Positions 1 through 64,000 of a stretch of DNA of 64,000 nucleotides are shown here, one piece after another (within the stretch, counting starts at the first letter, position 1; every line of letters begins with the position of its first letter). The translations under genes and the position numbers were made by a program. The stretch spans positions 873,987 through 937,986 of the forward strand of contig NZ_JAAATY010000001.1 in the NCBI RefSeq assembly GCF_013280595.1. The letters run 5' to 3'. The stretch comes from Kibdelosporangium persicum. Lineage in GTDB: Bacteria; Actinomycetota; Actinomycetes; Mycobacteriales; Pseudonocardiaceae. The notes beneath the pieces were generated by a model that saw only the letters and a list, made by a program, of their open reading frames with translations, had not been told where the DNA came from and did no database searches.

Positions 1-2402
1 TGATCGACGGCGGCGTCTGGCTGGGCCACGCCGCCGTCGCGATCATCGTCGTGGTGGGCACCGGCATCGGCCTGCGTGCCCTGCGTTTCCCCATCCTGCT
101 GATCGGCCTGGCGCAACTGTTCGCGCTGATGTGCCTGGTCGTCGCGCTGTTCACCAGCGAGGGCGTTCTCGGGTTCCTGCCCGGCCCGAAGGCCGTCGGG
201 CAGATCGGTGACGTCTTACGGGACGCGGTCACGGTGGTGCAGACCGGGGTTCCACCGGTGGAACCCACCACACCGATCCTCTGCCTTGTCGTGATCGCGA
301 TCGGGTTGGTCGCGGTCCTCGTCGACTCGCTGGCCGTCGCCGCGGGCACGCCGGCAGCCAGCGGTCTCGTGCTGCTCTGTGTCTACGCGGTGCCTGCCTC
401 GCTCGCCGACGAGATGCTGCCGTGGTGGTCGTTCGTGCTCGGCGCTGCTTCGTACGCGATGCTGCTCGCCGTCGACGGCACGCACCGGCACCAACAGTGG
501 CGTGGCCGTTCACCCCGTCCGGCGAGCACCAGTGGTAACGCGGGTGCACCCGTTGCGCTCGTGTCCGTGGCTTTGGTCCTGGCGCTGGCGCTCGGCGCGA
601 TCTTCACCCCGATCGGCACAGTGGGGCAGCTGCCCGGCAACGTCGGCGCGGGCGGGATCGCCTCCGGCGGGTTCTCGCTCAAGGCGTTCACCCGGCTGCG
701 CGGCATGCTGGACCAGAAGGGCAACCAGGAGATGTTCCGCGTCCGCGGGCTGTCCGACGACCGGCGGTACCTGCGGGCCACGACACTGAAGACGTACAAG
801 GCGAACGAGGGCTGGGACCTCGGGCCCGGCATGCCCAACGGCCGGCCGTTGAACACCGAGCTGCCGCTCGAACCGGGCCGCAGCCCCGGCAGGGAGAACA
901 TCCGGGTCGAGATCGAACCGGTGAACTCCGAGGACAACTGGGCGCCGGTGTACGGCTCGCCGAGGCTGATCGAAGGCCTGCCGAACGACGCCCGGTTCGA
1001 CGAGCTGAGCGGCGCGGTCTACACCCGCAAGCCCCGCAAGTTCGGCACGTACGTCGAATGGGCGGACCTGAACCAGCCGACTTTCGAGCAGCTGCGCCAG
1101 TCGCCCAACGCGTCCGGCAGCGAGGTCGGCCCGCAGTACACCGAACTGCCGCCGCTCGACCAGCGGATCACCGCGCTGGCCCGTGACCTGACCGGGGGCA
1201 AGGCGAACCAGTGGGACAAGGTGCTGGCGCTGAAGAACTACTTCGCGCCGGAGAACGGGTTCCAGTACCGCACCGAGACAGCGAGGGCGAGCACCCAGGA
1301 CGCGCTGGTCGACTTCCTGTTCGACGGCAAGGTCGGCTACTGCGAGCAGTACGCCTCGGCGATGGCGGTGCTCGTGCGTGCGGCGGGAATCCCGGCCCGC
1401 GTGGCGATCGGCTACACGTCCGGCTTCCAGGCAGGCGACTACCGCTCGATCACCACGTCGGACGCGCACGCCTGGGTCGAGGTCTTCTTCCCGGAGTACG
1501 GCTGGATCACCGTCGACCCGACGCCGCTGAACGACGGCCGTGGCTACACCCCGCCGTACATGAACCCGCAGACGTCGGGCAACCCCCGGCTGCCGGCCGA
1601 CGAACCCTCGAGCACGTCCACGTCGGAGACGACCGAGAACAGCGCGGTGCCCCAAGCGCCCGACAACGACCCGACGCAGACAGACCCGGGCACGACCCCG
1701 CAGGACGACGAGTCCTCCTGGGCCGGATACACCAGCGGTGCCCTGGCAGGCGGTGCGACAGTGCTTTCGCTGCTGTTGCTGACCGGCCTCGGTGTCGCCG
1801 GGCTCGGTTTGACAGGGGCGTCGCTCACCGCGACGAAACGCCGTCAGAGAACGATTCTGGTCACCATCGCGAGCGTGCTGTGGTTGCTGGCGGCCGTGTT
1901 CGCGGTCGCGATCGTGAGCTGGTGGCTGGCCGTACCGCTTGCCCTGATCGGCCTGTTCCTCTTCCCCGCACTGACTCGCTACTGGCGACGACGTGATCGT
2001 CTGCAGGTGGTCTCGGGCGGAACGTCCGAAGCCCCGGTGGCGGCGTGGGACGAACTGATGGCCGAGTCGTGGGACCGCGGTGCGAGCGCACCCGAGACCG
2101 ACACGATCCGGATGACCGCCCGGCGGCTGGTCCGCGAGCACTCCCTGGACGACGAAGGCAAAGAGGGCCTCCGCACAGTGGTGTCGATCCTCGAGCGCTC
2201 GTGGTACGGCGGAGGCAGCGCACCCGGCCCAGAACTGCCGACGGCCGTGGAACACGTCCGCGCGAGCATGAACCGCAACGCGCCGCTGTCGTTCCGGGCC
2301 AAGTTCTGGCCCCGCTCGGTGATGAATCCCCGCAAACCCCGGAAGAAGCGGTCCGACGACGCCTCCGGCACCACGTTCGAACCCGCATCTTCCACGACGT
2401 AG
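1..2402 (+). CDS. TgpA-type membrane transglutaminase-like protein (5' end outside window)
   Basis: The frame is open from base 3 and no initiation site fits inside the window, so the N-terminus is cut off; about 800 residues are visible. Hydrophobic helices fill roughly the first 135 residues, with another near 165-190. A large extracytoplasmic part follows with a transglutaminase-like core: the catalytic Cys in GYCEQYASAM (about residue 447), the His in DAHAWVEVFF (about 489) and the Asp in ITVDPTP (about 505). A Ser/Thr/Pro/Asp-rich linker (about 530-570), two more helices and a basic cytoplasmic tail complete it. This is the DUF3488/transglutaminase architecture. In actinobacteria such genes usually follow MoxR-ATPase and DUF58 genes, which would lie upstream of this window. 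The substrate is unknown. A strong terminator follows. Confidence 0.9.
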   Translation, partial: IDGGVWLGHAAVAIIVVVGTGIGLRALRFPILLIGLAQLFALMCLVVALFTSEGVLGFLPGPKAVGQIGDVLRDAVTVVQTGVPPVEPTTPILCLVVIAIGLVAVLVDSLAVAAGTPAASGLVLLCVYAVPASLADEMLPWWSFVLGAASYAMLLAVDGTHRHQQWRGRSPRPASTSGNAGAPVALVSVALVLALALGAIFTPIGTVGQLPGNVGAGGIASGGFSLKAFTRLRGMLDQKGNQEMFRVRGLSDDRRYLRATTLKTYKANEGWDLGPGMPNGRPLNTELPLEPGRSPGRENIRVEIEPVNSEDNWAPVYGSPRLIEGLPNDARFDELSGAVYTRKPRKFGTYVEWADLNQPTFEQLRQSPNASGSEVGPQYTELPPLDQRITALARDLTGGKANQWDKVLALKNYFAPENGFQYRTETARASTQDALVDFLFDGKVGYCEQYASAMAVLVRAAGIPARVAIGYTSGFQAGDYRSITTSDAHAWVEVFFPEYGWITVDPTPLNDGRGYTPPYMNPQTSGNPRLPADEPSSTSTSETTENSAVPQAPDNDPTQTDPGTTPQDDESSWAGYTSGALAGGATVLSLLLLTGLGVAGLGLTGASLTATKRRQRTILVTIASVLWLLAAVFAVAIVSWWLAVPLALIGLFLFPALTRYWRRRDRLQVVSGGTSEAPVAAWDELMAESWDRGASAPETDTIRMTARRLVREHSLDDEGKEGLRTVVSILERSWYGGGSAPGPELPTAVEHVRASMNRNAPLSFRAKFWPRSVMNPRKPRKKRSDDASGTTFEPASSTT

Positions 2403-2415
2403 GTCCGTAGCGGAG

Positions 2416-2454
2416 AAGGCGCGGTCAGGGCTTCGGCCTTGGCCGCGCCTTTTT
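2416..2454 (+). terminator. Intrinsic terminator of the transglutaminase gene
   Basis: Arms AAGGCGCGGTCA and TGGCCGCGCCTT pair over 12 bp with one G-U pair, enclosing a 12-nt loop. The right arm runs into TTTTT. It begins 14 bases after the stop codon. Confidence 0.8.
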
Positions 2455-2719
2455 CGCGTCACGGCCCCGGATCGTGCCCGCCGCAGATCCAGCGCCTGTG
2501 GACAGCTCGCCGCAGTGGATCTTCACGCGCCCGTTCCTGTCGGCCCTCCTCGGTACGCTGGATTCCGGGGGCCGGAGGCCGCGCGCCGTTGCCGGCTCAC
2601 CACGGAGCCTGCTCATGCTCTGCGACCGTTCTCCCGCACGAACCTGCCCCGACGCGCGCATGCGTGAGAACCACCCGTGGCGTGGTTCTGCCGCGCGGTG
2701 GCCCTCAGGACGCCGTGAT
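2455..2719. other. Intergenic stretch with no recognised feature
   Basis: Lies between the terminator and the convergent DUF3040 gene. Short open frames exist on both strands but none has a ribosome binding site or recognisable protein. No repeat or RNA structure stood out. Confidence 0.5.
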
Positions 2720-3115
2720 TCAGTCTTGCTCGAAGCGCTTGCGGAAGCGCTCCTCCATTCGTTGGGAGAAGGAACTCCGGCCGGCGGGGCGACTCTTGCC
2801 GTCGCCGTCGGCCTGAGTCGCGCCATCACCGCCACGCCGGATGGCGGTCAGGGTGATCAGCGCGCCGAAGAACATGACTAGGAAGCCGAGCAGGCTGACG
2901 GCAGGGAATCCCCAAAACCAGAACTCTTGCACGACGACACCCAGCACCAGCAGGGCGACACCAACCACGAACAGCGCTGCACCCTGGACCCGCCGCCTGC
3001 GCGACGGACGCCTCAGGCGCGCACCGCGCACAGTGGAAGCAAACTTGGGGTCTTCGGCATAGAGCGCGCGCTCGATTTGATCGAGCAGTCGCTGCTCGTG
3101 CTCGGAGAGTGGCAT
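2720..3115 (-). CDS. DUF3040 membrane protein
   Basis: A 131-residue protein. It opens with MPLSEHEQRLLDQIERAL, the typical start of DUF3040 proteins, followed by a basic stretch (RRPSRRRR), two hydrophobic helices (about residues 45-90) and a charged C-terminal tail. The ATG is preceded by GGAGGAAAG at good spacing, so a longer in-frame start 84 bases upstream was rejected. Function is unknown; in many actinomycetes DUF3040 genes lie near cell-division or SOS genes, and here dinB is two genes away on the same strand. Confidence 0.85.
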   Translation of the reverse strand: MPLSEHEQRLLDQIERALYAEDPKFASTVRGARLRRPSRRRRVQGAALFVVGVALLVLGVVVQEFWFWGFPAVSLLGFLVMFFGALITLTAIRRGGDGATQADGDGKSRPAGRSSFSQRMEERFRKRFEQD

Positions 3116-3527
3116 CTTTCCTCCTCCGGCACAGCTCTCACGGGCGCCGGGCGATTGCGGCCGCCGTACCCGGCGGGCGCCCCATCCCTGGGGCGTCACC
3201 TCAAGGATACGAGCCCCGCGCCTGCTCGACTACCCGATCCTGCACTCTGCCGCCGGGTCTTGCCAAGAGATCGCGACTCAGACGACGATGCCCGCCGGAC
3301 AGGAACACGCGTTCGGCGCAGTCAGCGCGGTGTTCGGGAGCGCCGGATGCGGCATGTCCTGCATGGATGACGGTCGGTGACCATACGTGTCCGCTAGGTC
3401 GCCGGTGCCCTTCTCCTGGGTGAAACCTGTCAATTTGCTCAAGTGACTCCCGGCACGCGGCCGGCACTCCGGTCACCGCGGCTTGGGCGCACGGCTCCCG
3501 CGACGAATTGTCCTCAAAACCCCCGCG
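3116..3527. other. Intergenic stretch with no supported gene
   Basis: This 412-base gap should hold the DUF3040 promoter. A 91-codon minus-strand frame (3201-3476) has no ribosome binding site and no recognisable sequence, so it is not called. A small GC hairpin (CGCCCC/GGGGCG near 3178-3195) is the only local symmetry seen. Confidence 0.45.
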
Positions 3528-4151
3528 TCAGAGATTTCTGAGTCCTGTCAGGACCCTTTCCATCATCGCCAGATCGGGTTCCTCACCCGCCGACGACTTC
3601 GCGCGGTGCACGACGACCATGCCCGCCGACGCCATATCACCGAGAACGACCCGGGCGACTCCGAGCGGTAACGACAACAATGCCGCGACCTCGGCGACCG
3701 ATCTGGCCGACAGGCAGAGCTCGGCGACCGAACGGTGGTCATGGGTCATTTGCGGACCATTACGCGCCAGGGTGGCGCGATTGGTGGAGATCAGCGCTTC
3801 CAGCGGAAGGTCGTACGCGGTCTCGGTCCGCCCGCCGGTCCACGCGTACGGCCGGACTATCGAACGGGTGCGGTCGACCTCGGTCCACCCCGGCTCCGGC
3901 CATTGGGTCGCCTGCTGCGGGATCTGCGCTGGTGGTGGCACCCTGGGCGGCGGCGGCTGTGGTCCGGGGACACCGAACCGAGCACCTGTCCGGCCAGTGC
4001 CTGGCTTCGCCGTGGGCACGGCGGGCTCACCCCACTTCTCCTCCTCAGCGCGCCCCCGGCTGGCGGGCACGTGGCCGAAGCGCGCCCCGGTGCGCCCGAC
4101 CTCGGACTTGCTTCGCCGTTCAGAACCGGCCACGTATGTCACGTCCCCCAC
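3528..4151 (-). CDS. DUF742 domain protein with proline-rich N-terminus
   Basis: A 207-residue protein with GTG start and no clear Shine-Dalgarno sequence. The first 95 residues are low-complexity and contain two copies of the word GRTGARFG. Residues 98-205 form the DUF742 domain, beginning RPYAWTGGRT and ending with the MERVLTGLRNL type of C-terminus. DUF742 proteins normally sit in conservon-like operons with a histidine kinase-like protein, a roadblock/LC7 protein and a small GTPase. None of those partners is adjacent here. Function is unknown. Confidence 0.8.
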   Translation of the reverse strand: MGDVTYVAGSERRSKSEVGRTGARFGHVPASRGRAEEEKWGEPAVPTAKPGTGRTGARFGVPGPQPPPPRVPPPAQIPQQATQWPEPGWTEVDRTRSIVRPYAWTGGRTETAYDLPLEALISTNRATLARNGPQMTHDHRSVAELCLSARSVAEVAALLSLPLGVARVVLGDMASAGMVVVHRAKSSAGEEPDLAMMERVLTGLRNL

Positions 4152-4331
4152 GGCGGATTCCCAGAAGGTTCATCTGAAGAAGAGGCCAAAACGTTAACCA
4201 CAATCGCCGCGCCGGGGGTAACGCCACTGTTTCGCCGGCGTTTTATCCCAGTTACCGAAATCGCGGCTGCGCCATCCGGGTGATAAATATGACAAACCGC
4301 GAACAGTGCGCATTCGGAGGAAAACGCCTGA

Positions 4332-5615
4332 TCAGCCCGGCGTGCGGTCCGGCCGCGGCTCGGTCTCGCCGGAACGGTCGGGGGCCTGCCGGAGCAACGA
4401 GGCGGGCCGGATGGCGGCATGGCCGAACTTCGCCCGCGCGCGGTCGGCGGCCTGGTCGGCTTCCCGCCAGCCGCTCTCCGGCGCGTCGAGCAGCAACTGC
4501 TCGCCGCTGTCCTGCGTCAGTTGTTCCATCCGCACGCCGATCAGCCGGACCGCGCCCGGCGGCGTCTGCTCGGCCAGCAACTGGCAGGCGACCTTGAAGA
4601 TCTCCCGCGTCACATCGGTCGGCACGAGCAACGTCCGCGACCGGGTGATCGTGGTGAAGTCGGCGAACCGCACCTTGATCGACACCGTCCGGCCGCGCAG
4701 CCCGCGGCCGCGCAGGGCGGCGGCCGTCTTCTCCGACAGCCGCAGCAGCTCGCGCTTGAGCAGCTCACGGTCCCAGTGATCGACCTCGAACGTCTCCTCG
4801 GCGCCGACGGACTTGTCGACCGACTCGGGCTCCACCGCACGGTCGTCGTACCCGTGCGCGAGCGGGTGCAAGTGCTCGGCGAGCGCGTTGCCGATGATCC
4901 TGCGCAGCCGGGGCAACGGTGCCGCCGCCACGTCCGCGACCCGCTCGAGCCCGACGTCGGCCAGCCGCTCCGCGGTCTTCTTGCCGACGCCCCACAACGC
5001 GGACACCGGCAGCGGGTGCAGGAACTCCAGCACCGACGCCTTGGGCACGACGAGCATCCCGTCCGGCTTGCACAGCCCGGACGCCAGCTTGGCCACGAAC
5101 TTGGTCGGCGCCACCCCGACCGAGCACGTGATCCCGTGCTCGGCCTCGACCCGTTCGCGGATCAGCTGCCCGATCCGGCCGGAGGTCATGCCCATCCGCC
5201 GCAGCGCACCGGAGACGTCCAGGAACGCCTCGTCCAGGCTCAGCGGTTCGACCAGGGGCGTGATGTCCCGGAAGATGCCCAGCACGCCTCTGGACACCTC
5301 CTGGTACAGCCCGAACGTCGGCGACACGAACACCGCGTGCGGGCACAACCGCCTCGCCCTACTGGTGGGCATCGCCGACCGCACGCCGTACTTGCGCGCG
5401 ATGTAGTTGGCCGACGACACGACACCCCGGTTGCCGATCCCGCCGACGACCACGGGCTTGTCCTTCAGCTCCGGCCGTTCCCGGATCTCGACCGAGGCGT
5501 AGAAGGCGTCCATGTCGACGTGCAGGATCGAACAGCCCGAGTCGTCCGGCCCGACGCCGTCCCGCACGACGAACCGATCGACCAGCCCGCGGGGTAAGTC
5601 ACCGCTGCGTCCCAT
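4332..5615 (-). CDS. dinB: DNA polymerase IV (Y-family translesion polymerase)
   Basis: A 427-residue protein. It carries the Y-family palm motifs HVDMDAFYASVE and SLDEAFLDVS (metal-binding carboxylates), a thumb with helix-hairpin-helix sequence (ALWGVGKKTAERL), and a little-finger domain ending in RLIGVRMEQL. Its role is error-prone bypass of damaged template. The start is well supported: GAAAGGAGGTGAT, an almost complete anti-16S complement, sits directly before the ATG. No LexA-type box (GAAC-N4-GTTC) was seen upstream. Palindrome copy 1 lies 129 bases before the start, between this gene and the divergent DUF202 pair. Confidence 0.95.
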   Translation of the reverse strand: MGRSGDLPRGLVDRFVVRDGVGPDDSGCSILHVDMDAFYASVEIRERPELKDKPVVVGGIGNRGVVSSANYIARKYGVRSAMPTSRARRLCPHAVFVSPTFGLYQEVSRGVLGIFRDITPLVEPLSLDEAFLDVSGALRRMGMTSGRIGQLIRERVEAEHGITCSVGVAPTKFVAKLASGLCKPDGMLVVPKASVLEFLHPLPVSALWGVGKKTAERLADVGLERVADVAAAPLPRLRRIIGNALAEHLHPLAHGYDDRAVEPESVDKSVGAEETFEVDHWDRELLKRELLRLSEKTAAALRGRGLRGRTVSIKVRFADFTTITRSRTLLVPTDVTREIFKVACQLLAEQTPPGAVRLIGVRMEQLTQDSGEQLLLDAPESGWREADQAADRARAKFGHAAIRPASLLRQAPDRSGETEPRPDRTPG

Positions 5616-5670
5616 GGATCACCTCCTTTCGTCCGTGCTCGCGCCCGCGCGGACACGCTATCCCCACCCA

Positions 5671-5720
5671 CCGACAGTGCCGGATCGTCCTCACTCCGCC
5701 CGGCCAGGCTTGGTAGCCCA
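5671..5720 (+). repeat. Diverged left flank of the composite repeat (second copy near 39.5 kb)
   Basis: About 40 of these 50 bases match 39463-39512, both beginning CCGACAGTG and ending around GGCTTGGT. The bases before the following palindrome (CCGAATAACCCCAGCTCA) also match the 39.8 kb locus (CCGAATCGCCCCAGGTCA). The long hairpin part present at 39.5 kb is absent here. Confidence 0.7.
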
Positions 5721-5744
5721 ACGTGGCCGAATAACCCCAGCTCA

Positions 5745-5796
5745 CCCCTCGTGAGTACTTATCAGGGTTAGAACCCGGATAACCACTCACGAGGGG
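5745..5796 (+). repeat. 52-bp palindromic repeat, copy 1 of 7
   Basis: Arms CCCCTCGTGAGTACTTATC and GGATAACCACTCACGAGGGG flank an asymmetric centre containing GGGTTAGAACCC. It lies in the divergent gap between dinB and the DUF202 genes, so it cannot act simply as a shared 3' terminator. Confidence 0.9.
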
Positions 5797-5824
5797 GTCG
5801 TGGGCGGTGGTTACGGTCTGGTCC

Positions 5825-6178
5825 ATGTCCAGGTGGCCGAAGAGCGTCTACGAAGTCGGTGACGAGCCTGATCCCAGGTTCACGCTCGCCAACGAGCGCA
5901 CGTTCCTGGCGTGGCTGCGCACTTCCATCGCCCTGATGGCCGCCGGAGTGGGCTTCGCGGCGCTCGGCCCGGCTGGCAACGCCCTGGATCTGGCCGTCGC
6001 CGTCGCTCTGCTGGCCACGGGGATCGCGTGCAGCCTGAGCGCGCTGCAGCACTGGATCGCCTGCGAGCGGGCGATGCGCCTGGGCGAGCCGCTGCCCTCC
6101 CCCTGGATGGCCGCGATTCTGGGCATCGGCCTGGCGATCACCGGCGTGCTGGCCGCGATCCTGGTGCTCAGCCGGTGA
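5825..6178 (+). CDS. DUF202 (YidH-like) membrane protein
   Basis: A 117-residue protein. Residues 1-35 carry the family signature PDPRFTLANERTFLAWLRTS, followed by three hydrophobic helices. Function is unproven in the family. The ATG at 5825 puts the signature in its usual place; a GTG 18 bases upstream is possible. Its stop overlaps the next start (GTGA), so the two DUF202 genes are translationally coupled. Confidence 0.88.
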   Translation: MSRWPKSVYEVGDEPDPRFTLANERTFLAWLRTSIALMAAGVGFAALGPAGNALDLAVAVALLATGIACSLSALQHWIACERAMRLGEPLPSPWMAAILGIGLAITGVLAAILVLSR

Positions 6179-6501
6179 AGCGTCAGCCGTGGGACCCCGG
6201 CCTGCAGGTCGAGCGGACCGCACTGGCCTGGATGCGGACGTGCCTGTCGCTGGTCGTCGTGGCGTTGGTCGCGTTCCGGTTCGCCGCGCACCACAGCCTG
6301 CCGCTCGCGCTCGGGTTGGGAGCCGTCGTGGTCCCGTTGGCGCTGATGGCGCTGTGGCTGGCGTGGCGCCGTTACCGCACGAGCGAAGCGAGCCTGGTAG
6401 CGGGCAAACGTTTGCCTGACGGTCTTCTCCCGCTGACCTTGACTGTCATCACGGCACTGACAGGCGCGCTCGGGTTCGTCTACGTGGTGCTGGAGCGCTA
6501 G
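6175..6501 (+). CDS. Second DUF202 membrane protein
   Basis: A 108-residue protein. It begins KRQPWDPGLQVERTALAWMR, the shorter DUF202 variant, followed by three hydrophobic helices. Its GTG overlaps the stop of the previous gene by four bases. Paired DUF202 genes of this long and short type are common in actinobacteria and may form a heteromeric membrane protein (inference). Its TAG stop lies inside a CTAG shared with the convergent methyltransferase stop. Confidence 0.85.
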   Translation: MKRQPWDPGLQVERTALAWMRTCLSLVVVALVAFRFAAHHSLPLALGLGAVVVPLALMALWLAWRRYRTSEASLVAGKRLPDGLLPLTLTVITALTGALGFVYVVLER

Positions 6502-7217
6502 CGACGGCCCACGGCATGCAGCCGTGCGGCGACGTCCAGCAGCGGTGACGTGGTCGCCGCGGCGAGCTCCAACTGGGCGAGCGCCTCCGCGGCGCCCGGG
6601 TTGCTCTCCAGCACCGAACCGGGGACCAGGTCGGAGACGACGCCGTGTCCCTGGACCAGCTCGACCTTCAAGCCACCGTCGATCAGCAGCTGGGTCAGCC
6701 CCGGGATGTCGTACCGGCGCGACAGGGTCTCCTCGGCCAGCTGCCCGGCCGGGTCGTCCAGCAGCCTGCGGGCGTCGACCAGACGGCCGGAGATCGCGCG
6801 GTGCAGGACTGCGGCGTAGCGGTTCGCGACGAGCACCGACACGAGCCCGCCCGGGGTGGTGGCCTCGGCCATCGCCGCGATCGTGGTCTTGGGGTCGTCG
6901 ACGACCTCAAGCAGGCCGTGCCCGAGCACGAGATCGACCGACCCGGCGGGCACCAGCTGGCCAAGGGCGTCGCTGTCGCCCTGCAGCGCCGTGATCGAGT
7001 CGACAACGCCCGCGTCCTTGGCCCGCCGGTTCAGCGTGGCCAGTGCGTTCGGGCTCGGGTCGACCACGGTCACGGCGCAGCCCGAGGCGGCGAGCGGAAC
7101 GGCCCACACGCCGCTGCCGCCGCCCACATCCAGCACGCGCGGCGGCTCGCCTGCGCGGCGTTCACGCACTGCTGCCAGCTCGGCGTGGAGCACGCGGCGG
7201 ACGGCATCTGGTCGCAT
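6498..7217 (-). CDS. Class I SAM-dependent methyltransferase
   Basis: A 239-residue protein. The SAM-binding motif I is VLDVGGGSGVWAVPLA (about 28-43); the acidic end of strand 2 is VTVVDPSP, and a motif like VDLVLGHGLLEVV follows. The second half resembles SmtA/CmoM-like enzymes that act on nucleic acid or small molecules, but the substrate cannot be read from the sequence. It is convergent with the second DUF202 gene and shares the CTAG stop tetranucleotide with it. Confidence 0.85.
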   Translation of the reverse strand: MRPDAVRRVLHAELAAVRERRAGEPPRVLDVGGGSGVWAVPLAASGCAVTVVDPSPNALATLNRRAKDAGVVDSITALQGDSDALGQLVPAGSVDLVLGHGLLEVVDDPKTTIAAMAEATTPGGLVSVLVANRYAAVLHRAISGRLVDARRLLDDPAGQLAEETLSRRYDIPGLTQLLIDGGLKVELVQGHGVVSDLVPGSVLESNPGAAEALAQLELAAATTSPLLDVAARLHAVGRR

Positions 7218-7299
7218 GTTCGAAACCCTAAACGGTGGTCATGACGTTGGTGGACGGGACCCGAGACGGCGACGGTCCTCAGACCGTAGGCTTCCACGA

Positions 7300-8148
7300 G
7301 TGCAGACGGTCGCAGTACTGAGCCTCAAGGGCGGTGTCGGCAAAACGACGGTAGTGCTCGGCCTGGCGTCGGCCGCCTTGCGGCGTGGCGCACGGACCCT
7401 GGTTGTCGACCTCGACCCGCAGTGCAACGCCACCGCGACGCTGGACCCCGAGGAGACCGGGACGACTCTGGCCAACGTGCTGGAGAGCCCCCGGTTGCCG
7501 GTGGTCCGCGAAGCCATCGCGGCCAGCGCGTGGGGTGAGGGGGTGGACGTGCTGGTGGGCTCCGAGGAAGTCGAGGAGCTCAACCATCCCAATCCGGGTG
7601 CCCGGCGGCTCGGCAACCTCGGCCGCGCGTTACAGGAGGTCAACAAGTTCATCGAGGACGGCGAACTGCCGTACGAGCTGGTGCTCCTGGACTGCCCGCC
7701 GTCGCTCGGACGGCTGACCCGTTCGGCGCTCGTCGCCGCGGGCGGCGCCCTGCTCGTGACGGAGCCGACCTTGTACGCGGTGTCCGGCGCACAGCGTGCG
7801 TTCGACGCCATCGCGGAGACCCGTGAGCAGTACAACGCCGAACTGACCACCTTAGGTGTCGTGGTCAACCGCGTGCGGCCACGGTCCTACGAGCACCAGT
7901 TCCGCATCCAGGAACTGCGAGAGCACTTCGGTTCCCTCGTACTGCCTGTGGCTTTGCCAGACCGTCTCGCGGTGCAACAGGCACAAGGCGCGTGCATGCC
8001 CATCCACCAATGGGGCACGCCCGGCGCTCGTGAGGTCGCGCTGGCGTTCAACCTCGTACTGGCACGCGTGTTGCGGTCCGGACGACGCGGCAGGCACCAC
8101 CAATTCGCGTGGCCTGAGGACGACAACGACGAAGCGGCAGATGCCTGA
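7300..8148 (+). CDS. ParA/MinD-family P-loop ATPase
   Basis: A 282-residue protein. A deviant Walker A motif KGGVGKTT lies at residues 10-17, Walker A' is VVDLDPQCNAT, and Walker B is LVLLDCPPS. This is the Soj/ParA pattern, used for partitioning or positioning cargo on the nucleoid. No ParB or parS accompanies it, so it is probably an orphan ParA rather than the chromosomal partition protein. Two TTA leucine codons are present (7630-7632 and 7852-7854), rare in such GC-rich DNA. The GTG start at 7300 places the Walker A motif where the family expects it. It overlaps the glycosylase gene by eight bases. Confidence 0.88.
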   Translation: MQTVAVLSLKGGVGKTTVVLGLASAALRRGARTLVVDLDPQCNATATLDPEETGTTLANVLESPRLPVVREAIAASAWGEGVDVLVGSEEVEELNHPNPGARRLGNLGRALQEVNKFIEDGELPYELVLLDCPPSLGRLTRSALVAAGGALLVTEPTLYAVSGAQRAFDAIAETREQYNAELTTLGVVVNRVRPRSYEHQFRIQELREHFGSLVLPVALPDRLAVQQAQGACMPIHQWGTPGAREVALAFNLVLARVLRSGRRGRHHQFAWPEDDNDEAADA

Positions 8149-8929
8149 GGGAGACACCGTCTATCAGGCCGGTCGCAAGCTCACGCAAGCGCTGGCCGGT
8201 CATGTACTGACCCGTGGTGAACTACGTCACCCTCGTCTGTCGACCACCGATCTCGCCGACCGCACCGTGCTCAACGTACGGACCGTCGGCAAGCACATCT
8301 TCATCCGCTTCGACCGCGACCTGAGCCTGCACAACCACCTACGGATGGACGGCTCGTGGCACGTCCACCGTCCCGGCGCTCGGTGGCGCGCACCCGCGTA
8401 CCACGTGCGCGCCATCCTCGCCCACAAGGCGGCCGAGGCGATCGGCGTACGCCTGCACGACATGGCGTTGTTGGCTACTGACAAGGAATCCACGCTCGTC
8501 GGGCACCTCGGGCCGGACCTGCTCGATCCATCGTGGACAGACGAGCACGCGGAGCGCGCCGAACGCGCACTCGCGGCGGATCCGGCCCGCGAGATCGGCG
8601 AGGCACTACTGGACCAGCGGGTGATGGCCGGCATCGGAAACGTCTACAAGGCAGAGGTTTGCTTCATGCTCGGCGTGTCGCCGTGGGCACCCGTGTCCGA
8701 AGTAGATGTCTCACGGGCGGTGTCGTTGAGCCGGGAAGTGTTGCTGCGCAACGCTTTGAACTCGCGGCGCAGCACGACCGGGTCCACTGTGCACGGACGG
8801 GAACTGTGGGTGTACGGACAGGCCCGGCGCGGCTGCCTCAAGTGCGGCGGCCGGATCATGGCGGCCGGCCAGGGCAGCGGGGTGGAGGCGCGCACGACCT
8901 GGTACTGCCCCGTGTGCCAGCGGCGCTAG
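8141..8929 (+). CDS. nei: Fpg/Nei-family DNA glycosylase/AP lyase (endonuclease VIII type)
   Basis: A 262-residue protein. The mature N-terminus PEGDTVYQ is the Nei form: Pro is the Schiff-base nucleophile after Met removal and Glu is the next catalytic residue. A helix-two-turn-helix stretch (LLDQRVMAGIGNVYKAEV) is present. The C-terminal zinc finger is CLKCGG and CPVCQRR, with HGRELWVYGQ before it. It removes oxidised bases and nicks the abasic site. The overlap with parA indicates co-transcription. Confidence 0.93.
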   Translation: MPEGDTVYQAGRKLTQALAGHVLTRGELRHPRLSTTDLADRTVLNVRTVGKHIFIRFDRDLSLHNHLRMDGSWHVHRPGARWRAPAYHVRAILAHKAAEAIGVRLHDMALLATDKESTLVGHLGPDLLDPSWTDEHAERAERALAADPAREIGEALLDQRVMAGIGNVYKAEVCFMLGVSPWAPVSEVDVSRAVSLSREVLLRNALNSRRSTTGSTVHGRELWVYGQARRGCLKCGGRIMAAGQGSGVEARTTWYCPVCQRR

Positions 8930-8979
8930 GGAAATACATTGGCGCGGACCCGGCCTCTCGGCATAAGTTGGATGTACAC

Positions 8980-9215
8980 GAGAGAGGAGGTGGTCCAAAG
9001 TTGTATACCAACAGGACACGTGAGGTGGCTGTCCGCTAAGGACCACCATCAGGCTCAGCCGGCCGGCGAACACGGCAGACGCTGGTCATCCAGCGCCGTG
9101 ACGCGGGCGTGTGGTCGGCGAATCCACAGCAGCCACCGGCCCTCGGGGTTTCCGGGAACGTCCAATCCCGGACCTTGTGCTCAGCACAAGGAGTCGCCCC
9201 GGGGGCTCTTTCCCT
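8980..9215 (+). ncRNA. Candidate structured RNA/attenuator leader between nei and pyrD
   Basis: Three elements are visible. First, AGGAGG (8985-8990) stands before a 12-codon ORF, and GGTGGTCC (8989-8996), overlapping it, is exactly complementary to GGACCACC (9040-9047), which begins at the base after the ORF's stop. Second, within the ORF, GGACA and TGTCC can pair. Third, further down, GCCCTCGGGG (9139-9148) pairs with CCCCGGGGGC (9197-9206), enclosing two hairpins (TCCGGGA/TCCCGGA and CTTGTGC/GCACAAG), a three-way junction followed by TCTTTCCCT. This reads like a translated leader feeding a terminator. Its Rfam class, if any, is not recognised here. Confidence 0.5.
9001..9039 (+). CDS. Putative 12-residue leader peptide (TTG start)
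   Basis: TTG followed by codons for YTNRTREVAVR and TAA, preceded by AGGAGG ten bases upstream. The strong ribosome binding site and its exact downstream complement suggest that translating this ORF controls RNA folding. An alternative GTG start inside the Shine-Dalgarno region cannot be excluded. Whether the peptide accumulates is unknown. Confidence 0.4.
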   Translation: MYTNRTREVAVR

Positions 9216-9232
9216 GTCCGGGCCTTGCCGTA

Positions 9233-9247
9233 CGAACGGTCCGTTCG
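9233..9247. promoter_or_regulatory. Perfect 15-bp palindrome upstream of pyrD
   Basis: CGAACGG-T-CCGTTCG is a perfect palindrome of the kind bound by TetR-like dimers. It lies after the leader terminator and 270 bases before pyrD. A role as operator is inference. Confidence 0.3.
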
Positions 9248-9519
9248 CGAATCCAGTTGTCCGCAACCCGCCAGTAACCCCTGTGACCAGGCCTTATCGC
9301 CGGTAGACTGGGCTCGGGGTCGCCCCCCGGGAGTGGTGGGGGCATGTCTGACGCTGGTGTGGCGTAATTCTGTCTCTGGCCGGTCATGCGGCTGTTGTGG
9401 TGTGTATCTCTCTTCGCGCTGGGCGTCGATTCCTCTTGCCAGGGCTGGGCGTTCGGGCACCTCAGAGGCTTGGCTGAGGCGATTCGGCGATCGCGGGGTC
9501 CGCAAGGCAGCATGTAGGC
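9248..9519. other. Intergenic stretch before pyrD
   Basis: No gene is supported here. A possible -10 element TAGACT lies at about 9304-9309, and a G/C-rich hairpin (GGGGTCGCCCCC with GTGGGGGC) follows. Nothing else was recognised. Confidence 0.35.
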
Positions 9520-10548
9520 GTGTACAAGCTGATTCGACGGGCGCTTTTCCGGTTCGGCGGCGGGGACGCGGAGGTCGCGCACCACCGGACCACCGCGATC
9601 CTCGCGAAGGCGGCGCCGGTGCTCGCGCCGTTGGGGCGCGTGCTGAGCGTCGAGGCGCCGGTGACGGTGTTCGGTGTGCGGTTCCCCAACCCGGTGGGGC
9701 TGGCCGCCGGGATGGACAAGGACGGCGCCGCGCTGCATGCCTGGCCCGCGTTGGGGTTCGGGTTCGTCGAAGTCGGTACGGTCACCGCGATCGCGCAGCC
9801 GGGCAATCCCAAGCCGAGGCTGTTCCGGTTGCCGGACAGCGAAGCCGTGATCAACCGGATGGGCTTCAACAACGCGGGCGCCGAAGCCCTGGCCCTGCGG
9901 CTGGCCGCGGGCCGCAAACCCCAGGTGCCGTTGGGGATCAGCATCGGCAAGTCCAAGGTCGTGCCGGTCGAGCAGGCCGTCGAGGACTACCGGAAGTCGT
10001 TGCGCGCGCTCTACCCGTACGGCGACTACTTCGCCGTGAACGTCAGTTCTCCCAACACTCCTGGGCTGCGTGGCCTGCAGGACCGCAAGGCGCTGAGCGA
10101 ACTGCTCGCCGAACTGACGTTGGAGTGCAGGGCATTGGCCGAACGGGACAGGTCGAAGCCGAGGCCGCTGCTGGTGAAGATCGCGCCGGACCTGACCGAC
10201 GACGCGATCGGGGAAGTCCTCGAGGTCTGCGACGAACACGGTGTCAGCGGCGTGATGGCGACGAACACGACCCTCAGCCGGGACGGGCTGGCGCCCACCG
10301 ACCAGCACCTGGCCGGTGAGGCAGGCGGGCTCAGCGGGCGGCCGTTGACCGTGCGGGCTCGTGAAGTGGTGTCGTTCGTGCACAAGCAGACCGATGGACA
10401 GCTGCCGGTCATCGGCGTCGGCGGAATTCTCGACACGGACGACGCGGCGCGGATGTTCGACGCGGGCGCGAGCCTGGTCCAGCTGTACACCGGATTCATC
10501 TATCGCGGCCCTGGTCTGGTGCGCCGGATCAGCCAGTCGCGTAGGTGA
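9520..10548 (+). CDS. pyrD: Dihydroorotate dehydrogenase (quinone), class 2
   Basis: A 342-residue protein. It oxidises dihydroorotate to orotate in UMP synthesis, passing electrons to membrane quinone. The N-terminal amphipathic extension ([14 protein letters not shown]) is typical of class 2. FMN and substrate motifs include [23 protein letters not shown], the catalytic-Ser region [19 protein letters not shown], and the phosphate loop GVGGI with [10 protein letters not shown]. The GTG start fits the family. It is convergent with a uracil-type permease. Confidence 0.95.
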
Positions 10549-10561
10549 CCGTACGTGCGGA

Positions 10562-10604
10562 AAGTTCACCCGTTCGTGGCCCGATCATACGATCAGGTGA
10601 ACTT
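10562..10604. terminator. Inverted repeat between pyrD and the permease
   Basis: AAGTTCACC (10562-10570) and GGTGAACTT (10596-10604) form a perfect 9-bp inverted repeat; the right arm is the last permease codons and the spacer holds a second small symmetry (GATC-ATAC-GATC). It could end transcription from both sides, but there is no T-run. Confidence 0.4.
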
Positions 10605-11864
10605 CGGTCCTTGGTTGTCCCGTCGTGCCCTCAGCCGCCGTACTACCGGATAGAGGACCACGATCACGACCGAGCCCCACGCGACACCGTGCAGCTCCAA
10701 GCCCCAGATCGAGACGGTCAGGTCGCCGACCCCGGCCAGCACCGCGGCACCGGCGATCATCAGCGTGACCGGACTGGCCAGGTCCACCTTGGCCTGCGAC
10801 CAGATCCGCACGCCCAGCATGCCGAGCAACCCGAACAGGCCGATGCCCAGTCCGCCGACCACGCCGGGCGGCATGGTGTCGATCAGCGCGGCGACCTTGG
10901 GAACGAACGCCAGCAGCACAGCACAGACCGCGGCCATCGCGCACGCCGCCGTGGACAGGACCTTCGTCGCGGCCATGAGGCCGGTGTTCGCCGGATAAGC
11001 CGTGGTCCCCGTGCCGCCGAGGCCACCGGCGAGTGCCGTGGAGATGCCGTTGGCGATCAGTGCGTCACCGATGCTCGGGTCCAGATCCTGCCCGCTGATC
11101 GCCGAGACCGCCTTGACGTGTGCCACGATCTCGGCCACCAGCACCAGGACAACGGGCACCGACAGGACCATCACCGACGGCAGCAGTTCGGGAGTGTGGA
11201 ACTGCGGCACGCCGACCCACGGCGCGTTGATCAACGCGTCGATCTTCGCCGGCTCGATCCGCCCGGTCACGATCGCGACGAACCAGCCGACAGCCACGCC
11301 GACCAGCACAGACAGCCGGGCCAGCAATCCGCGTGCCAGCACGAGGCACAACAGGATGACGCCGATCGTGATCGCGCCGATCCCCGGCTGGGCCTCGAAC
11401 GGGCGGACGGCGTGCGGCGCCATGCTCAGCCCGATCAGCAGCACGAGCCCGCCGGTCACGACCGGCGGCAGGACCGATTCCAGCAGGCGCACGCCCAGCG
11501 CCTTCACGGCGATGCCGAACACGATCAGGATGCCGCCCGCCACGACGACCGCACCCAGCTGCGCCGCGACCCCGTGTTGCTTGGCCGCGATGAGCGGCGC
11601 CATGAACGCGAAGGACGAGCCCAGGTAGCCGGGCACGCGGTTACGGGTGATGACGAGGAAGACGATCGTGCCGACGCCGGAGAACAGCAGAGTGGTCGTC
11701 GGCGGCAGCCCGACGGCGGCCGGGACGAGGATCGTCGCGCTGATCATCGCGGCGACGTGTTGCGCGCCGAACCCGGCCATCACCGGCCAGCTGAGTCGCT
11801 CGCGGGCGCCGATCAGCTCACCGTCGCGTACCCGGCGTCCATCGCCGTGTACGGACCACAGCAT
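10593..11864 (-). CDS. NCS2-family nucleobase permease, probably uracil
   Basis: A 423-residue protein with about 12-14 membrane helices. Family motifs are FGAQHVAAMISATILVP in helix 1, EIVAHVKAVS (the UraA-like Glu-His region) and GGTGTTAYPANTGLMAATKV (the second substrate loop). NCS2 proteins import uracil or xanthine with protons; the UraA-like motifs and the pyrD neighbour favour uracil. The ATG at 11864 is preceded by AAGGGA. The open frame continues upstream through palindrome copy 2, but that part is not protein-like and was not used. Confidence 0.88.
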   Translation of the reverse strand: MLWSVHGDGRRVRDGELIGARERLSWPVMAGFGAQHVAAMISATILVPAAVGLPPTTTLLFSGVGTIVFLVITRNRVPGYLGSSFAFMAPLIAAKQHGVAAQLGAVVVAGGILIVFGIAVKALGVRLLESVLPPVVTGGLVLLIGLSMAPHAVRPFEAQPGIGAITIGVILLCLVLARGLLARLSVLVGVAVGWFVAIVTGRIEPAKIDALINAPWVGVPQFHTPELLPSVMVLSVPVVLVLVAEIVAHVKAVSAISGQDLDPSIGDALIANGISTALAGGLGGTGTTAYPANTGLMAATKVLSTAACAMAAVCAVLLAFVPKVAALIDTMPPGVVGGLGIGLFGLLGMLGVRIWSQAKVDLASPVTLMIAGAAVLAGVGDLTVSIWGLELHGVAWGSVVIVVLYPVVRRLRARRDNQGPKFT

Positions 11865-11985
11865 CACCGTCGAGTCCCTTCCCCGCTGAACCTTGCGGGA
11901 ATCCTGCCACGTCAGGTAGCCGACGATGCTATGTGACCCTCCTGTTATCACACGTTTGCCGTAACGACCTGGCCCCAAGATGCCA

Positions 11986-12035
11986 CCTCGTGAGTGTTTA
12001 TCAGGGTTAGAACACCGATAAACACTCACGAGGGG
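11986..12035 (+). repeat. 50-bp palindromic repeat, copy 2 of 7
   Basis: CCTCGTGAGTGTTTATC, a centre with GGGTTAGAACACC, and GATAAACACTCACGAGGGG. It lies 3' of pspM and 5' of the permease, both on the minus strand, at the end of the clgR-pspA-pspM block. Confidence 0.9.
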
Positions 12036-12060
12036 TGCGCTGGTCAAGCGGTGACGGTCG

Positions 12061-12843
12061 TCAGGGGAAGATCTCGCGCAGGGCCACTGCCAGGCCGTGC
12101 AGGCGGTCGGTGGCGTCGGTGAGGGCGTAGTTGTCCGGGCCGCCGGAGGAGCTGGCGGCGACGAGGCGGCCGGCGGCGGCGATGAGGGCGCCGTAGCCTT
12201 CGAGGCCCTCGTCGAGTTGGGCACGGAGCCGCACGACACCGTCGGACAGGGCTGCGCGGTCGGCGGCTGGGGCCATGTCGCGGGCGCGTTCGACGGCCTG
12301 GAGTTCGGCGGCGACCTCGCGCAGGGCACTGGCGGCTTCGGCGCCGGTGGCGCGGGCCTGTTCGACGGAGTCCGCGGGGACGGTGCTTCGGGGCGAGCTG
12401 AGCTGGCGGAGTAAGTCGGCCAGCACGCGTTCGGCGTCGGCCAGGCGTTCCATGGGTTCGCGGGCGGCCGACCGGGCCGGGGGAAGGGCGGTGGGAACCG
12501 CGGTGGGAACCGGTGCCTTGTTCAGACGGCGGAGGCGACCGCCGGAACGGACGCCGAGAGCCAGCGAACCCAGCGCGAAGACGCCGATCACCGCGCCGGC
12601 CAGCAGGGCCTCGAAGCCCGCCGTCCCGGTCGCGATCACCGCGCCGACCACGCCGAGCAGCAGGCCGAGGAAGATGAAGATCCACATCGCCGCGGCGGCG
12701 CGTTTTTTCCTGCGCTCGTGTTTGGCCGCCGGGTCGGTGTAGCGGGCCAGATGGGCGCGCACCTGGTCGGCGACCGGGCCGCGTAGCTGCTTCTCCACCA
12801 GCTGGCGAAGTTCCACGAAATCGCCTCTACGCGGCCTGTCCAC
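12061..12843 (-). CDS. pspM: PspM, phage-shock envelope-stress membrane protein
   Basis: A 260-residue protein. A soluble N-terminus (residues 1-48) ends in a basic stretch (HERRKKRAAAA), followed by two adjacent membrane helices (about 52-98) and a mostly helical C-terminal half (about 120-260). It is identified mainly by position directly after pspA, as in the M. tuberculosis clgR-pspA-Rv2743c(pspM) operon, and by the matching topology. There PspM is part of the membrane arm of the PspA response. The GTG start has AAGGA upstream and lies 21 bases after pspA. Confidence 0.78.
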   Translation of the reverse strand: MDRPRRGDFVELRQLVEKQLRGPVADQVRAHLARYTDPAAKHERRKKRAAAAMWIFIFLGLLLGVVGAVIATGTAGFEALLAGAVIGVFALGSLALGVRSGGRLRRLNKAPVPTAVPTALPPARSAAREPMERLADAERVLADLLRQLSSPRSTVPADSVEQARATGAEAASALREVAAELQAVERARDMAPAADRAALSDGVVRLRAQLDEGLEGYGALIAAAGRLVAASSSGGPDNYALTDATDRLHGLAVALREIFP

Positions 12844-12864
12844 CGGTCACATCCTTCTGGTCGG

Positions 12865-13707
12865 TCAGTTGCCCTGCGGGTTCGCCCGCTGTTCCTGCGC
12901 CACCCGCTGCTGGATCTCGGCCTGAATGTTGGCCGCGGGCGCCGCCGCCGCTCCCTGCTGCTGGCCGCTGGTCACCTGCTTGGAGCCACCGGCCATCGAG
13001 GCGCGGATCTGCTCCAGCCGGGACTGGCCGGCCATCTCCGTGGTGGACGCCTGGACCTCCATCATCCGGCCCTGCACCGAGTTCTGCGCCAGCTCGGCCG
13101 CACCGAGGGCGGTGGTGTACCGCTTCTCGATCTTGTCGCGGACCTCCTCCAGCGACGGCGTGTTGCCGGGCGCGGCCAGCTCGCTCATCTGGTTGAGCGA
13201 CTTGGAGACCTGCTCCTGCATCTTGGCCTGCTCGAGCTGGCTGAGCAGCTTGGTCCGCTCGGCGAGCTTCTGCTGCAGCACCATCGCGTTGCGCTCGACC
13301 GCCTGCTTGGCCTGCGCGGCCGCCTGCAGCGACTGGTCGTGCAACGTCTTGAGGTCCTCGATGCCCTGCTCGGCGGTGACCAGCTGGGTCGCGAAGGACT
13401 GCGCGGCCTGCTCGAACTGGGTGGCCTTGGCGTCGTCGCCCTTGGCCCGCGCCTCGTCGGCGAGCACGAGCGCCTGCCGGGCCGAGGCCTGCAGCTTCTC
13501 CACCTCACCGAGCTGGCGGTTGAGCTTCATCTCCAGCTGACGCTGGTTGCCGATCACAGCGGCGGCCTGCTGCGAGAGGGCCTGGTGCTGGCGCTGCGCC
13601 TCCTCGATGGCCTGCTGGATCTGTACCTTCGGGTCGGCGTGCTCGTCGATCTTGGACGAGAACGACGCCATGAGATACTTCCAGAACTTCACAAAAGGGT
13701 TGGCCAT
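12865..13707 (-). CDS. pspA: PspA/IM30-family membrane-stress protein
   Basis: A 280-residue protein. The amphipathic N-terminal helix ([20 protein letters not shown]) binds stressed membrane; long coiled-coil helices span about 25-220, with a Gln/Ala-rich tail. PspA oligomers stabilise the membrane and modulate the regulator. GGAGGAG precedes the ATG. It follows clgR, but a hairpin and a candidate ClgR site lie between them, so pspA may also have its own promoter. Confidence 0.93.
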
Positions 13708-13891
13708 CTCCTCCGCCTGCCTTCTTGCGTACTACGGCTGCCCACAGGCAACGACCCGGGTACCTGTCCGGGTTCCATCGTGTCAGGTGCGCGATTGTCG
13801 TTCCACCGGGCCCAGGGGTAAATCAGGGATGGCCCTGATCGTTATCCGAGCCTCCCCCTACCGAACTTATCCCGCCCACGGCACCCGTAAC

Positions 13892-13902
13892 CGCGGTTTG
13901 CG
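13892..13902. promoter_or_regulatory. Candidate ClgR operator upstream of pspA
   Basis: CGC-GGTTT-GCG fits the CGC-N5-GCG core described for ClgR sites in corynebacteria and streptomycetes. It lies 185 bases before the pspA start. The motif is short and GC-rich, so a chance match is possible. Confidence 0.35.
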
Positions 13903-13920
13903 GCAATCGATCAGACAGCG

Positions 13921-13949
13921 AGAGCCGGCCGGGAATCCCGGCCGGCTCT
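13921..13949 (-). terminator. Hairpin after clgR
   Basis: AGAGCCGGCCGGGA-A-TCCCGGCCGGCTCT is a perfect 14-bp stem starting 13 bases after the clgR stop. On the minus strand the following bases are only moderately T-rich. Confidence 0.6.
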
Positions 13950-13962
13950 CGTGATCGTCCTG

Positions 13963-14493
13963 TTATGCGGCGAACACGCTCGCCCTGGCGATGTCCGGAC
14001 CGATGCGGTGCGACAACGCGGGCTGGATCCGCAGGTCGGACAGGGTCTCGCCGACCACGGTGTCCAGTCCGATGTCACCGGCACCCAGCAGCTCGTCCGG
14101 CACGCCCAGCGAACCGCCGTCCAGCCCGGCCGCGGACATGCTCGCCTCGCCGGCGCCGCCGCCCGAGGTGGCGGGCTCCTTCGAAGCGGGCTGCTCGGAC
14201 TGGCCCGGCTCCAACTGCGCCGACTCCAACTGGGCCGACTCCAGCAGCTTCTCCGGGTCGAGGCCGCTCATGTCGTTGGCGACGTTGTAGAGCAGCTCCG
14301 GCAGCGGCAGCTCGAGCGCGTCGCAGATCGCGGCCAGCAACTCGCTGGACGCCTCCTTCTGCCCACGCTCCACCTCGGAGAGATACCCGAGGCTCACCCG
14401 CGCGGTCCGAGAGACCTCGCGCAGCGTGCGGCGCTGGATCGTGCGGGCATGACGGAGCCGATCACCGATCGCCTCACGCAACAGCACACTCAT
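13963..14493 (-). CDS. clgR: ClgR, XRE-family activator of the Clp/Psp response
   Basis: A 176-residue protein. The Cro/CI helix-turn-helix lies at about 12-66 ([20 protein letters not shown] is the recognition region). A disordered acidic middle follows, with a direct pentapeptide repeat [10 protein letters not shown], and then the conserved tail [16 protein letters not shown]. The protein ends VFAA; a C-terminal Ala-Ala is the known ClpP degradation signal of ClgR in Streptomyces. AAGGGAGG precedes the ATG. ClgR activates clp and pspA-type genes, so a feedback loop with pspA next door is expected. Confidence 0.92.
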
Positions 14494-14615
14494 CGCGCCT
14501 CCCTTCACCGGCGGGCCCGTGCCGACAACGTTACCGAGACTGGACGACATCACGCACCGAGTTGACACGCCGTACGCCAAGGGCGAACGACTCAGCGTGG
14601 TGGAATGTTCCCCCG

Positions 14616-15119
14616 TCAGGGTGCCGTCCCCCGGCCGGACAGCAGGTCAACCGCCTCGCGGACGCTCGCCGCACGGACTTCGTGCCGATCACCGGCAACA
14701 GTGATCGTCGCCACGTTCACGCCCGTGGGACCCGCCAGGCCGAGGTGGACGGTGCCCGGCGCGACGCCGTCCTGCGGGTCGGGACCGGCCACTCCGGTCA
14801 GCCCGATCCCCCAGGTGGCCGCGCACCGGTCACGTGCGCCGGCCGCCAGCTGGCCGGCCACGTCCGGGTCGACCGCCCCGCGAGCGGCGAGCAAGTCAGG
14901 GTCGACCCCGGCGAGGCCCCATTTGAGGTCGGTCGCGTAGACCACGAAACCGCCACGCACGACGGCGCTGGAGCCCGGCACGGTCGTGAGCACGGCGGTG
15001 AGCAGGCCCGCGGTGAGCGACTCGGCCGTGGCGACCGTTTCGTGACGGTCCCGTAAGCCGGCGATCACCGCGACGAGCTTGTCCTCGGACAGGCCGAGCG
15101 CCGACGCCAGGACGTTCAC
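14616..15119 (-). CDS. cinA: CinA C-terminal domain protein (NMN amidohydrolase, PncC type)
   Basis: A 167-residue protein containing only the C-terminal CinA domain: [13 protein letters not shown] (catalytic Ser/nucleotide site), [17 protein letters not shown] and [11 protein letters not shown]. PncC-type proteins deamidate nicotinamide mononucleotide in pyridine-nucleotide salvage. The COG1058 domain of full-length CinA is absent. Its GTG overlaps the pgsA stop by four bases, making it third in rimO-pgsA-cinA. Confidence 0.9.
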
Positions 15120-15766
15120 TGTGCCGCTCGCCGCGCCCGGATGCCCTTGGCCCGCAGCCGGAAGGCCCGGACCACGTAGTCGAGTCCGGTCACGACGGTC
15201 AGCCCGACCGCGAGGCCCATCAGCACCCAGTTGACCACGTCGAAGAACGCGGGCAACGGCGCGAGGAAGAACCCGATCGCGATGATCTGGGCGAGTGTCT
15301 TGGCCTTGCCGCCCGGGCTGGCCGGGATCACGCCGTACCGGATCACCCAGAAGCGCAGCAGGGTCACGCCGATCTCCCGGGCGGCGATCACGATGGTCAC
15401 CCACCACGGCAGTTCGCCGAGGATGCTCAGGCCGAACAGGGCGGCGCCGGTGAGCGCCTTGTCGGCGATCGGGTCGGCGATCTTGCCGAAGTCGGTGACC
15501 AGGCCGTGCTTGCGGGCCAGCCAGCCGTCGAGCTGGTCGGTGAACGACGCCACCGCGAAGACGATCGTCGCGGTCAGCCGCCAGCCGAAGGAGTCGCCGC
15601 TGTCGGTGAACAGGGCGATCAGGAACACCGGGACCAGGATCAACCGGCTCACGGTGAGGATGTTGGCGACGTTCACCAACGGCACTGGTCGCACGGGGAC
15701 AACCTCCGCAGCTGGAGGCGGCGGCGCGTGCGTCTCGTGCGACGGATCGGCGGGCGCGGTGCTCAC
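15116..15766 (-). CDS. pgsA: CDP-alcohol phosphatidyltransferase (PgsA type)
   Basis: A 216-residue protein with about six membrane helices. The CDP-alcohol motif is complete: D-x2-DG-x2-AR in [12 protein letters not shown] and G-x3-D-x3-D in [10 protein letters not shown]. It joins CDP-diacylglycerol and glycerol-3-phosphate in phosphatidylglycerol synthesis, the precursor of cardiolipin. The N-terminus carries about 25 extra Pro/Ala-rich residues. It overlaps rimO upstream and cinA downstream by four bases each. Confidence 0.92.
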
Positions 15767-17157
15767 GGGAGGACCTCGAGGGCACGGACGATCAGGTCCA
15801 CGCCCTCAGCGCCTTCGACACGGCATCGCACGAAGTCACCGACGGCGAGACCGTCGCCGTCCTCGATCACGCATTCGCCGTCGACCTCGGGGGCCTGATG
15901 GGCGGCACGCCCGATCACCTCGTCGTCTGCCTGCTCGACCATGACCACGACCTCGTCGCCGACACGGTCCTCGGCGCGTTCCATGGTCAGCTGCTCGACC
16001 AGAGCGGAGATCCGCGAGACGCGTTCGGCGACCGTGTCCTCGTCGTGTTTGTCGTCGAAGCCCGCGGCCTCGGTGCCCTCCTCGTCGGAGTAGCCGAACA
16101 CGCCGACGGCGTCCATCCGCGCGCCGATCAGGAACCGTTCGAGTTCCCGCAGGTCCTCTTCGGTCTCGCCGGGGAAGCCGACGATCACGTTGGTCCGGAT
16201 GCCCGCGTTGGGCGACAGCGCCCGGATCTGCCCGGTCAGCTTGAGGAAGCTGTCGCAGTCGCCGAACCGGCGCATCCGGCGCAGCACCTTGCCGCTGCCG
16301 TGCTGGAAGGACAGGTCGAAGTAGTCGGCCACGCCCGGTGTCGTGGCGATCGTCTCGACCAGCGCCGGACGGGTCTCGGCGGGCTGCAGGTACGACACGC
16401 GGACCCGTTTGATCCCGTCGACCGCGGCCAGCCTGGGCAGCAGCCTCTCCAGGTGGTCCATGCCCCGGCCGAGGTCCTTGCCGTACGAAGTGGAGTTCTC
16501 GCTGACCAGGAACAGCTCGCGGGCGCCGTGCTCGGCCAGCCACCGTGCCTCGGCGACGATCTCGTCGGGCGTCCGGGACACGAACGCGCCACGGAACGAC
16601 GGGATGGCGCAGAACGTGCACCGCCGGTCACAGCCGGACGCGATCTTCAGCGCGGCGACCGGCGCGTCGTCCAGCCGGGTCCGCATGACCCGCGGGCCCC
16701 AGCCGTGGCCGGGCACGGCCACTTCGCTCTCCTGCCGCCGCACCGGGCTGATCGGCAGCAGCGTGCGGCGGTCGACCGGCACGTGCGACTCGATCTGTTT
16801 GCCGTGCACCACCTCGTCCAGCCGCGCGGCCAGCTCGGGGTACTCGTCGAAGCCCAGGACGGCGGACGCCTCCGGCATGCTGTCGGCGAGCTCCTTGCCG
16901 TAGCGCTCGGCCATGCACCCGACCGCCACCACCTTGGCGCCGGTGTCGGCCGCGGCCAGCAGCGTGTCCACCGAGTCCTTCTTGGCCTGTTCGACGAAGC
17001 CGCAGGTGTTCACCACGATCACCTCGGCGTCGTCCGCCTCGGCCAGCTCCCAGCCGCTGCCGACCAGGCGCCCGGCTAGCTCCTCGGAGTCGACCTCGTT
17101 ACGGGCACAACCGAGGGTGAACATGGCGACGCGCCGCTTCGCGATGGGTGAAGACAC
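15763..17157 (-). CDS. rimO: Ribosomal protein S12 methylthiotransferase
   Basis: A 464-residue protein with three domains: an N-terminal UPF0004 domain with cluster cysteines ([28 protein letters not shown]), a radical-SAM core with [11 protein letters not shown] (CxxxCxxC), and a C-terminal TRAM domain. It adds a methylthio group to an Asp of S12. The GTG at 17157 gives the usual N-terminus ([12 protein letters not shown]) but has no clear Shine-Dalgarno sequence. First gene of rimO-pgsA-cinA, divergent from the acetyltransferase. Confidence 0.94.
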
Positions 17158-17287
17158 CGAATCAGGGTAACCGCCCGGGTGGCATGACTCCGACCACAGT
17201 GCGGGCGCCGGTGTCGTGACGATGGGGCAGTTCACGAAGCTGAGGGCTAGATTGAGGGGAATCGGCAAGGACAACTTGGTTGGTCAG

Positions 17288-17788
17288 GTGAACGACACGA
17301 CGGTTGTGCGGCGCGCCCGCACCACGGATGTCCGGGCGATGAAGACGATCATCGACCGGTACGCGGGCAAGGTCCTGCTGACCAAGCAGCTGGTCACGCT
17401 GTACGAGGACATCCAGGAGTTCTGGGTGGCCGAACAGGACGGCGAGCTGGTCGGCTGCGGCGCGCTGCACGTGCTCTGGGAGGACATCGCCGAGATCCGC
17501 ACGATCGCCGTGCTGCCGCAGGCCCTGGGATACGGCATCGGGCACGCGTTGCTCGAGCGGCTGATCGCGACGGCGAAGGAACTGGGCGTGTCCCGGTTGT
17601 TCGCGTTGACCTTCGAGGTCCGGTTCTTCGAGCGGCACGGGTTCCACCAGATCGAGGGCACGCCGGTCAGCCCCGAGGTGTACGAGGAGATGCGCCGCTC
17701 GCTCGACCAGGGTGTCGCGGAGTTCCTGGACCTGCCCTACGTGAAGCCCAACACCCTCGGCAACAGCCGGATGGTGCTGGAACTCTAG
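17288..17788 (+). CDS. Amino-acid N-acetyltransferase (ArgA-like GNAT, Rv2747 type)
   Basis: A 166-residue protein. The GNAT fold includes EIRTIAVLPQALGYGIGHAL (acetyl-CoA loop) and the ending YVKPNTLGNSRMVLEL. It closely resembles mycobacterial Rv2747, an L-glutamate N-acetyltransferase that can start arginine synthesis without a classical ArgA. Position between rimO/pgsA and ftsK matches the mycobacterial order. The GTG at 17288 is preferred; a start 72 bases upstream adds residues not typical of the family. It shares a CTAG stop with the convergent gene. Confidence 0.88.
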   Translation: MNDTTVVRRARTTDVRAMKTIIDRYAGKVLLTKQLVTLYEDIQEFWVAEQDGELVGCGALHVLWEDIAEIRTIAVLPQALGYGIGHALLERLIATAKELGVSRLFALTFEVRFFERHGFHQIEGTPVSPEVYEEMRRSLDQGVAEFLDLPYVKPNTLGNSRMVLEL

Positions 17789-18630
17789 GTCACGAACACG
17801 GTGAAGGCCGCGGTCCGGACCACCCCGCCGACCCGGAACTCCAGGAACAGCCGGTGCTCGCCGCGTTCGGCGAAGGCGGCCTGGAACGTCAGCTCCCCGT
17901 CCGGCAGGGCCGTTCCGACGCGTTGCGACGGGTGCAGGTGCGTGACCGAGTGCAGGATCGCGTTGAACCCGGTCAGGTGTCCGTAGGCGCCCAGGTGTTC
18001 CTCGGGGGACGTCACCGGCGCGCCGGACGCGTCCGTGATGCGCAGCCGGATCGTCGACGGTTTCCCGACCGGCGGCTTGGCCACGCCGTCCGGTCGGGTC
18101 ACCACGAAACCGTCGACGGCGGAGACCGCCGCCGGTTCAGGCAGCGGCACGAACGTGGTGTCGCCGGGGATGATGAACGCCGAGCCGAGCACGATGGGGT
18201 GCGACGGGTCACGGCCGACGAACTCGACGTACATCCGGTAGGCACCGCCGTCGGGCACCGAAGCCGTTGTGTGCCAGGTGTCTCCGCGCAGCTCCGGGTG
18301 AACGTGTTGGTAGGACTGCATGTCGTCGCGGACCACGAAGAAGTGCAGCTGCTTGGTCTGGTTCTCCGGGAACGAGGTCTCCGGCCTGCCGGACGGTCCG
18401 ATGATCTGGAACGCGATCGGCAGGTCGGTACCCCGGGCCTGCGGCACGGTGAGCGGGTGGAAGCGGAAACCGTCCTGGGTGTCGGACAGTCCGTCGCTGT
18501 GCGGCGCGACCGGCGCCGGAACGTGGTGCACGACAGGCGAAGGCCGTGTCACCACATAGCCGACGACGCCGGAGACCAGGAGTACCAGGACGATCAGACC
18601 TGTTCTGGTGGCCCAGTGCAGTTGCCGCAA
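17785..18630 (-). CDS. Membrane-anchored exported protein of unknown function
   Basis: A 281-residue protein. One N-terminal hydrophobic helix (about 10-28, GLIVLVLLVSGVVGYVV) is followed by an all-beta extracytoplasmic region with several His motifs (LHFFVVRDDMQSYQHVHPEL, VTHLHPSQR). These could bind metal (inference). The family is not one I can name. The start is TTG with AGGGGATC upstream. It follows the LVIVD-repeat gene, separated by a strong hairpin. Confidence 0.7.
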   Translation of the reverse strand: MRQLHWATRTGLIVLVLLVSGVVGYVVTRPSPVVHHVPAPVAPHSDGLSDTQDGFRFHPLTVPQARGTDLPIAFQIIGPSGRPETSFPENQTKQLHFFVVRDDMQSYQHVHPELRGDTWHTTASVPDGGAYRMYVEFVGRDPSHPIVLGSAFIIPGDTTFVPLPEPAAVSAVDGFVVTRPDGVAKPPVGKPSTIRLRITDASGAPVTSPEEHLGAYGHLTGFNAILHSVTHLHPSQRVGTALPDGELTFQAAFAERGEHRLFLEFRVGGVVRTAAFTVFVT

Positions 18631-18653
18631 CGAGATCCCCTAACGACGAGAGC

Positions 18654-18711
18654 GAACGCCGGTCCGGCGGAGGGAACCGGCAGGGTGACCCCCTCCGCCA
18701 GGCCGGCGTTC
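18654..18711 (-). terminator. Long hairpin after the LVIVD-repeat gene
   Basis: A near-perfect 21-bp stem, arms beginning GAACGCCGG and ending CCGGCGTTC, with a 16-base loop. It starts two bases after the stop codon and should strongly reduce read-through into the next minus-strand gene. Confidence 0.7.
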
Positions 18712-18713
18712 CT

Positions 18714-20006
18714 TCAGCTGGTGAGGTTGGGCTTCACCAGCACAAGACCTTGCTCGATCCCGCTGATCGCCACGGTCCCGCTGGCGTAGAACGGATGCAC
18801 GTTCCACGCGCCGTTGAACCCGCTGGAGTTGCCGGCGGGGTAGATGTCGAAGTACGCGACCTCGGTCAGCCGGTTCTCCGCGATCCCGGTGATGTCCAGG
18901 ATGCGCAGTCCTGCGCGGTAGTTCGCCTGGTAGGAGTACTTGCCGACGATGTACTGGTTGTGGTCGGTCGCGGTGATCGTCGGCGAGGTGTACACCCCGG
19001 TGTTGACCGGGTTGTCCAGGTCCCGCACGTCCCAGATGAACGTCTTGGTGCCCGGCTGGTCTGAGTCGAGCTCGTCGTCCAGCAGCAGCCGCTGGTGGTC
19101 ACCGGTCAGCCAGCCCTGGTGGCTGTAGCGCACGCCGGTGTAGCCCTTGCGCGCGATCTGCCGCGGGCTCGACTTCGTCGTCACGTCCACAATGGTCAAG
19201 GTGTCGACGTTGTAGTTGAAGCAGATCTCGCGTCCCTGGTATGTCGTGTCCGGGCCGCGGTAGACCACGCACTGGTTCTCGTGGACGTAGCCGTCGTTGC
19301 TGACACATCCGGCGTTCACGGGGTTCTTCGGGTTACGGACGTCGACCATGTGTACGCCGCCGTTGCACGTGTTCGAGCCGACCGCGTAGATGAAGCCGGT
19401 CTCGTTGTTCACGGCGAGCGTGTGCGACGGGCCGAAACCGGTGTACCGCGCGTCCGGCGTGAAGGTCTGCGGCGTCGTGACGGTACGCAGCCTGGTCAGG
19501 TCGAACACCTGCATGCCGTGGCCGCTGATGCCGTCGGCACCGATGTAGGCGTGGTTGTTGTGGACCTTGACGTCCCGCCACGAGCTGCTGGTTCCGTTGT
19601 GCGACGGCAGGTTTCCGAGGTACCGCGGGGTGGTCGGCGTGGAGATGTCGACGAACGAGGCCCCGTTGGACCGGGCCATGATCGCGTACTCCTTGCCCGT
19701 GGACGAGTCCGTCCAGCCCCACAGGCTGTTGCCCTGGCCGCCGCCGATGCTGGACAACGGCAGCACGGCCAGCAGATCCACGTTCTTGCACGGGTACTGG
19801 TTGGCCATGCCGTTCACGCACGGCACCGCGGCGGCACCGGCCACCGCGGGCGAGCGGTCCGGAGGTTGCAGGTCGGCCGCGAACTTCGCGTGCGCCGCGC
19901 GGCCTTCCGGTGAGTTGGGGTCATGTGCCGAGGCCGGGCTCGACATGATCGCGGCGACACCGACGGCCAGCAGGGCCAGCCCGGTCAGCCGTTCCGGAAA
20001 CCGCAT
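18714..20006 (-). CDS. Secreted LVIVD-repeat (choice-of-anchor B type) beta-propeller protein
   Basis: A 430-residue protein with a Sec signal peptide ending SSPASAHD (about residues 1-28). The body holds propeller-like LVIVD motifs (ASFVDISTPTTPRYLG, MQVFDLTRLRTV, VHMVDVRNPKNPV, LTIVDVTTKSSP, RILDITGIAE). Cysteines are paired (PCVNGMANQYPCKN and others). GAGGAGAACTGCC precedes the ATG. It is likely a secreted or wall-associated propeller; the ligand is unknown. Confidence 0.85.
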   Translation of the reverse strand: MRFPERLTGLALLAVGVAAIMSSPASAHDPNSPEGRAAHAKFAADLQPPDRSPAVAGAAAVPCVNGMANQYPCKNVDLLAVLPLSSIGGGQGNSLWGWTDSSTGKEYAIMARSNGASFVDISTPTTPRYLGNLPSHNGTSSSWRDVKVHNNHAYIGADGISGHGMQVFDLTRLRTVTTPQTFTPDARYTGFGPSHTLAVNNETGFIYAVGSNTCNGGVHMVDVRNPKNPVNAGCVSNDGYVHENQCVVYRGPDTTYQGREICFNYNVDTLTIVDVTTKSSPRQIARKGYTGVRYSHQGWLTGDHQRLLLDDELDSDQPGTKTFIWDVRDLDNPVNTGVYTSPTITATDHNQYIVGKYSYQANYRAGLRILDITGIAENRLTEVAYFDIYPAGNSSGFNGAWNVHPFYASGTVAISGIEQGLVLVKPNLTS

Positions 20007-20113
20007 GGCAGTTCTCCTCAGCGCGGATGCAGGTTCGCGTCAGGTGATTCTTGACGGTAAATCGCCAACAGACGAGCGGGATGCGCCGATCGGAGGGAAT
20101 CCGAGGTGTTAAT

Positions 20114-21415
20114 TCACCAGTTACGGGTATTCCGGCGGTAAACGGTCATCGGCAAGGCGTCCGGTCGCAGAAAAGCCCTGGTCACCTCCCGTACGCGATG
20201 TCCGGGCACCGGATTTGGGACCCAGTTCCGCGACACGGTCACCAACGCGGTCGTCATCTCCGCCATGGCGAATGCCTCCCCTGTACACCGATGACGGCCC
20301 GCGCCGAACGGCACCAGCGCGCTGGTCCGTGCCTGCTCATCGAGCGGCCGGTCGGGGTCGAACCGCATCGGGTCAGGAAACAGGTCCGGGTCGCGGTGCA
20401 GCGTGGGCAGGCTGATCATCACCTGCGCGCCGGCGTCGATGGTGACGTCGCCGAGCCGGACGGGTTCGAGGGCCTTGCGCATCAGCAACCAGACCGGCGT
20501 GTGCCTGCGGACCGTCCCGGCCACCACTCGGTCCACATAGGACAGTCTGGGCAGGTCGGCCGCGGTGACCGGTCTGCCGCCCAGCACGGTGTCGATCTCG
20601 GCCAGCATCCTTCGCCGCACCGGTGGATTCACGGCCAGTTCGTGAAACGCCCAGGACAGCGTGATCGCCGTGGTGTCCGTCCCGGCCATCAGGATGTTCA
20701 GCACCTGCGTGCGGATCTCCGCGTCCGTCATCGGACTGGCGACCAGCATGGACAGCAGGTCGCCGTGATCGGCGCCGGAGTCGCGGTACGCCTTGGTCAC
20801 GTCGTCGACGATCGTGGTGAACCAGCGCAGTGCCGCGTCGAACCGGCGGTTGCCCGGTGTGGGGATTCGCTCGTACACGGCCGGTAACATCGCGCGTTTT
20901 GTGATTCCGTCCAAAACGGGGCCGAGCGAACGGCAGACCTCCCCGACCGCGGCCGATCCCAGATCGGCACGGAACAAAGCCTTCGCGGTGACCGCGAGCG
21001 TGATCCGGGAAACCTCACGGTCGAGCACGACGACTTCACCGGCCCGCCACCTATCCACGAACCGTTGTATTTCCGTGCGCATGATGTCGACATACGCGTC
21101 TGTCCGGTCACGGTGAAAAGCCGGTTGCATGATCCGCCGCTGCCGCATGCGCACCGGTTCGTCCGCGGTCGCCAATCCGTCGCCGAACAATTGTCGAGCA
21201 TTCGCAAATATCCGGTTCCGGCCGAACCGGTGCGCGTCCGTGACGAGAACCCGGCGGATCAGTTCCGGAGAATTGATCTGATGCACCGGAACAGTGCCGA
21301 GACAGCACGTGACCACATCGCCCTGGTCACGCAGGCGCCGCAGGAACCGCATCGGATCACGGGCCATGGCGGGACCATGACCGAGCAGGGGCATCCGGCC
21401 GGCAGCGACCCTCAC
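20114..21415 (-). CDS. Cytochrome P450 lacking the ExxR glutamate
   Basis: A 433-residue protein. The oxygen-binding I-helix motif AGTDTT is at 244-249, and the heme loop FGAGRHRCTG places the Cys ligand at 377. Where the K-helix ExxR should be, the residues are G300-T-V-R303 (context VDRVVAGTVRRHTPVW). The codon is GGG, so a Gly replaces a nearly invariant Glu. A few actinomycete P450s (the CYP157 group) are known to lack ExxR. No ferredoxin or reductase gene is adjacent. It starts 27 bases after the methyltransferase gene, so co-transcription is likely. Confidence 0.9.
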   Translation of the reverse strand: MRVAAGRMPLLGHGPAMARDPMRFLRRLRDQGDVVTCCLGTVPVHQINSPELIRRVLVTDAHRFGRNRIFANARQLFGDGLATADEPVRMRQRRIMQPAFHRDRTDAYVDIMRTEIQRFVDRWRAGEVVVLDREVSRITLAVTAKALFRADLGSAAVGEVCRSLGPVLDGITKRAMLPAVYERIPTPGNRRFDAALRWFTTIVDDVTKAYRDSGADHGDLLSMLVASPMTDAEIRTQVLNILMAGTDTTAITLSWAFHELAVNPPVRRRMLAEIDTVLGGRPVTAADLPRLSYVDRVVAGTVRRHTPVWLLMRKALEPVRLGDVTIDAGAQVMISLPTLHRDPDLFPDPMRFDPDRPLDEQARTSALVPFGAGRHRCTGEAFAMAEMTTALVTVSRNWVPNPVPGHRVREVTRAFLRPDALPMTVYRRNTRNW

Positions 21416-21442
21416 AGCCCCACCCCCGGCTCGGTCTCCCGA

Positions 21443-22261
21443 TCAGGGTTTGCGCGCCACCGCCGCCAGCAACGAGGAGTGCGCAGGCAGATCGTGCACG
21501 AGCCGGAGCTGCGTGTCCGGGCGCCACTGCGACGTGTAGACCACCCCAGGTTCCGCCACTTCCAGGCCGCTGAGCACCCCCTCGATCCAGGCCCGTGACC
21601 TTGCCACGCCCGCGCTCGACGTCGTCTTGGACGACTCCACCAGGTCCTTCACCTTGTCAGCGCCGTCCGCGCCGCTGTCGCTGATGTGCGAGAGCACGAA
21701 ATAGCTGCCCGGTGCCACCGCGTCCAGGTAACGCCGGACCGTCCGCTCGGCCTCGTCGTCGTCGAGCACGTAGTGCAGGGAGGACGCCATCAGCACGGCG
21801 ATCGGCTCCTCGAAGTCGAGCAGCGCCGACGTCGTGGGATGGTTCAGCACGCCTTCGACGTCCCGCATGTCGGCGCCGATCATCTCCACGCCGGTGACGT
21901 CCGCCAGGATCAGGCCGCCGTGGGCGACCGCGACCGGTTCCTGCTCGACGTAGACCACGCGCGCGCCGGAGTCGATGTCCCAGGCCATCTCGTGCACGCT
22001 CTTGGCCGTCGGCATACCCGAGCCCAGGTCGAGGAACTGCCGTATGCCGCGAACCGCGCAGAACCGCACCGCACGGCCCAGGAACTGCCGGTTGTAACGG
22101 GCGAGATCACCGACCCACGGCATTCGATCAATCGCCTGCCGCGCCATCATTCGGTCGATGTCGAAATTCCAGTTGCCGCCGAGCAGATAGTCGTACACCC
22201 GTGCCGGGCTCGCTCGTTCCACGTCGATGTCGACGGGTATCCATGGCGCGTGATCGGTCAC
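21443..22261 (-). CDS. DUF574-type SAM-dependent methyltransferase
   Basis: A 272-residue protein. The family N-terminus IDVERASPARVYDYLLGGNWNF is clear (the part SPARVYDYLLGG is diagnostic), followed by a SAM motif FLDLGSGMPT and VVYVEQEPVAV. This family is abundant in actinomycetes and its substrates are mostly unknown. The GTG at 22261 gives the standard family length; the frame runs 123 bases further to the edge of palindrome copy 3. Pairing with a P450 suggests a small tailoring cassette (inference). Confidence 0.85.
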   Translation of the reverse strand: MTDHAPWIPVDIDVERASPARVYDYLLGGNWNFDIDRMMARQAIDRMPWVGDLARYNRQFLGRAVRFCAVRGIRQFLDLGSGMPTAKSVHEMAWDIDSGARVVYVEQEPVAVAHGGLILADVTGVEMIGADMRDVEGVLNHPTTSALLDFEEPIAVLMASSLHYVLDDDEAERTVRRYLDAVAPGSYFVLSHISDSGADGADKVKDLVESSKTTSSAGVARSRAWIEGVLSGLEVAEPGVVYTSQWRPDTQLRLVHDLPAHSSLLAAVARKP

Positions 22262-22385
22262 TGCCGGTTCACATCCCTCGCTGTCCCGGGACTGATGGGA
22301 TCGGAAAGGCGTAAACGCTACTCGCTCCCGGGCGCCGAATGCGGAACAGTACCCGATCGGACGATTCACGCACACCAGCGACACT

Positions 22386-22437
22386 CCCCTCGTGAGTGTT
22401 TATCGGTGTTAGAACACCGATAAACATTCACGAGGGG
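22386..22437 (+). repeat. 52-bp palindromic repeat, copy 3 of 7
   Basis: Arms CCCCTCGTGAGTGTTTATC and GATAAACATTCACGAGGGG. The inner stem is GGTGTT-AG-AACACC, where other copies have GGGTT-AG-AACCC, so paired positions have changed together. It lies between divergent genes (methyltransferase and phospholipase). Confidence 0.92.
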
Positions 22438-22507
22438 ACATGTCGCCGGCGGCTGGTTGGTGGCGCCGGCTTCGATCGTCCGCACCCCTACTTCCCCCGA
22501 TGATCAC

Positions 22508-22539
22508 GGTGGCGGAACTGGTTTTAGGGGTGGCGGAAC
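22508..22539. promoter_or_regulatory. Direct repeat upstream of the phospholipase gene
   Basis: GGTGGCGGAAC occurs at 22508-22518 and 22529-22539, exactly 21 bp apart, or two helical turns. It ends 54 bases before the start codon. An activator or repressor site is plausible; no family is assigned. Confidence 0.35.
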
Positions 22540-22593
22540 GAGCGGTTGATCAGCAGAGTGGGCGGACCGGATGAGTCCACAAGGGAGACAGAC

Positions 22594-23028
22594 GTGCCGA
22601 ACCTGCTCAAGCGCGCCTCAGTCCTGGCCGCCAGTGCCGTCACCGCCGTCGTGCTCGGCACCGGCACGGCCCACGCGGCGTTGACACCGAGCCAGCTGAT
22701 CGCCGTGACCGACGACTACGCGTTCTCGAAGTCGCTGTCGCAGTTCACCTCGATCCGCAACAACCGGCCGTACGCCAGCCAGTTGGACTGGTCCTCGGAC
22801 GCCTGCTCCTGGTCGCCGGACAACCCGTTCGGGTTCCAGTTCAAGCCCGCCTGCCACAGGCACGACTTCGGCTACCGCAACAACAAGCGCCAGAACCGCT
22901 TCACCTCGGCCCAGAAACTGCGCATCGACGACAAGTTCAAGGCCGACATGTACTCCACCTGCGGCAGCAACAGCGCCTGCAAGGCCACGGCGGAGGTGTA
23001 CTACGCGGCCGTGCGCCAGTTCGGCTGA
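22594..23028 (+). CDS. Secreted prokaryotic phospholipase A2
   Basis: A 144-residue protein. The Sec signal peptide ends GTAHA-A at about residue 28. The catalytic motif CHRHDFGY gives the His90-Asp91 dyad, and cysteines for two disulfides are present. Prokaryotic PLA2 enzymes release the sn-2 fatty acid from phospholipids outside the cell. The GTG start is supported by AAGGGAG; an upstream in-frame ATG would spoil the signal peptide. A clear terminator follows. Confidence 0.92.
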   Translation: MPNLLKRASVLAASAVTAVVLGTGTAHAALTPSQLIAVTDDYAFSKSLSQFTSIRNNRPYASQLDWSSDACSWSPDNPFGFQFKPACHRHDFGYRNNKRQNRFTSAQKLRIDDKFKADMYSTCGSNSACKATAEVYYAAVRQFG

Positions 23029-23041
23029 GTGGCGCAACGTC

Positions 23042-23076
23042 GGACGGTGCTCGACCATGGCTTGCGAGCACCGTCC
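23042..23076 (+). terminator. Terminator of the phospholipase gene
   Basis: GGACGGTGCTCG and CGAGCACCGTCC form a perfect 12-bp stem with an 11-base loop, beginning 14 bases after the stop. No long T-run follows. Confidence 0.65.
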
Positions 23077-23186
23077 CAAACCCCGTTCAGCTGGGCTCCG
23101 TGATTCCTCCGCCTTGGTCACTCCGTTGCTCGAAGGACAACGCATGACTCGAACGACGGTCGACCCGGACGACGGCCACGTGCGAT

Positions 23187-23209
23187 ACCTCACGCCCGAT
23201 ACGTGAGGT
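23187..23209. promoter_or_regulatory. Inverted repeat upstream of the HD-domain gene
   Basis: ACCTCACG-N7-CGTGAGGT is a perfect 8-bp inverted repeat, 77 bases before the gene start. It may be an operator or part of the 5' leader. Confidence 0.3.
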
Positions 23210-23285
23210 GACAAGCATGCAAAGTGGGACGTGAGCACGGGTGAGGATGGCCCGAGCTGGTATCGCGGACCGATGAGGAGACACA

Positions 23286-23846
23286 GTGGCTGATCCGGCG
23301 GCTGAGATCGCGGCCTTCTCCTACGAGCTCGGTCTGTTGAAGCGGATGCGACGGACCGGGTGGTGGCACGTCGGCGTGCGCGATCCGGAATCGGTCGCGG
23401 AACACAGTATGCGTGTCGCCCAGCTGGCTGGTCTCCTTGCCGCTGAGGGAGGTGCGGACCCGGCGAAGGCCGCATATCTGGCGTTGTGGCATGACACGCA
23501 GGAGACACGGACCGGCGACCTCCCGCACACCGCCAAGCCCTATGTGGACAAGCCGGATGCGCGTCGGATCACGGCCGATCAGACCGCGGGGTTGCCGGAT
23601 CGCGCGAAGGAGTCGGTGCGCCGGGCGGTCGACGAGTACGAAGACGGGCGGACGATCGAAGCGTTGTGCGCCAGGGACGCTGACAAGCTGGAGATGCTGT
23701 TGCAGGCGGTCGAGTACCGCGAGATAGGTGTTCAGCGGGTGGACGGCTGGATCGAGTCCGCGCGCGAAAGTCTGAACACCGATATCGCGAAGCGAGTCGC
23801 GGAAGCGGCGCTGAACGTGTCGCCGTTGGCGTGGCGTGATCGCTAG
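23286..23846 (+). CDS. HD-domain phosphohydrolase (YfbR/HDDC2-like)
   Basis: A 186-residue protein. HD motif residues are visible: H in SVAEHSMRVA, HD in LALWHDTQET, and a distal D in CARDADKLEM. This is the pattern of the YfbR/HDDC2 5'-deoxynucleotidase group. The substrate is inferred only from family. GAGGAGACACA precedes the GTG. Its stop is shared as CTAG with the convergent hydrolase. Confidence 0.85.
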   Translation: MADPAAEIAAFSYELGLLKRMRRTGWWHVGVRDPESVAEHSMRVAQLAGLLAAEGGADPAKAAYLALWHDTQETRTGDLPHTAKPYVDKPDARRITADQTAGLPDRAKESVRRAVDEYEDGRTIEALCARDADKLEMLLQAVEYREIGVQRVDGWIESARESLNTDIAKRVAEAALNVSPLAWRDR

Positions 23847-24580
23847 CTACGCGTCCTTTCGAGGAGCGCGAACAGGTTCTCCCAGTGGCGCTTCTCCGCG
23901 GCCTCGTTGTACGCGGCAGTGTCGGACATCGTGAAGCCGTGCGGGGCGCCCTCGTACACCTCGGAGCGATAGGTCACGCCGGCCTCGTCCAAAGCTGCCT
24001 CGAAGACCTTGATCTGTTCGGCCGTCATCGCGTGGTCCTGGTCGGCGTGCGCGAAGTACGCCTCCCCCGTGATGTTCCCGACCCGCAGATGCGGGCTGTC
24101 GGGCTCGTCGGTCGCCAGGCGACCGGCGTGGAACGTGGCCACAGCCTTGATCCGCGAAGGGTGGGCCTCAATGGCGCGCAACGCGTTCGTGCCGCCCATG
24201 CAGTAGCCGACCACGACCACGGGCTCCGGGGACACCCCCGGCTGAGCGGCGAAGAAGTCCAAGTAGGACTCTGTGTCCGCGGTGATCGCCGCCGTGTCCA
24301 GTTGCTGGATGAAGGGCATGATCTTGCCGAACAGGGCTCCGCGGCGTTCGGGGTCCCGCATGTCCGCCATGTCGAACTGGGGGCAGGGACCGCCTCGGTA
24401 CAGGATGTTCGGCGCCAGCACCGCATAGCCTTGTGCCGCGATGCGATCGGCCATCTCGTACAACCTGGGCCGCAGGCCGAAGGCGTCCTCGAAGAGCAGC
24501 ACGCCCGGGTGCGGCCCGCCGTCCGGGACGACCAGGCGGGAATCGGCGATTCCGTCCTTTGTGGGCACGTCGACCATCAT
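23843..24580 (-). CDS. Dienelactone hydrolase-family alpha/beta hydrolase
   Basis: A 245-residue protein. The nucleophile elbow is GYCMGG (Cys), with acid and His in FAHADQDH and GAPHGFTMSDTAAYN. Such enzymes hydrolyse lactones or small esters. The first of two adjacent ATGs (24580) has AGGAGC at good spacing. The gene starts 40 bases after the ftsK stop and may be co-transcribed with ftsK. The substrate is unknown. Confidence 0.88.
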   Translation of the reverse strand: MMVDVPTKDGIADSRLVVPDGGPHPGVLLFEDAFGLRPRLYEMADRIAAQGYAVLAPNILYRGGPCPQFDMADMRDPERRGALFGKIMPFIQQLDTAAITADTESYLDFFAAQPGVSPEPVVVVGYCMGGTNALRAIEAHPSRIKAVATFHAGRLATDEPDSPHLRVGNITGEAYFAHADQDHAMTAEQIKVFEAALDEAGVTYRSEVYEGAPHGFTMSDTAAYNEAAEKRHWENLFALLERTRS

Positions 24581-24620
24581 TCGAAAGCTCCTGTCACCGA
24601 CGCCGAACCAGTCGGCGACA

Positions 24621-27035
24621 TTACTCCTCGTCCGACGGCTCCGGCCCGCCACCGCGGATCGAGTACAGCACCGACTCCAGTTCCTCCGGTTTGACCAGAA
24701 CCTCCCGCGCCTTCGAGCCCTCCGACGGCCCGACCACGCCCCGGCTCTCCAGCAGGTCCATCAGGCGCCCGGCCTTCGCGAAGCCGACCCGCAACTTGCG
24801 TTGCAGCATCGACGTCGAGCCGAACTGCGATGTCACGATCAGCTCCGCCGCCTGCAGCAGCACGTCGAGGTCGTCGCCGATGTCGGCGTCGATCTCCTTC
24901 TTCTCCCCGCCGCCCGCGGTCGTCACGCCGTCGGTGTACTCCGGCTGCGCCTGTTCCTTCGTGAACGCGACGACGGCCTGGATCTCCTCGTCGCTGACGT
25001 ACGCGCCCTGGATGCGGATCGGTTTCGACGCGCCCATCGGCAGGTAGAGCCCGTCGCCCATGCCGATCAGCTTCTCCGCGCCCGGCTGGTCGAGGATGAC
25101 CCGGGAGTCGATCAGCGACGACGTGGCGAACGCCAGCCGCGACGGCACGTTCGTCTTGATCAGACCCGTGACCACGTCCACCGACGGCCGCTGGGTCGCC
25201 AGCACCAGGTGGATGCCCGCGGCACGGGCCTTCTGCGTGATCCGGACGATCGCGTCCTCCACGTCCCGCGGCGCGGTCATCATCAGGTCGGCGAGCTCGT
25301 CGACGATCGCCAGGATGTACGGGTACGGCCGGTATTCGCGCTCGCTGCCCGGCGGCGCGGTGATCTCGCCGGACTTCACCTTCTTGTTGAAGTCGTCGAT
25401 GTGCCGGACCCGGTTGGCCTGCATGTCCTGGTAGCGCTGTTCCATCTCCTCGACCAGCCACGCCAGCGCGGCCGCCGCCTTCTTCGGCTGCGTGATGATC
25501 GGCGTGATCAGGTGCGGGATGCCCTCGTACGGCGTCAGCTCGACCATCTTCGGGTCGACCAGGACCATCCGGACCTCGTCCGGCGTCGCCCGCGCCAGCA
25601 GCGACACCAGCAGCGAGTTGACGAAGCTGGACTTACCGGAACCGGTGGAGCCCGCGCAGAGCAGGTGCGGCATCTTGGCCAGGTTCGTGGTGACCATGTT
25701 GCCTTCGATGTCCTTGCCGAGGCCCACCACCATCGGATGCGGGTCGTTGACCGCGACCGGCGACCGCAGGATGTCACCGAGCCGGACCATCTCACGGTCG
25801 TTGTTCGGCACCTCGATGCCCACCGCGGACTTCCCGGGGATGGGCGCGAGCAACAGGATGTTGTCGGTGGCCACCGCGTAGGCGATGTTCTTGGTCAGCG
25901 CGGTGATCTTCTCGACCTTCACGCCGGGACCGAGCTCGACCTCGTAGCGGGTCACGGTCGGGCCCCTGGTGAAGCCGGTGACCTGGGCGTCCACGTTGAA
26001 CTGGTCCAGCACGCCGGTGATCGCCTCGATGATCATGTCGTTCGCCCGGCTGCGGCTCTTGGGCACGTCGCCCTCGGTGAGCAACGTGGGCGGCGGCAGT
26101 TCGTAGTCGCCCTCCACGACCCGCGCCGTGGCCATCGGCAGCTTCTCCTGGACCGCCTGCTTCTTCGGCTTCGGCTCGCGCGCCGGTTTGGCCGGCACCG
26201 GCTGCTCGACCGGCGGTGGCGGCGCGGCGGGCGCTTCGGCGGCGGGCGGCTCGGCCATCGAGGCCTGACGGCGCCGGGACGGGCGGCGGAGCTTGACCTC
26301 GGCCGGTTCGGCCTCGGGCTCAGGCTCGGCCTGCTGCTCGTCGATCAGGTCCTCGGGGTCCCGGCCGAGCTCACGCAGCCGGTTGGGGATCTCCCGGATC
26401 GGGGTGCCGGAGAACAGCAGGATGCCGTACGCCAGCGCCAGGATGAGCAGCGGGAACGCCACCCATCCGGTGACGCCCTTGGCGAGCAGGCCGCCGGAGA
26501 CGTATCCCAGCGCGCCACCGCCGAACATCTGCTCCGCGTTCGTCTCGCCGCCGTTGAGCAGGTGCAGCATGCCCAGCAGTGAGAACGTCATCAGCAGCGA
26601 ACCGATGACCAGCCTCGGCCGGGCGTCGGGTTTCGGGTCCGACCGCATCAGCGTCACGCCGATGACGATGAGCACGAGCGGGAACGCCACCGCGCCCGCG
26701 CCGATCACCGACCGGACGCCGATCTCCACGTTCCGTCCGATTGGACCGGCCGCCCGCCACCACACCGCGGCGGCGATGATCACGGCCAGCGCGATGTAGC
26801 CGAACGCGAGACCATCGCGGCGGTGCGCGGGGTCGAGGTCCTTGGTCTTGCCGAGGGTGCGGGCGAGCCCGCCGACCCCCTTGGCCAGCAGGTTCCAGGT
26901 GCCCTTGACCGCCTTACCAGCGGTTCCCTTCGACTTGCGGGCCGCCGGGCGGGCCGGGGCGGGCTTCTTCGCCGCCGCGGCGGGCTTCTTGCGTGCGGTG
27001 GTTCGCTTGGCGGTGGTGGACCGGCTCGTCGCCAT
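24621..27035 (-). CDS. ftsK: DNA translocase FtsK/SpoIIIE
   Basis: An 804-residue protein. A basic Lys/Ala/Thr-rich N-terminus precedes about four membrane helices (about 70-215), then a Pro/Ala/Glu linker and the motor. The motor has Walker [13 protein letters not shown] (about residue 465), Walker [14 protein letters not shown] and the [12 protein letters not shown] motif. The C-terminal winged-helix gamma domain ([20 protein letters not shown] onward) reads KOPS-type sequences. It pumps chromosomal DNA through the closing septum. The start [10 protein letters not shown] is followed by a basic tail typical of actinobacterial FtsK. Confidence 0.95.
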
Positions 27036-27119
27036 GCGTCCCACGGTAGTCGCCCTCGCCTCTCTGGTCCCAGCCGTAACAGGCCAGCCCAGGTCGCAAG
27101 GCCATGACCCGGGCATGCC

Positions 27120-27974
27120 ATGCTCCGCACCATGGTTGCGCTGTACCGGGACGGACACGAGCCGACACGCCGCGCGGACAGGCAGGCATCTGTGCCGCTG
27201 ATCTGGCGGACGATGCTGGAGATCGACCGCGCGGTGGTCGCGTCGGTCGGCAAACTCACGGTGACCGGTTCCGTGCCGCACGAGCTGCGGAACAAGCCGC
27301 TGGTGATGGCGGCCAACCACATCGGTGTGTTCGACGCGCTGGTGCTGATGAAGGCGTGCTACTCGATCGGGATCGCGCCACGGTTCATGCTCGCGGGCGG
27401 CCTGCTCGACACCCCGGTGCTCGGCTGGGCGCTGCGCGAGTCCGGCCACCTGCGGGTCGAGCGTGGCAAGGCGACCGTCCTGGAGTCCTTCGCCAACGCG
27501 GTGGAGGCGATCAAGCACGCGGACGCCCCGCTGCTGGTGTACCCGGAAGGCCGGATCACGCACGACCCCGGCATGTGGCCGGAACGCGGGAAGACCGGCG
27601 TCGCCCGGATCGCCCTGGCCGCCAACGCGCCGGTGATCCCCATTTCGCAGTGGGGCGCGCACGAGGCGGCGTACTGGGGCACGGAGACCGTCACCGGCTG
27701 GAACGACGTGAAACCGGTGCTGACGTCCTTCCTGCGGGCACTTCGGCAGCGCCCGAGCTTCAAGGTGCACTTCGGCGACCCGGTGGACCTCTCGGACCTG
27801 TCCGCGGCCAAGCCGGGCGACGCGGTCCGCGCCCACAAACGGATCATGCAGGCGATCACCGACAACCTGGTCGCCCTGCGCCCGGACGAGCCGGACCTGC
27901 CGAAGTTCCACGACCCGACCCGGCCGACGGACACCGTGTCGCCCTGGCGCGACCGGTGGACCGGCACCCCGTGA
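27120..27974 (+). CDS. 1-acyl-sn-glycerol-3-phosphate acyltransferase (PlsC family)
   Basis: A 284-residue protein. Acyltransferase block I is NHIGVFDA (NHx4D) and block III is [12 protein letters not shown]. It transfers an acyl group to lysophosphatidate in phospholipid synthesis. It is divergent from ftsK. The start is uncertain: the ATG at 27120 lacks a ribosome site, while an in-frame GTG at 27192, just before [10 protein letters not shown], has AGGCAGG upstream and gives a typical length. Confidence 0.88.
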
Positions 27975-28038
27975 GGTGTGTCTCAGCTGGTGAAAAACCC
28001 TTCACCGTTCCGGTCCACGGTCACGCAGACTGACATGA

Positions 28039-29013
28039 GTGACCACTAACACGCAGACACTGGTTACGTCGAGGACCAAGGGCACTGCCCTCGTCCTGGC
28101 CGCCTCGGCCTTCTTCGCCACATCGGGACCGTTGGCGAAGCCCGCGATGACCGCCGGGCTGAGTCCACAGCAGGTTGTCAGCGTGCGGATCGGCCTGGCC
28201 GCGCTGATCCTCCTCGCCGGGGTCGCGGTGGTCAGGCCGAGCCTGCTGAGGATCAAGCGGGGCGACTGGCGCGTACTGCTGGGTTTCGGCCTGTTCGGCG
28301 TCGCCGGGGCGCAGACCTTGTACTTCGCCGCGGTGTCACGGCTGCCGGTGGGCATCGCGATGTTGCTGGAGTTCATGTCGCCGGTGCTGGTCGCCTTGTG
28401 GGTGCGGTTCGTCCGGGGCACGGTGCTGCCGGCCAAGGCGTGGGCCGGGACCGCGCTCGCCCTGGTGGGCCTGGCGATGGTCGCGCAGGTCTGGGACGGG
28501 CTGCGGCTGGACGTGGTCGGCGTGCTCGCCGGTATCGGTTCGGCGATGTGCGCGGCGTGCTACTTCCTGCTCGGCGAACACGGGCTCACCACAAGACATC
28601 CGTTGACGATGGCGACCTACGGCATGCTCGTCGGCGCCGTGCTCCTGATGGCGATCGCGCCGCCGTGGCGGCTGCCAGGCGAGATCCTGGTGGCAGACAC
28701 CCCGTTCGGTCCTGTGTGGACGCTTCTGGTGACGGTCGCCGTGGTGAGCACGGTGATCGCGTACGCGGTCGGGATGAGCGCGTTACGGCATCTTCCGTCC
28801 AATGTGGTCAGTGTGCTGTCGTTGGCCGAGCCGGTGGTCGCCACGACCCTCGCGTGGGCGTTCCTGGCCGAACAGCTGGATGTGATCCAGATCATCGGCG
28901 GCCTGACGCTGCTGGCGGGAGCCTTTCTGGTCCAGCGTGCGTCTCAACCCTCAGCAGGAGGACAACTCCACCCGACGACCGAAGACCTGGCCGCGGTCGC
29001 CCAACGAGACTGA
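28039..29013 (+). CDS. EamA-family (DMT) transporter
   Basis: A 324-residue protein with ten predicted membrane helices in two EamA repeats (first containing ASAFFATSGPLAKPAM, second SLAEPVVATTLAWAFLAEQL). EamA proteins export metabolites or amino acids; the substrate is unknown. The GTG start overlaps a 4-codon ATG frame. One TTA codon lies near 28793. The stop codon falls inside a 13-bp tandem repeat. Confidence 0.86.
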   Translation: MTTNTQTLVTSRTKGTALVLAASAFFATSGPLAKPAMTAGLSPQQVVSVRIGLAALILLAGVAVVRPSLLRIKRGDWRVLLGFGLFGVAGAQTLYFAAVSRLPVGIAMLLEFMSPVLVALWVRFVRGTVLPAKAWAGTALALVGLAMVAQVWDGLRLDVVGVLAGIGSAMCAACYFLLGEHGLTTRHPLTMATYGMLVGAVLLMAIAPPWRLPGEILVADTPFGPVWTLLVTVAVVSTVIAYAVGMSALRHLPSNVVSVLSLAEPVVATTLAWAFLAEQLDVIQIIGGLTLLAGAFLVQRASQPSAGGQLHPTTEDLAAVAQRD

Positions 29014-29036
29014 ACAGCGAGACTGAACAGCGAGAC
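29005..29036 (+). repeat. 13-bp tandem repeat across the EamA stop codon
   Basis: CGAGACTGAACAG is repeated twice, followed by CGAGAC. The first unit contains the in-frame TGA. It looks like a slippage duplication. Confidence 0.7.
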
Positions 29037-29093
29037 CGAGCCTCGGGACGGCACGCGCGAGGCCCGGCAGGACGTCGGGGGAAACTGGGGGTA

Positions 29094-29121
29094 GGGCCCG
29101 GCCGCGCACGCGGTCGGGCCC
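29094..29121. terminator. Hairpin between the convergent EamA and rnj genes
   Basis: GGGCCCGGCCGCG and CGCGGTCGGGCCC pair over 13 bp with one G-U pair and a minimal loop. It can serve both strands; no long T-run is present. Confidence 0.6.
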
Positions 29122-29130
29122 TCGCACGCG

Positions 29131-32481
<3,351 letters not shown>

Positions 32482-32494
32482 GCCGCCACCGTAC

Positions 32495-33964
32495 TCAGGA
32501 ATTCTCATCCGGCACGATAGAGCCGGTCATGGTGCTGTTGTCCTGCGGCCACGCCACGCAGAAGATCGACCGCCGCGGTGACTTCTCGGAGTTCCACGCC
32601 TCCGGCGAGGGGATCAGCGCCATCACGTTCATCGGCTTGCCGCCTTTGACCACCTCGTCGGAGTTGTAGAACATCGTGCAGGCACTCTCGGCGTAGCGGT
32701 CCAGTGCCTTGTCGGCCGGATACCCGGCGCCGGGCTTGTTGTTCTCCTTGTCGGCGGTCTTCATGCCGGTCTTGTACTCCATGAAGACCTCGGCGCGGTG
32801 GTCCTTCTTGGCGCAGTCGACGACCGTGTCGTACTGCGCCTTGTCGGCGGGCGGTGTGTCCAGGCAGGAGTGCCCGGCGTTGAAGTACACGTCGAAGACC
32901 GGGATGTTGCCGCCGACGCCGTAGGTCAAGGTCGGCTGCAGTTCGCCGGATTCGCCGGCGGCCGTGGTCGTGCCGAACAGGTCACGGCCGAACCATCCTG
33001 CCGTCAGCATCGCCACGGCCAGCACCACGACCAGGCCGATCGCCAGCGCACGGCGGCTCTTCGACCGCGGGGCGGGCTGGGTCGCGGGCGGCTGGGACGA
33101 CGACCAGGCCTGCGCGGTCGGGCCGGTGTTCATCGCGACCTGGGTGGCCTGCCCGAGCAACGCGCGGACCTGCGGCGCGGTCGGCCTGCCGTCCGGGTTC
33201 GAGTTCAGCAGGCCCATGATCAACGAGGCCAGCGGGCCGCGGCAGCGGGTCAGGTACGCGACCTCGTTCATGATCGCCTGGATCGACGCGGCCGTGGTCG
33301 GCCGGTCGTACGGGCCGTAGCCCTCGACGGCGAAGAACAGCGTGGCGCCCAGCGCCCACAGATCTGACGCGGGCGAGGCGTCATGCCCTTGCAGGCGTTC
33401 AGGTGACATGTACGTCGGCGAGCCGATCAGCGTGCCGCTGGTGGTCAGCCGCGGGTCGTCAGTGGACTGCGCGATGCCGAAGTCGGTCAGCTTCACGCGA
33501 CCGTTCGCGTCGATCATGACGTTGCTGGGTTTGACATCCCGGTGGATCACCCCGGCGCGGTGCGCGGCCTCCAGCGCGGACACCAGCTGCGTGGCGATCT
33601 GCGCGGTGTACGCCTCGCCCAAGGCGCCGTGCTGACGCACGATGTCCGACAGCGTGGGCGCCTCGATCAACTCCATCACGATGAACGTGTTGCCTTGCTC
33701 CTGCACCACGTCGTACACCGTGACGATCGCGGGGTCGTTGAGCCTGCCCGCGGTGCGGGCCTCACGCAGCACGCGTTCCTCGAAGATGTGCCGTTCCTGC
33801 GGATCGATGCCCTCGGGCAGATGCAGTTCCTTGATCGCCACCCGCCTGCCGATCGTCCGGTCCTCGGCCAGCCAGACGATGCCCATCCCGCCGCGGCCGA
33901 GCTCGCGGACGATCTGGTAGCGGCCGTTGACAATCCGCTGAGTGGGTGCGTACTCCTGGGACAC
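32495..33964 (-). CDS. Transmembrane Ser/Thr protein kinase with Cys-containing sensor domain
   Basis: A 489-residue protein. The kinase domain (about 15-270) has GRGGMG (P-loop), VAIKEL (Lys), VIHRDVKPSNVM (catalytic loop), LTDFGIAQ (DFG) and SPTYMSPERL. A membrane helix follows at about 306-326 (ALAIGLVVVLAVAMLTAG), then an extracellular region with four spaced cysteines (HSCLDT, VVDCAKKDH, SACTMF, IFCVAW). Close paralogue of the next gene upstream. The extracellular ligand is unknown. Confidence 0.93.
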   Translation of the reverse strand: MSQEYAPTQRIVNGRYQIVRELGRGGMGIVWLAEDRTIGRRVAIKELHLPEGIDPQERHIFEERVLREARTAGRLNDPAIVTVYDVVQEQGNTFIVMELIEAPTLSDIVRQHGALGEAYTAQIATQLVSALEAAHRAGVIHRDVKPSNVMIDANGRVKLTDFGIAQSTDDPRLTTSGTLIGSPTYMSPERLQGHDASPASDLWALGATLFFAVEGYGPYDRPTTAASIQAIMNEVAYLTRCRGPLASLIMGLLNSNPDGRPTAPQVRALLGQATQVAMNTGPTAQAWSSSQPPATQPAPRSKSRRALAIGLVVVLAVAMLTAGWFGRDLFGTTTAAGESGELQPTLTYGVGGNIPVFDVYFNAGHSCLDTPPADKAQYDTVVDCAKKDHRAEVFMEYKTGMKTADKENNKPGAGYPADKALDRYAESACTMFYNSDEVVKGGKPMNVMALIPSPEAWNSEKSPRRSIFCVAWPQDNSTMTGSIVPDENS

Positions 33965-34035
33965 GCGGGCACTCTAACTCCCGTACGGCCCGGGCCCGAG
34001 CAATTCTCCCAGGTTGCACCAAAGGGCAACGCCGG

Positions 34036-35400
34036 TCAGTTCCCGGCGACCGGGCCGGTCAGTTTGCCACCGTCCGCCGCGGTGACGACACAGAGCGCTT
34101 CACGCTGTGCCCCATCCCATGCGGCCTGCGTGGGCACGAGGGTGCGGAACCGCAGAACGCTGTTCTTGTTCTCCACGGACAACCGCTCGAACCTCGCCGC
34201 GCAGGCCGACTCGGCGTCCGAGACCATGAAGTCCGGGTAGTCCTGCAGGTCCTGGTAGGAGACGTGCTCGAAGATCTCCGCGTCGTGCTCCTGGCCGCAG
34301 TCCTCGGCCCGTTCGGCCAGGTCCGTGCCGTTGTAGCAGTCACCCGCCCGCAGGTCGCGGGTGATGTCCCCGTCCGGCCCGTAAGTCCTGGTCTCCTGCA
34401 TCGGATTCGCTTGGGCCGGCGGATCCGTCTTGGTCTTCGGGGAGAAAACGCCGGTCAGCGCGAGGATCGCGACCACGGTTCCGGCCAGCACGACCGCGGC
34501 GGCGCCGATCGCGAGGCCGCGTCTGTCGCGTCGTTGGACGGGTAACGCCCTGGTGGGCGGCACCACCGGGCCGGTCGCCGGGCCAGACCGGTGCTTGGCT
34601 TCCTCGATCAGGCGCCTCGCCCGCTGGGCGTCGATCCTGGTCTTCGGGTCGTTGTCCAGCAGACCCGTGATCAACTCGGCGAGCGGGCCCGAGGCCTGGC
34701 GGATTTCGGCGCGTTCGTTGAGCACGGCCTGGATCGACGCGGCCGTCGTGGGACGCTCGTACGCGCTACGGCCCTCGACGGCGAAGAACAGCGTGGCGCC
34801 CAACGCCCACAGATCCGACGCAGGCAGGGCGTCCTCACCACGCAGGCGTTCCGGCGAGATGTACGTCGGCGACCCCAGCAGCACACCGCTCCGGGTGAGC
34901 TTCGGGTCCTCAATGGACTGCGCGATGCCGAAGTCGGTCAGCTTCACGCGACCGTTCGGCGCCACCATCACGTTGCTGGGCTTGACATCCCGGTGCACGA
35001 CCCCGGCCGCGTGCGCCGCCTCCAGCGCGGACAGCACCTGATCGGCGATGGCGAGCACCTTGTCGCTGGGCACCGGGCCGTCCTGCCGGACGATCTCCGT
35101 CAGGGTCGGCGCGTCGATCAGTTCCATCACGATGAACGTGGCGCCGCCCTCCTGCACCACGTCGTACACCGTGACGATCGCGGGGTCGTTGAGCCTGCCC
35201 GCGGTGCGCGCCTCCCGCAGCACGCGCTCTTCGAGATTCGGCCGCTCCCGCGGATCGGTTCCGTGTGGCGGAACGAGTTCCTTGATCGCGACGCGCCTGC
35301 CCATGGTCTGGTCCTCGGCCAGCCAGACCACACCCATCCCGCCGCGACCGACCTCCCCGACGATCCGGTAGCGGCCGTTGACCATCCGTTCCTGGGACAC
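34036..35400 (-). CDS. Transmembrane Ser/Thr protein kinase, paralogue with septum-formation-like domain
   Basis: A 454-residue protein. Kinase motifs are VGRGGMG, VAIKEL, VVHRDVKPSNVM, LTDFGIAQ and SPTYISPERL. The membrane helix is at about 294-316. The extracellular part has the pattern DLRAGDCYNGTDLAERAEDC then EHDAEIFEHV, like the septum-formation family, with two more cysteines later. The kinase halves of the two paralogues are nearly colinear while the sensors diverge, which suggests tandem duplication followed by sensor change. Confidence 0.93.
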   Translation of the reverse strand: MSQERMVNGRYRIVGEVGRGGMGVVWLAEDQTMGRRVAIKELVPPHGTDPRERPNLEERVLREARTAGRLNDPAIVTVYDVVQEGGATFIVMELIDAPTLTEIVRQDGPVPSDKVLAIADQVLSALEAAHAAGVVHRDVKPSNVMVAPNGRVKLTDFGIAQSIEDPKLTRSGVLLGSPTYISPERLRGEDALPASDLWALGATLFFAVEGRSAYERPTTAASIQAVLNERAEIRQASGPLAELITGLLDNDPKTRIDAQRARRLIEEAKHRSGPATGPVVPPTRALPVQRRDRRGLAIGAAAVVLAGTVVAILALTGVFSPKTKTDPPAQANPMQETRTYGPDGDITRDLRAGDCYNGTDLAERAEDCGQEHDAEIFEHVSYQDLQDYPDFMVSDAESACAARFERLSVENKNSVLRFRTLVPTQAAWDGAQREALCVVTAADGGKLTGPVAGN

Positions 35401-35459
35401 GCCGGAACTCTAGCGTCGTCTGCGCCTGGCCGTACGCCGGTTCCCGGACACCGAACCGA

Positions 35460-35843
35460 TCAGGCGTGCACCTCGTGACCTGCTTCGCGCAACGCCACCA
35501 CCGCCCGGTCGAGGTCAGTCGCCTTGACCAGGATGTGATCGGTGTCGAACGTCGACATCGCGTACAGCGGAACCCCGGCCGCGGCCAGCGATCCGGCCAG
35601 TGACGCCATGATCCCGGTGAGCGTGAACTCCAACGGCCCCCGCACGGTCAGCAGCCGCCAGCCCTGGTCCACCTTGGCACCGGCGGGCGCGATGTCCGTC
35701 AACGAGACGACCGACACCTCGTCGGGCGTGCTCGTGACGGACACCAGACCGTCCGAAGTGGACAGCGACGGCAGCGGGGAACCCGGCGGCAGCTTGGCGA
35801 GCGCGTAGTCACCCGGCCGCACGTCGATGGTCAGCCGATTCAT
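35460..35843 (-). CDS. ACT-domain protein
   Basis: A 127-residue protein with two ACT-like halves ([16 protein letters not shown] and [20 protein letters not shown] followed by [17 protein letters not shown]). This resembles the CASTOR-like ACT family, which senses small ligands such as amino acids. Its ATG overlaps the thyX stop by four bases (ATGA), so it is translationally coupled to thyX. The ligand is unknown. Confidence 0.82.
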
Positions 35844-36592
35844 CCTTCGGTGACCAGCGGGCTGTGGGCCACCTCGGTGCCGTCCGGCAACGCGGAGATG
35901 GTGAAGTCGCTGAACACGTTCTCGGCCGCCTTCTGCAACTGGCGCAGGCATTCCACGGCGAGCGCGCGGATCTCGACGTCGGCGGCCTCGCTGGCGCGCA
36001 TCGCGATGAAGTGCCGCCAGGCACGGTAGTTGCCGGTCACGACGATGCGCGTCTCGGTGGCGTTCGGCAGGACCGCACGGGCGGCCTGACGTGCCTGCTT
36101 GCGACGCAGCGTCGCGCTCGGCTCGTCGGCGAACTTCTTCTCCAGACCGGCCAGCAGCTCGTTGTACGCCTGGACGGCGGCGTCGGCCGCCTCCATGAAC
36201 TTGGCGTGCAGCTCCGGGTCGTTGGCGATCACGTCGGGCTCGACCATGGCGGCGTCGCGCTCCGGCACGTACCGCTGGGACAGCTGCGAGTACGAGAAGT
36301 GCCGGTGCCGGATCAGCTCGTGGGTCAGCGAGCGCGAGATCCCGGAGATGTAGAAGCTCACCGACCCGTGCTCGAGCACCGAGAGGTGCCCCACCTCGAG
36401 GATGTGCCGCAAGTACCCGGCGTTGGTCGCGGTCGCCGGGTTCGGCTTCTTCCACGACTGGTAGCAGGCACGGCCGGCGAACTCGGCGAGCGCCTGCCCG
36501 CCGTCGCTGTCGGTCGACCAGGGCACGTCCGCGGGCGGGAAGAACTCGGTCTTGGCGATCAGCTGCACCTTGGGGGCCACGGTCTCGGTCAT
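35840..36592 (-). CDS. thyX: FAD-dependent thymidylate synthase
   Basis: A 250-residue protein. The signature RHRx7S is exact (R95-H-R97 and S105 in [14 protein letters not shown]). It makes dTMP from dUMP using methylene-tetrahydrofolate, FAD and NADPH. The start [17 protein letters not shown] is chosen over an ATG 24 bases upstream. The thyX-dapA-rnj neighbourhood is the usual actinobacterial one, here with the ACT gene and two kinases inserted. Confidence 0.95.
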
Positions 36593-36631
36593 GCCGATGA
36601 GCCTAACCGGAGCCATCCGAAGCCCAGGTCA

Positions 36632-36683
36632 CCCCTCGTGAGTGTTTTTCCGGGTTAGAACACGGATAAACGCTCACGAGGGG
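36632..36683 (+). repeat. 52-bp palindromic repeat, copy 4 of 7
   Basis: Arms CCCCTCGTGAGTGTTTTTC and GGATAAACGCTCACGAGGGG around GGGTTAGAACAC. It lies between divergent thyX and the RHH gene. The preceding CCCAGGTCA matches the flank at 39.8 kb and, in reverse, at 62.6 kb. Confidence 0.9.
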
Positions 36684-36686
36684 GTT

Positions 36687-36748
36687 GACGTCACTGGTGA
36701 CGTCTTTGCGCCTTGCGGTGACGTCATTGATGGTGTCATAGTGACGTC
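36687..36748 (+). promoter_or_regulatory. Array of four GACGTC sites over the RHH gene promoter
   Basis: GACGTC occurs at 36687, 36699, 36720 and 36743, mostly within TGACGTCA. The last site touches the ATG. A -10-like CATAGT (36737-36742) and a -35-like TTGCGG (36713-36718) predict a leaderless transcript. Sites 3 and 4 overlap this promoter. The array suggests cooperative repression. Confidence 0.6.
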
Positions 36749-37276
36749 ATGGATCTCACGCCGTACATCGACTCGCTGCGGGACGACCTCGCCACCACCG
36801 CCTCTGCCGGGGACGAGCAGACCCGGCGGGCGGCGGCGGTGTTGTCCGCCGCGTTGGAGCCAGCCTTCCGCCTGGCGTTCATGAACGCCCTGTCCGACGT
36901 GGCCGCCGAGGTCACCGCGGCACTGGACGACCACGTGGTCGAGGTGAAACTGGCCGGCCGGGACGTGCGGGTGGTCGTCACACCGACCCGCTCGGCCGCC
37001 GGCTCGGAGCCGGAGCCCGAACAGCCGTTGCCGCCGCCGACCGGCGAGAACAGCGCGGAGAACATCAGCCGGATGACGTTGCGGATGTTCGAACAGATCA
37101 AGAGCCAGGCCGAGCAGGCGGCGGCGGCACAGGGCGTGTCGCTGAACACGTTCGTGTCCCAGGCCGTGCAGGGCGCGCTGCGCCGCAAGTGGTCCGGGCA
37201 CCAGCACCACCAGCACCGTCATGAGGACAACGACCGCGGCTCGTCGCGGGTGCACGGTTGGACAGAGGGGTCATGA
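36749..37276 (+). CDS. HicB-like ribbon-helix-helix protein
   Basis: A 175-residue protein. An N-terminal helical region (1-75) precedes a Pro/Glu linker and a C-terminal ribbon-helix-helix motif (SRMTLRMFEQIKSQAEQ then GVSLNTFVSQAVQGALRR, about 105-150). The tail is His-rich (HQHHQHRH). RHH proteins bind short palindromes as dimers and are often autoregulated. The gene has no Shine-Dalgarno sequence and starts at the edge of the GACGTC array. No toxin gene is present; the next gene is DUF4097. The stop overlaps it by four bases. Confidence 0.78.
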   Translation: MDLTPYIDSLRDDLATTASAGDEQTRRAAAVLSAALEPAFRLAFMNALSDVAAEVTAALDDHVVEVKLAGRDVRVVVTPTRSAAGSEPEPEQPLPPPTGENSAENISRMTLRMFEQIKSQAEQAAAAQGVSLNTFVSQAVQGALRRKWSGHQHHQHRHEDNDRGSSRVHGWTEGS

Positions 37277-38145
37277 CTTCAGAAGATCGAGTGCGGGAAG
37301 AGAACTTCGAGGCGGACGGGCCGCAGGACCTCGAGGTGGTCATCACCTCCGGCGCGGTCGACGTACTGCTGACCGACGAGCCAGGCGTGACCGTCCGAGT
37401 CCGGCACCGTCCCGACGCGGAGGCGCCCTGGGCCGAGGGCCTCGCGCAACTGGTCAACCTGTTCACCCCGGGCAAGCAGGGAACGACCGGTGAGGACGGC
37501 ATCGACCGGACACACATCGAACAGTCCGGCAACCGGGTCGTCGTGCGTACGCCGGACTGGCTGCGCAACGTGCCGCTCGGGGTGACCGTGCGGGCGCCGT
37601 CCGGGTCGAATGTCGACGTACGCAGCGGTTCTGGTGACGTTCTCGTGACCGGCTCCGCGGGCCGGTTGTCGGTGCGCACGGGTTCCGGCGAGGTCAAGGT
37701 CGACCGGGCGGACGGCGCGGCCACCGTCGTCACCGGGACCGGCGCGGTCCGGCTCGGTCCGATGCTGGGCGGATTGCAGGCCCGGACCGGGAGCGGGGAC
37801 GTCGAGGTCTCGTCGGTCGGCGGGCCCTCCGCGGCGTTGATCACCGGGTCCGGGGACGTGTGGCTGGGCGCGGTGTCCACGGACGTGATGGCACGGACCG
37901 GGTCCGGGGACCTGACCGTCGCGGACGCGGCAGCGGGCAAGATCGAGCTCAACACCGGATCCGGGGAGGTCCGGGTCGGCGTCCGGCACGGGACTCGGGC
38001 TGAGATCGACCTGGTTTCGGGGACCGGTCAGGCTCGCAGTGAGTTGACGTTGAAGGACTCGCCGCCCGACGGCGAGGTCGCGCTCCGGGTCCGGGGACGG
38101 ACCAGGTCCGGTTCGGCCGTGGTGAGCGCGGCTTTCGACGGTTAG
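37273..38145 (+). CDS. DUF4097 beta-helix (adhesin-like) protein
   Basis: A 290-residue protein without signal peptide. The second half contains about eight short repeats of the form RTGSGDVxV (RSGSGDVLV, RTGSGEVKV, VTGTGAVRL, ITGSGDVWL and others), the right-handed beta-helix rungs of DUF4097. Function is unknown; it may act at the membrane or in polar protein assemblies. GAGGGG precedes the ATG, which overlaps the RHH gene stop. Confidence 0.85.
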   Translation: MTSEDRVREENFEADGPQDLEVVITSGAVDVLLTDEPGVTVRVRHRPDAEAPWAEGLAQLVNLFTPGKQGTTGEDGIDRTHIEQSGNRVVVRTPDWLRNVPLGVTVRAPSGSNVDVRSGSGDVLVTGSAGRLSVRTGSGEVKVDRADGAATVVTGTGAVRLGPMLGGLQARTGSGDVEVSSVGGPSAALITGSGDVWLGAVSTDVMARTGSGDLTVADAAAGKIELNTGSGEVRVGVRHGTRAEIDLVSGTGQARSELTLKDSPPDGEVALRVRGRTRSGSAVVSAAFDG

Positions 38146-38225
38146 CCAGGGATCGAGGGGGCAGTGCCCCCGATGCGGCACCGGCGGCGTCGAACGCTCC
38201 GCATGCCGCATTGGGGGCACAACAG

Positions 38226-39437
38226 TCACTTGACGAGCTTGGCCAACGGTGCCGCGATGTCTCCCCTTCGGCCCACTGTCACGCCGGACAGCCCGAGCCA
38301 CTCGGCCATCAGCCGCAGCTCGGCCGACAGTTCGGGCAACATCCTGGCTTTGTCCACACCGGACTCCGCGAAGGCACCCTGCACGCGCAACACTCCGGCG
38401 GCCCGGTCCGCCTTCAGGTCCACGCGCGCCACCAACTCGCCGTCCAGCAGGAACGGGAAGACGTAGTAACCGTACTCCCGCTTCGGTTCGGGGACGTAGA
38501 TCTCGATGCGGTAGCGGAAGCCGAAGATCCGTTCGGTGCGGTCGCGTTCCCAGATCAGCGGGTCGAACGGGCACAGCAACGCGCGGCCCTTGACCTGCCG
38601 GGGAGTTCTGGCGTCGACGTGCCGGTACGCCTTGCGGTTCCAGCCGGCGACCTGAACGGGTTCCAGAACACCGTCCTCGACTAACGACAGCACTGCGCGG
38701 CGATTCGCGTCGGGGGCGAGGCGGTAGTAGTCACGCAGTTCCGGCTCGGTCGCGACTCCCAAGGCTCTCGCGGACCGCTCGACGAGTTCCCGCGCCGCGT
38801 CGTCCGGCGCCACCTGGCGGTTGAGGATCTCGGGTGGCACCACTCGCTCGGTCAGGTCGTAGAGACGCTCGAAGCCGCGGCGGGTTCCGGTCGTGAGCTC
38901 GCCTAGGCCGAACAGGTACTCGCAGATGTGCTTGACGTCCGAGCGCTCCCACCAGGAGCCCTTCTGACGCTTGTTCCCCTCGCCGAGGATCTCGCGCTCC
39001 AGCGCGCCCGCGCCGATCGGGCCGAATTCCTTCACCGCCGCCCGGATCTCCTGGACCAGGCCGGGCGACCGGTCGGCGATCTGCTCGTAGTGCCGCCACC
39101 AGCCCGGACGTTTGCCCAGGTGCAGCAACGGCCAGTCCTCGACCGGGATCAGGCTGGCCTCGTGCGCCCACTTCTCCACCAGCAGCCGGGGCCTGCGGGC
39201 CGTGTGCGTCCAGGCCGCGTCGTCGATCAGATCCATCGGATACGCGCCGAGCCTGCTGAACACAGGCATGTAGTGCGCCCGGACCGCGACGTTCACCGAG
39301 TCGAGCTGGATCAGCTGCACACGGGTGAGCACCCGCAGCAGATGTCGCCGGGACGGCACCGTCGTCGGGCGTGGATCGGTGAACCCCTGTGCGGCCAGCG
39401 CGGTGCGCCGGGCGGCGGCCTCGGTCATCGTCAACAT
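38226..39437 (-). CDS. AlkZ/AlkX-like (HTH_42) DNA glycosylase, YcaQ type
   Basis: A 403-residue protein of the winged-helix HTH_42 family. The catalytic tripeptide region is LIQLDSVNV with Q44-L45-D46, the Q-hydrophobic-D form reported for E. coli YcaQ/AlkX; the azinomycin-resistance enzyme AlkZ has Q-hydrophobic-Q. Further family features include EKWAHEASLIP and LLCPFDPLIWERDRTERIFGF. Members unhook interstrand crosslinks. A second ATG nine bases downstream is possible. Confidence 0.85.
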   Translation of the reverse strand: MLTMTEAAARRTALAAQGFTDPRPTTVPSRRHLLRVLTRVQLIQLDSVNVAVRAHYMPVFSRLGAYPMDLIDDAAWTHTARRPRLLVEKWAHEASLIPVEDWPLLHLGKRPGWWRHYEQIADRSPGLVQEIRAAVKEFGPIGAGALEREILGEGNKRQKGSWWERSDVKHICEYLFGLGELTTGTRRGFERLYDLTERVVPPEILNRQVAPDDAARELVERSARALGVATEPELRDYYRLAPDANRRAVLSLVEDGVLEPVQVAGWNRKAYRHVDARTPRQVKGRALLCPFDPLIWERDRTERIFGFRYRIEIYVPEPKREYGYYVFPFLLDGELVARVDLKADRAAGVLRVQGAFAESGVDKARMLPELSAELRLMAEWLGLSGVTVGRRGDIAAPLAKLVK

Positions 39438-39462
39438 AGTGACCGCATAGTGCCATCGAGGT

Positions 39463-39512
39463 CCGACAGTGTTGGATTGTCCTCGCTTCGCTCGGACGGG
39501 CTTGGTCGCCTA
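39463..39512 (+). repeat. Left flank of composite repeat (matches 5671-5720)
   Basis: Begins CCGACAGTG and ends GGCTTGGTCGCCTA. About 40 of 50 bases match the copy near dinB. It leads into the tandem hairpin units. Confidence 0.7.
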
Positions 39513-39807
39513 GAGCCGGCCGTTTCCACCCCGCCCCACGCAACCGACACCGCACGACGCCTACTCACCGCCGTGGACGGGGCGGCGCCGGGCGCGTTGC
39601 GTGGCGTAAACGACCGGCGCGACCAAGCCAAAACCGAATCGCCCTGCTTCGCTCGGACGGGCTTGGTCGCCTAGAGCCGGCCGTTTCCACCCCGCCCCAC
39701 GCAACCGACACCGCACCGCACCAACTCACCGCCGTGGACGGGGCGGCGCCGGGCGCGTTGCGTGGCGTAAACGACCGGCGCGACCAAGCCAAAAACCGAA
39801 TCGCCCC
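39485..39807 (+). repeat. 161-bp tandem duplication; each unit an imperfect long inverted repeat
   Basis: Units 39485-39645 and 39646-39807 are nearly identical, differing around CGACGCCT/CGCACCAA and by one A. Within each unit, GGCTTGGTCGC near the start pairs with GCGACCAAGCC near the end, followed inward by CCGGCCGTTT/AAACGACCGG and CCACGCAAC/GTTGCGTGG. Each unit could therefore fold into one long hairpin. No ORF with a ribosome site is present. Confidence 0.85.
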
Positions 39808-39813
39808 AGGTCA

Positions 39814-39865
39814 GCCCTCGTGAGTACTTATCAGGGTTAGAACACGGATAAACACTCACGAGGGG
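39814..39865 (+). repeat. 52-bp palindromic repeat, copy 5 of 7
   Basis: GCCCTCGTGAGTACTTATC and GGATAAACACTCACGAGGGG around GGGTTAGAACAC. It directly follows the tandem hairpin units and lies between divergent genes. Its right arm covers the expected -35 position of the GNAT gene. Confidence 0.92.
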
Positions 39866-39872
39866 GGTTCAC

Positions 39873-39878
39873 TAGATT
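39873..39878 (+). promoter_or_regulatory. Candidate -10 of the GNAT gene
   Basis: TAGATT stands eight bases before the ATG with no Shine-Dalgarno sequence, predicting a leaderless transcript. The -35 region would fall inside palindrome copy 5. Confidence 0.45.
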
Positions 39879-39886
39879 TACTGACC

Positions 39887-40444
39887 ATGGCTGAGGCTGC
39901 GGTGCACACCGCCCAACCGGACGACATCGACGAGATCGCCCGCATCCAGGTGGAGACCTGGCGTGCCGCCTACGCCTCCCTGCTGCCCGGTGACGTGCTG
40001 GCCGGGCTCGACCAGGCCGAGATCGCCGAGGTCTGGCAGGAGACGATCAAGCAGGGCACCGCCACGGTCCACGTGGCCACCGAAGGCAGCTGGACGGTCG
40101 GGTTCTGCGCGGCCGGGCCCGCGCCGGACACGGAGCTGGCAGACGCCGACGGCAAGCTGCCGGAGGACGCCGACGCCGTGGGCATGGTCGCGACGCTGCT
40201 CGTCGAGCCGCGGTGGGGTCGGCGCGGGCACGGCGGCCGGTTGCTGGCGACGGCCGCTGAAGGACTGCGTGCGATCGGTAAGTCGCGTGGTGTCGTATGG
40301 GTTCCGGAAAACGACGATGTGTCCGTCGCGTTCTACGAACGTGCCGGCTGGCAGCGAGACGGTATGGTCCGCACCCTTGACGCGGGCGGGCGGCCGCTGC
40401 GCGAGATCCGGCTGACCGGGGATCTCGACCTCCGGCTGACGTGA
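39887..40444 (+). CDS. GNAT-family N-acetyltransferase
   Basis: A 185-residue protein. Motif A is VEPRWGRRGHGGRLLATAAE (acetyl-CoA pyrophosphate loop) and motif B is VPENDDVSVAFYERAGWQ. The substrate cannot be inferred. The ATG at 39887 is the first codon after the promoter element and gives the typical family start. Confidence 0.87.
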   Translation: MAEAAVHTAQPDDIDEIARIQVETWRAAYASLLPGDVLAGLDQAEIAEVWQETIKQGTATVHVATEGSWTVGFCAAGPAPDTELADADGKLPEDADAVGMVATLLVEPRWGRRGHGGRLLATAAEGLRAIGKSRGVVWVPENDDVSVAFYERAGWQRDGMVRTLDAGGRPLREIRLTGDLDLRLT

Positions 40445-40518
40445 ATGTCCGTAAGCCGAACTGCCCACGAGTAATTCCGATACCCTGGCCTTACGGGGGT
40501 ATCTGAACGCAAGGGGCC

Positions 40519-41034
40519 TTGAACTTGTTCGCAAGCCTGCTCGTGGCAGCTGGTGTGGCGTTCAGTTCTGCGCTGATTCCCCTGGTCAGCACCGAGGTCT
40601 TCGTCCTGGCGCTGATCGCCAGGGAACCGGATCTGCCCTGCCTGGCGCTGGGCGCGGTGGTCGCGGTCGCCCAGGTTCTGGGGAAACTGGTCTACTACCT
40701 GGCCGCGCGGGGGTCACTTCGGCTTCCGTCGTTCATGCACCGCAAGGAGAAGCCGCTCACCGACCGGCGAATCCGTTGGCAACAACGGACGAAACGGGTG
40801 CGTGGCTGGGTGGACAAGCTGACCGAGAAGTGTCATCGGCATCCACATTGGATGACCGGGACGTACGGGGTGAGCGCGGTGGTCGGCCTGCCGCCGTTCA
40901 TGGCCACGACCGTCCTCGCGGGCCTGGCCAGGATGCCGATGTCCACGTTCCTCGCGGCCGGATTCGTCGGCCGTTGCGTGCGGTTCACCCTGCTGGCGAT
41001 GTCCCCCGCGCTGATCGCCGGATGGCTGCTCTGA
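40519..41034 (+). CDS. Small DedA/VTT-like membrane protein
   Basis: A 171-residue protein with four to five hydrophobic helices. It resembles the YqaA/DedA-like group (LVSTEVFVLALI, YGVSAVVGLPPFMATTVLAGLARM, FVGRCVRFTLLAMSPALIAG). These are thought to move lipids or maintain membrane potential. The start is uncertain: TTG at 40519 has AAGGGG close by, and a second TTG at 40525 gives better spacing. The last 50 bases overlap the convergent MocR-type gene. Confidence 0.72.
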   Translation: MNLFASLLVAAGVAFSSALIPLVSTEVFVLALIAREPDLPCLALGAVVAVAQVLGKLVYYLAARGSLRLPSFMHRKEKPLTDRRIRWQQRTKRVRGWVDKLTEKCHRHPHWMTGTYGVSAVVGLPPFMATTVLAGLARMPMSTFLAAGFVGRCVRFTLLAMSPALIAGWLL

Positions 41035-42409
41035 CCTCGGCGAGTCGCTGGATTCCTTCGGCGAGCGTGTGTTCCGGCGCGCCACCGAAGGTCAGCCGCA
41101 CGTAGGAACCGGGTGGTTCGGCGGCAAACCACGGCCTGCCGGGAAAAACAACAACGTCACGGGCCGCGGCGGCGGTGGTGAGCTCGACATCGTCGAGGTC
41201 TTCGGGCAGCCGTGCCCAGACGTGCAGACCGCCGGTCGGTGTGGTGACGTCGAAATCCGGCAGATGTGAGCGCAGTGCGCTCAGCAAAACGTCGCGGCGC
41301 GACCGCAACGCACCCCGCAACGACCGCAGATGCCTGCGCCAGAAGGGCGAGGTCACCAGGTCGATCGCAGCTTCCTGCAACGGGCCGGAAACATAAAAAT
41401 CGTCGAGCGAACGCGCTGTGCGCAACCGGATTCCGGCCGGGCCGCGGGCACCGATAACAGCGACACGCAACCCTGGAGCGGCCACTTTGGTCAGTGACCG
41501 GACGTAGACGACATGCCCGTCGACGTCTTCGGACGCCAACGTCGGCGGCGTGGCGCCGTCGATCGTCAAACCCCGCCCCCAATCGTCCTCGATGAGGAAC
41601 GCGCCCGCCGCACGGACGATGGCGAACACCTCGGGCCGTCGAGCCGCGGAAAGCACGGCTCCGTGCGGGTTCGCGTGCAGCGGTTGGCAGTAGAACAACC
41701 GCGCGCCCGTACGCTCGAACGCCGCGGCAAGCAGATCAGGCCGCACGCCATCGGCGTCCGTGGGTACGGGAACGACGCGCAACCCAGCGTCTCGCGCAGC
41801 GGCGATGGCGCCCAGATACGTCGGCGCTTCAAGCAGCACCACCTCACCCGGCTCGCTCAAGCCACGAAACACCGTCGACAACGCCGGCTGAGCGCCCGAG
41901 CACACCGTCATGTCACCCGCCCGCAGTTCACCGCCCGCCTCACGGGCGAACCACGCGCGCAGTTCCTCCCGGCCTTCCAGGGGCACACGGCCCCACGCGG
42001 CAGGTCTGCGTGCGGCACGACTCAACGCGGCACCCAGCGCCTCGGTGGGCAGCAGCCCGGGGTCGAGGTAGCCACTGGACAGTTGCAGCACCTCCGGGCG
42101 CGGCACCGCGATGAGGCTGCTCACGAGCTCCTCACCGGGCCGGCCGGGGCCCAGGGCGACCGACTGCCAGGACAGGTCCGGAGCACGTGCCGGAGCGGGC
42201 CGGGCGGCGACGTAACTGCCACGCCCCGGCCGGACCTCCACCAGGCCCTCCCCTGCCATGCGCCGGATGGCTTGCTGCACGGTGACCGGTGAGGCCTTGT
42301 GCCGCGCCATCAACTCCCGCACGGACGGCAGCCGATCGCCGGGCTGGCCCGCGCGGACGACCGAGCGGAGGTCGTCGATAACGCGGAGAGCTGCGTTATC
42401 CTCATTCAT
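40985..42409 (-). CDS. MocR-type GntR regulator with aminotransferase domain
   Basis: A 474-residue protein. The GntR winged helix lies at about 8-70 (LPSVRELMARHKASPVTVQQ) and the PLP-dependent fold type I domain spans about 95-465, with the lysine in SLTKVAAPGLR and FLIEDDWGRGL. MocR proteins sense PLP or amino-group metabolites and control nearby genes. Its ATG shares the CATG at 42407-42410 with the divergent EamA gene. GATAAC half-sites lie within its first eleven codons. The C-terminus overlaps the DedA-like gene by 50 bases. Confidence 0.9.
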   Translation of the reverse strand: MNEDNAALRVIDDLRSVVRAGQPGDRLPSVRELMARHKASPVTVQQAIRRMAGEGLVEVRPGRGSYVAARPAPARAPDLSWQSVALGPGRPGEELVSSLIAVPRPEVLQLSSGYLDPGLLPTEALGAALSRAARRPAAWGRVPLEGREELRAWFAREAGGELRAGDMTVCSGAQPALSTVFRGLSEPGEVVLLEAPTYLGAIAAARDAGLRVVPVPTDADGVRPDLLAAAFERTGARLFYCQPLHANPHGAVLSAARRPEVFAIVRAAGAFLIEDDWGRGLTIDGATPPTLASEDVDGHVVYVRSLTKVAAPGLRVAVIGARGPAGIRLRTARSLDDFYVSGPLQEAAIDLVTSPFWRRHLRSLRGALRSRRDVLLSALRSHLPDFDVTTPTGGLHVWARLPEDLDDVELTTAAAARDVVVFPGRPWFAAEPPGSYVRLTFGGAPEHTLAEGIQRLAEVRAAIRRSARGTSPAG

Positions 42410-42448
42410 GAGAGCCGAGAGTAACGTTATCGCGCCCGCGGGGATAAC
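42377..42448. promoter_or_regulatory. Symmetric GATAAC/GTTATC array over two overlapping start codons
   Basis: GATAACGC (42377-42384) and GCGTTATC (42393-42400) form a perfect inverted repeat; GTTATC (42426-42431) and GATAAC (42443-42448) form a second pair. The four sites are centred near 42412, close to the shared CATG. They are likely operators of the MocR-type regulator. Confidence 0.55.
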
Positions 42449-43286
42449 ACTGGGCGCGCTGGGGGTCCTCGGGTTCAGCTTCTCGCTTCCGGCCACCCGG
42501 CTGGCCGTCGCCGGTCTCGACCCGTGGTTCGTCTCGTTCGGGCGCGCCGTCGGCGCGGGCCTGCTCGCGGTCGCGTATCTCGCCTTCGTCCGCGCCCCGC
42601 GCCCCAGTCGCGACCAGGTCAGGCGACTGCTGATCGTCGCGCTCGGAATCGTGGTCGGCTTTCCGCTCTTCACCTCCCTGGCCCTGACAACACAAACGTC
42701 CGCGCACGGCGCCGTTGTCATCGCCGGATTGCCCATGTCGACGGCCATCTGGGCGGTGATTCGCGCGGGGGAAAGGCCGCGGCCGGGATTCTGGCTCGCC
42801 AGTGGCGCCGGTTTTGTCGCCGTTCTGGCGTTCGTGGCGACAACCGGGGGTATTTCCGGCGGTTTTGAACTGGCCGACGCGTTTCTGCTGATCGCGATCG
42901 TGTTGTGCGGACTGGGTTACGCCGAGGGCGGCGCGCTGGCCCGTGACCTCGGCGGCGCCAGGACGGTGTGCTGGGCGCTTGTCGTCTCCTTGCCGGTGAC
43001 CGTGCCGATCGCCTTGCTCACCAGCGACTTCTCCCGTTCCACCGGATCCGCGTGGTTCGGTTTCGCTTACGTGACGGTCATTTCCATGTTCCTGGGGTTC
43101 TTCGCGTGGTACGCCGGGCTGGCTCGCGGCGGAGTCGCGAAGGTCGGCCAGGTTCAACTCGGACAGCCGGTGCTGACCCTGGCGTGGTCGGCGTTTGTGC
43201 TGCATGAGCCGGTCGGCTGGCTCACCGTCGCGGCCGCCGCGGCGGTGCTGACCTGCGTCGTCTGGACCCAGCGCAGCAGAGCCTGA
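42408..43286 (+). CDS. EamA-family transporter, probable MocR target
   Basis: A 292-residue protein with ten predicted helices in two EamA repeats. The ATG at 42408 overlaps the divergent regulator's ATG in CATG, so neither gene can have a conventional Shine-Dalgarno leader. Likely export of an amino acid or amine is inferred from the MocR partner. A pair of GATAACGAA repeats follows the stop. Confidence 0.86.
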   Translation: MRAESNVIAPAGITLGALGVLGFSFSLPATRLAVAGLDPWFVSFGRAVGAGLLAVAYLAFVRAPRPSRDQVRRLLIVALGIVVGFPLFTSLALTTQTSAHGAVVIAGLPMSTAIWAVIRAGERPRPGFWLASGAGFVAVLAFVATTGGISGGFELADAFLLIAIVLCGLGYAEGGALARDLGGARTVCWALVVSLPVTVPIALLTSDFSRSTGSAWFGFAYVTVISMFLGFFAWYAGLARGGVAKVGQVQLGQPVLTLAWSAFVLHEPVGWLTVAAAAAVLTCVVWTQRSRA

Positions 43287-43292
43287 GTGCTT

Positions 43293-43312
43293 GATAACGA
43301 AAAGATAACGAA
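43293..43312. promoter_or_regulatory. GATAACGAA direct repeat
   Basis: GATAACGAA occurs at 43293-43301 and 43304-43312, 11 bp apart. The core equals the half-sites at 42.4 kb. It could be another MocR-type site, upstream of the DUF1996 genes. Confidence 0.4.
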
Positions 43313-43486
43313 CGGGCCACGTTTGAACGACCCAGGCCAACGCGTCCGTATCCCCCTGTGAGCAAGGAAGAAATCCCCCGACCCAGCTTTCGCCCCACAA
43401 CCCCAGGCAACACCCTTTCGTAGCAGTCCCGCCGAGCTGCTTCGGCGTCCTCGCCTGGCCAAAATCCGGAACGAGGTGAGAAATCG

Positions 43487-44707
43487 ATGGCCCGAAAGTC
43501 AGGGCATCACCGAATCTCCCGCAGAACAAAGGTCGCCACGGCGGGTCTGGGACTCGTCCTGGCGATCGGCGGCACAGTGGTCATCACGACCGCCGGTGAA
43601 CCAGGACAGGCCAGAGCAGATCTCGCGGACAAGTCGTTCTTCGTGGACATCACCACGGTTCAGCCGAACGTCGACCCGCCGCGGCAGCAGGACGACGCGT
43701 CGACCGGGACGTTCACGGTGGACTGCGGAAGGAACGAGAACGGCCACTTCAACCCCGACAACTTCATCGCCCAGCCCGGCGTCCGCAACGGCGCCCAGCA
43801 CCTGCACGACTACGTCGGCAACCTGACCACCGACGCCGACTCCACCAACGAGAGCCTCCAGGCCGGTGGCACCACCTGCAAGAACGGTGACAAGTCCACG
43901 TACTTCTGGCCGGTCGTCCGGATCGAGGAGGCCGAGGACGAGCAGCAGGACAACAACGACGACCAGAACCAGGAGGAGCGGAACGAGAACGGCGGCAACG
44001 CCGGTCAGGACAACGCCGGACAGCGTGACGGTCAGCGCGCCGATGGGCGTGACCAGCGCCAGAACAACCAGCAGGACAACAACAACCAGCAGGGTGGCGA
44101 CGAGCAGGACGGCAACGAGGAAGAGCCGCCCGAGCTCGAGGCCCCGAACGAGCAGAACGAACTGGCCGGCAACGACGGCGAGATCCAGCGTCCCGCCGAG
44201 GTCGACCTGACGTTCCGCGGCAGCCCGGCCGGTGACGTCGTCGCGATGCCGAAGTTCCTGCGCATCCTCTACGGCGACGCGAAGGTGTCGGCCAACGGAA
44301 CCAAGAACGCCCGGAATTCCTGGACCTGCCAGGGTTTTGAGGACCGGGTGCTGATCAACAAGTACCCGATCTGCCCGAACGGCGCCCCGGTCAAGCGCAT
44401 TCACGACTTCCCGAGCTGCTGGGACGGCGAGAACATCGATTCGGAGAACCACCGGGACCACATCGTCTACCCGAACCCCAACGGCCAGTGCCCGGACGGG
44501 TTCCAGGCGGTCCCGCAGCTGCGGATCACCCTGACCTACGACATCCCGCAGGAGGTTCAAGAACAGGGCCGGTACAAAGTGGACTCTTTCCCCGAGGAGG
44601 AGCACAACCCGTTCTCCGACCACGACGACTTCGCCAACGTGATGTCCGACCAGATCATGAACCGCGTCGTCGACTGCGTCAACCAGGGCCGGACCTGTAA
44701 CGAATAG
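43487..44707 (+). CDS. Secreted DUF1996 protein with Asn/Gln/Asp-rich insert
   Basis: A 406-residue protein. A basic N-terminus precedes a signal helix (about 18-36). The DUF1996 core is split: residues 50-146 (CGRNENGHFN, QHLHDYVGN, STYFWPVVRI) and 232-406 (MPKFLRILYGDA, FPSCWDG, NHRDHIVYP). The insert at 147-231 is low-complexity and rich in N, Q, D and E. DUF1996 function is unknown. GAGGTGAG precedes the ATG. First of two tandem paralogues. Confidence 0.9.
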   Translation: MARKSGHHRISRRTKVATAGLGLVLAIGGTVVITTAGEPGQARADLADKSFFVDITTVQPNVDPPRQQDDASTGTFTVDCGRNENGHFNPDNFIAQPGVRNGAQHLHDYVGNLTTDADSTNESLQAGGTTCKNGDKSTYFWPVVRIEEAEDEQQDNNDDQNQEERNENGGNAGQDNAGQRDGQRADGRDQRQNNQQDNNNQQGGDEQDGNEEEPPELEAPNEQNELAGNDGEIQRPAEVDLTFRGSPAGDVVAMPKFLRILYGDAKVSANGTKNARNSWTCQGFEDRVLINKYPICPNGAPVKRIHDFPSCWDGENIDSENHRDHIVYPNPNGQCPDGFQAVPQLRITLTYDIPQEVQEQGRYKVDSFPEEEHNPFSDHDDFANVMSDQIMNRVVDCVNQGRTCNE

Positions 44708-44717
44708 CAGCATCGTG

Positions 44718-44750
44718 CCGTGAGTGCCGCCCAGCGTGCGGCACTCACGG
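44718..44750 (+). terminator. Terminator after the first DUF1996 gene
   Basis: CCGTGAGTGCCGC and GCGGCACTCACGG form a perfect 13-bp stem with a 7-base loop, followed by TCTTG. Confidence 0.7.
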
Positions 44751-44823
44751 TCTTGCCGGGGTTTACCCGCCGATCCACAAACCCTTGTAGAACCCGAAAA
44801 TGAAACAACGAGGTGAGTAGTCG

Positions 44824-46290
44824 ATGGCCCGCACCACTGGGCGGCACCGCATCTCCCGCCGTACGAAGGTCGCCACCGGGGCATTAGGTCTGGCGCTCGC
44901 GGCAGGCACCATCGTGGTCATCACGACCACCGGCAACAGCCCTGACGCGAACGCAGGCGTCGCTGACAGGTCCCTGTTCGTGGACATCACCAAGGTCCAG
45001 CAGAACGTGCCGCAGATCCGCAACCAGCGGGGCGGCAGCACGGGCACCTTCACCGTCAACTGCGGCCGCAACGAGAACGGCCACTTCAACGCGGACAACT
45101 TCATCGCCCAGCCAGGTGTGAAGATGGGCGCCGAGCACCTGCACGACTACGTCGGCAACCTGTCCAGCAACGCCGACTCGAACAACAAGAGCCTCGCCAA
45201 GGCGGGGACCACCTGCAAGAACGGCGACAAGTCCACGTACTTCTGGCCGGTGGTGCGGATCGTCAAGAACGAGCCCGCCGCGCAGACGAACGGCACGAAG
45301 GACTCCGACGGCAACTGGCAGCGTTACCAGGAGGCCCAGGCCGACGCCGCGGCGGAGAAGAAGGAGCCACGGGTCGACTGCAAGGACGTCGCCAGTGAGC
45401 TGCCCGCCGACGTGCCCGAGCAGGCCGCTCCGGTGGTCGAGCAGGAACTGAAGAAGATCGACGAGCAGAAGGCCGCGGCCGAGCAGAAGCTCGAGACGGC
45501 CAAGAACGTCGACCAGGAGGTCGTCGGACCGCTGACCGAGCAGCGCAAGCAGGCGCTGGACCGGATCAGCCAGGCGGTCAACCGGCCCGGCCAGCAGCCC
45601 AAGGACTTCGGCCAGCTCGCCCCCTGCGGCATCAAGCAGCCCAACAACGGCGGCGTGACCGACAACGGCGACGAGAACAACGAGGTCAACACCGAGGGCA
45701 CCAAGGAGCACAAGCACAAGGCGGGTGACCCGAACCTCGAGATCGGCATCAACACCGGCGTCATCCAGCGGCCGGCCAAGGTGGAGCTGACCTTCCGCGG
45801 CAACCCGACCGAGAAGGTCAAGGCCATGCCCCGGTTCCTGCGCATCCTGACCGGTGACGCCAAGGCGATCCTGAACGCGCCGTCGAAGAACGCCCGCAAG
45901 GTCTGGACCTGCAGCGGCTTCGAGGACAAGGTCCTGATGGACAAGTACCCGATCTGCCCGCAGGGCTCGAACGTCATGCGTGTGCACGACTTCCCGAGCT
46001 GCTGGGACGGCAAGAACGTCGACTCGGCCAACCACCGCGACCACATCGTGCACCGGCAGGAGAACGGCCAGTGCGCGCGGGGCCTCGTCCCGTTGCCGCA
46101 GCTGCGGATCAGCCTGACCTACAACATCCCGCGGGACGTCCAGCAGAAGGGCCTGTACTCGCTCGACTCGTTCGCCTCGGAGAAGAACAACCCGGCCACC
46201 GACCACAACGACTTCGCCAACGTGATGTCCGAGTGCATCATGTTCCGCCTGGTCAACTGCATCAACAAGGGCCGGACCTGCCGCGAGTGA
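44824..46290 (+). CDS. Secreted DUF1996 protein with helical insert
   Basis: A 488-residue paralogue of the preceding gene; even the leader (AACGAGGTGAG then TCGATGGCCCG) is similar. Core segments are 50-146 and 313-488. The insert at 147-312 is different: a predicted alpha-helical, Lys/Glu/Ala-rich stretch (VEQELKKIDEQKAAAEQKLE) with two cysteines, then an Asn/Glu-rich segment. The core duplicated and the insertion point then took unrelated sequence. Confidence 0.9.
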   Translation: MARTTGRHRISRRTKVATGALGLALAAGTIVVITTTGNSPDANAGVADRSLFVDITKVQQNVPQIRNQRGGSTGTFTVNCGRNENGHFNADNFIAQPGVKMGAEHLHDYVGNLSSNADSNNKSLAKAGTTCKNGDKSTYFWPVVRIVKNEPAAQTNGTKDSDGNWQRYQEAQADAAAEKKEPRVDCKDVASELPADVPEQAAPVVEQELKKIDEQKAAAEQKLETAKNVDQEVVGPLTEQRKQALDRISQAVNRPGQQPKDFGQLAPCGIKQPNNGGVTDNGDENNEVNTEGTKEHKHKAGDPNLEIGINTGVIQRPAKVELTFRGNPTEKVKAMPRFLRILTGDAKAILNAPSKNARKVWTCSGFEDKVLMDKYPICPQGSNVMRVHDFPSCWDGKNVDSANHRDHIVHRQENGQCARGLVPLPQLRISLTYNIPRDVQQKGLYSLDSFASEKNNPATDHNDFANVMSECIMFRLVNCINKGRTCRE

Positions 46291-46299
46291 CCCACCCCT

Positions 46300-46349
46300 C
46301 CCCTCGTGAGTGTTTATCAGGGTTAGAACCCCGATAAACACTCACGAGG
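46300..46349 (+). repeat. 50-bp palindromic repeat, copy 6 of 7
   Basis: CCCCTCGTGAGTGTTTATC and GATAAACACTCACGAGG around GGGTTAGAACCC. It lies between convergent genes, ten bases after the DUF1996 stop, and here could work as a bidirectional terminator. Confidence 0.92.
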
Positions 46350-46354
46350 TCTTT

Positions 46355-47056
46355 TCAGGCCAGGGCGAAGCGCACGGCCTCGGGGTCGTAGCGGTCACGC
46401 GGGACCGCGAACACCGCCGTCGCGCGTTCACCGTCCCGCTCGGCGGAGTACGTGAGAATCCGCCATTCCCCTTCGTCCCAGGTGTCCAGCACGTCGGACC
46501 GCAGCAGCGGATACGCCGACTGGTACACCTGGCTCTTGTGCAGTTGCTGCACGGTCGAAGTCACCGGGATGTGGAACTCGGTGTTCCCCAGTGGATGCAG
46601 CAGCTTGACCTTCCAGCGCCGCAACGGGATCAGCCAGTAGCCGTCCAGCTCGGCCGACAGCACCACGATCGCCACCGCTCCGGGAATGACCGCGTACCAC
46701 GGCAAGAGTTCCGCCGTGACTACCATTCCGGCGAGCACCACAGCCCTCGCCAGCGCCCGCACGCCGACCGGCGCGAACTTGTCGGACAGGCATCCGCAGG
46801 ACGAGTCCGGCTCGGCGACCCGGGCCCACGAGAGATACCCGAGCAGGCCGAGGAACCAGGCGAACGCCGCCCACTTCCCCACCGGGTTCGGCACCAGCAA
46901 CCCGGCGGCGAGCAGGACCTCCACGCCGCCGATGAGCCGAAACACCGTAACCACACGGTGTTCGCCCACGATCTTGCCGAGGGCCGACCGCTGCGAGCCA
47001 CCGCGGAACTTGAACACGGCCGCCCAGACCAGGACGGCTGCGACGAGGACCTCCAT
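46355..47056 (-). CDS. MauE/DoxX-like redox-associated membrane protein
   Basis: A 233-residue protein. Four to five helices (about 1-145) are followed by a soluble C-terminal part. SSCGCLSDKF between helices supplies the cysteines typical of MauE-like proteins, which assist disulfide formation in exported partners. Its ATG overlaps the stop of the Tat-exported protein by one base. A role in oxidising the Cys-rich protein two genes upstream is inferred. Confidence 0.8.
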   Translation of the reverse strand: MEVLVAAVLVWAAVFKFRGGSQRSALGKIVGEHRVVTVFRLIGGVEVLLAAGLLVPNPVGKWAAFAWFLGLLGYLSWARVAEPDSSCGCLSDKFAPVGVRALARAVVLAGMVVTAELLPWYAVIPGAVAIVVLSAELDGYWLIPLRRWKVKLLHPLGNTEFHIPVTSTVQQLHKSQVYQSAYPLLRSDVLDTWDEGEWRILTYSAERDGERATAVFAVPRDRYDPEAVRFALA

Positions 47057-47661
47057 CACGCCGCCGCAGCGTAGACGGTCGCGATGTCGACCTCGTTGGT
47101 GTCCGGCCGCCAGGCACCGATCACCTGGGCATGCTTGCCGACCTGCAGCAACGACAGGTCGCTGATCGCCGGGGTGCCGTTGTAGACCGCGGCCGTCGTG
47201 CCCGACACCACATGGCCGACGATTCGGTGGCCGTGGTGGTCCAGGTGCAGCACGTCGCGGTTGATCGCGACGATGTGCGTCTGCAGATTCACGATGTTGA
47301 GCCAGATCGCGTCCGCGGCCAGCACTCCGTCCGGCATCCGCGCGCCACGGGCGTACAGCCCGTCGCCCACTTCCGCCTCGTCGAACGTGGTGTTCCGTAA
47401 CTTCCAGATACTGGTGCCGCCGGTGACCTGGATGCGGTGGAACGTCCGGTCCGACCCGGTGACCATGAGCATGCTGCCCTGGATGCCGGTGATCCGGCCC
47501 TCGGCGAAGTCCGGGTCGACGGCGTCCGGCTCCAGCATCCACTTGTCGTCCGCGAACGCCGTTTCCGGCGCCAGCGAACCGAGTGCGGTCGCGCCGACGA
47601 CCGTGGTGGCGGTGCCGAGCACGGCACTGGTCAGGAACTTCCGCCGGCCAAGGTTCTCCAT
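47056..47661 (-). CDS. Tat-exported protein of unknown function
   Basis: A 201-residue protein. The twin-arginine signal NLGRRKFLTSAVLG is followed by a hydrophobic stretch and AFA-D cleavage region (about 38). The mature part looks like small beta-barrels (GRITGIQGSMLMVTG, YARGARMPDGVLAADAIWL, VGKHAQVIGAW). GAGGG precedes the ATG. It lies between the Cys-rich protein and MauE in one operon. Confidence 0.75.
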   Translation of the reverse strand: MENLGRRKFLTSAVLGTATTVVGATALGSLAPETAFADDKWMLEPDAVDPDFAEGRITGIQGSMLMVTGSDRTFHRIQVTGGTSIWKLRNTTFDEAEVGDGLYARGARMPDGVLAADAIWLNIVNLQTHIVAINRDVLHLDHHGHRIVGHVVSGTTAAVYNGTPAISDLSLLQVGKHAQVIGAWRPDTNEVDIATVYAAAA

Positions 47662-47674
47662 TGTGGACACCCTC

Positions 47675-48106
47675 TCAGCTTCGGATCGACACGGGGATGA
47701 TGCCGGCGGACAGGCTGCCGAGCCGGGTGAACGCGGCGGGCGTGAAGTCGATCAGCCGGTTGGTCGCGCAGTTTCCGCCGCAGCACCGGCGTTCGCCGCA
47801 CCACAGGTCGGTCTGCGGACCGCAGTCCCGGATCGTCACCGCGATTTCGGTTGTGCCGCAGAGGTGTTTGACGAAGAACTGGTGACCGCACGTGCGGCGC
47901 AACAAATCGTCGCCACACTTGTCCGGCCTGGTGATGTCGAAGCACGCGTCCGAGGTGTTCGGCCACGCGCAGTGCAGGCTGGCCGACTTGCAGGTGCCGC
48001 ACGCACCGCCACCGGCCGTGCCGCACGGGCCGAACGCCGGTCCACAGCAGAACCAGGACGCTTCGGCCGTTGTCGGTGCCATGACCTCCACAGGGGGTGA
48101 TGCCAC
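47675..48106 (-). CDS. Cys-rich RlpA-like double-psi beta-barrel protein
   Basis: A 143-residue protein with 15 cysteines. The fold is suggested by TIRDCGPQTDLW and LIDFTPAAFTRLG, typical of RlpA/barwin domains that bind or cleave wall glycans. There is no evident signal peptide: the N-terminus is ASPPVEVMAPTTAEASWFCC. The GTG at 48106 has GGGAG at good spacing; an ATG at 48082 is a weaker choice. First gene of the barrel-Tat-MauE operon. Confidence 0.75.
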   Translation of the reverse strand: MASPPVEVMAPTTAEASWFCCGPAFGPCGTAGGGACGTCKSASLHCAWPNTSDACFDITRPDKCGDDLLRRTCGHQFFVKHLCGTTEIAVTIRDCGPQTDLWCGERRCCGGNCATNRLIDFTPAAFTRLGSLSAGIIPVSIRS

Positions 48107-48402
48107 TTCGTCTCCCTTCGAGGCTCCCAGAGAACGCGCAGGGGTTTCGTTCTTCCTCAAAGTGGAAAAGGGCAAGACGCATCGCGAGCCCGGGCGACCG
48201 AGCTCGCGGCGCTCCTGTCTGGCCCTCATCGCACGATCGTTGCAGGGTGGGACTTTCGCGCGAACAGACGGGAGTTAGTTATGTTCTGACAAAAGGCACG
48301 GTACCTCGCGGCAGCTGATCCCACAGTCGCCCGTACGGGTCAGTACCACCCGCTGCTCGGCCTACCCCGCACGGGGAACCCCAGTTGGGGCATGCTCGGG
48401 AT

Positions 48403-48714
48403 GTGCCTTTGCCCAGTTCGGTACAAGCCCGAATCCACGCCGACTACACCAGCGCGGACAGACAGACCGCGACCGCGTTGTTGCCACACGAGGACGAACT
48501 GCCACTGACGCCGCCCTACGAAAGCGTCCTCCTGGCGATCCTCACTCTGGCCCAGGGCGACCTCGACGCCTTGCGCCACTACGCCGACAGCGCCCGTTCA
48601 GACTGGCGCGATGTCCTGTACTGGTCCTCGACGCCGCCGGACCCGGACGGGCCCAAGACGTATGAGGAACTCCGGCAACGCCTCGGCCTGCCACCCGAAT
48701 CAGGACAACTCTGA
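48403..48714 (+). CDS. Small hypothetical protein
   Basis: A 103-residue acidic, mostly helical protein ([37 protein letters not shown]). No family is recognised. Coding is supported by composition and by its tight convergent overlap with the next gene. The GTG start is tentative and lacks a strong ribosome site. Confidence 0.55.
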
Positions 48715-48996
48715 GGCGGACGCTGCCCACACGAGGTGTGGCGTGGTGTTGGTCCGCCCTCGCACGTACATCAGCGCATTCTCCGGCTCGGCCAAGGCGT
48801 ACTGGTTCCGCCCGTCGACCGTGATCATGTACGCACCTGTGTCCAGTGCCATTCCCCAGGCGACGATCTCAGCCTCGACCAGCTCACCGAACTCAAGCAC
48901 GACCACGAACACCCGCGGCGCCTGATCAGCGACGATCGCGGTGATCAGCGAAGTGAACTGCGTGTCGTCAGTGGACCGTTCCGTGGCGTTGGACAT
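48700..48996 (-). CDS. Small hypothetical protein
   Basis: A 98-residue protein with a compact alpha/beta pattern ([36 protein letters not shown]). Not recognised. It overlaps the convergent gene by 15 bases. A role in the nearby regulatory module is possible but unsupported. Confidence 0.55.
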
Positions 48997-49129
48997 GAAT
49001 GATCTCCAGACAGGTACACGATGGTTGTCAATGAAGCAGGACGCCAGACCAACGGTAAGTCCACGTCAGCCCGCGACTCCAGAAGTTTGCTCTATTTTGC
49101 TTCGGTCGGCCAGTCACCGATTCGTGCAA

Positions 49130-49157
49130 TTGACAGGTATTCCTTGACTCGTAACCA
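49130..49157 (+). promoter_or_regulatory. Candidate promoter of the DUF6879/XRE module
   Basis: TTGACA (49130-49135), 16-bp spacer, TAACCA (49152-49157), 47 bases before the first gene of the module. The DNA here is AT-richer than its surroundings. Confidence 0.4.
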
Positions 49158-49204
49158 TCAGAGTCGCTGAGCAAAATGGCGCACATACATGAAAGGGTAC
49201 GACC

Positions 49205-49534
49205 ATGCGGCTGACTTTCCTGGGCAAGGCGACTCAAGGTGGCGGCTCGCCCACGTTGTTCACCACCGACCGCGGAACCTACGTGGTGCAGGGCTGGAAG
49301 GTTCCAGGACGAGCCGACCATGTGGAAATCCCGCAACGGCTCCTGAAACATCTGGAAGACGGCACATTCCTGGGCGCCAGGCTCGTTGACAGCGGCCGAG
49401 GCGGATTCACGTTGTCCGGCAGGCCGGTCACGGACCCCGAAGCACTTTCCCAGATGGACATACCTGGACACGAAACGTGCGTGGAAGTGCCGGAGAACAA
49501 GGAGGTTTGGTTCGGTGGAGCTGCTGCAAGGTGA
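49205..49534 (+). CDS. Small hypothetical protein of XRE/DUF6879 module
   Basis: A 109-residue beta-rich protein (RLTFLGKATQGGGSPTLFTT, YVVQGWKVPG, EIPQRLLKHL). Such small proteins commonly precede DUF6879 and DUF5753 regulators in actinomycetes. Supported by AAGGG upstream and a 20-base overlap with the next gene. Function is unknown. Confidence 0.7.
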   Translation: MRLTFLGKATQGGGSPTLFTTDRGTYVVQGWKVPGRADHVEIPQRLLKHLEDGTFLGARLVDSGRGGFTLSGRPVTDPEALSQMDIPGHETCVEVPENKEVWFGGAAAR

Positions 49535-50033
49535 GGCTTTCGACGGCTTGTTCCGTTCCTTCGAGCGGTCCGCGTTCCATCTGGAAGTGCAGGACAGCTA
49601 CCACACCTCCGAGGAGTCCGGCCCGTTCCGGCTCTTTCTCACCGGCGCGCCGGACGACTTCGCCTGGCACCAACCATGGCTGGACCTCATCCGCAATGCC
49701 ACCAACGCAGGCAAGAGCGTGACCCGCGCTCGGGTGGTGACCGTTCCGCACGGCGATTACACCCGATGGGGACTTGCCGTGGCGGATCACAACATCGCCG
49801 CCGGCGAGGACATCCGTTGGCTACCGCGCCATCGCATCGATTCCCAGGACCTCACAACAGACGATTTCTGGCTCTTCGACGACCGCTTGGTGGTGTTCAC
49901 CGTCTTCGAACCCGACGGCCAGTTCGCGGGCGGCGCTTCCACGATCGATCCCATGATCGTCGCCCATTGCCGGTCAGTGCGAGACCGTGTGTGGGCGGCG
50001 GCGGTCCCGCACCACGAATACGTCTCCGCATAA
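49515..50033 (+). CDS. DUF6879 family protein
   Basis: A 172-residue protein with the family pattern FERSAFHLEVQDSYH, RARVVTVPHGDYTRWGL, EDIRWLPRH and FWLFDDRLVV. The GTG has AAGGAGG nine bases upstream, inside the previous gene. DUF6879 proteins sit beside XRE-DUF5753 regulators and are probably their partners (inference). Confidence 0.8.
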   Translation: MELLQGEAFDGLFRSFERSAFHLEVQDSYHTSEESGPFRLFLTGAPDDFAWHQPWLDLIRNATNAGKSVTRARVVTVPHGDYTRWGLAVADHNIAAGEDIRWLPRHRIDSQDLTTDDFWLFDDRLVVFTVFEPDGQFAGGASTIDPMIVAHCRSVRDRVWAAAVPHHEYVSA

Positions 50034-50042
50034 GCTATCCCT

Positions 50043-50873
50043 GTGACCAGCTCGGTTCACCAAGCACGCGAAGCGCTCGGCCACCAACTCCGTGACATCC
50101 GCAAGGACGCCGGGCTCACCGGAGTGCAGCTCGCCGCACTCGCCGACTGGCACAGCTCGAAGGTGTCCAAGATCGAATACGGCAAACAGACACCGACCGA
50201 ACAAGACATCCAGGTCTGGTGCCGCCACGCGGGTGCGGCCGAACGCGTTCCCGACCTCATCGCAGCCGTTCGACACATCGAGACGATGTACGCCGAATGG
50301 AAACGAACTCTCGGCGCAGGAACCAAAAGACGTCAGCAAGCGCAGCGCGCCCTTGAGGCACGAACCCGCCTTATGCGCTGGTACGAACCCGTGCTGGTCC
50401 CAGGCATCCTGCACACGCCCGAATACGCGGCGGCCGTACTGCGGCGGGTCATCGACTTTTACCAGATCACGGACGACCTCGATGCCGGTGTCGCCGAACG
50501 CATGGAACGGCAGCAGGTTCTCTACCGCGGCGACCACCGGTTCCACTTCGTCATCGCGCAGCAAGCCCTGTCCACCATGGTCGGCGGACCTGACGTGATG
50601 CTCGGACAGCTCGACCGGCTCCTGGTGGTCATGTCACTGCCGCGCCTGACGCTCGGCATCATCCCCGGACACGCCGACTACAGAGTGCCGACCAATCAGT
50701 TCATCATGTACGACGACAAACTGGTGCACGTGGAGACCATCTCGGCTGAGCTCACGGTCAGCCAACCCAGAGAAATCGCGCTCTACGCCAAGGCGTTCGA
50801 AGCAATCAGCCAGCAAGCGGTCTACGGGAAAGCCGCACGAGCACTGATCACGGGAGCGCTCGGGAACCTGTAG
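50043..50873 (+). CDS. XRE-family regulator with DUF5753 domain
   Basis: A 276-residue protein. The helix-turn-helix lies at about 8-62 (LTGVQLAALADWHSSKVSKI) and DUF5753 at about 95-270 (YEPVLVPGILHTPEYAAAVL, FVIAQQALSTMVGG). This architecture resembles WhiJ-type regulators of differentiation. It begins nine bases after the DUF6879 stop and has no separate Shine-Dalgarno sequence. Confidence 0.88.
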   Translation: MTSSVHQAREALGHQLRDIRKDAGLTGVQLAALADWHSSKVSKIEYGKQTPTEQDIQVWCRHAGAAERVPDLIAAVRHIETMYAEWKRTLGAGTKRRQQAQRALEARTRLMRWYEPVLVPGILHTPEYAAAVLRRVIDFYQITDDLDAGVAERMERQQVLYRGDHRFHFVIAQQALSTMVGGPDVMLGQLDRLLVVMSLPRLTLGIIPGHADYRVPTNQFIMYDDKLVHVETISAELTVSQPREIALYAKAFEAISQQAVYGKAARALITGALGNL

Positions 50874-50874
50874 G

Positions 50875-53418
<2,544 letters not shown>

Positions 53419-53422
<4 letters not shown>

Positions 53423-55698
53423 GTGGTCGCGGGCTCCTCTGCCGATGCCTTGTCGTCCGTGCTGTCCTTGGCGGACTCGTCGGCCTTCTTCTCGGCGTCC
53501 TCGTCCTTGACCAGGACCAGGCTGATCTTGCCGCGCGAGTCGATGTCGGCGATCTCCACGCGGAGCTTGTCGCCGACCTTGACCACGTCCTCGACCTTGC
53601 CGATGCGCTTGCCGTTGCCCAGCTTGGAGATGTGCACCAGGCCGTCCTTGCCCGGCAGCAGCGAGACGAACGCGCCGAAGGCGGCGGTCTTGACAACCGT
53701 GCCGAGGAAGCGCTCGCCGACCTTCGGCAGCTGCGGGTTGGCGATGGCGTTGATCTTGGAGATCGCCGCCTCGGCCGACGGGCCGTCCGCCGCACCGACG
53801 TAGATCGTGCCGTCGTCCTCGATGGAGATGTCGGCGCCGGTCTCCTCGGTGATCGAGTTGATCATCTTGCCCTTCGGGCCGATCACCTCGCCGATCTTGT
53901 CGACCGGGATCTTCACGCTGGTCACGCGCGGCGCGAACGGGCTCATCTCGTCCGGCTTGTCGATCGCCTCGGCGATCACCTCGAGGATGGTCAGCCGGGC
54001 GTCGTACGCCTGCTTCAGCGCGGCGGCCAGCACCTCGGACGGGATGCCGTCGAGCTTGGTGTCCAGCTGCAGCGCGGTCACGAAGTCCTTGGTGCCCGCG
54101 ACCTTGAAGTCCATGTCGCCGAAGGCGTCCTCGGCGCCGAGGATGTCGGTCAGCGCGACGTACTCGGTCTTGCCGTCGACCTCGTCGGACACCAGGCCCA
54201 TCGCGATGCCCGCGACGGGCGCCTTGAGCGGCACGCCGGCGTTGAGCAGCGACAGGGTGGACGCACACACCGAGCCCATCGAGGTGGAACCGTTGGAGCC
54301 CAACGCCTCCGACACCTGGCGCAGCGCGTACGGGAACTCGTCCCGCTTGGGCAGCACCGGCACGATCGCCCGCTCGGCGAGCGCGCCGTGGCCGATCTCG
54401 CGGCGCTTGGGCGAGCCGACCCGGCCGGTCTCACCGGTCGAGTACGGCGGGAAGTTGTAGTGGTGCAGGTACCGCTTGGTGGTCTCCGGCGACAGCGAGT
54501 CGATCTGCTGTTCCATCCGCAGCATGTTCAGCGTGGTGACGCCCAGGATCTGGGTCTCGCCGCGCTCGAACAGCGCCGAGCCGTGCGCCCGCGGGATCAC
54601 GGCGACCTCGGCGGACAGCTGACGGATGTCGGTCAGGCCACGGCCGTCGATGCGGACCTTGTCCCGCAGGATCCGCTGCCGGACCAGCTTCTTGTTCAGC
54701 GAACGGAACGCCGCGCCGAGCTCCTTCTCGCGGCCCTCGAACTCCTCGCGCTCGCCGACCGTCTCCAGCACACCGGCCTTGACCTCGTCGATCGCGGCCT
54801 CGCGCTCCTGCTTGCCCGCGATGGTCAGCGCCTCGGCCAGCTTCTGGGCCGCCGCGGCCTCGACGGCCTCGTAGGCGTCCGGCTGGTAGGCCGGGAACAC
54901 CGGGAACTCGGCGGTCTCCTTGGCGGCGAGCTTGGCCAGCTCCTGCTGGGCCTCGCAGAGCGAGCGGATGAACGGCTTGGCGGCCTCCAGGCCCTCGGCC
55001 ACGACCTGCTCGGTCGGCGCCGGGGCACCGTCGCCCACCAGGTCGATCACGTTCTCGGTGGCCTCGGCCTCGACCATCATGATCGCGACGTCGTCACCGA
55101 CGATGCGGCCGGCGACGACCATGTCGAACACGGCCTTCTCCAGCTGCGTGTAGGTCGGGAACGCGACCCACTGGCTCGCGCCGTCCTCACCGGGGATGAG
55201 GGCCACACGCACGCCCCCGACCGGGCCGGAGAACGGCAGGCCGGCGAGCTGGGTGGAGGCGGAGGCGGCGTTGATCGCCACGACGTCGTACAGGTCCTGC
55301 GGGGCCAGGCTCATCACCGTGACGACGACCTGGATCTCGTTGCGCAGGCCGTCGACGAACGACGGGCGCAGCGGCCGGTCGATCAACCGGCAGGCCAGGA
55401 TGGCGTCGGTGGACGGGCGGCCCTCACGGCGGAAGAACGCGCCGGGGATGCGGCCGACCGAGTACATCCGCTCTTCGACGTCGACCGTCAGCGGGAAGAA
55501 GTCGAAGTGCTCCTTCGGGTGCTTCGACGCGGTGGTCGCCGAGAGCAGCATGGTCTCCTCGTCGAGGTAGGCCACGACGCTGCCTGCTGCCTGGCGAGCG
55601 AGGCGGCCGGTCTCGAACCGGACGACGCGCTTGCCGAACTTGCCGTTGTCGATCACGGCAGTGGTCTCGTGGACCCCAGGTTCCTGGGAGTCAGTCAT
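53419..55698 (-). CDS. pnp: Polyribonucleotide nucleotidyltransferase
   Basis: A 759-residue protein. Two RNase PH domains (first containing [20 protein letters not shown], second [14 protein letters not shown]) are followed by KH ([15 protein letters not shown]) and S1 ([19 protein letters not shown]) domains and an acidic Ala/Asp/Lys tail. It degrades RNA phosphorolytically and, in actinobacteria, makes 3' tails. GAGGAG lies about 11 bases before the ATG. Confidence 0.96.
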
Positions 55699-55877
55699 GT
55701 AGTTGTTTCTCCTCGTCTTACGGGCCCGCGGCCGGAACTTCCGCCGTCGACGCGGTGTGGACGAGGCCGGTCTTCGATCGAAGCCCCCGGGTCTCCTCTT
55801 TCCCGCCCGGAAGCCACTACCGAGGACCGGCGCAGATTCTGCCCCGTCCGCCAAGCCCTGTCGTCTTGTCAATGTGC
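55699..55877 (-). ncRNA. pnp leader, candidate Actino-pnp motif region
   Basis: A 179-base untranslated gap between the rpsO terminator and pnp. Actinobacterial pnp genes often carry a conserved leader (the Actino-pnp motif), and this stretch has suitable GC-rich symmetry. A TTGACA on the minus strand (55867-55872 on the plus coordinates) may be a -35. I could not confirm the motif's consensus. Confidence 0.35.
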
Positions 55878-55911
55878 GGAGGGGGAGCAGCCGCCTGGCC
55901 GCTCCCCCTCC
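55878..55911 (-). terminator. Terminator of rpsO
   Basis: GGAGGGGGAGC and GCTCCCCCTCC form a perfect 11-bp stem with a 12-base interior, six bases beyond the rpsO stop codon. It should separate rpsO from pnp at least partly. Confidence 0.7.
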
Positions 55912-55916
55912 CAAGC

Positions 55917-56186
55917 TCACCTGCGGAGGCCGAGCCGCTGGATCAGCGACCGGTACCGCTGGATGTCCACCTTGGCCACGTAGTTGAGCAACCGGCGGCG
56001 GCGACCCACCAGCAGCAACAGGCCGCGGCGGGAGTGGTGGTCGTGCTTGTGCTGCTGAAGGTGCCGGGTCAGGTCACTGATCCGCTTGGTCAGCAGCGCG
56101 ACCTGAGCCTCGGGTGATCCGGTGTCCGAGTCGTGCAACCCGTACTCGCCGAGGATCGTCTTCTTCTGGTCGGTGGTCAGCGCCAC
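55917..56186 (-). CDS. rpsO: 30S ribosomal protein S15
   Basis: An 89-residue protein of canonical length with the motifs [30 protein letters not shown] and [11 protein letters not shown]. It binds 16S rRNA early in assembly. The GTG at 56186 has AAGGAG eight bases upstream. A small hairpin in the leader may be relevant to S15 autoregulation. Confidence 0.97.
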
Positions 56187-56223
56187 GCGTGTTTCTCCTT
56201 GTTCGTGTACATGTCCCGTGAGG

Positions 56224-56240
56224 ACGCCTCGTCGAGGCGT
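56224..56240 (-). promoter_or_regulatory. Hairpin in the rpsO leader
   Basis: ACGCCTCG-T-CGAGGCGT is a perfect 8-bp palindrome with a single central base, 38 bases before the rpsO start. S15 leaders often carry an S15-binding structure; that role is inferred. Confidence 0.35.
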
Positions 56241-56368
56241 TAGTCGGTACCAGCCGCCACGGACCGCAGCAGGACCCAACTACGAAGGGTATCAGGGCCT
56301 ACGCACACGCAGGCAACCGAGCGGGCACCACACGCTCGGAACAGTCAGTCCACCAGGCGATGTCCATT

Positions 56369-56412
56369 CTACTGAATCGAGGTGGCCGGACGCTCGTGCC
56401 GGTTTTCAGTAG
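56369..56412. promoter_or_regulatory. Inverted repeat just before the LysE gene
   Basis: CTACTGAA (56369-56376) and TTCAGTAG (56405-56412) are exact inverted repeats, the second ending nine bases before the ATG at 56422. It could be an operator for the exporter gene. Confidence 0.35.
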
Positions 56413-56421
56413 CCTGGCGCG

Positions 56422-57033
56422 ATGGTCAGTGCACTGCTCGCGTTCGCCGGCGTGGCCCTGCTCGCCACGCTGGTGCCCGGCCCGGACACGGCCGTGGTGA
56501 TCAAGAACTCCGTCGCCTCCGGCCGCCGGGCCGGGCTGCTGACGGCACTGGGATGCAGCACCGGTCAACTGCTGTGGGGAGCGGCCTCGATCGCCGGGAT
56601 CGCCGCCGTCCTGGCGTCCTCTGTGGTCGCCTTCGCCATCGTCAAGTGGGTGGGCGTCGCCTACCTCTGCTACCTGGGGATTCGTGCGTTGGTCGCGGCC
56701 TTCCGCGGCTCCGGGGCGCCTGCCGCGCCGCAGCCGGGACGGGCCACGCGCAACGCGTACCGCGAAGGGCTGCTGACCAACGCCCTCAACCCGAAGACCG
56801 CGCTGTTCATGTCCGCGTTGCTGCCGCAGTTCCTTGAGCCTGGTTCGTCCCTTTTGTTCGCTTTCACCTTGGTCGTCACGACCGGTCTGGTGAGCTTCGC
56901 GTTCATGGCGGCGTACGCCGTCGGTTTCTCCACGATCGGACACGTGCTACGGCGACCACCCGTACGACGTGCCATCGACGGCGTCATGGGTACGGTGCTC
57001 GTCGGCTTCGGGGCCAGGTTGGCCACAGAGTAG
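56422..57033 (+). CDS. LysE/RhtB-family exporter
   Basis: A 203-residue protein with six predicted helices. The family motif VPGPDTAVVIKNSVASGRRAG is near the N-terminus, followed by the NPKTALFM motif. Members export amino acids such as lysine, homoserine or leucine; the substrate is not readable. No LysG-type regulator is adjacent. The ATG lacks a clear Shine-Dalgarno sequence. Confidence 0.88.
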   Translation: MVSALLAFAGVALLATLVPGPDTAVVIKNSVASGRRAGLLTALGCSTGQLLWGAASIAGIAAVLASSVVAFAIVKWVGVAYLCYLGIRALVAAFRGSGAPAAPQPGRATRNAYREGLLTNALNPKTALFMSALLPQFLEPGSSLLFAFTLVVTTGLVSFAFMAAYAVGFSTIGHVLRRPPVRRAIDGVMGTVLVGFGARLATE

Positions 57034-57078
57034 GCGTGGGGGTTAACCGGGTCGTACGTCGTCCCAGGTTGCGCCAAG

Positions 57079-58293
57079 GTGATGGGCATGTTCACCAGAC
57101 GCACATGGGCTGAGCTGCTCTACGTGCTCGCCTGCCTGCCGATGTGTGTCGCAGGGCTCGTGGTGATGCTCGTGCCGCTCCTGGTCGGCACGGCGTTGTC
57201 CATCACGTTCGTCGGGTTGCCGATCGCCGCGCTCGGTGTGCTCATCGCGCGCGGCCTCGGCAACACCTACCGCCGCCTGGCCGGGTCCCTGCTGGGTGTG
57301 CGGGTCGCCAAGCCCGGCCCACCCGCGCCGAGGCGTGGCGTCGTCCCGGCGGTGCTGATCAACGCGGCCAGCTGGCGTTCGGTGCTCTACGTCGTGCTGA
57401 AGGCCCCGGTCGGGCTCGTCACGTTCGTCGTTCCCGCCTTGTTCTGGGTGTACGGCCTGTTCATGCTCACGCACGTGACGTACTGGTTCGGCCTGCCCGA
57501 GAAGCTGAGCCTGCCGTTCAGCGACATCCGCATCGACACCTGGCCCAACGCCGTCCTGTTCGCCGTGGCCGGAGCCGCCCTGCTGGTGGCGGCGCCGCAC
57601 GTGACGCACGGCGTGCTGGTGCTCGACCGGCTGCTGGTCCGGGGCCTGCTCGGCCCGACGACCCTCAGCCAGCGGGTCCGTGACCTGGAGGAAACCCGGG
57701 CGCACGCGGTCGACGACGCCGCCGCACGACTACGCCAGATCGAACGGGACCTGCACGACGGCACGCAGGCCAGGATGGTCGCGCTGGCCATGCACCTCGG
57801 CATGGTGAAGGAGGAACTGGCGGGCGACCCCGATCTCGTGCTGACCCGCAGACTGGTCGACCTCGCGCACACCAACGCCAAGGAGGCGTTGGTCGAGGTC
57901 CGTGACCTGGCCAGGGGAATCCACCCGGCCGCGTTGGACAAGGGACTGGACGCCGCACTGGCCACTGTGGCCTCCCGCAGCCCGATCCCGGTCACGTTGG
58001 ACGTGCGGCTGGAGTCCCGTCCGCCGCAGGCGATCGAGATGATCGCCTACTTCTGCACGGCCGAACTGCTGACCAACATCGCCAAGCACTCGCAGGCGAC
58101 CGAGGCGTCGGTCACGATCACCGGCCCGGGACCGCGGATCGAGGTGACCGACAACGGGATCGGCGGGGCGTGCGTGAAACCCGGCGCGGGACTCGCCGGA
58201 CTGCGTGAACGTGTGGCCACAGTGGACGGCACGCTGACGCTGAGCAGCCCGCCGGGAGGCCCCACCACGGTCGTGATCTCATTCCCGGCATGA
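57079..58293 (+). CDS. Sensor histidine kinase (NarL-type system)
   Basis: A 404-residue protein. About five helices (15-190) form a DUF-like sensor region, then the HisKA_3 dimerisation motif ERDLHDGTQARMVALAM with the phospho-acceptor His, the N-box region AELLTNIAKHSQA and the G-box DNGIGG. It phosphorylates the regulator that overlaps its stop. The GTG, ATG or next ATG (57079, 57082, 57088) could each be the start. Confidence 0.92.
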   Translation: MMGMFTRRTWAELLYVLACLPMCVAGLVVMLVPLLVGTALSITFVGLPIAALGVLIARGLGNTYRRLAGSLLGVRVAKPGPPAPRRGVVPAVLINAASWRSVLYVVLKAPVGLVTFVVPALFWVYGLFMLTHVTYWFGLPEKLSLPFSDIRIDTWPNAVLFAVAGAALLVAAPHVTHGVLVLDRLLVRGLLGPTTLSQRVRDLEETRAHAVDDAAARLRQIERDLHDGTQARMVALAMHLGMVKEELAGDPDLVLTRRLVDLAHTNAKEALVEVRDLARGIHPAALDKGLDAALATVASRSPIPVTLDVRLESRPPQAIEMIAYFCTAELLTNIAKHSQATEASVTITGPGPRIEVTDNGIGGACVKPGAGLAGLRERVATVDGTLTLSSPPGGPTTVVISFPA

Positions 58294-58934
58294 GGATCGT
58301 CATCGCCGAGGACAGCGCCGTGCTGCGGGACGGCCTGTCGCTGCTGCTGACCACGCGCGGCCACGAAGTGCTGGCGACCGTCAGCACAGGCGAGGAACTC
58401 CTCGCCGCGGCCACCGAACACGTCCCGGACATCGCCGTGGTCGACGTGCGCATGCCGCCGACGTTCACCGACGAGGGCGTCCGCGCGGCGTTGGCCGTAC
58501 GCAAGTCGCACCCTTCGGTGGGCCTTTTGGTGTTCTCCCAGCACATCGAGACCCGGTACGCCGCCGAACTGCTGGCCGGCGGCGCGCGGGGCGTCGGCTA
58601 TCTGTTGAAGGACCGGGTGGCGGACGTCAGCGACTTCATGTCCGCGTGCGAACGGATCGCGGCGGGCGGCACCGTGCTGGATCCCGAAGTGGTGACACAG
58701 GTTCTGGGCGCGAGCAGGCATGCGCAGGACTTGTCCGCGCTGACGGCACGGGAACGCGAGGTGCTCGGGTTGATGGCCGAAGGCCGCACGAACACCGCCA
58801 TCGCGAAGACGTTGTACGTCACCGAAGGCTCAGTGGAGAAGCACATCAGCAGCATCTTCGCCAAGCTCGGCCTGCCGCCGTCGGACACCGACCACCGCCG
58901 TGTCCTGGCCGTCCTGCGCTACCTGTCCGGCTGA
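58290..58934 (+). CDS. NarL/LuxR-type response regulator
   Basis: A 214-residue protein. The receiver domain (1-120) has the acidic pocket AEDS, the phospho-acceptor in VVDVRMPP and K in LLKDRV. The LuxR helix-turn-helix is LTAREREVLGLMAEGRTNTA followed by VEKHISSIFAKLGL. The stop of the kinase gene overlaps its ATG by four bases. Targets are unknown; its 3' end overlaps the Abi_2 gene by 16 bases. Confidence 0.93.
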   Translation: MRIVIAEDSAVLRDGLSLLLTTRGHEVLATVSTGEELLAAATEHVPDIAVVDVRMPPTFTDEGVRAALAVRKSHPSVGLLVFSQHIETRYAAELLAGGARGVGYLLKDRVADVSDFMSACERIAAGGTVLDPEVVTQVLGASRHAQDLSALTAREREVLGLMAEGRTNTAIAKTLYVTEGSVEKHISSIFAKLGLPPSDTDHRRVLAVLRYLSG

Positions 58935-60208
58935 AGATCTGCCGTCGTCACAGCTGTCTCAAGCGCGTGGAGTGACACGTACCGTTGCCTTTGCACGAAC
59001 GCAGAGCCACGACCAGTTCCGGCATGCGGCAGCGCACCGCTCAACTGCCGATGAGCGGGATCTCCCGGACGGGACAGCAAGAACACCTGGTATCGGCCAT
59101 CCGTCCAGGTGTCGGCAGTCTGCCTGATGACGTTCGCGATCTTGCGGTCGAATCGGTCTGTTGACTCCAGCAACCGGGCAGCCTCTTCCAACGTCCACTC
59201 GATGTTGTCCCGCCGATGAAGGACAGCTGGAACGTCCGGCTTGATCTCTCGATCGGCGTAGAAGGCCACGCGCTCGACAGGCTGGAAGGCTCGACCTGCC
59301 TGACAGATGAACGCACGGCACTCTTCGTAGAGCGGCCAAACACGCTTTGCCGGTACGACAACGGTGTCATCCACTCTGACCGGCCGTTGAGCGTATACGG
59401 CCATCACGTCACTACACCGCCCGATCCACTTCGCGGCATTGGTGTCTATGAACGCGGCAAGCTCAACGACTTGCCTGACCTCGAACGGCATGTCTACGTT
59501 GATCGTCGAATCATGATGGGCGAGTCGATTGCGGAACCTCCGAACCCGCTCGACGGCGACCGAGACCTGCTTGCGCTTCCCCGATGAGTACGGAAAAGCC
59601 TTGTGCAAGCAGTCCCGCCAGAGTTCCTCGTATTTCGGACCGAGCAATCCCGACCAGAATCCGAAGCTCAATCCGGCGATGATCTGGTGCCGCGATTCCT
59701 TCCCCTGTGCTCTTAGGCCGTGTATCAAAGCCCCGTTCGCGATAGTCGGGCCGGATGCGGCCCCTGGCGCCACTGCGGAAACGCCCAAAGACAACCAGTA
59801 TTCGCGGCGTTCCCGCAGCGACGCCAGGAACCACCCCACCGAGCCGACTCCGGCCTCCGGCCGGGGCAGACTCTCATCGAACGGGGACATCGATACACGG
59901 CCTAGCCACTCACGCACGACAGCCACCGCCTCAGCCACGTGGTCTCCACCTGGCGTGGGCAGGAGGAACCATGGGATGCCACATTGCTCTTCACGGGAAT
60001 GCAGCCGAAGACAGTGGTCAAGGGCGTTGCGGAGCAGCACCTCGAGGTGTCCGACGATTTCGAACGCAGCAGCTGACGTGCGAGCACTCCACTCGTACAA
60101 CTCGAGTGCCGCTTGCTTCTCTCCGGCTGCCGCTCGGAGGTAAGGAGCCATCCGTGGCTCAGAAAGCATGTCCCATACGGCGGGCACATCGAACTCGACG
60201 GACGACAT
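58919..60208 (-). CDS. Abi_2/AbiF-type abortive-infection protein (HEPN)
   Basis: A 429-residue protein. The Abi_2 features are a helical N-terminus (LELYEWSARTSAAAFEIVGH), GLSFGFWSGLLG (179-190) and the HEPN RNase motif R-x4-H at R226-N-R-L-A-H231, inside RFRNRLAHHD. A C-terminal region of about 170 residues (AFYADREIKPDVPAVLHRRD onward) is not part of the usual Abi_2 domain. Such proteins are associated with phage exclusion, probably by RNA cleavage. A TAGCAT at 60215-60220 six bases before the ATG predicts a leaderless mRNA. Divergent from the hairpin RNA candidate. Confidence 0.85.
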   Translation of the reverse strand: MSSVEFDVPAVWDMLSEPRMAPYLRAAAGEKQAALELYEWSARTSAAAFEIVGHLEVLLRNALDHCLRLHSREEQCGIPWFLLPTPGGDHVAEAVAVVREWLGRVSMSPFDESLPRPEAGVGSVGWFLASLRERREYWLSLGVSAVAPGAASGPTIANGALIHGLRAQGKESRHQIIAGLSFGFWSGLLGPKYEELWRDCLHKAFPYSSGKRKQVSVAVERVRRFRNRLAHHDSTINVDMPFEVRQVVELAAFIDTNAAKWIGRCSDVMAVYAQRPVRVDDTVVVPAKRVWPLYEECRAFICQAGRAFQPVERVAFYADREIKPDVPAVLHRRDNIEWTLEEAARLLESTDRFDRKIANVIRQTADTWTDGRYQVFLLSRPGDPAHRQLSGALPHAGTGRGSAFVQRQRYVSLHALETAVTTADLQPDR

Positions 60209-60225
60209 AGCGGGATGCTAGTGTC

Positions 60226-60278
60226 GGAAGCGAACGCCCCAGTGTCGCCTCTGTTGCAAGCGCCTGGGGCTTCTTCAT
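60226..60278 (+). ncRNA. Candidate hairpin RNA divergent from the Abi_2 gene
   Basis: GCCCCAG (60236-60242) and CTGGGGC (60264-60270) pair exactly around a 21-base interior containing GTCGCC and GCGC; an outer GAAG/CTTC can extend the stem. TTCTTC follows, so a plus-strand transcript could terminate here. A -10-like TAGTGT (60219-60224) overlaps the Abi_2 -10. An abiF RNA class has been described beside AbiF genes; membership is not tested. Confidence 0.45.
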
Positions 60279-60504
60279 GCCTTCCCGCCCCTGTTCTGCC
60301 TGCTCGCGGACGGTACACGGTCGTGTCGCATGGATGCGTCATACACCGATCTGCCATCGCTGGCGCAGCCACAAAAAGATCAGGTTCACCCGATCCGGTG
60401 AGCACTGCCGATGTGGACAGCGCCCATCACGCCGCAAAGCGGACTGACGTGTGGCATACGCGTTTCATCATGCCGGGGTCCTGTGCCGCGCCGACAATGG
60501 GTTG

Positions 60505-61245
60505 ATGACGGACACGGTGCGGGTGGGTGCGCTCGTTTTCGCTGCGGTACTCCAGGTTTTCGCCGGAGTCGTCGGTGGCGCCGGTTTGTGGGGTGAGTCC
60601 GTAGGTGTCGTCGCGAACTCGTATCCCACGCTGATCCTGCCTGGCGGGACCGCCTTCTCCATCTGGTCCTTGATCTACGTCGGTTTCGCCGCCCTCGCCG
60701 TCCGGCAGGCGGTTCAGCGCAGCCGTGATGTGCATCGGCGGACGGGGCGGTGGTTGGTCGCGGCGGGTCTGTTGAACGCGACCTGGGTGCTGCTGTTCAC
60801 CAACCGGCAGTTCCTGCTGGCCCAGCTGGTCATCGTCGGGCTGCTGGCGTGCCTCACCATGGCGGCGTTGCGGCTACAGCCCGCGAACGGCTGTGCTGAC
60901 CGGCTGCTGCTGCACATCCCGGTGATGGTCTACCTGGGTTGGGTGGCTGTCGCGACGGTCGCGGGTGCGGCCACGACGGCGGCGGCGTTCGGGGCGGCGC
61001 CGGGGACTGCCGTCGCGATCGCCGCGCTTCTGCTGACCGGTATCGCCGCTGCTCTGGCCGCACTGCGGCTGCCCGCGGTGGTCGGATTCGCGGCCGCGGT
61101 GTGCTGGGCGTTCGCGTGGATCGCCGTGAACACGTCGACAACCTGGGTCCTGGTGGCCGCCTTGGTCGCGATCGCCGCCGTGGCCGTCACTGTCGTGATC
61201 CGGATCGAGGGCAGGTCGAACCGGTCCACCGCGGCCTGGGGTTGA
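60505..61245 (+). CDS. TspO/MBR-like membrane protein
   Basis: A 246-residue protein with about seven helices. The first half resembles tryptophan-rich sensory/TspO-like proteins (NSYPTLILPGGTAFSIWSLI, NATWVLLFTN). The protein is longer than the classical five-helix TspO, so it belongs to a longer variant. Ligand and role are unknown; tetrapyrroles are typical of the family. Start at ATG 60505; a TTG lies just before it. Confidence 0.7.
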   Translation: MTDTVRVGALVFAAVLQVFAGVVGGAGLWGESVGVVANSYPTLILPGGTAFSIWSLIYVGFAALAVRQAVQRSRDVHRRTGRWLVAAGLLNATWVLLFTNRQFLLAQLVIVGLLACLTMAALRLQPANGCADRLLLHIPVMVYLGWVAVATVAGAATTAAAFGAAPGTAVAIAALLLTGIAAALAALRLPAVVGFAAAVCWAFAWIAVNTSTTWVLVAALVAIAAVAVTVVIRIEGRSNRSTAAWG

Positions 61246-61269
61246 TGTATATGCCCCATGAGCTATATT
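61242..61269 (+). promoter_or_regulatory. Promoter of the ArsR-SRPBCC operon
   Basis: TTGATG (61242-61247), 16-bp spacer, TATATT (61264-61269), six bases before the ATG at 61276. This predicts a leaderless transcript. The -35 overlaps the TspO stop. The AT-rich repeats TATATG and CTATAT may be the ArsR operator. Confidence 0.55.
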
Positions 61270-61275
61270 CCTCGC

Positions 61276-61584
61276 ATGGCATCTATATTCGAGGTGCTCG
61301 CCGAGCCGAGTCGCCGGGAGATCCTCGATCTGCTGCGCACGGGGGAACGTCCGGTCGGTGACCTGGTGGAACGGCTGCGGCTGACCCAGCCGACGGTGTC
61401 CAAGCACCTCAAGGTGCTGCGGGGCGCCGGCCTGGTCGAGGTCCGGCAGGACGCGCAACGCCGGTGGTACCGGCTGCGCCTTGAGCCGCTCACCGAACTC
61501 GACGCGTGGCTGGAGCCGTACCGGCGGATGTGGACGTCCAGTTTGGACGCCCTGGAACGACACCTGGACACGATGGAGGACTGA
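61276..61584 (+). CDS. ArsR-family transcriptional regulator
   Basis: A 102-residue winged-helix protein. It begins ASIFEVLAEPSRREILDLL, the usual ArsR start; the recognition region is LTQPTVSKHLKVLRGAGLVE. No metal-binding cysteines are present, as in the ArsR group linked to SRPBCC genes. An ATG 18 bases upstream is in frame but lies before the TATATT element. Confidence 0.9.
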   Translation: MASIFEVLAEPSRREILDLLRTGERPVGDLVERLRLTQPTVSKHLKVLRGAGLVEVRQDAQRRWYRLRLEPLTELDAWLEPYRRMWTSSLDALERHLDTMED

Positions 61585-61586
61585 CC

Positions 61587-62531
61587 GTGACCGAGCGCGC
61601 GACACTGAGCACGATCGACGGCAAGCCCACGCTGCGTTTCGAGCGCAGGCTGCGGCACGCACCCACGAAGGTCTGGCGGGCCGTGACCGATCCGGCGGAA
61701 CTGGCGCACTGGTTCCCCGCGGCGGTCGAGGCCGAACTGCGGCCGGGTGCGCCGATGCGGTTCACGTTCCCCGAAGAGGCCGTGGTCGACGGCAAGTGGG
61801 ACGGCGAAGTCCTGGAGGTCGACCCGCCCAAGGTCTTCATGTTCCGCTGGAACCAGGACGTGCTGCGGTTCGAACTGATCCCCGACGGCGCGGGCTGCCT
61901 GCTGGTGTTCACCCAGACCGTCGGCGGCGGCTGGATCGGCAAGCTCGGCGCGGGCCGTTCCGCCGCGGGCTGGGACAACTGCCTGGACGCCATGGCCGCG
62001 CGGCTCGACGGCGAGACACCTCAGGGGTTCGACAACTGGCTCGGCCCGATCGAGCGCTACGTCGACGAGTTCGGCCTCGGCGAGGGCACCGTCCGGCGCA
62101 CCGAGGACGGCTTCGAGCTGCACTTCGCCCGTGACCTGGTGTGGAAGCCGGTCGAGGAGGCCTGGGCGTTCCTGGTCGAAGACTCGCCGCTGACCGGCGA
62201 ACCGCCGCTGCGGGCCACCAACGACCACGCCCCGCCCGGCCGTCTCACGGTCGTGCGAGCGCCGCACACCTTGGAGTACGAGTGGTTGTCGGAGGGCACA
62301 CCGGCCGGGATCGTCCGGTGGACGTTCGAATCCGACCCCGAACTGGGTGTGCGGGTCGAGCTGACCCAGACCATCCCCGCGGCGCTCGCCGGCGGAGTGG
62401 CGGAATCACTGGCCATGTGGCACGTCCATCTGGAGATGTACTTCGCCGCGTTGCACGGTGACGTTCGTTGCCCGTGGCCCGAGGAGCGGGTGAAGGAACT
62501 GACCGCCCACTACGAAAACCACCCCTCGTGA
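61587..62531 (+). CDS. SRPBCC (AHSA1-type) protein with two domains
   Basis: A 314-residue protein. Residues 15-150 form an AHSA1-like SRPBCC domain (RFERRLRHAPTKVWRAVTDP, LAHWFPAAVEAEL). A second SRPBCC-like half covers about 170-310. The family binds hydrophobic ligands. It follows ArsR by two bases with GGAGG upstream. Its last codons (HPS-stop) lie in palindrome copy 7. Confidence 0.86.
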   Translation: MTERATLSTIDGKPTLRFERRLRHAPTKVWRAVTDPAELAHWFPAAVEAELRPGAPMRFTFPEEAVVDGKWDGEVLEVDPPKVFMFRWNQDVLRFELIPDGAGCLLVFTQTVGGGWIGKLGAGRSAAGWDNCLDAMAARLDGETPQGFDNWLGPIERYVDEFGLGEGTVRRTEDGFELHFARDLVWKPVEEAWAFLVEDSPLTGEPPLRATNDHAPPGRLTVVRAPHTLEYEWLSEGTPAGIVRWTFESDPELGVRVELTQTIPAALAGGVAESLAMWHVHLEMYFAALHGDVRCPWPEERVKELTAHYENHPS

Positions 62532-62573
62532 GTGTTTAGCCGTGTTCTAACCCTGACAAACACTCACGAGGGG
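62522..62573 (-). repeat. 52-bp palindromic repeat, copy 7 of 7 (reverse orientation)
   Basis: CCCCTCGTGAGTGTTTAGC and AAACACTCACGAGGGG around GTGTTCTAACCC: the asymmetric centre is TTCTAA, the reverse complement of the other six. It supplies the TGA stop (62529-62531) of the SRPBCC gene and lies before a convergent gene. Confidence 0.92.
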
Positions 62574-62587
62574 TGACCTGCGGTTTT

Positions 62588-63211
62588 TCAGTGGGGGGCG
62601 GTCGAGCGGTGACGCAGGCGGCTCAGCCGGTGCAGGCCACGCGGCTTGCGCTCGTCCGTTCCCGTTGTGGTGCGGTCCTCGTCGGCCCTGCGCTCGTCGG
62701 TCGACGCGACCGTCTGGGGCTGTTGCGCCGGAACAGGGTCCGTGGCCGGTTCCTGGACCGGCGCTGGCTCGGTCTGCACGACCTTGCGCCGCAACGGCAC
62801 GATCGCGATCATCAGGCCCAGCACGGCGAGGCCGAGGTGCAGCCAGTTGTCCGCGATGTTCAGGTTCAGCGGGTTGCCCAGCTCGGACACCGGGTTGGTT
62901 GACGTCAGCCCGACCAGCATCAGGCCCCAGACCAACACCAGCCCGTAACCGGCGAACAGCACCCAGCCGTACAACCGCGCGGTCGCCGAGGTCAACGCCA
63001 GCAGCACACCGACGACACCGAACAGCAGGTGCACGACGTTGTGCAACGGGTTGATCGCGAAGACGCCCCACAGCGTCGCGTGGCCGTGCCCGGCGAAGTC
63101 GTTCACACCGGTGTGCGCGAAGCCGATGATGCCCAGCACGAGGAACGCCAGCGCGACGAGTCCGGCCAGCACCTGGGTGGGCTGTACACGTGCCCGTACT
63201 GACTCAGCCAT
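62588..63211 (-). CDS. DUF4383 membrane protein
   Basis: A 207-residue protein with four helices (about 10-145) and the family motifs WGVFAINPLHNVVHLLFGVVG (the NPLHNxxHL part is diagnostic) and NIADNWLHLGLAVLG. The C-terminal tail is Pro/Glu/Arg-rich. Function is unknown. GGGAG precedes the ATG. Confidence 0.87.
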   Translation of the reverse strand: MAESVRARVQPTQVLAGLVALAFLVLGIIGFAHTGVNDFAGHGHATLWGVFAINPLHNVVHLLFGVVGVLLALTSATARLYGWVLFAGYGLVLVWGLMLVGLTSTNPVSELGNPLNLNIADNWLHLGLAVLGLMIAIVPLRRKVVQTEPAPVQEPATDPVPAQQPQTVASTDERRADEDRTTTGTDERKPRGLHRLSRLRHRSTAPH

Positions 63212-63259
63212 GACCAACTCCCTGGGGATATGGATGTCCCTGGAAGGATTCCCGGCTGG

Positions 63260-63715
63260 TCAGGCGGCAAACCTCAGCCGGTCGAGCACGGTGTAGACAT
63301 ACCGCCGGCCGGCGCCGAGCAGGAGCACCTCGTCGACCGTCCACTGAGGACCGGAATAGGGCAGCTCGATCGGCTCGCCGTGCCCGACGGTCAGGTGCGG
63401 GTGCCAGTCGTGCCGGTCATTCCACCGCAGTGCCGTGCCGAGGTCCTGGAACGAGGAGTCCACTGCGGACACACCCATCCATACCGTGTGGCCGAAGTTG
63501 CCCGCGTCGGTCAACGAGACCGTCGGCGCCACAAGGCCTTTCACTTGCTCACGGACCCACGGCACACGCGTCCCGGGGTCGTCCTCGCCGTAGTAACCGA
63601 GGGTGATGTGCCAGCTGTCGCGCGGCACCCAGTCGACCTTGCCGATTCCGGCCAGCGCGGCGGCCAGGTGATCGGCCACGTCCGGCGGCGGGACCGCGGC
63701 GGTGAACAGCCTCAC
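63260..63715 (-). CDS. 2'-5' RNA ligase/ThpR-like 2H phosphoesterase
   Basis: A 151-residue protein. The two 2H motifs are WHITLGYYG and PHLTVGHG, giving the paired HxT catalytic residues. ThpR-type proteins open or close 2',3'-cyclic and 2'-5' linkages in RNA. The GTG overlaps the stop of the next upstream gene by four bases, indicating coupling. Confidence 0.88.
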   Translation of the reverse strand: MRLFTAAVPPPDVADHLAAALAGIGKVDWVPRDSWHITLGYYGEDDPGTRVPWVREQVKGLVAPTVSLTDAGNFGHTVWMGVSAVDSSFQDLGTALRWNDRHDWHPHLTVGHGEPIELPYSGPQWTVDEVLLLGAGRRYVYTVLDRLRFAA

Positions 63716-64000
63716 GCGAGGGCACCGGCGCGGCGCAGCACCTCGGCCAGCGCCGGATAGCGGCCGTCGAGCAGCCTCGCGGCCTCGGTGAGTTCGTCGG
63801 CCGTCGCCGCCCGGCGCAGCAGTGCCAGCGCGGCCCGGTCGGCCCGGCCGGGATCGACCGGCAGCATGTCCCTGCTGACCGTCGGCTTGGAGTCCCTGAC
63901 GTCCTCGAGGGCCTTCTGTAACGCCTCCTTGCGACCGGACGCGACCTCCGGGGTGAGCACCTTGCGTTCCAGCATGATCAGCCTGGCCAGCACCGACGGG
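63712..64000 (-). CDS. Partial hypothetical protein (5' end outside window)
   Basis: The frame is open to the window edge; about 96 C-terminal residues are visible, mostly helical and charged (LDGRYPALAEVLRRAGALA). A GTG at 63993 is possible, but the true start probably lies beyond the window. Not recognised. It is coupled to the 2H phosphoesterase gene. Confidence 0.55.
   Translation of the reverse strand, partial: PSVLARLIMLERKVLTPEVASGRKEALQKALEDVRDSKPTVSRDMLPVDPGRADRAALALLRRAATADELTEAARLLDGRYPALAEVLRRAGALA

Follow-up and report, generated by a model that had tools for sequence, protein, structure and literature searches.

The pairing of an AbiF protein with a small RNA is already known. 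The described examples, RCd22-AbiFCd of C. difficile and PbAbiF-AbiFr (PDB 8VZ6), belong with the abiF RNA of Rfam (RF03085), and the open-access literature that we searched presents AbiF only with a co-directional RNA and nowhere describes a divergent abiF-type RNA. AbiF has also been reported as a precursor or ancestor of Cas13 (PMC12737573). Two further systems invite comparison: the type III toxin-antitoxin system ToxIN, whose RNA forms a tandem array in one transcript with the toxin (PMC12373285), and PD-T4-5, an Abi defence gene from an E. coli plasmid, for which the excerpts of PMC9519451 mention no RNA partner. The locus considered here comes from Kibdelosporangium persicum (genome 10.35 Mb; contig NZ_JAAATY010000001.1), of which a stretch of 64,000 nt, hereafter the window, was analysed. 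We consider it likely that this locus is an RNA-antitoxin and HEPN-toxin module of the AbiF kind, type III-like, transcribed head to head and serving in phage defence. Sequence analysis supplies the pointers to this reading, namely conservation, covariation, promoter position, linkage to Abi_2 genes and fold resemblance. What appears new against the literature searched is the head-to-head arrangement, in which the RNA has its own promoter and lies outside Rfam.

When the window is aligned with 11 orthologous loci, near-invariant sequence starts at a hairpin, on the far side of which the DNA is unrelated, while on the opposite side similarity extends approximately to the end of the gene; the conserved cassette thus seems to consist of the RNA, the promoter and the gene only. 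Two other RNAs known to Rfam lie within the window, an Ms_IGR-5 sRNA (8976-9213, plus strand) and an Actino-pnp leader (55766-55831, minus strand).

ORF, profile, alignment and fold evidence identify the gene product (58919-60208, minus strand) as an Abi_2-type HEPN protein of 429 aa. An earlier, sequence-only reading of the window had recognized an Abi_2 core with an R-x4-H RNase motif, and rightly so: the HEPN motif R-polar-xxx-H is present as RNRLAH at aa 226-231 (59516-59533, minus strand), with R..N..R and A..H invariant in 9 of 9 alignment rows. The Pfam Abi_2 profile has no match to the window protein at E ≤ 0.1 and matches 11 of 19 relatives at E ≤ 1 (best 1.5e-8); the PADLOC PD-T4-5 model matches the window protein (2.9e-10) and all 19 relatives, ten of which are also matched by the PADLOC AbiD model. 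Comparison of the predicted structure reveals the AbiF fold. Sequence searches of solved structures yielded one irrelevant match in one search and none in another, and a PHROGs search with the protein returned nothing useful. Among the long relatives, L105, L106, L109, L110 and L112 have interrupted reading frames, which might point to frequent loss of the toxin.

The C-terminal region, which the sequence-only reading could not assign, is conserved in the protein alignment and does not lack a recognizable fold. In the structure model of the ortholog L088 it looks like a PUA-like domain of the ASCH/EVE/YTH kind, and fold comparison places it in that superfamily; the domain covers aa 276-421 of the window protein (58946-59383, minus strand), equivalent to model residues 213-358 with an offset of 63. 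The ASCH, EVE and YTH Pfam profiles found no match at E ≤ 10 among seven C-termini. EVE domains have been found in toxin-antitoxin contexts (PMC7641849), and the open-access literature searched contains no description of an Abi_2 HEPN-PUA fusion: words starting with 'hepn' or 'abi' occur 0 times in the text of PMC7641849, as do words starting with 'pua' or 'asch' in that of PMC3710099. The domain would probably help the protein to choose or sense RNA or modified nucleic acid.

Part of the toxin gene, absent from the sequence-only account, derives from a mobile element. On the evidence of DNA matches, translated matches and the ortholog alignment, a MITE-like element of 187 bp (59716-59902) has been inserted in frame, flanked by TA at 59714-59715 and 59903-59904. 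Including the TA duplication the insertion adds 189 bp, or 63 codons, so that the frame stays open and aa 102-164 of the toxin are element-derived. The element's DNA has 41 matches in the K. persicum genome, its own copy included, and four of the others are 97-99% identical; by translation, toxin residues ~97-170 match 78 other places in the genome. Inverted ends, TA flanks and high copy number, the marks of a MITE, are all present, the ends and flanks having been read in 30 copies, and we take the element to be a MITE of the IS630/mariner type. The aligned orthologs are without it. Its site falls at the end of a helix (89-105) in the ortholog structure model, and the model of the window protein has a pLDDT of only 26-35 for the blocks spanning 101-160, with neighbouring blocks lowered as well. 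Toxin activity has probably been lost or weakened in this strain; the toxin with its in-frame MITE may be impaired or dead in this genome, where the RNA sequence and the two -10 boxes appear undamaged.

On the divergent strand, the sequence-only reading had proposed a compact RNA of roughly 50 nt, consisting of a 7-bp stem-loop followed by TTCTTC, with overlapping -10-like elements for the two transcripts. The stem-loop, the TTCTTC tract and the overlapping boxes are all present in the DNA. The predicted RNA (60231-60278, plus strand) is ~48 nt long, both ends being predictions based on the -10 box and the pyrimidine tract, and it is kept in the 11 orthologous loci; our new RNA model, R1, matches it at 60231-60277 with 67.6 bits. 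It would form an abiF-type hairpin with its own U-rich end. Sequence, folding and covariation define a perfect 7-bp stem, P1, formed by GCCCCAG (60236-60242) and CTGGGGC (60264-60270). Between these arms, alignments place a conserved core, GCCTCT (60247-60252), that is common to RF03085 RNAs, and covariation a mini-hairpin, P2 (UG...CA; 60252-60258), whose variable length is compensated in relatives; the terminator-like pyrimidine tract follows the stem at 60271-60277. The -10 box of the RNA, TAGTGT (60219-60224, plus strand), lies 12 nt before CCCC, and that of the toxin gene, TAGCAT (60215-60220, minus strand), 6 nt before the ATG; both are conserved in relatives. As the toxin box shares bases with the RNA box, the two promoters should stand back to back, and a leaderless toxin mRNA is predicted.

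The promoter positions recur among relatives. At related loci, hairpins were chosen by stem and core pattern, not by promoter, giving 44 distinct ones. Of these, 41 have a TANNNT box 11-13 nt before the stem (1000 shuffles: mean 1.5, maximum 6), and in a wider set it stands at 10-13 nt in 74 of 82 (shuffles: mean 3.1, maximum 9). On the toxin strand, TANNNT is found 4-9 nt before ATG or GTG in 28 of the 44 (shuffles: mean 4.4, maximum 11). Of the ten bases 3' of the stem, 80% are pyrimidines and 54% are T; the predicted RNAs of these 44 relatives are 46-57 nt long.

Covariation points to the same structure. Since the initial alignment of 42 rows was misaligned in places, 14 rows were omitted (nine short-gene hairpins, L105, L107, L108 and the near-duplicates L009 and L015). 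In the remaining 28 rows, 92.1% of cells are paired and the covariation score is 0.198, compared with at most 0.110 for slid versions and 0 of 500 shuffles. An alignment of 82 related RNAs, from sources chosen at E ≤ 1e-4, was fitted to the model and is biased towards its structure; its 80 distinct rows score 0.246, with slid versions at 0.085 or below and again 0 of 500 shuffles, and the covariance support that the sequence-only reading had called for is thus present. Two measures do not stand out, further pair types (181 of 500 shuffles, 28 rows) and both-side changes (170 of 500, 80 rows). The outer and the sixth stem pairs are G-C in some rows and A-U in others, complementarity is largely kept in the inner mini-hairpin despite its variable length, and de novo folding of the 80-row alignment returns the same two helices.

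Linkage to Abi_2 genes was assessed by searching with R1, without any protein, in 297 genomes of the host's family. This gave 78 matches at E ≤ 0.01 in 74 genomes. An Abi_2-type ORF is present in the examined stretch for 55 of the 78, divergent in all 55, and the gene is still nearby in 41 of 64 once the 11 training loci and three close orthologs of them are excluded; at E ≤ 1e-3, 53 of 65 matches have such an ORF near them. Inspection of 14 gene-less matches, of which the family search had supplied 12, showed that some retain the promoter box (L205), that one RNA adjoins a remnant with an RNRIAH motif (L208), and that another comes after a tRNA-like end (L193). A strong orphan RNA (58.7 bits) was also noted at L145, 1501-1554, with no Abi_2-type ORF in the examined stretch. 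The K. persicum genome contains one strong R1 copy, and locus L029 contains tandem units (2126-2177 and 2237-2288), each with its own -10 box. At strict filters the unit looks rare outside the family, as R1 matches only 6 of 396 genomes in a sample of the phylum, the host's own included, with the gene present in one of the five others.

Plasmids and more distant bacteria extend this picture. A short relative of the protein is matched by 1010 plasmid records, and 12 plasmid loci examined among the 40 matches listed include two with clearly significant divergent R1 hits, in Xanthomonas (L227, 44 bits) and Streptomyces (L232, 23.5 bits); R1 found no significant RNA at the enterobacterial plasmid loci L228-L230. 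Two of the latter, L229 and L230, have a GTCGCCTC element upstream of the Abi gene, on the divergent strand and near a terminator-like hairpin, where R1 is not significant. A 1.7-kb E. coli plasmid record (L234) has an Abi family protein as its sole annotated gene. Most of the proteobacterial Abi_2 loci inspected by eye (L117-L121, L124-L127, L129, L131-L136) have an upstream region of two hairpins with a CAGTGAC core, possibly a further RNA variant.

A G/C-rich stem followed by a pyrimidine tract is also what a mere transcription terminator, or an insulator between neighbouring genes, would look like. However, a terminator would need neither a conserved unpaired GCCTCT/AGCG core, nor a covarying mini-hairpin, nor a -10 box at a fixed distance upstream, and it would not be expected that matches found by the RNA alone adjoin an Abi_2-type gene as often as they do, or that the true core pattern finds viral stretches (below) where scrambled cores find none. 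We regard this explanation as improbable.

Equally improbable, in our view, is that the functional RNA lies on the toxin strand, as a 5' leader controlling the toxin in cis. In C. difficile the abiF transcript does contain RCd22 in its 5' part (PMC12373285), and the window's minus strand alone folds more stably than the plus strand (-23.6 versus -19.8 kcal/mol). Against a leader stand the -10 box between hairpin and start codon in those 28 of 44 relatives, which predicts a leaderless toxin mRNA, and the wobble pairs, 15 of which are accommodated by the plus-strand reading versus 3 by the other. In Micromonospora chalcea (L104), moreover, the unit is flipped relative to the gene, a co-directional exception that has its own -10 box and T-rich end, and R1 matches RF03085 RNAs in the plus-strand sense. 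An RNA on the plus strand is therefore well supported by these comparisons.

The RNA also seems to occur without the toxin in viral contigs. The core pattern found five stretches in IMG/VR and a variant pattern two more, while two scrambled-core control patterns found none; R1 scores the seven RNAs (L239-L245) at 38-53 bits. As L239/L240 and L241/L242 are near-duplicates, the seven contigs represent about five lineages. A profile that detects the Abi_2 gene elsewhere finds none in the examined stretches, and an Abi_2 homolog was not found on the seven whole records in a search that had no positive control and in which some records were short, possibly fragments. The RNA lies 77 nt before tRNA-His in L239 and L240, 8 nt after tRNA-Asn in L243, and between tRNA-Phe and tRNA-Gly among 19 tRNAs in L244, each time on the tRNA strand; L245 has 25 tRNAs elsewhere in the examined stretch, and in L241 and L242 the RNA is ~260 nt downstream of the major head protein gene, on the same strand. 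Six of the seven have no -10 box at the usual place, so these RNAs would have to be made as part of other transcripts. Portal, terminase and scaffold genes are found in L239, and a major head protein in L241 and L242; PHROGs matched 3 of 3 proteins in L239, 2 of 2 in L241, 2 of 2 in L242, 0 of 6 in L243, 0 of 2 in L244 and, weakly, 2 of 5 in L245 (20 proteins). For L243-L245, where PHROGs gives little or no support, IMG/VR is the main ground for regarding the contigs as viral, joined in L244 and L245 by their many tRNAs.

It is possible, and we propose it tentatively, that phages counter the toxin with these solitary copies of the RNA antitoxin, which would act as decoys and sit at sites of presumably abundant transcription. 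Precedents exist in phiTE pseudo-ToxI and Racr (PMC3475682, PMC10651486), likewise lone defence RNAs in viral genomes; unlike these, the putative decoy here is abiF-type. If this holds, decoys and head-to-head modules would be the two sides of an arms race fought with RNA over AbiF-type HEPN RNases, and the toxin-free copies open RNA-based counter-defence against AbiF to direct testing. Viral Abi_2 loci also exist: of 29, 25 were tested, and five have a divergent R1 match at E ≤ 0.1. In named phages, two RNA queries produced nothing better than short and weak blastn matches, and tblastn with ortholog L088 gave one record (E 1e-5).

The viral copies bear on a further alternative, that the palindrome is a DNA operator through which the toxin gene is autoregulated. 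It adjoins the promoter, and symmetric DNA sites also preserve complementary arms, but the mini-hairpin is compensated despite its variable length, the internal loop is asymmetric, and toxin-free copies lie in or beside tRNA genes, which makes an operator very improbable. Just as hard to credit is a crRNA-like guide directing the HEPN RNase to a target, an idea that the sequence-only reading had raised and to which the reported Cas13 ancestry and the tandem units of L029 might lend themselves, but for which we found no support, as the units stop shortly after the hairpin and no spacer-like segment was seen.

Under the antitoxin reading, the overlapping back-to-back promoters would serve opposite strands, one yielding a leaderless mRNA that encodes the HEPN RNase, the other a small RNA of ~48 nt that terminates itself. 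This RNA would adopt the abiF-type hairpin, bind the HEPN dimer and keep the RNase inactive; infection might then disturb the RNA supply, so that the RNase is freed and growth stops. We infer, in this scheme, transcription, binding, neutralization, release, toxicity, the effect on phage, the role of the C-terminus and the trigger.

How close the RNA is to the abiF RNA can be judged from both models. A search of the window with the Rfam model RF03085, which the sequence-only reading had advised, gave no match at E ≤ 10, and the model has none at E ≤ 1 in 14 related loci; in 100 family genomes it finds RNAs over its cut-off in four. Eight RF03085 loci were compared, four over the cut-off and four below. 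The canonical protein is detected at five of the eight and is co-directional with the RNA in all five, and R1, built without RF03085 loci, matches the same place and strand in seven of the eight. The best five of 29 R1 matches are RF03085 places, at 8.9-14.6 bits. Both kinds of RNA share GCCUC, the mini-hairpin and (A/U)GCG, enclosed by a C/G stem with U after it. The suspected kinship with abiF RNA therefore stands as a shared architecture, seen only through R1 at weak scores, and not as a match of RF03085 to the window. From these alignments, the window RNA represents, in our reading, a branch of abiF-type RNAs with the opposite arrangement, outside RF03085 as that family is defined.

Compared with known systems, the module shares with AbiF and abiF RNA the HEPN RNase fold and a hairpin RNA whose GC-rich stem encloses the GCCUC core, the mini-hairpin and (A/U)GCG and which has a U-rich end. 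It differs in that its RNA is divergent, with its own promoter, whereas abiF RNA is co-directional with the gene; in that its RNA, usually a single unit, is not recognized by RF03085; and, in the long branch, in its PUA-like C-terminus. That domain resembles the EVE, ASCH and YTH domains of defence proteins in fold but not in sequence profile. As in ToxIN, an RNA is the proposed antitoxin of an endoribonuclease, but the ToxIN toxin has an unrelated fold, and the tandem RNA repeats typical of type III systems upstream of the toxin are not seen here, with one strong copy in the host genome and two in L029. The head-to-head form thus provides many natural RNA-toxin pairs, with and without the PUA-like domain, in which inhibition and release can be studied. 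With PD-T4-5 the window protein and its relatives have a PADLOC model in common, and the divergent RNA suggests where the missing antidote of single-gene Abi_2 defences could be sought.
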